A DNA stretch of 37,335 bases from Chitinophagales bacterium (lineage in GTDB: Bacteria > Bacteroidota > Bacteroidia > Chitinophagales > UBA2359), in NCBI GenBank assembly GCA_020630635.1, contig JAHDBB010000006.1, positions 1 through 37,335 of the forward strand, written 5' to 3'. A program made the translations under genes and the position numbers. The notes beneath the pieces are model-generated. The model saw only the letters and a list, made by a program, of their open reading frames with translations, was not told the origin of the DNA and did not search any database. Positions 1-37,335 of this stretch are shown here, piece after piece; positions within the stretch are counted from its first letter, which is position 1, and each line of letters opens with the position of its first letter.

Positions 1-2
1 CA

Positions 3-62
3 GATAAGGATGATTCAAAAATAGGAAGAAACTTAATTGACAGTGTACTAAGTAACGATTAA
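3..62 (+). CDS. 3' end of an unidentified CDS (partial, begins before the window)
   Basis: Open frame from the window edge: ...DKDDSKIGRNLIDSVLSND*, stop TAA at 60-62; too short to name. Confidence 0.4.
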   Translation, partial: DKDDSKIGRNLIDSVLSND

Positions 63-107
63 AAAATAAGTCCAGCATTTCGGAAAAAGAGATTTTGAGT
101 CAAGATA

Positions 108-155
108 AGGCGAAAAACATAGTCATAGCAGTGCTACGACGAGGCTTTTCAACGC
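108..155 (+). repeat. Second short dispersed repeat, copy A
   Basis: GGCGAAAAACATAGTCATAGCAGTGCTACGACGAGGCTTTTCAACG. Confidence 0.65.
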
Positions 156-225
156 AATATTGGCTCAAAAGATCGCTACCAAATGCGGAAGTTATTTTTT
201 TCTCGTTACTAAACAATGATTTTTT

Positions 226-367
226 TGGAGAGAACGTTTTAGTGCTTTGTCGTACAGCCAAGTCCCGCTATCCGTTCTTATTGCTGCCTTTCGCCTACCG
301 CAAGTCTTTTCGACTTGTGGTCAAAGCCAAGCCCCATGCAGCAATACCACTACTATCGGGTCTAGTT
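226..367 (-). repeat. Dispersed structured element, copy 1
   Basis: GGAGAGAACG...AAGTCCCGCTATCCGTTCTTATTGCTGC...GCAGCAATACCACTACTATCGGGTCTAG; apical stem TATTGCTGC/GCAGCAATA. Confidence 0.85.
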
Positions 368-462
368 GAAAAAGGTCTCAACCCCTATCAAACTGCACAC
401 AAACCAACATGATGCTTTTTATGATATGTTTTTTATCAAAAAAATGAAAAGCACGAACGGTG

Positions 463-480
463 TCTCCCGCTGGCGGGAGA
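463..480. repeat. GC-rich perfect hairpin TCTCCCGC-tg-GCGGGAGA
   Basis: 8-bp inverted repeat in AT-rich intergenic DNA upstream of sprA. Confidence 0.7.
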
Positions 481-671
481 ATGAAAGAGGGTGGATTCAC
501 AAATGAACTGTAATACCTTTATAATAAAAAGGAAATAACCACTTTTAAAAATTAACAATAGATACATTAGGTGCATTGGAAGATATTTCGTAAAAACAGA
601 TGGCATCTGTTTCAAGTGAAGCATCAGAAATAAGGTATTCCAAAGTTTGACTAAGAGATTTTTTGATTTTT

Positions 672-719
672 TAGACGAAAAACACAGTCATAGCAGGGCT
701 ACGACGAGTATTTTCAACG
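672..719 (+). repeat. Second short dispersed repeat, copy B
   Basis: GACGAAAAACACAGTCATAGCAGGGCTACGACGAGTATTTTCAACGA, near-identical to copy A. Confidence 0.65.
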
Positions 720-829
720 ACAAAAATCGGAAAATATCAATGTCAAACGGAATAATTTATTTTTGTTACTTCACCAATAACCAAAATTTACAGAAAATCT
801 ACTAACACCAGTCTTATAGAAATTCAAAA

Positions 830-3800
830 ATGAGCGTAGGGAAGAACATAACCGTCATTACTTTCATAGCCAGTCTTTTACTAGCCCTATCCAATCCAGG
901 ATACAGTTATAATAGAAGTACCGTCTATGATCTAGATTTTGCCACCTATGAAGAAGAGCTATATAATAATATGGTCCCTTCTTTAGTTGAGCCAAGCGAT
1001 TCAGGAGATTTACCATACCCCATACAAGACACCCGTTTCGACTATCTTAACGACCAACCAAGTAACAATCCATTCGATTTACAACCATCCCAATCCAACA
1101 TCGAATACGACCCTGTTACGGGCGAATACTCCATATCCAATCCGTCAACACCGTATATGCCTCCACAGACATTAGAGTTTGACGAATTTTGGGATATTCA
1201 AGACAACTCCAGCATGTCCGATTATTGGCAAAATCAAAGCCAAAATAACTCTAATTTAGGATATGATTTTTCGGGTTTAGCACCCAAATTGGAACTACCC
1301 GATAATATGGGCGGAATCTTTGGAGATGAAGCTGTTGATATTCGTCCCACAGGAGGGATCGAACTCATCATGGGTTACCGAAGACAAATCATTGATAATC
1401 CGACCCTTTTGGAGTGGAACCGAGACATCACACAGCCCGATTTTGATATGAATATCAATATGGGGGTAACAGGAAAGATCGGAAACAACCTCAATTTCAA
1501 CATCAACTATAATACCCAAGCTACTTTCGATTTTGAAAGACGTTTAAAATTGGAGTATACAGGAGATGAAGATGACATTCTCCAAAAAATTGAGGCAGGT
1601 TATGTAGACTTCCCACTTCCTACCACTTTAATACCTGGAAGTCACAGCCTCTTTGGACTCAAAACCCAACTCAAATTTGGTCGTTTAACAGCTACTACCG
1701 TCCTTTCTCAACAAAAATCAGAAAAACGCTGTTTTGACATCGAACAAGGAGCTTTAAGAAAAGAATTTGAAATTCGCTCAGACCAATTTGAAGAAAATAA
1801 ACACTTCTTCCTCGCTCAATACTTTAGAGACAATTATAATCGTGCTTTATCTACCCTTCCTTACATTCAATCAGAAGTATTTATCACCTATGTAGAAGTC
1901 TGGGTTACCAATAGAACAGGAACCACCCAAGATACTCGTAACGTATTGGCATTGATGGACTTAGGAGAAACCGATCCACATCGCCAACCCAACATCACGC
2001 CACAAGTATCGGATAACTTCCCACGCAACGAAGCCAACTCACTTTACGGTTCTGTAGCAGCAGATGGAGATAACAGAAGTATCGACAATGTAATCACAAA
2101 TGTAGAACAAACCTTACAACTTAGTAATACCGCTGATTTTAGATTAACAGAAGCAAGAAGACTTCGTCCCAACGAATTTACTTATGACCCACAATTGGGG
2201 TATATATCGCTCAATACAGGACGATTACAAACAGAAGATATTTTAGCAGTTGCTTACGAATACACGACCATTTGGGGAGACACCTATAAAGTAGGAGAAT
2301 TTTCTCAAGATCGTCCACCAAACATCAATGATTCTGGACGAGAACAAGTTCTTTTGACCAAGATGTTAAAAACAAGAGGACAACCCACCAGCCTTCCTGT
2401 ATGGGACTTAATGATGAGAAACGTCTATAAATTGCCTGGAGCTTATCGTGTCAACAAAGACGACTTTAGATTAAATGTATTCTATGAAACACCTGGTGGT
2501 GGAGTAACCCGTTTCTTACCTGATGGCGAAAATGTACGAGATAAACTATTAATTCAACTTTTGGGCTTGGATAATATGAACTTCCAAAATGACCCCAAAC
2601 CAGATGGTGTTTTCGATTTTTTTACTGCCCAACCAGTCGCACAAAATCCCCAATACGCCACCCAAAACCAATTTGGACAGTCTAATACAGGAGGTAGAGG
2701 ACGTGGCAGTAACTTTGGAGGCAATAATCGAGGATCTCAATACGGAGGAGCCAACGCCCAATACTTTAGCACGATGACACAAAATGGGCTGCTATTCTTC
2801 CCAGTAGTAGAACCTTTTGGAGAAGACCTCAAAAAGAATTTTAGCGACAATGAAGCAGCCTTAGCCAATAGTTTTGCCTATGACTATCTATATGATACTA
2901 CTTTAGTCATTGCAAGACAATTTCCAGAAAAAAACCGTTTCCTCATAAAAGGACAATTTAAGTCCAATAACTCTTCTGAAATTATATTAGGAGCCTTCAA
3001 CATTCCACAGGGTTCTATCGTCGTAAGAGCAGGGGGACAATTATTAAGAGAAGGCTCTGATTATACCGTCAACTACGGATTAGGAAGGGTCAACATCATC
3101 AACGATGCCTACCTAAATTCAGGAATCCCGATCCAGGTTTGTTACGAAGATCAAAACCTCTTCAGTATTCAGCAAAAAACCTTATTTGGAACAAGATTAG
3201 ATTATTGGATCAATGACGACTTTACGTTGGGAGGAACTTACGTACATCTTTCTCAGCGTCCTTTTACCCAAAAAGTCAACTATGGAGATGATGCAATCTC
3301 CAACCGTATGGTCGGTTTAGATGGAAACTACTACAAGGAATCGCCTTGGTTAACTCGAATGGTGGATAAAATTCCATTTATTGATACCAAAGAAAAATCA
3401 TCTGTCAGTTTCAATGCCGAAGCAGCACGATTCATTCCTGGACACGCCAAAGCCATTGATTTAGGTTCCAATGGTGTTGTTTTCTTAGACGATTTTGAAG
3501 GAACACAGAGTCAGTTAAGTATGGAATTCCCGATTACTGCTTGGTCTCTTGCCAGTACACCAACTGGTGGTGGACCAAATGGAGAGCAGATTTTCCCAAC
3601 TGCTGATCTAAAGGATGACTTAAGCTATGGCTATCAAAGAGGTACATTTGCTTGGTACAAAGCTGATTATAGTTCTATCAGACGAGATTCAATGGTTAGA
3701 ACACACTACAACAGAAATATTCAGTTGACAGAAGTTTTCCCACAAAAACAATTTGAACAGGGACAAGTCAATCTTTTAAGTTTTGACTTAGCCTACTTCC

Positions 3801-6800
3801 CAGAACGTCCTGGTCCTTATAACTTTGCGAGTGCTCCTAGCGACCTTGACCAAAATGGGAATCTAGTAAATCCAAAAGAAAGCTGGGGGGGAATGATGAG
3901 AGAATTAGATCTCAATGACTTCCAATTCCACAATATTGAATACATTGAGTTTTGGATGTTAGATCCTTTTATTGATAATCCAGATCATGAGGGTGGAACC
4001 ATGTTTATTGACTTAGGAACGGTATCTGAAGATGTTTTAAAAGATGGTCGTCGTTCCTTTGAAAATGGTCTACCAACCCCTAACCAACCTGAAAATACTG
4101 ATACAACTCTATGGGCAAGAGTTTCCAAAAATAATGTAATTGCCCGTTTCTTTGATAGTGATACGACCAATAGAAGGGCACAAGATGTCGGGTTTGATGG
4201 TTTAGATAACGAAGGGGAAAGAATCCTTTTTCAAAACTATTTAGCCGAAATTGAGGCACGAGCAGACTTATCTCAAGATGTTAAAGATGCTATTTTAGCA
4301 GACCCCGCCAATGACGATTTCGTATTTTTTACAGATTATCCTGCTTCAACAGATATGAGCGAAAGATACAGTCGTTTCAATCATCCACAAGGCAACTCTG
4401 TCAGACAAGATCAAGAACGAGAAGATAGTGGTCAAAGTCGAATTACTCGTTCAGCAACCAACTTACCAGATAACGAGGACTTGAACGATGACAATGCCCT
4501 AGAACAAACAGAATCTTACTTCCAATATCGAATAGAATTACGTCCTGAAGATCTGGTAATGGCTGAACAAGGAAGCAACTTTATTACCAGCATTCAAGAA
4601 AGCAATAGTGAAAATGCCATTGTAGATGGTCTGCCAGCTCGCTGGTTAAAATTCCAAATACCTGTGGCAGAATTTGAAGCACAAGTAGGTGAAATTGCCA
4701 ACTTTACTTCTATTCAATTTATGAGGGTTTATATGACAGATTTTGCTCAACCTGTCGTCTGTCGTCTTGCCGATTTCAACCTTATTCGTAATCAATGGCG
4801 TAGATATGAATCCAATATTTATGAGGAAGGAGAGTATCAACCAAGTGATAATATCACAAGCTCTCAATTCAATTCTACCTCTGTTAGTTTTGAACAACAC
4901 TACAATCGCCAACCAGTTCCTTATCGTATCCCACTAAACGTACAACAGGAACAAATTTTTAACAACACAACTACTCCCCTTCTTCAAAATGAGCAATCTC
5001 TTGCTTTGCAAGTTTGTGATTTGGAGGATGGAGTTGCCAATGCAGTGTTCAAAACAGAACGCTACGATATGCGAATGTTTAAGAGGCTACAAATGTTGAT
5101 ACACGCAGAGGAAGGACTCGAAAGTACCAGTACTTTACAAAATGGAGATGTATCAGCAATCATCAGGATCGGTAGTGATTTTACCTCCAACTATTATGAG
5201 TATGAAGTCCCTCTTACAGTCACTCCCCATCAAAATTATGGAAACAGTGACGCTGATAGAAGGGCTATTTGGCCTGAAGGAAATAGGGTCGATATAGCAT
5301 TAGACGATCTGGTAGAACTCAAAAAAGTTAGGAACTATACGCTTGATAGCCCCAACTTTACCAAGCCCTTCTCTCGCTTTGTAGAAACAGAACTAGTAGA
5401 CTCCTTAACAGGAGAAAGTAAAAAACTTCGCCGTAAAATTACCATTGTGGGAAGTCCTGACTTGGGTAAGGTTTCCACCATTATGTTAGGGGTTAGAAAC
5501 CCAAAAAGAACGGCTTTAACTTTAGATACAGATGATGGCTTAACCAAATGTGCCGAAGTCTGGTTCAATGAAATGGCTCTAGCAGAATTCAATGAAGAAG
5601 GTGGTTATGCCGCCTTAGCTCGTATGGATGTTAAGTTAGCAGACTTTGGTAATGTCACCGTATCTGGAAATATGCATACGGCTGGTTTCGGAACATTAGA
5701 ACAAAAAATTGTAGACCGTTTCCAAGACAATCTCTACCAATACGATGCAACTGCCAATATCAATCTGGATAAGTTTTTACCCAAGAAAAGTGGCATTAGA
5801 ATTCCTATGTATGCAGGTTATTCTGAATCGGTAAGCAATCCTAAATACGATCCTTATAATACGGATATTATTCTCAAAGAAGCACTGGATTCTATAGAAC
5901 TATACAAAGGAAGAGAGGCAAGGGATTCGGTCAAAAAACAAGCCCAAGAATATACCAGTATCAAAAGTTTGAACTTTAGTAATGTACGAAAGATACGAAC
6001 CAATACCGAAAAGAAACAACGTTTTTACGATATTGAAAACTTCAACTTAACAGCCGCTTATACCGAAATCAACTATCGTGATCCAACGGTTGAAAAGGAG
6101 AAAGAGAAACGATACAGAGGAGAATTAGGCTATGCTTACTCAACTAGACCCAAGTATATTCGTCCATTCAATAAGTTGATAAAATCCAAAAACAAGTATC
6201 TTAAACCTATAAAGGATTTCAATTTCAACTTTGTGCCTTCTAGTCTTTCTTTCAGAACAGACCTCAATCGACTCTTAGTGTCCACTAAATTGAGAAACCT
6301 AGTAGGCGATGATTTTGAGATGCCAACTTTCTATAACAAAGACTTTACTTGGGGAAGACACTATGGCTTAAAATTGGATTTGGCGAAGTCATTAAGTTTA
6401 GACTTCCAAGCAAGCAATAATTCTCGTATCGACGAGCCACAAGGCGCACCAACTGATGAGGCAAAAGAAGAACTTTGGAATAACTTCAAAAAGCTAGGTC
6501 GTACGCTCAATTACAACCAAAAAGCAACTGTCAATTGGAATGTGCCTATTGACAAGTTCCCACTATTTGACTGGACTAAAATACGTACCAGCTATGAAAC
6601 GACTTATAATTGGGTAACAGGTCCAGAAGTATTGATTGATTCTTTAGATATTGGTAATACTATTTCTAATAATCGCAATATACGAATCAATGGAGAATTA
6701 AACTTTAGCAAATTGTACAATAAGTCCAAGTTCTTAAAGAAAATCAATACACCAAGTAAGAAAAAGAACAATCGTCCTCCAAGAGATAAGGAAAAAGGCA

Positions 6801-8320
6801 AAGATAAAGACAAGGACAAGGACAAAGAAGACGATAAGACCAAAGAGAAGAAAAAACGAAATGCCTCTAGCATCAATCCTGGTGTCAAAGCAGTAGTTAG
6901 TCCGCTGATTATGCTTAAACGAGCGTCTTTGACCTTTACCCAACGACAAGGAACGGAAGTACCTGGTTTTATGCCTCAATCGCAATTATTGGGACAAAAC
7001 TGGAGTGGAAATGGGGTTTCATCAGCAGCTCCTGGTTTAGACTTCCTGTTTGGTATGCAACCTGATACTACCTGGCTCAATGAAGCAGCCAGCAAAAACT
7101 GGATCACGACCAATCCTTATCTGAACCGACAAGTTCGTCAGACCTATGATCGAAGCATTCAGGGAAAAGCCACAATTGAGCCTTTCAATGGTTTCAAGAT
7201 TGATTTGACCTTGACACAAACTCACAGGGAGACCCGTACAGAGTTCTTTAAAGTCAATCGTGATGGTGAATTTGAACACTTGGCTCCTACCGATATTGGA
7301 AGCTATACGGTTTCTTATCTGCCTTTCAAAACGGCTTGGGATAATCCAGGTGATTCGGTGGAACTCTCTGAAACCTATCAAAAGTTTGAGAGAAATAGAA
7401 GTATTATTTCTCAACGATTGGGTGAAGATAACTTTGCGAGTACGGGTACTTATTATAGTCCAATAGACTCAACCTTCTTAAATGATTACTCAAGAGGATA
7501 TGGTCCTTATTCACAAGACGTTTTATTAGCTTCATTTATTTCGGCTTATAAAGGGGTAGATGCCGACGATATTCAATTGAAAAATATCTTAAGACAGGCT
7601 CCTTTGCCTAACTGGACACTTACTTGGAATGGCTTGAATAATATAAAGGCTTTACAAAATGTCTTATCAAGCATCAATATCACACATGGTTATAAATCAA
7701 CTTATACCATCAATCAATTCCGTACAGAACAATCTTTCAATAGTAAGGTTTATCCGCAAAATACGAACTTACAAGCTCCTTATGTGATGGATACATTATC
7801 TGGTAATTTCTACCCGAACTTCCGTATTCCTGATGTTCAAATATCAGAGCAGTTTGTACCTTTGATTGGGTTGGATATGGCATTTACCAATAACTTTACG
7901 GCTCGTTTCCAATACAATAAGTCTCGTATCTTAGGATTGAGTTTAGTGGATTTCCAAATAAACGAATCCTTGTCAGAAGAATTTACAATTGGAGCAGGTT
8001 ATCAGATTGCAGGATTGCAACTGCCATTTAAGAATAAGGATGGTGAAAATATCGTCTTGAAAAATGACTTGACCTTCAACTGTGACTTTTCTTTGATGGA
8101 CAATATCACTTCGGTCTATGCTTTGGATCAAGATATTGCTCAACCGACAACAGGTAATAATACATTGCGTCTTTCACCGACTATTGATTATGTAGTCAAT
8201 GATCGGATTCGTTTGACCTTGTATTATGAAAGAACTCGGACTCGTCCTTATACGTCACAATCGTATCCAACGATCAATACAAAGGGCGGTATTCGCTTGA
8301 ACTTCTCGTTGGCACAGTAA
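830..8320 (+). CDS. sprA: Cell-surface protein SprA family (giant T9SS outer-membrane translocon component), 2496 aa
   Basis: Very long ORF with N-terminal signal peptide (MSVGKNITVITFIASLLLALSNPGYS); motifs such as GGIELIMGYRRQIIDNPTLLEWNRDITQPDFDMNINMGVTGKIG, KAIDLGSNGVVFLDDFEGTQSQLSM and a beta-strand-rich C-terminus recognisable as SprA. Confidence 0.93.
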   Translation: MSVGKNITVITFIASLLLALSNPGYSYNRSTVYDLDFATYEEELYNNMVPSLVEPSDSGDLPYPIQDTRFDYLNDQPSNNPFDLQPSQSNIEYDPVTGEYSISNPSTPYMPPQTLEFDEFWDIQDNSSMSDYWQNQSQNNSNLGYDFSGLAPKLELPDNMGGIFGDEAVDIRPTGGIELIMGYRRQIIDNPTLLEWNRDITQPDFDMNINMGVTGKIGNNLNFNINYNTQATFDFERRLKLEYTGDEDDILQKIEAGYVDFPLPTTLIPGSHSLFGLKTQLKFGRLTATTVLSQQKSEKRCFDIEQGALRKEFEIRSDQFEENKHFFLAQYFRDNYNRALSTLPYIQSEVFITYVEVWVTNRTGTTQDTRNVLALMDLGETDPHRQPNITPQVSDNFPRNEANSLYGSVAADGDNRSIDNVITNVEQTLQLSNTADFRLTEARRLRPNEFTYDPQLGYISLNTGRLQTEDILAVAYEYTTIWGDTYKVGEFSQDRPPNINDSGREQVLLTKMLKTRGQPTSLPVWDLMMRNVYKLPGAYRVNKDDFRLNVFYETPGGGVTRFLPDGENVRDKLLIQLLGLDNMNFQNDPKPDGVFDFFTAQPVAQNPQYATQNQFGQSNTGGRGRGSNFGGNNRGSQYGGANAQYFSTMTQNGLLFFPVVEPFGEDLKKNFSDNEAALANSFAYDYLYDTTLVIARQFPEKNRFLIKGQFKSNNSSEIILGAFNIPQGSIVVRAGGQLLREGSDYTVNYGLGRVNIINDAYLNSGIPIQVCYEDQNLFSIQQKTLFGTRLDYWINDDFTLGGTYVHLSQRPFTQKVNYGDDAISNRMVGLDGNYYKESPWLTRMVDKIPFIDTKEKSSVSFNAEAARFIPGHAKAIDLGSNGVVFLDDFEGTQSQLSMEFPITAWSLASTPTGGGPNGEQIFPTADLKDDLSYGYQRGTFAWYKADYSSIRRDSMVRTHYNRNIQLTEVFPQKQFEQGQVNLLSFDLAYFPERPGPYNFASAPSDLDQNGNLVNPKESWGGMMRELDLNDFQFHNIEYIEFWMLDPFIDNPDHEGGTMFIDLGTVSEDVLKDGRRSFENGLPTPNQPENTDTTLWARVSKNNVIARFFDSDTTNRRAQDVGFDGLDNEGERILFQNYLAEIEARADLSQDVKDAILADPANDDFVFFTDYPASTDMSERYSRFNHPQGNSVRQDQEREDSGQSRITRSATNLPDNEDLNDDNALEQTESYFQYRIELRPEDLVMAEQGSNFITSIQESNSENAIVDGLPARWLKFQIPVAEFEAQVGEIANFTSIQFMRVYMTDFAQPVVCRLADFNLIRNQWRRYESNIYEEGEYQPSDNITSSQFNSTSVSFEQHYNRQPVPYRIPLNVQQEQIFNNTTTPLLQNEQSLALQVCDLEDGVANAVFKTERYDMRMFKRLQMLIHAEEGLESTSTLQNGDVSAIIRIGSDFTSNYYEYEVPLTVTPHQNYGNSDADRRAIWPEGNRVDIALDDLVELKKVRNYTLDSPNFTKPFSRFVETELVDSLTGESKKLRRKITIVGSPDLGKVSTIMLGVRNPKRTALTLDTDDGLTKCAEVWFNEMALAEFNEEGGYAALARMDVKLADFGNVTVSGNMHTAGFGTLEQKIVDRFQDNLYQYDATANINLDKFLPKKSGIRIPMYAGYSESVSNPKYDPYNTDIILKEALDSIELYKGREARDSVKKQAQEYTSIKSLNFSNVRKIRTNTEKKQRFYDIENFNLTAAYTEINYRDPTVEKEKEKRYRGELGYAYSTRPKYIRPFNKLIKSKNKYLKPIKDFNFNFVPSSLSFRTDLNRLLVSTKLRNLVGDDFEMPTFYNKDFTWGRHYGLKLDLAKSLSLDFQASNNSRIDEPQGAPTDEAKEELWNNFKKLGRTLNYNQKATVNWNVPIDKFPLFDWTKIRTSYETTYNWVTGPEVLIDSLDIGNTISNNRNIRINGELNFSKLYNKSKFLKKINTPSKKKNNRPPRDKEKGKDKDKDKDKEDDKTKEKKKRNASSINPGVKAVVSPLIMLKRASLTFTQRQGTEVPGFMPQSQLLGQNWSGNGVSSAAPGLDFLFGMQPDTTWLNEAASKNWITTNPYLNRQVRQTYDRSIQGKATIEPFNGFKIDLTLTQTHRETRTEFFKVNRDGEFEHLAPTDIGSYTVSYLPFKTAWDNPGDSVELSETYQKFERNRSIISQRLGEDNFASTGTYYSPIDSTFLNDYSRGYGPYSQDVLLASFISAYKGVDADDIQLKNILRQAPLPNWTLTWNGLNNIKALQNVLSSINITHGYKSTYTINQFRTEQSFNSKVYPQNTNLQAPYVMDTLSGNFYPNFRIPDVQISEQFVPLIGLDMAFTNNFTARFQYNKSRILGLSLVDFQINESLSEEFTIGAGYQIAGLQLPFKNKDGENIVLKNDLTFNCDFSLMDNITSVYALDQDIAQPTTGNNTLRLSPTIDYVVNDRIRLTLYYERTRTRPYTSQSYPTINTKGGIRLNFSLAQ

Positions 8321-8343
8321 ACAGAATATTCTAAAATAGGAAA

Positions 8344-8377
8344 GGAGATTCGCCTTGATGGTGAATCTCCTTTTTTT
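8344..8377 (+). terminator. Rho-independent terminator of sprA
   Basis: GGAGATTCGCC-ttgat-GGTGAATCTCC followed by T7, 24 bp after the sprA stop. Confidence 0.9.
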
Positions 8378-8450
8378 ATGCCTTTTGAGACCTCTTCTAA
8401 GTTTGCCAAAGTTATTGATATATTTTACAATCAAAGCAAAAATGTATCGC

Positions 8451-8567
8451 TTCAATCGGATTGCTAACCTAGAAAAGAAGAGGCAATCCGATTGATAAAG
8501 AGAAAGGAGTCATTAATATAAATCAATCGGATTGCTGGTTCATACGGGAAGCCCCATCCGATTGAAA
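8451..8567. repeat. Four alternating copies of quasi-palindromic CAATCGGATTG / CAATCCGATTG
   Basis: TTCAATCGGATTGC 8451-8464; GCAATCCGATTGA 8483-8495; TCAATCGGATTGC 8523-8535; CCATCCGATTGAAA 8554-8567. Confidence 0.8.
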
Positions 8568-8681
8568 CGACTTACCTTTTCGTTGATTTTAGTCAACTTT
8601 AGTGAAACACTTAGACAGCTTGCTCTTTTTCATGTCAGTTTCTAAGCGGTTCAGTTACTGTGGGGACTGACCACAACCATC

Positions 8682-8795
8682 TAGCCCCGATAGAAGTGGT
8701 ATAGCAAAGTGCAGAGCTAGAAGATTTTGCGAAGCTTGCTATAAGAACGGATAGCGGGACTTTCCTGTACGACGAAGCTCCCAACCTTTCGCTCC
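8682..8795 (+). repeat. Dispersed structured element, copy 2
   Basis: TAGCCCCGATAGAAGTGGTATAGCAA...TTGCTATAAGAACGGATAGCGGGAC...TTTCGCTCC; stem TATAGCAA/TTGCTATA. Confidence 0.88.
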
Positions 8796-8875
8796 TAAAA
8801 ATGAAAAATCACTAACTGAACTGCATTAATAATTGAGCATTCACCATTTACAATTATAACATTTATTTTATGATG

Positions 8876-8994
8876 AGGAGAGAACGGTTATTACTCTTTC
8901 ATCGCAACGGGGCTTCTCGCTATCCGTTCTTATCACCAAGCCCCGCCAAACCTTTAGCCAATGCTCATTGGTGATACCACTACTATCGAGTCTA
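8876..8994 (-). repeat. Dispersed structured element, copy 3
   Basis: GAGGAGAGAACG...CTTCTCGCTATCCGTTCTTATCACCAA...TTGGTGATACCACTACTATCGAGTCTA; stem TATCACCAA/TTGGTGATA. Confidence 0.85.
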
Positions 8995-9043
8995 TACAAG
9001 CAAGGACATTTGCTCTATCAAAGGTTTTCAAATAGGCACAAAA

Positions 9044-9073
9044 AAAGCCCAATGGCAACAACCATTGAGCTTT
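9044..9073 (-). terminator. Rho-independent terminator of the rimP-nusA-infB transcript
   Basis: Minus strand AAAGCTCAATGG-ttgttg-CCATTGGGCTTTTTTT, just after the infB stop. Confidence 0.88.
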
Positions 9074-9094
9074 AAATCTTTTATGTATAAGGAC

Positions 9095-12000
9095 CTACTT
9101 CAAAGTTCGCTTAATTTCAATCTCTTCATATCCTTCTATCACATCACCCACTTTGATGTCGTTATAGTTCTTGATATTCAAACCACATTCCAAACCAGAC
9201 CCTACTTCTTTGGCATCATCTTTAAAGCGTTTTAAAGAAGCCAATTCACCCGTATATTTCACGATACCATCTCGGATCAATCTGATCTTGGTATTACGGC
9301 TGATCTTACCATCTTGTACCAAACATCCTGCAATCGTTCCAACCTTACTAATTTTGAAGACATTTTTGACTTCTACATTGCAAACGATCTTTTCTTCGAT
9401 AGTCGGTTCCAACATTCCCTCCATAGCGGCCTTGATCTCTTCGATGGCATCATAAATGATAGAGTACAATCGAATATCAATGTCTTCTTTTTCCGCCAAT
9501 TGACGAGCTTGGATCGAAGGACGTACTTGGAAACCAATGATGATGGCATCAGAAGCAGTTGCTAAAAGTACATCTGATTCTGAAATTTGTCCAACAGACT
9601 TGTGAATCACATTGATTTGAATCTCTTCGGTAGAAAGTTTGAGTAAAGAATCTGCCAATGCCTCCACAGAGCCATCCACATCCCCTTTAACGATCAAGTT
9701 AAGCTCTTTAAAGTTGGCAAGTGCCAAACGTCTTCCAATCTCGTCCAAAGTGATATGCTTCTTGGTACGACGACCTTGCTCTCTCATAATCTGCTCTCGT
9801 CTCAATGCTAGTTCTTTAGCCTCTTGTTCTGATTCATAGACTTTAAACTTCTCCCCTGCTTGTGGTGCGCCATTGAGTCCCAAGACCAATACAGGAGTTG
9901 AAGGTCCTGCTTCTTTTACCCTTGTTCCTCTTTCATCAAACATGGCTTTTACTTTTCCATAATTGGAACCTGCTACGACCATATCACCAATTTTGAGCGT
10001 TCCATGTTGGACTAATACTGTAGAAACATAGCCTCGTCCTTTATCCAAAGAAGCTTCTATCACAGATCCTCCTGCACTACGACCAGGATTGGCTTTTAGC
10101 TGCAACATTTCAGCTTCCAACAAGATTTTCTCAAGTAACGTATCTATGTTTTTACCAAACTTAGCAGAAATATCTTCTGATTGATATTCACCTCCCCAGT
10201 CTTCCACTAACAAGTTCATCCCTGCTAATTGTTCTTTAATTCTTTCAGAATTGGCATTGGGACGATCCATTTTATTGAAAGCAAAGATAATGGGTACACC
10301 TGCTGCTTGTGCGTGGCTGATGGCTTCTTTGGTTTGAGGCATGACTGCGTCATCCGCTGCAATCACGATAACTGCAATGTCGGTTACTTTAGCCCCTCTT
10401 GCTCTCATCGCAGTAAAGGCTTCGTGACCAGGTGTATCAAGGAAAGTAATATTTCGACCACTTTCGGTAGTCACTTCATAAGCACCAATGTGCTGTGTAA
10501 TTCCTCCGACCTCACCTGCGATAACGTTGGCACTTCGTATATAATCCAGCAAAGAAGTTTTACCATGATCGACGTGTCCCATAATCGTGACAATAGGAGC
10601 ACGTTCTTCCAAATCTTTAGGATCATCTATAATCTCTTCCTCTTCTTCTTCATCAGATACACTGATAAACTGGACTTTGAAACCAAACTCATCTGCTACT
10701 AAGTCGATGATTTCAGCATCTAATCGCTGATTGATAGATACAACTGTACCAACTTGGAAACAAGCTTGGATGACAGAAGTAGGAGAGACATCCATTAGAC
10801 TGGCTAGCTCACTTACTGTGATAAACTCCGTAACTTGTAAGATTTTGCTTTCTTCTGCTGCTTTCGCATTTCTTGCAGCCTCTCTTTCAGCAGCAGCAGC
10901 TCTTTTATCCTTCCTATTTCTAGCTCGGTTGCTCTTTTTAGTTCCACCTGCCAGTTTGGCCATAGTAGCCTTGATTTTTTCCTGAATTTCTTTTTCAGAA
11001 ACCTCATTGGTCTTATTGGCTGTTGCTGGACGATTGGATCGTCTTCTATTATTGCGATTTCCTGAGTTGTTACGGTTTCCAGAATTATTGCGATTTCCTG
11101 AGTTGTTACGGTTTCCTGTATTAGTACGATTTCCAGAATTGTTACGGTTTCCTGTATTGGTACGGTTTCCAGAATTGTTGCGGTTTCCTGTATTATTGCG
11201 GTTTCCAGAATTGTTACGATTTCCTGTGTTGCTACCTTCTCTGTTGGTATTGTTTCCAACATTTGCTTTTTTGGTAGTCGTTCGCTTAATACGAGTTCGC
11301 TTTTTCTTTTTGTCTTTTTTGCTAGTTTCTACAGGAAGCTCTATTTTTCCAAGTACTTTAGGTCCCTCTAAAATAGGGACAACTCTTTTGTGAACCTCTA
11401 CTTCAGTAGGTTCTTCTACAGTAGGTTTTGAGATAGTTTTAGGGATATTATCGGTTTGAGTAATAGGTTGTTTTTTGGGCTCTTTAGCTTGACTTACCTC
11501 TTTTTTAGGTTTTGTTGTTTTGTCAGCTATAGGTTTACGTTCTTTTCCTTTCTTATTATTACCTTCTTGTTTGCGTTCATTTCTTTGAGGTCCCTTATCC
11601 TTCGGTTTTGATTTTCCTTTAGATCTAGGTGGCTTAGAGTCTGTATTTTTAGGTTTGGGCTTTTTAGTTTGAATACTATCTATGTCAATCTTGCCAATTA
11701 CTTTAGGACCTCTTAATTCATCAGGTTTTTCCTCTTGTACTTTAGGAGCTTCTGCCTTTGCAACAGGAGTTGGCTTTTCTTCAACAACAGGAGGTGTAGG
11801 AGGCGGTGGTATTTGTACCTTCTCTTCCTGCACTTTTTTATCTTCGGCTACAATATCTTTCTTTATTGTAGGCGTTTCTTGTTTCTCTTCTACTACATTT
11901 TCCTCCTTAGAAGTTACTGGTGAAGTTTTTATCTCTACTGTTTCTTCCTTGGTTTTAGCCTCTATCTCCTCAACAACTGGAGGAGTTGGGGTTTCAACTT

Positions 12001-12457
12001 TAGGAATAGGTTTTTCTTCAACTGGTTCAGGCTTTTTTTCTTCTTGAACCACCACTACCTTTTCTTCTTCTTTTACATCAGGAACCACTTCTACTTTTTC
12101 TTCTGCAACTGGTGGTTGAGATTCCACAACAGGTTCTTCTTTTTCTGCTTTAACAACAGTTGGTTCTTGGACAGGAAGCTTATTTTTGGCTTTAACAACC
12201 ACGTCTCCTTCCTCGTCTAGTTCGATACGGTCTCTCTTTTTTTGACCGATAGTTACTTGTTTTGCCCTCTCTTTTAGGGCAATCTCAGAGCTAAAATCTT
12301 TTTTCAAAACAGCATACATCTCCCCTGTAAGCTTAGTGGTGGGTTTAGCTTCCACCTCAAAGCCTTTCTTACGAAGATGTTCTGCAATTGTATCAATACC
12401 AAGATTGATTTCTTTGGCTACCTTAGCCATTCGTGTTCCCTTTGTAACTTCTGGCAT
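9095..12457 (-). CDS. infB: Translation initiation factor IF-2
   Basis: GTPase motifs [40 protein letters not shown]; long low-complexity N-terminus. Confidence 0.98.
11055..11238 (-). repeat. In-frame ~18-bp tandem repeat within infB encoding GNRNN(S/T) hexapeptides
   Basis: Repeating (g/t)tacggtttcc(a/t)gaatt unit on + strand; protein ...[25 protein letters not shown]... Confidence 0.9.
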
Positions 12458-12772
12458 TTAATATTTTATGGTTTCAACAACTTATGAAGTTAAGCAATAC
12501 AACTATCACGTTGCGAAGTATTTGTATTACTTGCTCACTTATATGAAATATTATTTAATAAAAATGTAATTACTTAACCCTTAGAGGTTGTTCTAAATAT
12601 ATATAGTAACAAAAATTTGACAAAAAATCAAGATTTTGTTTTGATGTGCCATAATAATTTGTAATCACTATATGATTACTGGTACATATTTCTATCAAAA
12701 TTAGCGAACAATGTACTATTGTACTTTCATTTAATTTTGACAGAAAATAAAAAACGTAGATTTATTTTTAAA

Positions 12773-14560
12773 CTATTCTTCTTCTTTGATAGCATCCTCA
12801 TCATCTGTATCTGTTGTATCTTCAGAGACTATATCTTTAGGTTCTTCTTCTTTGATAACATCCTTATCATCTGCCTCTGTATTCTCAGAAGCTATATCTT
12901 TAGGCTGTTCTTCTTCTTTGATAGCATCCTTATCATCTGTCTCTGTTGTATTTTCAGAAGCTATATCTTTAGGTGTTTCTTCTGTGGAAGACGCTGCTAC
13001 ATTTTCAGGTTCTTTTGTTCCTTCGGCTGTATCCTCACTTTTATCTGTTGTACCTTCAGGAGCTATATCTTGCGTTTTTTCTACCGTTGAAGATGCTACT
13101 ACGTTTTCAGCTTTTTCTTCAGCTACCTCCTCTGTATCTGTTGCACTTTCAGAAGTTATATCTTTAGGCATTTCTTCAGAAGAAGCTATTGCATTTTTAG
13201 GTTCTTTTTCTTCAGGTTTACCGTCTACTGCTTCAGCAGTTTTAGCTTGTGTGGGTTTGTCTTCTTTTTTAGCAGTTGATTGAGACTTAGATTGACCATC
13301 CTCTTCTGTCTCAAATTCTTCTTTAAGTACTTTAATAACAAAATCAACCGTTTCTTCCTCTAAATCAGAACGTCTGATGATTTCATTTCTTTCAAGATTG
13401 AGTACACTTCGAGCTGTATCCAGACCAATACTTTTCAATACTCCAATCACCCACTCATCAATTTCATCTGTAAACTCTTCTAATAAAATATCGTCTTCCT
13501 CTTCAATCTCATCTATATCTCTATAGACATCAATTGTATAACCCGTCATCTTACTAGCTAAATTAATGTTGACTCCTTTTTTACCAATAGCCTTAGAAAC
13601 TTCTTCAGGATCAAGGTAAACCGAGACTCTTTTCTCATCCTCGTCAATATCCATTGAGTTGATTCTAGCAGGTGTTAGACAACGACGGATAAAGAGTGGC
13701 ATATTGGCAGTATAGTTGATAATGTCTATATTTTCGTTTTTCAACTCTCTTACTATACCGTGTATTCTAGAACCTTTCATTCCTACACATGCACCAACGG
13801 GATCTATTCTTTCATCGTATGATTCTACAGCAACTTTGGCTCTTTCACCTGGTTGTCGTACAATTCTCTTAATGACAATTAAGCCATCAAAAATCTCAGG
13901 AACTTCTAATTCTAATAATTTTGCTAGGAAATTATTATCTGTACGAGAAAGTCGAATAATAGGACTATTGTTTCTTAAGTCTACTTCTTTGACAATGGCA
14001 CGTACGCTATCTCCTTTTTTGAAGAAATCACTTCTAATCATTTCATTTCGAGGCAAAATTAACTCATTGCTTTCATCGTCTAGAACTAATATTTCCCTTT
14101 TCCAAATCTGATAAACCTCTCCATTGATGATTTCTCCTACCCTATCACTATATTTTTTGTACAGCTCATCTTTTTCCAACTCCATAATCTTGGAGATGAG
14201 TGTTTGCCGAGCAGCTAGAATGGATCTTCTGCCAAATTCAATTATCTTTATTTCTTCATAGAGTTCTTCTCCTACTTCATAATCCTTTTCTATAGTTAAT
14301 GCTTTAGTAATTCCGACTTGCTGAGTTGGATCAAATACCTGTGTATCTTCTACAATCTCTCTTCTTCGCCATATTTCAAGGTCTCCCTTGTCGGTATTAA
14401 CAATAATGTCAAAGTTGTCGTCGGTTCCGTACTTTTTCTTTAAGAGTGTTTTAAAAACATCTTCTAGCACCTTCATCATAGTAGGTCTATTAATGTTTTT
14501 AAACTCTTTAAACTCTGAAAAAGATTCAACTAAATTTAAATTACTAACTCTTCTTGCCAT
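12773..14560 (-). CDS. nusA: Transcription termination/antitermination factor NusA with long acidic C-terminal tail
   Basis: S1/KH region SRTDNNFLAKLLELEVPEIFDGLIVIKRIVRQPGERAKVAVESYDERIDPVGACVGMKGSRI; position between rimP and infB. Confidence 0.97.
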   Translation of the reverse strand: MARRVSNLNLVESFSEFKEFKNINRPTMMKVLEDVFKTLLKKKYGTDDNFDIIVNTDKGDLEIWRRREIVEDTQVFDPTQQVGITKALTIEKDYEVGEELYEEIKIIEFGRRSILAARQTLISKIMELEKDELYKKYSDRVGEIINGEVYQIWKREILVLDDESNELILPRNEMIRSDFFKKGDSVRAIVKEVDLRNNSPIIRLSRTDNNFLAKLLELEVPEIFDGLIVIKRIVRQPGERAKVAVESYDERIDPVGACVGMKGSRIHGIVRELKNENIDIINYTANMPLFIRRCLTPARINSMDIDEDEKRVSVYLDPEEVSKAIGKKGVNINLASKMTGYTIDVYRDIDEIEEEDDILLEEFTDEIDEWVIGVLKSIGLDTARSVLNLERNEIIRRSDLEEETVDFVIKVLKEEFETEEDGQSKSQSTAKKEDKPTQAKTAEAVDGKPEEKEPKNAIASSEEMPKDITSESATDTEEVAEEKAENVVASSTVEKTQDIAPEGTTDKSEDTAEGTKEPENVAASSTEETPKDIASENTTETDDKDAIKEEEQPKDIASENTEADDKDVIKEEEPKDIVSEDTTDTDDEDAIKEEE

Positions 14561-14660
14561 TGATTCTAGTTTTACTAGCTCAAGATTTAATATTTTGAAA
14601 TAAAAATTACTATTAAGGGAAAGTCCCTTATGTACTAACTGTATTTGGTACTAAAAAGGT

Positions 14661-15128
14661 TCAAAATGTAATTTTTTTCTTTACACTTTTTATTTCTTCA
14701 AACTGTACTTGATGAAGAATTTGTTGTGGAATTTTTCCTTTTTTCTTTGGAATATGTTCTTCTATCTCAAAAGTTTGTTCTTCTACTTTTTTTAATATCC
14801 CCTCTATTTTTGTGCCATCTTTAAACAATACCTCAACATTTCGTCCTAAGTTTTTTTGATATTGTTTAAATACTTTGAAAGGATTGGACATTCCTGGTGA
14901 AGAAACTTCTAAAACATATTTTTCATTCACCAAGCCCTCTTCTTCTAAGATTGTTTCTAACTGGCGACTTAAACTGACACAGACTTGTAAATCAACATTT
15001 TTTGACATCTCATCTACAAATACCTGAATCTTTTGTTTGGGACTCACCTTTATATCTACTAAAAAACAGTCTGTTCCCTCAAAATGTGTCTCTACCACAT
15101 TTTTTATTCTAGATTTTATTGCCTCCAT
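14661..15128 (-). CDS. rimP: Ribosome maturation factor RimP
   Basis: 155 aa, CVSLSRQLETILEEE, YVLEVSSPGMSNPFK; upstream of nusA. Confidence 0.93.
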   Translation of the reverse strand: MEAIKSRIKNVVETHFEGTDCFLVDIKVSPKQKIQVFVDEMSKNVDLQVCVSLSRQLETILEEEGLVNEKYVLEVSSPGMSNPFKVFKQYQKNLGRNVEVLFKDGTKIEGILKKVEEQTFEIEEHIPKKKGKIPQQILHQVQFEEIKSVKKKITF

Positions 15129-15165
15129 AGTGTTTAAGCTCGTTCATTGAATGAACTCCAATAAA

Positions 15166-15189
15166 ATAGGGGACATAAGCGTCCCCTAT
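15166..15189 (-). promoter_or_regulatory. 5'-leader hairpin upstream of rimP
   Basis: ATAGGGGAC-ataagc-GTCCCCTAT, 9-bp perfect stem between the predicted promoter and rimP. Confidence 0.6.
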
Positions 15190-15200
15190 GAAATTTGCTG

Positions 15201-15208
15201 CAAATATA
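15201..15208 (-). promoter_or_regulatory. Predicted Bacteroidota -7 promoter element (TATATTTG) for rimP-nusA-infB
   Basis: TAnnTTTG consensus ~70 bp upstream of rimP start; no well-spaced -33 TTG. Confidence 0.5.
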
Positions 15209-15634
15209 CAAATATTCTTGTACAAATAAAAATTATATTTTTGAGTTTGTGGTAAGATTTCGCTTATAACTTCTTTGATTTTACCTAAAAAGTCTCCTTA
15301 ATCACTTTTATGCTTAGGGATCATTTGACGGGGCTTACACAAAGAAAACACTTAAACCACTGTTTATCAATTAATTACAGCTTTACAAAGTAAAAAACCA
15401 GCTAACATTCCTTAAAAATTGTACTTTATTTCTTTGTTTACCTATTTTATATTTGTTCTTATATAATTGTTGCTGGAGACTTGTGGCTTCCATAATTTGT
15501 AAATGAAAATTGTATTAATATTCCAACTTATGTTTATTTTTTACGTTTAGGTTAGAAGGAGTTTTAATAAAATCTAAAGGGATTGTGGCACTAGCAAGCA
15601 TGGATCAGTCACTATATGTTCTGCCCTTTCCTAA

Positions 15635-15753
15635 ATAGCCCCGATAGTAGTGGTATGCTAAACGCAGCGTTGGCTAAAAGAATTTGCGAGGCTTTTAGCA
15701 TAAGAACGGATAGCGGGACTTGCTGTGACGATGGAAGAAAAGCCGTTCGCTCC
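15635..15753 (+). repeat. Dispersed structured element, copy 4
   Basis: TAGCCCCGATAGTAGTGGTATGCTAAA...TTTTAGCATAAGAACGGATAGCGGGACTT...GTTCGCTCC; stem TATGCTAAA/TTTAGCATA. Confidence 0.88.
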
Positions 15754-15822
15754 TAAAAATAATTAGAGATCAATAGTACTTGCATTTTTACATTTCTTCA
15801 TTATATAAATAGAAGAGGTGCT

Positions 15823-15830
15823 TACTTTTG
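15823..15830 (+). promoter_or_regulatory. Predicted Bacteroidota -7 element (TACTTTTG) upstream of the T9SS-sorted protein gene
   Basis: TAnnTTTG match ~90 bp before the start codon; no clear -33 TTG. Confidence 0.45.
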
Positions 15831-15919
15831 TATAGAAGATGGCATTAACTATTGAAAAGAGTTGAGAAACTTGATTTTTTGATAAAATTTAACTAATATA
15901 CATTTTAAACATTAAGACC

Positions 15920-16819
15920 ATGAAAAGATTACTTTCGACTTTTATTTTACTACTTGGTGTAGGACTTTTTGTGAATGCTCAATCTGTGAATGTACAGTTT
16001 ACAGAAAATACTGCTAGTTCCAACTGTGAGGCTAACTTATATTGTGTGGATGTACAGCTTAATATTTCTGATGCAGATGCTCAAGTAATGGGTAATGCTT
16101 CCGTTCGATTTAGTTATGATCCTGAAGTTTTGAGCTTCTCTGGTAGAACAGGAGAAATTACAAAAGGTAGCTATACTTCCAAAAATTTTGACCCTGCTAC
16201 AAGCTGTTCTAGCTTGAGTCCCTATGCTCCACATAGTTTTGATGGATTGATTCCTGGAGATTTCTTAATTTCTACCTTATTGACCAGTCCTTATGTATCT
16301 GGTGCTGATTGTACTTCTAAATTGTCTGATGAATGGACGACTTTATCGACTATTTGCTTTGAAGTATTGGATAATAATCAATCTCCTAAGCTTAAAGTGA
16401 CTGGAACTCAAAATGGTCATGTTACCAACTTAGCTGGTTCTAACTTTAATGATGCATCTAATGAGCCTTCTAATAAATTCTTGAATGGTTCATTTGAAGG
16501 ATTAAGTACTTCATTCAGTGATGTTTGTGAAGTTTCTTCTAATACGACTAACTTGGTTGGTAACGGCTGGCAAATTGTTTCTTTACAGCCTGTTCCAGTA
16601 CAAGATAATATGACGTTGGAGCTTCAATTGACCAATGCTGCTGATGTGGACATTCAAATCTTTGATTTGTCTGGAAAATTGGTTCAGCAATTTACTCGTA
16701 AAGCAACAGCAGGTCTTAACCAAATGAGTTTGGATGCAAGTCAATATGCTCCTGGTGCTTATTTCTTATCTGTTAAGAAAGGCGATGAGTTACTTGCAAC
16801 AAAGTTTATTAAGAAATAA
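15920..16819 (+). CDS. Secreted protein with cohesin-like/Ig-like N-terminal region and T9SS type A C-terminal sorting domain
   Basis: Signal peptide MKRLLSTFILLLGVGLFVNAQ; C-terminus VDIQIFDLSGKLVQQFTRKATAGLNQMSLDASQYAPGAYFLSVKKGDELLATKFIKK typical of T9SS sorting domains. Confidence 0.88.
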   Translation: MKRLLSTFILLLGVGLFVNAQSVNVQFTENTASSNCEANLYCVDVQLNISDADAQVMGNASVRFSYDPEVLSFSGRTGEITKGSYTSKNFDPATSCSSLSPYAPHSFDGLIPGDFLISTLLTSPYVSGADCTSKLSDEWTTLSTICFEVLDNNQSPKLKVTGTQNGHVTNLAGSNFNDASNEPSNKFLNGSFEGLSTSFSDVCEVSSNTTNLVGNGWQIVSLQPVPVQDNMTLELQLTNAADVDIQIFDLSGKLVQQFTRKATAGLNQMSLDASQYAPGAYFLSVKKGDELLATKFIKK

Positions 16820-16840
16820 TTGATTTTGTTTTTGAAAAAT

Positions 16841-16877
16841 AAAAAAAGCCATTTCCGATTAGGAAATGGCTTTTTTT
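16841..16877. terminator. Bidirectional Rho-independent terminator (copy 1)
   Basis: AAAAAAAGCCATTTCC-gatta-GGAAATGGCTTTTTTT after the T9SS protein stop. Confidence 0.88.
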
Positions 16878-16963
16878 ATTGCGATTCGGGGTTGAGCAAA
16901 TTCGTGAATTTGCTTTACGTTATTTGGGACGAAGTTTAGGTGCTTTGTTTTATTTTTTATTTT

Positions 16964-17082
16964 TGGAGCGAAGGGTTGGGGGTGCTTCGTCGTAATGGAA
17001 AGTCCCGCTATCCATTCTTATTCGTGTGGCTAGGTTTTTCTAAGCCAACGCTTCTACACGAATACCATTTCTATCGGGGCTA
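16964..17082 (-). repeat. Dispersed structured element, copy 5
   Basis: TGGAGCGAAGGG...AAGTCCCGCTATCCATTCTTATTCGTGT...ACACGAATACCATTTCTATCGGGGCTA; stem ATTCGTGT/ACACGAAT. Confidence 0.86.
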
Positions 17083-17170
17083 TTTTGAAAGGTCTCAATG
17101 TTTTATTTTTTTGTATTTCTTAAGTTTTAGACTCATTTTACCAAAAGTATCAAAGACTCAAAAAAAATAA

Positions 17171-17203
17171 AAAAAGCCATTTCCGATTAGGAAATGGCTT
17201 TTT
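17171..17203. terminator. Bidirectional Rho-independent terminator (copy 2, same hairpin), end of the rplQ transcript
   Basis: AAAAAGCCATTTCC-gatta-GGAAATGGCTTTTT, 23 bp from the rplQ stop. Confidence 0.88.
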
Positions 17204-17225
17204 ATTTAATCTTTTCGAAAGGTTT

Positions 17226-17897
17226 TTATTCTTCGTCCTTTTTAGGTTCTTCTGCATCGTCAGCCTTTGGCTCTTCTGAAGTTGCTTCATCTACGACATC
17301 TTGTGCTTCTTCTTTTACTTCCTCTACCACATCAGTTGCCTCTTGTTTTACCTCCTCTACCGTTTCAGTGGCTTCTTGCTTTACTTCCTCTACTACATTT
17401 TGAGCTTCTTCTTTTACTTCTTCCGTTGCTGTTTCCGTAGTAGCTGCTGCTGCTTGAGCTTCATCTCCGCCTTTTTTCTTACGACGACGACTTCTTCTTG
17501 TTTTCTTCTTAGAAGGATCGTCTGTTTGAAGCATCAAGTCATTGTAATCAACTAGCTCGATGATACACATTTCTGCACCATCTCCTAATCGGAAGCCTGT
17601 CTTAATGATACGTGTATAACCGCCTGGTCTATTAGCAATTTTGTTAGAAATATCACCAAATAATTCTTTGATGGCTTCTTTGTTTTTAAGATAGCTAAAT
17701 ACGACTCTTCGGCTATGAGTTGTATCTGTTTTTGCTTTAGTCAAAAGTGGCTCAACATATTTTCTAAGTGCTTTTCCTTTGGCTAAAGTTGTTTTGATTC
17801 TTTTATGCTCAATTAAGGAACAAGCCATGTTTGCTAACATCGCTTTACGATGTGCTGTCTTTCTTTTAAGATGATTGAATTTTTTACCGTGTCGCAT
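17226..17897 (-). CDS. rplQ: 50S ribosomal protein L17 with ~95 aa low-complexity C-terminal extension
   Basis: [45 protein letters not shown]. Confidence 0.98.
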
Positions 17898-17963
17898 AGC
17901 TTTATCTAATTCGGTGACTTTGTAAGATTTGCTTACTTAGCCAGTTATTATAAAAAATGTTGC

Positions 17964-18962
17964 TTATTCTTCGTCTAATTTATATTTAGAAAGGTCCATT
18001 CCAAAAGAAAGTCCTTTATCAATCACTAATTGTTCGATTTCCATTAGAGATTTACGTCCAAAGTTTCGGAATTTAATCAACTCGGCTGTGTCGTATTGTA
18101 CTAATTCGCCTAATGAATTGATTTTCGCAGCTTTTAGACAGTTGTAAGCTCTAACTGATAAGTCAAGATCTTCCAAGTTGGTTTTGAGTAACTTACGCAT
18201 ATGTAATACGTGTTCATCAACGATGTCTTCGCTTGGATCTGGCTTGGTATCGAAAGTGATATTTTCATCAGAAATCAACATCAAGTGCTGGATCATAATT
18301 TTAGCAGCTTCTTTGATGGCTTCTTCGGGATGGATGGTTCCATCTGTTTTGATTTCGATGATGAGTTTTTCGTAATCGGTTTTTTGTTCTACCCTTGTAT
18401 TTTCAACGCTGTATCTTACATTCTTGATAGGCGTATAGATGGCATCAATCGGAATAGTACCAATAGGATCGTCTTTTGATGCATTTTCTTCAGCAGCTAC
18501 ATACCCACGTCCTTTTTTGAGGACAATCTCCATTTCAAAGTTCACAGATTCATCCATTTGACAAATTAACTTGTCAGGATTGGTGATGGCAAATCTAGTA
18601 GTAAATCTTGAAATATCGCCTGCTCTAAATTCGTTTTGTCCATTTAAGCTAATGTGCAAACGCTCTGGCTGTCCATCATCTTCTGGGTCATTCACTTTGA
18701 AACGTACTTGTTTGAGGTTGAGTACAATTTCAGTAATATCTTCAATAACTCCTTCCATCGTTGCAAACTCATGGTCAACTCCACTAATCTTAATGGAAGT
18801 GATTGCGTATCCTTCGAGGGAAGATAACAAAATTCTTCTCAAAGCGTTTCCAACAGTTACACCAAATCCAGGCTCTAATGGACGAAATTCGAATAGTCCT
18901 TCAAAGTCCGTTGCTTTTTGTAAGATAATTTTGTCAGGTGTTTGGAATGTCAATAGACTCAT
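17964..18962 (-). CDS. rpoA: DNA-directed RNA polymerase subunit alpha
   Basis: [29 protein letters not shown]; alpha-[24 protein letters not shown]. Confidence 0.98.
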
Positions 18963-19083
18963 AAGTAGATAGTTTATGTTGGATTTTGAAAATTTAGCCT
19001 TAATTAGATGACTTCTGTCAAAATACCTGTGCTGGTTTTTGACTATTCAATGTACAGTTTCTATAGGTTCTTTCTGCAACCAA

Positions 19084-19202
19084 CTAGACCCGATAGTAGC
19101 GGTATGAATGTACTCGCATTGGCGTGGGTTGTGGCCAAGCTACATTCATAATAGCGGATAGCGGGGAGACCTGTTGCGATGAAAGAGGAACTGTTCTCTC
19201 CT
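19084..19202 (+). repeat. Dispersed structured element, copy 6
   Basis: TAGACCCGATAGTAGCGGTATGAATGTA...TACATTCATAATAGCGGATAGCGGGGAGA...TTCTCTCC; stem TATGAATGTA/TACATTCATA. Confidence 0.86.
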
Positions 19203-19253
19203 AATAAAGCTTCTATAAGAACAATATATAGAAGAAAATCGTTCGATTGAACT

Positions 19254-19859
19254 TTACTTCGAGTAAAGCTCGACTATCAACTGCTCCTTGATATTTTCTG
19301 GAATTTCTTGTCTTTGAGGAATAGCCAATAAGGTTCCTGACATTGAATCACGATTGAAATCTACCCAAGGAAATTGCTTACCTTTTTTGTTTAAAGACTC
19401 TTGGATAACCTTAAAATCTTTAGACTTTTCCCTGATACTGATGACATCGTTGATTTTGACACTAGCAGAAGGCACGTTGCATACACGCCCATTGAGAACA
19501 ATATGCTTGTGGCTTACTAACTGTCGTGCAGCTCTTCGAGAAGGAGCGAGTCCCATTCGAAAGACCACATTGTCAAGACGAGTTTCCAATAATTGGAGTA
19601 AGTTTTCACCTGTTACTCCTTGTCTTCTGTTGGCTTCTTTGAATAAGTTACGGAATTGACGTTCCAATACACCGTAGGTATATTTTGCTTTTTGCTTTTC
19701 TTTTAATTGCAAACCATAATCAGAAGGAGATTTTCTTCTTTTACCAGGTCCGTGTTGTCCTGGTGGGTAATTTTTTCTTTCGAAGCTCTTATCATATCCG
19801 AAGATGGCTTCGCCAAATTTTCTTGCAATTTTTGTCTTTGGACCTTTATATCTTGCCAT
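19254..19859 (-). CDS. rpsD: 30S ribosomal protein S4
   Basis: [51 protein letters not shown]. Confidence 0.98.
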
Positions 19860-19999
19860 TTTTTAAATTATTTTGCTGGACCTGGTAGTCTTTTTGATGC
19901 TACCTATTTACAAACGAAATGCCACCAATTGGAGTTGGCGGCGATTTTGAGTTTTAAAATTTAAATATTTAGGAATGAAATAGCTCCTAAAGCAAAGTA

Positions 20000-20398
20000 T
20001 TAGACTCTTCTTTTCTTTGGAGGACGACATCCATTGTGTGGTAACGGAGTAACATCTCGAATGACGGTTACTTCAATTCCTGAATTATTGATAGTACGGA
20101 TTGCTGACTCTCTTCCTGCACCTGGTCCTTTTACCAATACCTCTACTTTTCGCAAACCTGCGTCATACGCTGTTTTTGCTGCGTCACTTGCAGAAATTTG
20201 TGCTGCGTAAGGAGTATTTTTTTTGGAACCTCTAAATCCAGATTTACCCGCAGATGACCAAGAAATGACATCTCCTTTGGCATTGGTGATAGAAATGATA
20301 ATGTTGTTGAAGCTAGCTTTAATATAGGCTTTTCCTTCAGCAGTTACATGTACATTTCTTTTTTTGGCAGGGGTTCTTTTACCTTTTCCTTTTGCCAT
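20000..20398 (-). CDS. rpsK: 30S ribosomal protein S11
   Basis: [43 protein letters not shown]. Confidence 0.98.
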
Positions 20399-20420
20399 TT
20401 TATTTATTTTTTAATTGTGA

Positions 20421-20795
20421 TTACTTAACTGCTTTTTTCTTACCTGCAACTGTTTTACGCTTACCTTTTCTTTGTCTAGCGTTGGTACGTGTACGTTGCC
20501 CTCTTAATGGAAGCCCTTTTCTATGTCGGATACCTCTATAACAGCCGATGTCCATTAGACGCTTGATATTTAACTGAACCTCACTTCTAAGTTCACCTTC
20601 TACTTTGATATCACCAATTTCAGTTCTGATGTTGGTAATTTCTTCGTCAGTTAGGTCCCTTGCTTTTTTCTCAGGATCAATATCAGCAGCTTCTAATATT
20701 TGTAAGGCTGTAGTGTTTCCAATACCATATATATAGGTAAGGGCAATTTTGATTTTTTTGAACTTTGGTAAATCTATACCTGCAATACGTGCCAT
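20421..20795 (-). CDS. rpsM: 30S ribosomal protein S13
   Basis: [44 protein letters not shown]. Confidence 0.98.
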
Positions 20796-20817
20796 AATCT
20801 ATCTTTTAGGTTGTTTT

Positions 20818-20934
20818 TTATCCTTGTCTTTGTTTGAAGCGAGGATTCTTTTTGTTAATGACATATAACTTGCCTTTTCTTTTTACCACTTTACAATCAG
20901 CGGTTCTTTTTTTTATAGATGCTCTTACTTTCAT
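20818..20934 (-). CDS. rpmJ: 50S ribosomal protein L36 (38 aa, below the ORF-track cut-off)
   Basis: Hand translation: [38 protein letters not shown]. Confidence 0.95.
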
Positions 20935-20996
20935 GGCATGAAAAGTTTATACTGTTATTGTTTAAGCAATATCAGTCAATGATTTAATTTACTTTT

Positions 20997-21215
20997 TTAG
21001 CGATAACGGTAGGTAATTCTACCTTTTGTTAAGTCGTAAGGCGACATTTCTACAGCTACTTTATCACCTGGTAAGATTCTTATATAATGCAAACGCATTT
21101 TACCGGCGATATGAGAGAGAATCTCATGTCCATTTTCCAATCGTACTCGAAACTTGGCATTTCCTAAAGATTCAACAACGACTCCGTCTTGCTTTATTAC
21201 GTCCTGTTTACCCAT
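20997..21215 (-). CDS. infA: Translation initiation factor IF-1
   Basis: [41 protein letters not shown]. Confidence 0.98.
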
Positions 21216-21234
21216 TTAATTTTTTTGTGGGGTG

Positions 21235-21242
21235 CAAAGATA
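21235..21242 (-). promoter_or_regulatory. Predicted Bacteroidota -7 element (TATCTTTG) upstream of infA
   Basis: TAnnTTTG in the map-infA gap with an upstream TTG ~21 nt away; suggests an internal promoter. Confidence 0.55.
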
Positions 21243-21248
21243 ATAAAA

Positions 21249-22049
21249 TTATATAACTTCTGACAATTCTATATTACTTTTAATTGCCGCTTCTGTATAT
21301 TCAAAGGTTGAAAGAATGTCTGCTTGGTTGGGTTGTACTGCTACCGTATGCTCAAAATGGGCAGATGGTTTGCCGTCTCTGGTTGCGATGGTCCATCCAT
21401 CTGCCAACTGTTCGATGTGTCTTCTCCCCATATTGACCATTGGTTCTATAGCGATAACCAGACCTTTTTTCAGTCTTATTCCTGAACCTTTTTTACCATA
21501 ATTGGGAACTTCGGGACTTTCATGTAATTGTCTTCCAACTCCATGTCCAACTAGTTCTCTCACAATTCCATAACGATGTTTTCTTCCTGCATATTCTTGT
21601 ATGGCATTAGAAACATCTCCTATGTTATTGCCAACAATGGCTTTCTCAATTCCTTTATAAAGAGCTTCTTTGGTTACTCTCAACAGTTTCATGATCTCTT
21701 CTTTGACTTCTCCTACACAATAGGTATAAGCAGAATCACCATAAAAGCTGTTTTTTACTACTCCACAGTCTATAGAGATAATGTCTCCTTCTCTTAGTTC
21801 TCGCTTGCTAGGCATCCCATGAACCACATGCTCATTAACAGAAATACAAAGGGTATAAGGAAACCCTCTATATCCTTTGAATCCCGGCACGCCTCCCATA
21901 TCTCTAATATAGGATTCAGCGATTTGATCTAATTGCAGTGTTGTAATGCCTGGTCGAATGACCTTAGCAACTTCTGCATGAGTTCGAGAGACAAGAAGAT
22001 TGCTTTCTCGAAGCAACTCTATTTCTTCAGGTGTTTTGTAGTAAATCAT
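21249..22049 (-). CDS. map: Type I methionine aminopeptidase
   Basis: ISVNEHVVHGMPSKRELREGDIISIDCGV; GHGVGRQLHESPEVPN; AIEPMVNMG. Confidence 0.97.
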   Translation of the reverse strand: MIYYKTPEEIELLRESNLLVSRTHAEVAKVIRPGITTLQLDQIAESYIRDMGGVPGFKGYRGFPYTLCISVNEHVVHGMPSKRELREGDIISIDCGVVKNSFYGDSAYTYCVGEVKEEIMKLLRVTKEALYKGIEKAIVGNNIGDVSNAIQEYAGRKHRYGIVRELVGHGVGRQLHESPEVPNYGKKGSGIRLKKGLVIAIEPMVNMGRRHIEQLADGWTIATRDGKPSAHFEHTVAVQPNQADILSTFEYTEAAIKSNIELSEVI

Positions 22050-22079
22050 AACTCTTTAACACAGCGACTATATAAAGGT

Positions 22080-23429
22080 TTAAACACTTGCACCAACAGC
22101 TCCACTGGCTCTACCCTTGATACGGGTTCCTCCTTTCATTAACCCATCATAGTGACGCATTAATAAGTGGCTTTCAATTTGTTGTAAAGTATCCAATACA
22201 ACTGCTACTAAAATTAATAAGGACGTTCCTCCAAAGAAATCGGCAAAACGAGGATTGACTCCTGCCATGTTAGCAAATACAGGTAAAATCGCAATGATAC
22301 CCAATGCAATCGCTCCTGGTAAAGTTATTTTAGAAAGAACATTATCAATAAAATCTGCTGTGCTTTTTCCAGGCTTTACACCAGGAATAAATCCATTGTT
22401 ACGTTTCATGTCCTCTGCCATCTGATTCGGATTAATGATCAAGGCAGTATAGAAGTAAGTAAATAATACAACTAAGATAAAAAACAGTGCATTGTACCAG
22501 AAAGAATAATAGTACTCACCTGTTGCCAGACTTTGACCAATAGCTGATTCTGGTGCTAATTGTCCTACAAAAGAAGGAATGAACATCAATGCTTGTGCAA
22601 AGATGATTGGCATCACACCAGATGCATTGACTCTTAATGGAATAAATTGTCGTACACCGCCATATTGTTTATTTCCAACGATTCTTCTTGCGTACTCTAC
22701 AGGAATTCTACGAACCCCTTGAATCAATAATACCGTCACAAATACGATGGCAACAAAGATGGCTATTTCTATCAAGAAGAAGATCAGTCCTCCACCTCCA
22801 CCAGCGAGTTTACTTTGTAATTCTGCAGATAATCCAAATGGTAAATTGGCGATAATACCAATCATAATCAATAAGGAAATACCATTACCAATACCTCTAT
22901 CAGTGATTTTTTCACCCAACCACATACAAAATACGGTTCCTGCTGTTAATACAATCATCGTAGAAACGGCAAAAAGGAATTTTGATGGGATTACAATTGC
23001 ATTACCTGCGATAGAATTAAGGAAGGTGATGTATCCAATACCTTGTACCGCAGTAACAATGATCGTGAGATAACGAGTCATTTGAGTGATCTTCCGTCTT
23101 CCGCTTTCTCCTTCTTTTTGGAGTTTTTGGAAGTAAGGGACTGCTAATGTTAGGAGCTGTACAGCAATAGATGCCGAGATATAAGGCATGATTCCTAATG
23201 CAAAAACAGAGGCTCTTGTAAAAGATCCTCCCACAAACATATTCAGAATCCCTAATAATCCTCCTTGTCCTTGTGCTTGCAAGTCACCAAGTGCATTAGG
23301 GTCAATACCTGGCAAAACAATAAATGAGCCAATACGGTATATTAATACGAGACCCAAGGTATAAATTATTTTATTCCTTAGGTCTTCAATTTTCCAAATA
23401 TTTTTTAAGGTTTCTATCAGTTTGTTCAT
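22080..23429 (-). CDS. secY: Protein translocase subunit SecY
   Basis: 449 aa polytopic protein; LGIMPYISASIAVQLL, LGEKITDRGIGNGISL, FIPGVKPGKSTADF. Confidence 0.98.
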   Translation of the reverse strand: MNKLIETLKNIWKIEDLRNKIIYTLGLVLIYRIGSFIVLPGIDPNALGDLQAQGQGGLLGILNMFVGGSFTRASVFALGIMPYISASIAVQLLTLAVPYFQKLQKEGESGRRKITQMTRYLTIIVTAVQGIGYITFLNSIAGNAIVIPSKFLFAVSTMIVLTAGTVFCMWLGEKITDRGIGNGISLLIMIGIIANLPFGLSAELQSKLAGGGGGLIFFLIEIAIFVAIVFVTVLLIQGVRRIPVEYARRIVGNKQYGGVRQFIPLRVNASGVMPIIFAQALMFIPSFVGQLAPESAIGQSLATGEYYYSFWYNALFFILVVLFTYFYTALIINPNQMAEDMKRNNGFIPGVKPGKSTADFIDNVLSKITLPGAIALGIIAILPVFANMAGVNPRFADFFGGTSLLILVAVVLDTLQQIESHLLMRHYDGLMKGGTRIKGRASGAVGASV

Positions 23430-23547
23430 AACACTATATTCAAGCTATTCTAAGATATTGTAGAACATTTGCTAAACAATATCTAAGAGACATTTAGTTC
23501 AATTAATTAGCAATATACACACAAAAGTCTTCAAAATAGCAAGTTTA

Positions 23548-23994
23548 TCATAATAATTCAAGAGAACCTCCTGCTTTTTCGATAGCCTCTTTTGCAGAAG
23601 CACTACAAGCATGAACTTTGAAGGTAATAGCAGATTTTAACTCTCCTCTACCCAATATTTTTATTTTATGGTTTTTGCCAACGATTTTTAATTCTCTTAA
23701 TTTTTCAAAAGAAAATTCAGAGATACTATGTTTGTCAGCTAATTTTTGGACAGAATCCAAGTTTAAACCGAGATACTCTACCCGATTGATATTTTTAAAA
23801 CCTCTTTTGGGTACTCTTCTTTGAAGAGGCATTTGACCTCCCTCAAAACCTCTTTTTCTTGAGTAACCAGAACGAGATTTTGCACCTTTGTGTCCACGTG
23901 TTGATGTTCCACCTCTGGTTGAACCTTGTCCACGTCCCACTCTTTTCTTTTTTTTGACAGAGCCTTTGGCTGGCTTCAGTGTATGTAATTCCAT
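23548..23994 (-). CDS. rplO: 50S ribosomal protein L15
   Basis: [43 protein letters not shown]. Confidence 0.98.
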
Positions 23995-24014
23995 GACTTG
24001 CTTTGTTAAAAAAA

Positions 24015-24194
24015 TTAAACTTCTTCTACTTTGACAAGGTGTTCTACTTTGCGAATCATACCTTGTACCGCATCATTAAGCTCTTTTTCGGTAGTCATAC
24101 CGATTTTTCTCAAGCCAAGTGCTTCCATCGTTCTTTTTTGTCTTTTAGGACGATCTATTATGCTTTTGACTTGTGTTATTTTTACTTTACCCAT
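24015..24194 (-). CDS. rpmD: 50S ribosomal protein L30 (59 aa, below the ORF-track cut-off)
   Basis: Hand translation: [59 protein letters not shown]. Confidence 0.95.
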
Positions 24195-24261
24195 TGTCTA
24201 ATGTTTTTGTTACACCTATAGATAATAATGTGATATACACTGTTAGAATTAATACTTTTTT

Positions 24262-24381
24262 TAGGAGCGAATATTTGGGTGCTTTGTCGTAATGGAAAGT
24301 CCCGCTATCCGTTCTTATTGCTGTTGCTTTTCTGCAATATAACCCAACGCACACACAGCAATACCACTGCTATCGGGGCTA
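24262..24381 (-). repeat. Dispersed structured element, copy 7
   Basis: AGGAGCGAA...AAGTCCCGCTATCCGTTCTTATTGCTGT...ACAGCAATACCACTGCTATCGGGGCTA; stem TATTGCTGT/ACAGCAATA. Confidence 0.88.
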
Positions 24382-24444
24382 TTTTGCATAGTCTCAACCT
24401 CTATCCCAAAACCATGTAATTGTTCTAAAGTTTATATCAAAAGA

Positions 24445-24984
24445 TTAGTCATCTTTGGCGGTATAAACTTTATTAAGGCTAATACCTCGTGTTTTGGCAA
24501 TAACAAAAGGATCTCTCAACTTAGATAGAGCATCCATTGTAGCTTTGATAACATTGTGAGGATTGGAAGATCCCAGAGATTTAGCAATTACATCTGTCAC
24601 ACCAGCACATTCCAAAACAGCACGCATTGCACCTCCTGCAATTACTCCTGTTCCTTTTGATGCAGGACGTAATAATACTTTTCCAGCACCATATTTACCG
24701 TGTTGACGATGTGGGATAGTTCCTTCGTGCAAAGGGACTTTTACCATACCACGAGAAGCTTCTTCTTTTCCTTTGTTGATTGCTTCAACTACCTCACGTG
24801 CTTTACCAAGTCCGTGTCCTACTTTACCTTTACCATCTCCTACTACTACAATAGCAGAAAAACTAAAGGTACGTCCACCTTTGGTTACTTTTGCAACACG
24901 ATTGATGGCAACAACTTTGTCTTTGAGGTCGGAATCGCCTCTTTTGTTGTCTTTTCTCTGGTTTCTTTTCTGATCTCTTTTCAC
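24445..24984 (-). CDS. rpsE: 30S ribosomal protein S5
   Basis: [44 protein letters not shown]. Confidence 0.98.
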
Positions 24985-24999
24985 TTGATTTTATTTTGG

Positions 25000-25347
25000 T
25001 TAAAATACTAGTCCTGCCTCTCTTGCTCCTTCTGCTAAAGCTTTGACTCGTCCGTGATATAAGTATCCACTTCTATCAAACAAAATATTTTCGATACCCG
25101 CAGCTTTGGCTTTGCTTCCGAGGGCTTTTCCAACTTCTTTAGCTATTTCAACTTTTGTGCCAGAAGCACCTACAGCTTTTGAATCGGTAGCAACTAAGGT
25201 GTGTCCTGCTAAATCATCAATGATTTGGGCATAGATTTCTTTGTTGCTTCGGAATATAGCAAGTCGAGGACGTTGAGACGTTCCTTCAATTTTGTTTCTA
25301 ATTTTATAGCGAATTTTTCGTCTTCTTTCTACTTTTTTAGAAGCCAT
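25000..25347 (-). CDS. rplR: 50S ribosomal protein L18 (start chosen at [17 protein letters not shown])
   Basis: [32 protein letters not shown]; the upstream extension in the ORF track runs to the edge of the dispersed element and looks spurious. Confidence 0.95.
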
Positions 25348-25410
25348 TTTTAATTGTATTTTGTTGATATTGATTTTTGATCTGGCACTAAGCAGTACTA
25401 TCCTATCCAA

Positions 25411-25528
25411 CTAGACCCGATAGTAGTGGTATTCGTGTGGAAGCGTTGGCTACCTAAAACGTTGGCGACACGAATAAGAACGGATAGCGGGGAGATCCAA
25501 CACGATGAAATACGGACTGTTCTCTCCT
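25411..25528 (+). repeat. Dispersed structured element, copy 8
   Basis: TAGACCCGATAGTAGTGGTATTCGTGT...ACACGAATAAGAACGGATAGCGGGGAGA...TTCTCTCC; stem TATTCGTGT/ACACGAATA. Confidence 0.88.
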
Positions 25529-25607
25529 CCAGATTTTTTTAGAATACGTAATGATAAAAAAACAACTTCCGCATTTTAACTGTGATACTTTCCAATGTAT
25601 TTCCGAG

Positions 25608-25712
25608 ATGTCGGACCAGTTCAAAAGCCTCGTCTTAGCCCTGCTATGCCGAAACGTCGGACCGCTCCGTTTTTTGTCGAGTCGTCGAACCGCTCTCCAT
25701 CAAAAAGTCTCT
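25608..25712 (-). repeat. Second short dispersed repeat, copy C (diverged, with internal GC-rich repeats)
   Basis: Reverse complement contains CATAGCAGGGCTAAGACGAGGCTTTTGAAC, preceded by GAGACTTTTTGATGGAG. Confidence 0.55.
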
Positions 25713-25765
25713 TTGTTACAAATGAGGAATTTATTATTTAACCATTACTAAAGAAAAAAGAAGGA

Positions 25766-26320
25766 TTATGAAGCAGCCGTTTTACCTTGTTTTCTTCTAA
25801 GCTCTTCTCCTTTAAATTTGATACCTTTTCCTTTGTATGGTTCTGGCTTTCTAAAGGCTCTAATTTTGGCAGCAACCTGTCCAATAAGTTGTTTGTCAAC
25901 GCCTTCAAGAACAATAATAGGGTTTTTACCTTTTTCAGATATTGTCTCCAACTTTAACTCATTGGGTACCATAAAGTAAATAGGGTGTGAATATCCTACT
26001 TGAATTTCTAATAGGTTGCCTGTATTGTTGGCACGATAACCAACTCCAACCAACTCTAGTTCTTTTTTGTAACCTTGAGAAACTCCTATGACCATGTTAT
26101 TGATAAGGGCCCTGTAAAGTCCATGAAGAGAACGGTGTCTTTTCTGGTCAGTAGGACGAGCAACATTTAACACTCCGTCTTCGATTTTGAGAGAAATGTC
26201 TGGATCAATGGCTTGTTTAAGTTCTCCTTTTGCACCTTTGACTGTAACTGTATTAGAATCATCTACGTTGATGGTCACACCAGCCGGTATATTGATGGGT
26301 GCTTTTCCTATTCTAGACAT
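25766..26320 (-). CDS. rplF: 50S ribosomal protein L6 (start chosen at MSRIGKAPI)
   Basis: MSRIGKAPINIPAGVTI; PEPYKGKGIKFKGEELRRKQGK. Confidence 0.97.
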   Translation of the reverse strand: MSRIGKAPINIPAGVTINVDDSNTVTVKGAKGELKQAIDPDISLKIEDGVLNVARPTDQKRHRSLHGLYRALINNMVIGVSQGYKKELELVGVGYRANNTGNLLEIQVGYSHPIYFMVPNELKLETISEKGKNPIIVLEGVDKQLIGQVAAKIRAFRKPEPYKGKGIKFKGEELRRKQGKTAAS

Positions 26321-26342
26321 ACGCTTATTTTTAGACAAAAAA

Positions 26343-26368
26343 CAATTCACTATACAAAAAGTGAATTG
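26343..26368 (-). terminator. Terminator/attenuator-like hairpin between rpsH and rplF
   Basis: CAATTCACT/AGTGAATTG 9-bp perfect stem, 8-nt loop; followed by T6 on the minus strand. Confidence 0.6.
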
Positions 26369-26386
26369 CTCTTTACTGTTTTTATT

Positions 26387-26794
26387 TTAGTAGATAGTAC
26401 AAAGTACTTCACCTCCTACCTTTAGTGATCTTGCTTCTTTGCCAGTCATCACACCAGAAGAAGTAGAGATAATAGCAATCCCTAATCCATTGATAACTCT
26501 TGGTATTTTATCAGACTTCGTAAATTGACGTAAACCTGGCCTACTTACCCTTTCGATCTTGGTAATTGCTGATTTTTTTGTAAAAGGATCATACTTTAAG
26601 GCAATTTTGATTACTCCTTGATTATTGGGAGTATCTTCAAATTTATAGCGAAAGATGTATCCTTGCTCGTAAAGAATTTCAGTCATTCTTTTTTTGAGAT
26701 TCGATGCAGGAATTTCGACGATTCGGTGGTTGGCTAAGATAGCATTTCGAATCCGTGTCAAATAATCTGCAATTGGATCTGTCACTGCTGACAT
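26387..26794 (-). CDS. rpsH: 30S ribosomal protein S8
   Basis: DPIADYLTRIRNA; GIAIISTSSGVMTGKEARSLKVGGEVLCTIY. Confidence 0.98.
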   Translation of the reverse strand: MSAVTDPIADYLTRIRNAILANHRIVEIPASNLKKRMTEILYEQGYIFRYKFEDTPNNQGVIKIALKYDPFTKKSAITKIERVSRPGLRQFTKSDKIPRVINGLGIAIISTSSGVMTGKEARSLKVGGEVLCTIY

Positions 26795-26828
26795 ACTTTT
26801 TTCTTTTTATTTGTACAACTAATGATTT

Positions 26829-27098
26829 TTACCAACTTGCTTTGGTCATTCCTGGAATTTTGCCTGCAAGTGCTAGTTTTCTCAAAGCTACTCTTGAGAT
26901 ACCAAAGTAACGTACATAGCCTTTGGGACGACCTGTGAGACGACAACGGTTATGTAATCTTACAGGAGAGGCATTTTTGGGTAATCTATCCAATCCTTCA
27001 TAGTCTCCTGCTGCTTTGAGTGCTGCTCTTTTTTCAGCATATTTTTTGACAAGTCTTTGTCTTTTTCTTTCTCGTGCTTTTACTGCTTCTCTAGCCAT
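26829..27098 (-). CDS. rpsN: 30S ribosomal protein S14
   Basis: [48 protein letters not shown]. Confidence 0.98.
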
Positions 27099-27103
27099 AG
27101 CGA

Positions 27104-27667
27104 TTAAGAATTTTGGTTTTTAAAAGGCATACCCAATGCTTTGAGTAAGGCAAACGCTTCAGCATCAGTTGGGGCTGAAGTAACAAAGGTAACATCCATT
27201 CCTGTGATTCGAGAAATTTTGTCGATATTAATTTCAGGAAAGATAATCTGTTCGGTAATCCCCATGCTGTAATTACCTCTACCATCGAAGCTCTTATCAT
27301 TGACTCCTCTAAAGTCTCTTACACGAGGTAATGCAACGGCTAAAAGTCTATCAAGAAATTCCCACATACGGTCTTTACGAAGAGTCACTCTTACCCCAAT
27401 AGGCATTCCCTCTCTTAATTTGAAGTTAGAGACAGATTTTTTGGCAATGGTTGGGAGTGCTTTTTGCCCCGTGATGGCGGTCATTTCTTTGACTGCAACA
27501 TCGACCATTTTTTTGTCTTGAGTTGCAGCTCCAAGTCCTTGATTCAAACAAATCTTTTGAAGACGAGGTACTTGCATGATGCTTTTGTAGCTAAACTGTT
27601 CCATAAGAGCAGGAACGATTTCTTGCTCATATTTGGATTGTAATCTTGTTTTATTCTTCTTTTCCAT
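27104..27667 (-). CDS. rplE: 50S ribosomal protein L5
   Basis: [45 protein letters not shown]; start overlaps the rplX 3' end by 17 nt. Confidence 0.98.
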
Positions 27668-28022
27668 TTTCTTCTATATTTCCATTAATTATCGCTCCTG
27701 TTTTTTTAGAATAACGAACCATTCTTCCATTCTCTCCTTTTTTTCTACCTGTACGTGTAGTTTCGTTTGTTGCTGGATCGACTAACATTAAATTTGAGAT
27801 ATGGATAGTTCCCTCTTTTTCAATTCGTCCTCCTTCTGTTTCTTCACTACGAGCTTTGGTATGCTTCGTAATCATGTTGGCACCTTCTACGATTGCACGA
27901 TATTTTTTTCGATCTACTTTTAGGACCTTGCCAACCGTACCTCTTGAGTTGCCGCTAAGGACTTTAACGGTATCTCCTGATTTGATGTGAAACTTAAAAT
28001 TATTTTGCGTCTTCTTTTTCAT
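27651..28022 (-). CDS. rplX: 50S ribosomal protein L24
   Basis: [28 protein letters not shown]. Confidence 0.97.
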
Positions 28023-28033
28023 GACTTTATGAT

Positions 28034-28402
28034 TTAAAGAACTTCAGGAGCTAAAGAAACGATTTTCATGTATTCACGCTCTCTTAGTTCTCTGGCAACA
28101 GGACCAAAGATACGAGTTCCTCTAGGTTCATCTTGAGTATTAAGTAAAACGACTGCATTGTCGTCAAATCGGATATATGAGCCATCTTTTCTTCGTACTT
28201 CTTTTCGTGTACGAACGATGACGGCAGGTGAGACGGCTCCTTTTTTGACACCTCCCCCTGGTGCAGCATCTTTGACGGCGACAATAATTTTGTCCCCTAG
28301 AGAAGCATATCGTCTTCCTGTACCACCAAGTACACGAATACAAAGCACTTCTTTGGCACCGCTGTTATCGGCAACTCTTAGCCTAGATTCTTGTTGTATC
28401 AT
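28034..28402 (-). CDS. rplN: 50S ribosomal protein L14
   Basis: [27 protein letters not shown]. Confidence 0.98.
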
Positions 28403-28662
28403 TATTTTGCTCTTTCAATGATTTCGACTAATCTCCAGGTTTTTCTTTTGCTTAATGGCCTGGTTTCCATTATTTTAACGGTATCTCCTATGTTGCACTC
28501 GTTTTTTTCATCATGCGCAGCAAACTTTTTGGTTTTCTTGATGAATTTGCCGTACATAGGGTGCATTACTTTACGTTCCACAGTAACTGTAATGGTTTTA
28601 TCCATTTTATCACTAGTAACGATACCGATACGAGACTTTCGGAGTTTTCTTTGTTCTGACAT
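28402..28662 (-). CDS. rpsQ: 30S ribosomal protein S17
   Basis: [29 protein letters not shown]. Confidence 0.97.
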
Positions 28663-28669
28663 TTGGAAT

Positions 28670-28888
28670 TTATTTTTTTGCTGCTATTTCTCTTGCTCTC
28701 AATTCAGTGTTGATACGAGCAATATTTCTACGCATTTCTTTGAATTGGTTGAAGTTAGCTATTTTGACAGCGGCATGGTTGAAACGTGCCTTTTGATATT
28801 CGCTAGCGTCTTCTTTCAACTTACTTTCCAATTCTTGGACAGAAAGTGCTTTCAACTCTTCTGAGGTGTATTTTGTTATGTTATCCAT
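28670..28888 (-). CDS. rpmC: 50S ribosomal protein L29
   Basis: 72 aa between rplP and rps[20 protein letters not shown]. Confidence 0.95.
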
Positions 28889-28897
28889 TTTCTTATA

Positions 28898-29323
28898 TTA
28901 ATTAGTTTCAACATAATCTCTTCTGACGACAAACTTCGCTTTTACAGGAAGTTTTTGGGCCGCTAATCTGAAGGCTTCTTCTGCGATAGCAGATGGAACC
29001 CCTTCTGCTTCAAACATAATGGTACCAGGTTTGACTACGGCTACCCATCTGTCAGGAGCTCCTTTACCCTTACCCATACGTACTTCGGCAGGTTTTTTCG
29101 TTAATGGTTTATCCGGAAAGATGCGAATCCAAACTTTACCTTCCCTTTTCATATAACGAGTCATAGCAACACGAGCAGCTTCTATGGTTTTGGCCGAGAT
29201 GAATCCTGTTCCTAATGATTTAAGTCCAAATGAACCAAAAGCAATGGTTGCTCCACGCCCTGCAACACCTTTAACTTTTCCTTTTTGTTGCCTTCTGTAT
29301 TTTGTTCTTTTTGGCTGTAACAT
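28898..29323 (-). CDS. rplP: 50S ribosomal protein L16
   Basis: [43 protein letters not shown]. Confidence 0.98.
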
Positions 29324-29366
29324 AACTTTTTATTTTAACAACTAGTGTTGTTAGATTATCATAAAA

Positions 29367-30104
29367 TTACCCTCTTCGGTTTCCTCCACGATTTCCTCCA
29401 CGGTTTCCTCCACGATTTCGACCACCACCTCTTCTTCTTTCTTGTTTCTTTGGTTTTGCTGGTGTTAAATCAACTTTTCCATATTTTTCACCTTTGCAAA
29501 TCCAAACTTTCACACCGATAATACCATAGATTGTATTGGCTTCTTTGAGTGCATAATCGATATCTGCTCTGAAAGTGTGTAGAGGAATACGTCCGTCTTT
29601 ATATTCTTCAGAACGTGCCATATCTGCACCATTCAAACGTCCTGCAACTCGTACTTTGATTCCTTCTGCTCCCATTCTCATCGTAGATCCAATAGCCATT
29701 TTGATGGCTCTACGGAAGTTCACTCTTGACTCAAGCTGCTTTGCTATAGTTTCAGCAACAATACTAGCATCTAGTTCTGGACGACGAATTTCGATGATAT
29801 TGATTTGGACTTCTTTGCTTGTTAGTTTTTTCAACTCCTCACGAATTCGATCAACTTCTCCTCCTCCTTTACCAATAATAATACCAGGTCTAGAAGTATG
29901 GATTGTAATGGTGATTCTCTTTAGAGTTCTTTCTATCACAATACGTGCAATTCCTCCTTTATCAATACGGTGATTGAGGTATTTACGAATATTTTCGTCT
30001 TCTACTAACTTATCAGCAAAATCTTTAGAGGAACCGTACCAGTTGGATTCCCAACCTCTAACGATGCCTAATCTATTGCCTATTGGATTTGTTTTTTGTC
30101 CCAT
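29367..30104 (-). CDS. rpsC: 30S ribosomal protein S3 with Gly/Arg/Asn-repeat tail
   Basis: [38 protein letters not shown]; tail [23 protein letters not shown]. Confidence 0.98.
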
Positions 30105-30122
30105 ATCTTAACTATATTTTGG

Positions 30123-30584
30123 CTATTGAGTTGTCTCTGTTGATTCAGTTGATTGATTATCTGTTTCTGGTGCATCATCTGTTTGTGCCACCTCCGCTGC
30201 AACTGTAGCTTGTTCTACGAGTTGTTCTAATTGTTCCTCTGCTAAACGACTATCAATGACAATCGTAACATGGTTGGAACGTTTGCGAATACGGTGTGGA
30301 CGACCAAATGGTGCTGGTCGGAATCTTTTGAGCATTCTACCAGGATCAACGGTGATTTTTTTGATAAATAAATCAGCGTCTTCTGCACTTTTACCTGCAT
30401 TTTTATTTTCCCAGTTAGAAATAGCTGAACGCAATAGCTTTTCTAAGTTGTGGGCTGCATGTTTTTTGGTAAATTTTAGCGTATTGAGTGCTTTACCTAC
30501 GTCTTCGCCACGAATTAAGTCTGCCACCAAACGAACCTTACGAGGTGACATTCTAAAGTTTTTCAATTTTGCAACAGCTTCCAT
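30123..30584 (-). CDS. rplV: 50S ribosomal protein L22
   Basis: [43 protein letters not shown]. Confidence 0.97.
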
Positions 30585-30590
30585 TCTATC

Positions 30591-30860
30591 TTACTTTAAT
30601 TTCTTTGAAGAATGACCTTTAAAATTACGAGTTGGAGAGAACTCTCCAAATTTGTGTCCTACCATGTTTTCTGTGACATACACTGGTATGAACTTATTTC
30701 CATTGTGGACAGCTACTGTGTGTCCTACAAAGTCAGGAGAAATGACAGATGCTCTAGACCACGTTTTGATAAGTTTTTTCTTACCACTTTCGTTGAGAGC
30801 GTCTATTTTTTTCTGTAACTTGTAGCTTACGTAAGGTCCTTTTTTTAATGATCTAGCCAT
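30591..30860 (-). CDS. rpsS: 30S ribosomal protein S19
   Basis: [27 protein letters not shown]. Confidence 0.98.
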
Positions 30861-31690
30861 TATTTTCTAGATTTTTTCTTACTAATGATTAATTTAGAAG
30901 ATGCCTTGTGGCGATTACGAGTCTTCTTACCTTTGGCATATAATCCTGTTCTTGAACGTGGATGTCCTCCAGAAGATTTACCTTCTCCACCTCCCATTGG
31001 GTGATCGACAGGGTTCATTGCGACTCCTCTTGTACGAGGTCTCTTACCTTTCCAACGGTTACGTCCTGCTTTTGCTAAAACTTGTAAGTTGTGATCTGTG
31101 TTGGAAACGGTTCCAATGGTCGCTTTACAAGTCAAAAGAATCATACGGGTTTCACCTGATGGCATTTTGATAATGGCATATCTGCCGTCTTTGTTTGCCA
31201 ATTGTGCATAGGTTCCTGCGCTTCTTGCAATGACTGCTCCTCTTCCTGGTTCTAGCTCTATATTGTGAATGATCGTTCCTAAAGGAATATCTTTGAGAAA
31301 AAGGGTGTTTCCTAAATCAGGTGATGCCCCTTCTCCTGACACAATTTTATCGCCTACTTTAATGCCTTCTGGTGCAATGATGTATCGTTTTTCACCATCG
31401 GCATAAGCGATTAAAGAAATAAAAGCGGTACGATTGGGATCATACTCTACTGTTTTGACAACACCAGGTACTCCGTGCTTATTTCGCTTGAAGTCAATGA
31501 TTCTGTAACGCTTTTTGTGTCCTCCTCCTCTGTTTCGGGCAGTTGTGCGCCCTTTGCTGTTTCTACCTCCTGACTTTGAGTGTGGAGCCAACAAGCTTTT
31601 TTCTGGCTTATTGGTGGTTAACTCAGAGTAGTCAACACTTACTCTAAATCTTGTACCAGGTGTAGTTGGATTATATTTTTTTGTTGCCAT
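30860..31690 (-). CDS. rplB: 50S ribosomal protein L2
   Basis: [33 protein letters not shown]. Confidence 0.98.
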
Positions 31691-31840
31691 AATTTCGATT
31701 CTTATCGGTTATCGAAAACCATACTTTTGAATTAAAGTGACAAGTTTGTGGTGATTGGTGTTTTCAATCACTTTTGAGATGTCTCTATAATATTTTGGTT
31801 TTTAAATTGGTTCAGAAACTATGGGTTCTGACCTTAACGA

Positions 31841-31982
31841 ACTAGCCCCGATAGTAGTGATATTCGTGTGAAAGGCTCTGAACCACAAGTCGAAAAGACT
31901 TGCGGTAGAAGGCAAGGCTACACGAATAAGAACGGATAGCGGGACTTTCCTGTACGACGAAGCATTTGAACCTTTCGCTCCT
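31841..31982 (+). repeat. Dispersed structured element, copy 9
   Basis: CTAGCCCCGATAGTAGTGATATTCGTGTG...CACACGAATAAGAACGGATAGCGGGACTTTCCTGTACGACGAAG...TTTCGCTCC; stem ATTCGTGTG... with additional apical hairpin. Confidence 0.88.
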
Positions 31983-32002
31983 AAAAAGGAACATTGGTTT
32001 TT

Positions 32003-32344
32003 TTATGCTTCTGCTGCAGTTGGTTCATCTTCGTTCTCTGTTGGAAGTTCTGCATCGGCATAAAAATCTATGACATCGCCTTCGGCTAATGTGACAATTG
32101 CTTTCTTTTTTAATGCAGTCTTACCCGTTAAAAAGCCTGTCTTGGTATAACGAGTTTTCGCTATTCTGGGTGTTCTCAATGTATTGACTTTGGTTACAGA
32201 AACCTCGAACATCTCTTCTACGGCCTTTTTTATCTCAATTTTATTTGCTTTAAGATTGACATAAAAGGTATAGGCATTGCGGTCTTCCCCTAGTTTTTCA
32301 GATTTTTCTGTAATAACAGGCTTGATGAGTATATTTTTTGACAT
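32003..32344 (-). CDS. rplW: 50S ribosomal protein L23
   Basis: LIKPVITEKSEKLGEDRNAYTFYVNLKANKIEIKKAVEEMF. Confidence 0.97.
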   Translation of the reverse strand: MSKNILIKPVITEKSEKLGEDRNAYTFYVNLKANKIEIKKAVEEMFEVSVTKVNTLRTPRIAKTRYTKTGFLTGKTALKKKAIVTLAEGDVIDFYADAELPTENEDEPTAAEA

Positions 32345-32366
32345 TACTATATAATTTTGCTATTAA

Positions 32367-32981
32367 CTAAACGATGTCTTCTACTGCACTTTCGACAATA
32401 ATCAAAGCGTTGGCATTGAGGATGTCGTAAGTATTTAAAGAATTGACATTGACGCTATTGGCTTTAGCAACATTTCGTATTGACAAGATTACGTTCTTAT
32501 CACTATCTTTGGTTACTAATAAAGTCTTTTTGCCATTTAGCTCTAGCTTATTCAAAATATCAACAAACTGTTTGGTCTTTGGCGCATCAAACTTTAGGTC
32601 TTCTAAGACATAGATGTTTTGATCTTTGGCTTTGTAAGTTAAAGCAGAATTGCGGGCTATTTTTTTGACCTTTTTGTTAAGTTTAATCTCGTAGTTACGA
32701 GGTTTGGGTCCAAATACTCGCCCCCCCCCTCTGAAGAGAGGGTTTTTGATGTCTCCAAATCGAGCCGCACCAGATCCCTTTTGCTTTTTTAGCTTTTTAC
32801 GAGATCCAGCTATTTCATTTCGTTCTTTAGACTTGTGCGTTCCTTGTCTTTGATTGGCGAGGTACTGTTTTACAGCCAGATAGATGCAATGATCATTGGG
32901 TTTAATCCCAAAGATGTCGTCTTTGAGTTCTACCTGTTTTCCTGTAGCATTACCGTCGGCACTTAATACATCAACTCTCAT
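32367..32981 (-). CDS. rplD: 50S ribosomal protein L4
   Basis: GTHKSKERNEIAGSRKKLKKQKGSGAARFGDIKNPLFRGGGRVFGPKPRNY. Confidence 0.97.
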   Translation of the reverse strand: MRVDVLSADGNATGKQVELKDDIFGIKPNDHCIYLAVKQYLANQRQGTHKSKERNEIAGSRKKLKKQKGSGAARFGDIKNPLFRGGGRVFGPKPRNYEIKLNKKVKKIARNSALTYKAKDQNIYVLEDLKFDAPKTKQFVDILNKLELNGKKTLLVTKDSDKNVILSIRNVAKANSVNVNSLNTYDILNANALIIVESAVEDIV

Positions 32982-32989
32982 AATTGCTC

Positions 32990-33607
32990 TTATTTTTCAA
33001 TAATTACATAAGAACCTTTAGCTCCTGGTACCGAACCTTTGACCAAGACAAGGTTTTTATCTTTAAAAACTTTGACAATTTTCAAATTTCGAGTTTTCAC
33101 TCGACTGTTCCCTGTTCTTCCAGCCATACGCATTCCTTTGAATACCCTAGCAGGATAAGATGCTGCTCCAATTGCTCCAGGAGCTCTTTCTCTGTTGTGT
33201 TGTCCGTGTGTTCTTTGTCCAACCCCGCCAAAACCGTGTCTTTTGACTACCCCTTGAAATCCTTTACCTTTGGTTGTCCCAATAACGTTTACAACTTCAC
33301 CTTCTTGAAAAATTGAAGCATCTATTGTAGTACCCAAATCAACTTCTTCCTCAAAGTCTCTAAACTCTCTAATAGTAGCAGCAGAACTTACTCCTGATTT
33401 TTTGAGATGTCCTTTGACTGCGCTTGTAAGATTTTTTTCTTTACGCTCTCCAAAAGCTAACTGAACAGCATAATAGCCGTCTGTTTCTTCGTCTTTGATT
33501 TGAGTTACATAACAGGGGCCGGCTTCGATGATTGTACAAGCGACATTTGCGCCATTTTCATCGAATATGCTAGTCATGCCGACCTTTTTACCTATTAATC
33601 CTGTCAT
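32990..33607 (-). CDS. rplC: 50S ribosomal protein L3
   Basis: [42 protein letters not shown]. Confidence 0.98.
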
Positions 33608-33609
33608 AA

Positions 33610-33918
33610 TTATACTTTTATTTCAACATCTACTCCACTTGGTAGCTCTAGCTTCATCAAAGCATCAATGGTTTTAGAGGTTGAACTATATATGTCTAAC
33701 AATCTTTTATAAGTACACAATTGAAACTGTTCTCTTGATTTTTTGTTCACGTGAGGTGATTTAAGAACAGTAAATATCTTCTTGTGTGTGGGCAGTGGTA
33801 TCGGACCCGATACCACCGCACCTGTAGCTCTTACAGTCTTCACAATTTTCTCAGAAGATTTATCAACTAAGTTGTGATCGTAAGATTTAAGTTTGATTCT
33901 AATTTTTTGTGATGCCAT
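33610..33918 (-). CDS. rpsJ: 30S ribosomal protein S10
   Basis: [43 protein letters not shown]. Confidence 0.98.
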
Positions 33919-33922
33919 AATC

Positions 33923-36046
33923 TTAATCTACTTTTACTTTACCTTGTGCTTTTGCAATCACCTCTTCTGCAATAGCATTAGGAGCTTTTTCGTAGTGAGA
34001 GAACTCCATAGTTGAAGAAGCACGACCAGAAGTGATGGTTCTAAGTGCCGTCACATATCCAAACATTTCAGAAAGTGGTACTTTGGCTTTTACTACTTGC
34101 GCCCCTGCTCTCATATCCATACCTTCCATTATTCCTCTTCTTCTGTTAATGTCACCAACTACATCCCCTGTACTTTCCTCTGGTGTAATTACCTCTAACT
34201 TCATGATAGGCTCTAACAATACTGCTCCAGCTTTAGGAGCTGAATTTCTGAAGGCCATTTTAGCACATAACTCAAAAGATACAGCATCTGAATCCACTTG
34301 GTGGAAGCTACCATCAAATAGACGGACTTTGAGAGAATCGATATTATATCCTGCTAACACCCCTGTCTTCATTGCTTCTTTGAAGCCTTTTTCTACAGAA
34401 GGAATAAATTCTCTTGGGATTGATCCACCAACGATGTCATTGACAAATTGTAATCCTTCTTTAACTTCTCCTGTTTCTGGATCTGGATCGGCTGGCATAA
34501 TTTCAAAGATGATGTCTGCGAATTTACCACGACCACCTGATTGTTTTTTGTAGGTTTCTCGGTGTTTGATTGTTTTAGTAACCGCTTCTTTGTAGTTTAC
34601 TTGTGGTGCCCCTTGATTGGTTTCCACTTTAAACTCTCTTTTCAATCGATCAACTAAGATTTCGAGGTGAAGCTCACCCATACCACTGATGACTGTCTGT
34701 CCTGTCTCTTCTACAAAAGATACTTTGAAAGTTGGATCTTCTTCTGCTAATTTAGCCAAAGACATTCCCAATTTATCTAAGTCTTTTTGAGTCTTAGGCT
34801 CGATTGCCATTGCGATAACTGGCTCAGGAAATTCCATGCTTTCAAGAATGATCGGTGATTTTAAATCACTTAATGTATCCCCTGTTTTGATGTCTTTAAA
34901 TCCTACTGCTGCTCCAATATCTCCTGCTTCGATAAAATCAATAGGATTTTGCTTATTGGCGTGCATCTGGTAAATACGAGAAATACGTTCTTTTTTACCG
35001 CTTCTATTGTTTAAGATATAAGATCCTGCATCTAGTCTTCCTGAATATGCTCTAAAGAACGCTAAACGTCCTACATAAGGATCTGTCGCAATTTTGAATG
35101 CTAAAGCTGAAAAAGGCTCGCTAGCATCTGGTTTACGAGAAAGCGTTTCTCCACTATCAGGATCTGTTCCTTCAATCGCTTCTATATCTAAAGGAGATGG
35201 CAAATAAGAGATGACCGCATCCAACAAATTTTGTACTCCTTTGTTTTTGAAAGCCGAACCACACATCATAGGAATGATAGACATATCAATGGTTGCTTTT
35301 CTAATAGCCGCCATTAGTTCGTCTTCAGAAATAGAATTGGGATCTTCAAAGAATTTTTCAAGAATTTGATCATCGTACTCTGCTACTGCCTCTACTAGTT
35401 TCTCACGATATTCATCAACTTCTGCTTGCAAATCTTCGGGGATTGGAATTTCGGTCCAAGTTGCTCCTTGTGAATCCTCATCCCAAACAAGTGCTTTATT
35501 AGTAATCAAATCAACAACACCTCTAAAATCATCTTCTGCTCCGATTGGAATTTGCAAAGGAACAGGATTGGCTTTAAGCATATCTTTGACCTGTCTTACT
35601 ACTTCCAAAAAGTCAGCGCCAGAACGGTCCATTTTGTTTACGAATCCGATACGAGGGACTTTATAGCGATCAGCTTGTCTCCAAACCGTTTCAGATTGAG
35701 GTTCTACTCCTGATACTGCACAGAATAATGCAACCACACCATCTAGTACTCTTAAAGAACGTTCTACCTCTACTGTAAAGTCAACGTGTCCTGGAGTATC
35801 AATGATATTAATTTGGTATGGCTTACCACGATATAACCATTCTGTTTTGGTAGCAGCAGATGTAATCGTAATACCTCTTTCTTGTTCCTGCTCCATCCAA
35901 TCCATGGTAGCTGCACCGTCGTGTACCTCTCCAATTTTGTGAGTTATACCTGTATAATAAAGTACACGTTCAGTAGTAGTGGTTTTTCCTGCATCAATGT
36001 GAGCAGCAATCCCAATATTTCTTGTAAAATTTAGATCTCGTGCCAT
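33923..36046 (-). CDS. fusA: Elongation factor G
   Basis: [47 protein letters not shown]; 707 aa. Confidence 0.99.
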
Positions 36047-36076
36047 AACTGACTTAAATAATTATTGTTTTTGAAA

Positions 36077-36544
36077 TTAAACTCTAAAGTGTGAAAATGC
36101 TTTATTAGCTTCAGCCATCTTGTGAGTATCTTCTTTCTTTTTGAAGGCAGCTCCTTCTTTACGAGAAGCCGCAATGATTTCAGCTGCTAATTTTTCAGCC
36201 ATTGATTTGCCATTTCTTTTTCTGGCATAACCAATAAGCCATTTTGTACCCAAAGACACTTTTCTTGCTACTCTTACTTCCGTTGGAATCTGGAATGTAG
36301 CCCCTCCAATTCTTCGGCTTCTTACTTCTACTTCAGGAATTACATTACCTAATCCTTTTTTCCACAATTGATAACCATCTTCATTCGTAATTTCATTTAT
36401 TCTATCAACTGCATCATAAAAGATTTTAAACGCAATGCTTTTTTTTCCACTCCACATCAAGTTGTTTACAAAACGAGTTACGTTTTCGTCATTGAACCTA
36501 GGGTCTGGTGTTAGGTATCGTTTTTTTGCTCTGGCTTTTCTCAT
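36077..36544 (-). CDS. rpsG: 30S ribosomal protein S7
   Basis: MRKARAKKRYLTPDPRFNDENVTRFVNNLMWSGKKS. Confidence 0.98.
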   Translation of the reverse strand: MRKARAKKRYLTPDPRFNDENVTRFVNNLMWSGKKSIAFKIFYDAVDRINEITNEDGYQLWKKGLGNVIPEVEVRSRRIGGATFQIPTEVRVARKVSLGTKWLIGYARKRNGKSMAEKLAAEIIAASRKEGAAFKKKEDTHKMAEANKAFSHFRV

Positions 36545-36563
36545 TATTCTAAATTCTTAATGA

Positions 36564-36938
36564 TTATTTTTTTGGTCTTTTTGCTCCATACTTGGAACGG
36601 CTTTGTTTTCTATCAGCAACGCCTGCCGTATCTAAAGAACCTCTTACAATGTGGTATCTTACACCAGGTAAGTCTTTTACCCTTCCTCCACGAATAAGGA
36701 CAATTGAGTGTTCTTGTAGATTGTGTCCTTCACCTGGAATGTACGCAATTACTTCTCTACCATTAGTTAATCTTACCTTAGCCACTTTTCTCAATGCAGA
36801 GTTGGGTTTTTTAGGAGTAGTTGTATATACCCTAGTACAAACTCCACGTCTTTGTGGGCAAGAATCTAATGCTTTAGATTTAGTAGGTGTTTTTATGACC
36901 TTTCTACCTTTTCTTACTAATTGTTGAATTGTAGGCAT
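36564..36938 (-). CDS. rpsL: 30S ribosomal protein S12
   Basis: [50 protein letters not shown]. Confidence 0.99.
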
Positions 36939-36942
36939 TTAA

Positions 36943-37022
36943 ACTCGGTTTTTTGGGGGTACAAGGAAAGTCTTTTTATAATCCCCCTTTGACATGGAAA
37001 GCATTATGAAAGCCAACCGAGT
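36943..37022 (-). promoter_or_regulatory. Structured 5' leader of rpsL (nested stems), candidate autoregulatory element
   Basis: Outer stem ACTCGGTT (36943-36950)/AACCGAGT (37015-37022), inner stem GGGGG (36955-36959)/CCCCC (36983-36987); outer stem ends 4 nt before the ATG. Confidence 0.5.
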
Positions 37023-37143
37023 CTAATTAAGAGGGAAGCTGCATTGTATTGCAATAGGTATTTTGAGCATCCTTTTACTCCCATTAATTTATTTTTGACA
37101 ATTTAATTAAGGATTTTATTATATCCTTTATCAAAAAGCTGTG

Positions 37144-37172
37144 CAAAGGTAGTACTTTTTTATTAAAAACAA
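37144..37172 (-). promoter_or_regulatory. Predicted Bacteroidota promoter (-33 TTG, 18-nt spacer, -7 TACCTTTG) for rpsL-rpsG-fusA...
   Basis: Minus strand TTG-N18-TACCTTTG in an AT-rich stretch ~200 bp upstream of rpsL. Confidence 0.7.
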
Positions 37173-37292
37173 AAAAAAATGATGTTTTTTTATTTTTAGT
37201 AATGATCCTTGAATGACAGTAAAAGAGACTTTTTTATAATTCCTTTATAATCAATTGGATGTACATCTTTTTGTAAAATTTGTTTTACTTTT

Positions 37293-37335
37293 TGGAGCAA
37301 ACAGTTTGTCTTTCATCGTTATAGAAAGTCCCGCT
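37293..37335 (-). repeat. Dispersed structured element, copy 10 (truncated by window end)
   Basis: TGGAGCAAACAG...TTTCATCGTTATAGAAAGTCCCGCT matches the 3' arm of the family. Confidence 0.75.

Follow-up and report, generated by a model that had tools for sequence, protein, structure and literature searches.

RAYTs (REP-associated tyrosine transposases, or TnpA_REP) are HUH/Y1 transposases that act on single-stranded DNA. In the systems that they form with their REPs (REPtrons, REPINs, BIMEs), a short, mismatch-bearing hairpin is present in hundreds of intergenic copies, and inverted hairpins, together with a companion second hairpin, stand around the RAYT gene. Cleavage by RAYTs has been shown in vitro, but the routes by which REPs disseminate are poorly understood (PMC8266576). 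Mobile elements that insert specifically into a palindromic repeat are known from IS1397, IS621 and ISPsy8, insertion sequences that enter REPs (PMC1525189); the case described here is instead one of a REP within another palindromic repeat, the putative insert being a 27-nucleotide hairpin. That other repeat corresponds to the Flavo-1 RNA motif (RF01705; Weinberg 2010, PMC2864571), whose function is not known and for which the Flavobacterium psychrophilum transcriptome yielded no clue (PMC9723704).

The window (the whole stretch of 37,335 nucleotides that was analysed) belongs to a 6.3-Mb Bacteroidota MAG, a draft of 739 contigs of which 1.4 Mb was sampled. Its nine complete palindromic copies are Flavo-1 elements (Table 1), and two of them house a member of a second repeat family. 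Like the motif as described, the elements have a conserved core (CCCCGATAG.../...GGATAGCGGGA, common to all those sampled) and a variable apical stem; unlike it, they recur about once per 3.5 kb (402-403 complete elements in 1.4 Mb; zero in reversed controls) and carry exchangeable apical modules. Only 5 of 403 lie inside a called ORF. In copies 1 and 9 the variable loop is longer by the insert, and both score just below the RF01705 gathering score of 42, a value exceeded by copies 4, 5 and 7. Copy 9 is an addition to the ribosomal operon, given that the gap between rplB and rplW is 315 nt in this genome, whereas the relatives searched have gaps of 5-183 nt.

Table 1. Flavo-1 elements and REP hairpins in the window
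Feature	Coordinates	Strand	Evidence
Flavo-1 copy 1, upstream of 2496-aa ORF 830-8320, stem ATTGCTGC	257..367	-	RF01705 38.8 bits, E 3.2e-7 (stretch searched), gathering score 42
27-nt REP hairpin (solo), apex of Flavo-1 copy 1	295..321	-	exact match; same hairpin brackets RAYT genes
Flavo-1 copy 2, REP-less apex	8682..8759	+	core motifs
Flavo-1 copy 3, REP-less apex	8915..8995	-	core motifs
Flavo-1 copy 4, REP-less	15633..15724	+	RF01705 42.1 bits
Flavo-1 copy 5, REP-less	16997..17085	-	RF01705 42.8 bits
Flavo-1 copy 6, REP-less	19085..19166	+	core motifs
Flavo-1 copy 7, REP-less	24294..24384	-	RF01705 44.2 bits
Flavo-1 copy 8, REP-less apex, TCGTGT stem class as in copy 9	25412..25492	+	core motifs
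Flavo-1 copy 9, ribosomal operon, between rplB-like (30860-31690) and rplW-like (32003-32344), stem ATTCGTGT	31840..31950	+	RF01705 40.2 bits, E 1.4e-7 (stretch searched)
27-nt REP hairpin (solo), apex of Flavo-1 copy 9	31882..31908	+	exact match
Flavo-1, tenth copy, cut by contig end	37312..37335	-	repeat family D14

The 27-mer, ACCACAAGTCGAAAAGACTTGCGGTAG, is an imperfect hairpin with the layout ACC-A-CAAGTC-GAAAA-GACTTG-C-GGT, followed by AG. It had been described in the initial annotation as common to copies 1 and 9 on opposite strands, within differing apical stems, and missing from the remaining complete copies, and each of these points is borne out. Both positions are exact, and the window holds no further match with up to three mismatches (none expected by chance, from 100 shuffles). 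DNA folding places the hairpin at the tip of a long stem in both elements, between ATTCGTGT/ACACGAAT in copy 9 (31862-31869/31920-31927) and ATTGCTGC/GCAGCAAT in copy 1 (minus strand, 338-345/280-287). These outer stems are unrelated in sequence, yet each pairs with itself.

Linkage to a RAYT gene identifies the 27-mer as the REP of a RAYT. In the window's genome, the RAYT gene at C124:998-1561(-) (L012) lies between inverted 27-mers, one at 862-888(-) and one at 1624-1650(+), and a companion hairpin stands on the inner side of each. The same architecture is found in R2_Bin_Bin_98_1 (G020), a Chitinophagales MAG from another family of the same order, where an exact 27-mer lies just 5' of a RAYT gene (L063) and an inverted near-exact copy lies on its far side; this RAYT is 76% identical to L012. 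Both proteins exceed the cut-off of 80 bits for the NCBIfam REP-associated tyrosine transposase family NF047646 (L012, 104.2 bits; L063, 100.1 bits), and L012 matches the TnpA_REP chain of PDB 4er8 (E 4.8e-5). Elsewhere among public genome contigs the exact 27-mer occurs only in this MAG, which is also the only one of 60 relatives searched to have the REP.

The motifs of L012 (NHIH, FWQQ and YYSSARNY, with an HUH-Y distance of 83 aa counted on the protein) fit Bertels group 5 and TnpA_REP subclass 2.6 of Bacteroidetes, which has NH[LIV]H, WQ, SS and ~82 aa from HUH to Y (PMC6006769). The Y motif reads YIHYNP in L012 and L063 and YIHNNP in a second RAYT, L011, the subclass 2.6 pattern being YIH[QN]NP. 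Hairpins flanking members of this subclass in Bacteroidetes are 'atypical' and lack a 5' GT[AG]G (PMC6006769). The 27-mer likewise has no such 5' sequence; its 5' foot is ACC (CTACC on the other strand), and GGTAG stands at its 3' foot instead of the usual 5' GTAG guide. It is therefore regarded not as a canonical GTAG REP but as an atypical one, belonging to a RAYT that comes closest to subclass 2.6/group 5. As expected of a REP, it is a short, imperfect, mainly intergenic palindrome of high copy number (~224 copies genome-wide with up to three mismatches; reversed control, 0). It differs from described REP/RAYT systems in that its copies are nearly all solo and lodged in the apex of another repeat. 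Not one Flavo-1 apex carries two REP hairpins, the inverted pair within one hairpin that makes a REPIN; REPs housed in Flavo-1 are always solo, and hairpin pairs are found only outside it.

Across a 1.05-Mb sample that, apart from the window, was not chosen for the 27-mer, 36 of 42 REP copies are housed in Flavo-1 apices; these apices account for ~1.2% of that sample. The initial annotation had asked whether the 27-mer occurs only at the apex of these elements. This holds for the exact copies sampled, all 65 of which are in Flavo-1 (1.4 Mb, enriched for REP-bearing contigs; 61 in intact elements and four in elements that have decayed or are truncated at a contig end), but free pairs exist and the hairpin brackets a RAYT gene. 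When up to five mismatches are allowed, 7 of 97 copies are truly free of Flavo-1, each with a companion hairpin ~33 nt upstream; the reading of the 27-mer as a widespread free-standing repeat with no tie to the element is thus rejected. Five free REP pairs (L054, L182, L129, L136 and L168) are nested in a further palindromic repeat (TATACATAACGGC...), which shows that Flavo-1 is not the only palindrome to house the REP. Viral contigs held no copy of the 27-mer.

Given that nearly all copies in the window's genome sit in Flavo-1, and that several other apical modules exist there, the hairpin might be taken for a native apical variant of Flavo-1 that was later adopted by a RAYT as its REP. Two relatives, which apart from small loci were compared as match coordinates, make this very improbable. 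In G020 the REP occurs as inverted pairs around RAYT genes and relics of such genes, several REPs forming outward-facing pairs with a spacing of 132-692 bp, and none overlaps any of at least 143 Flavo-1 matches, among the matches listed; in G017, which belongs to the family of the window's genome, at least 115 Flavo-1 matches are accompanied by no REP. Found around RAYT genes, in free pairs and, in G020, outside the listed Flavo-1 matches, the 27-mer is not private to Flavo-1. The 'modular exchange of apical segments' originally proposed is right in spirit, in that a discrete apical module occurs in many stems and independently of the remainder of Flavo-1, and wrong or incomplete in that the module is the REP of a RAYT.

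The apices of the sampled elements fall into a plain GCGTTGGCT type (203 elements), the 27-mer (83 in element orientation and two reversed), GAGCAAATTC (43), AAAGGCACTTT (14), GACATTTTT (12) and others (46). Pneumococcal BOX A-B-C elements and ERIC with its internal inserts resemble Flavo-1 in having optional internal modules; BOX and ERIC are not known to have a transposase-linked module at the apex. No Flavo-1 apical module is present among the strong flank hairpins of L011, the IS200 transposase L009 or another Y1 gene (L010), so none of the remaining modules could be linked to a transposase. The 6-bp apical stem has 61 different left arms, yet 95% of its positions pair, compared with 40% when arms are shuffled between elements. 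REP-bearing copies have 17 different stem arms, and 69 of 83 are fully paired (6 of 6 bp). These figures bear on the idea that apices with no relation to each other were fused across the repeated 27-mer during metagenome assembly, which the 739-contig state of the draft and several contigs ending in these repeats might suggest. Random joins would destroy the pairing, as the shuffled arms do; the stems on either side of the REP pair together, which makes chimerism unlikely and an assembly artefact scarcely credible.

The boundaries of the repeated unit are sharp. Among 82 copies in the same orientation, the bases of the 27-mer carry 1.5-2 bits of information each (the first one 1.2), the two bases beyond its end have ~1 bit and the value is near 0 thereafter, and a weaker GGCTT, common across stem classes, stands 4-8 nt upstream. 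The 27-mers flanking RAYT genes in both genomes have the same ends as those in Flavo-1. Linkers total a median of 21 nt in REP-bearing apices versus 28 nt in plain ones, and in 8 of 10 comparisons the 7-nt linkers are closer to REP-less elements of the same stem class than to REP-bearing ones of a different class, as if ~7 nt of loop had been replaced by the REP. Because conservation ends where the 27-mer ends and linkers mostly match their own class, insertion of the 27-mer itself is likelier than a swap of the whole apex.

Whether an element has the REP does not correlate with its other parts (k-nearest-neighbour z = -2.0 overall and -1.5 to -0.1 within stem classes; Mantel z for REP versus flanks between -0.3 and 1.0). 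This fits 'an insertion-like process', although saturation of the flanks would also leave no correlation between them and the REP. The REPs are far more alike (mean p-distance 0.040) than their host chassis (mean 0.295, minimum 0.092), a uniformity that may stem from selection and not from youth. That Flavo-1 and its REP transposed or duplicated as a unit, with stems diverging afterwards, is highly unlikely. Flavo-1 is dispersed, and relatives have none between rplB and rplW, so that mobility of the chassis, past or present, is implied; yet any two sampled chassis share at most 91% identity, the minimum distance belonging to an adjacent pair, and the elements most similar to REP-bearing copies mostly lack the REP (8 of 77 have it).

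Harder to dismiss, though still rather unlikely in our judgement, is a process in line with the initial annotation: after a few captures of the REP by Flavo-1, gene conversion or template switching would have spread REP-bearing apices from element to element. In its favor, there is almost no linkage among left flank, apex and right flank of Flavo-1, which indicates that exchange or saturation has occurred; REP orientation relative to Flavo-1 is nearly fixed (82 of 84); and the upstream GGCTT is common to different stem classes. Conversion tracts would, however, need to stop only a few bases from the 27-mer and leave each element its own paired stem, as in the 69 fully paired copies, and linkers mostly resemble those of the element's own class. 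Two insertion positions within the CACCAA class and two reversed copies point to more than one event, and the total of at least two orientations and at least two positions sits poorly with few captures.

We therefore favor, as the probable explanation, repeated RAYT-linked insertion of solo REPs into the apical loops of pre-existing Flavo-1 hairpins. A RAYT acting on single-stranded DNA would have placed its REP in loops of Flavo-1, the target presumably being the folded single strand, in many independent insertions. Solo REPs would thereby have colonised the tips of an older and very abundant repeat, usually landing a few bases 3' of GGCTT, nearly always in one orientation and replacing ~7 nt of loop. 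No orthologous pair of empty and filled Flavo-1 elements was found, the relatives searched being too distant. In Pseudomonas, solo REPs are taken to be what is left of REP doublets and to be no longer mobile (PMC3116915), which weighs against this explanation; in the present genome, however, it is solo REPs that fill Flavo-1.

Under repeated insertion, one REP family would have a defined and all but unique target in the tip of another hairpin. Extrapolation gives more than 1,000 candidate sites, with filled and empty ones both numerous, and RAYT target choice becomes directly testable. A widespread RNA motif is at the same time linked to mobile DNA, and Flavo-1 may accordingly have a role as a DNA repeat and not solely as an sRNA. 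It is tentatively conceivable that the group-5 RAYT targets structure, inserting its REP into loops of already extruded hairpins, with Flavo-1 tips as dedicated landing pads and GAGCAAATTC, AAAGGCACTTT and GACATTTTT as REPs of other, perhaps extinct, RAYTs. Flavo-1 would then be a chromosome-wide docking array for single-strand transposons.

Several other repeats were observed. A free-standing GAGCAAATTC...GAATTTGCT hairpin, elsewhere a Flavo-1 apical module, lies at 16891-16918, ~80 nt from copy 5. Around the same copy, between convergent genes, are near-identical inverted terminator-like palindromes (AAAAAGCCATTTCCGATTAGGAAATGGCTTTTT; 16843-16880 and 17166-17203) that occur nowhere else in the 1.4-Mb sample. 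Another dispersed repeat (GTCATAGCANNGCTACGACGAG; ~22 copies in the same sample) is present at 122-143, 687-708 and 25629-25650, near the window start within a larger palindrome. The GACATTTTT module also tips a different palindromic repeat (ACGAAATAA...; L083:4941 and L135:100), suggesting that modules are common to several repeat families.

REP orientation did not correspond to GC skew, so a lagging-strand bias was undetected. The nearest genes of REP-bearing elements in the 1.4-Mb sample were more often antisense (94 versus 48 same-sense) than those of REP-less elements (272 versus 295; Fisher p = 1e-4, post hoc and with partly non-independent counts).

Flavo-1 itself alternates in orientation along the genome, in 258 of 291 neighbouring pairs of the 1.4-Mb sample against 50% expected (sd 2.9%). 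The pattern persists in 91 of 115 pairs at least 3 kb apart, holds to lag 6 and is largely independent of gene direction. Among the matches listed, it is seen in G017 (10 of 13 neighbours) and not in G020 (17 of 43). We have no convincing mechanism for this alternation, which is possibly more interesting than the REP finding itself. Pairs less than 1 kb apart comprise 66 of type '-+', two of type '+-' and none of the same orientation, and '+-' intervals cluster at ~3.3 kb; copies 2 and 3 of the window form the sole '+-' pair closer than 400 nt in the sample.
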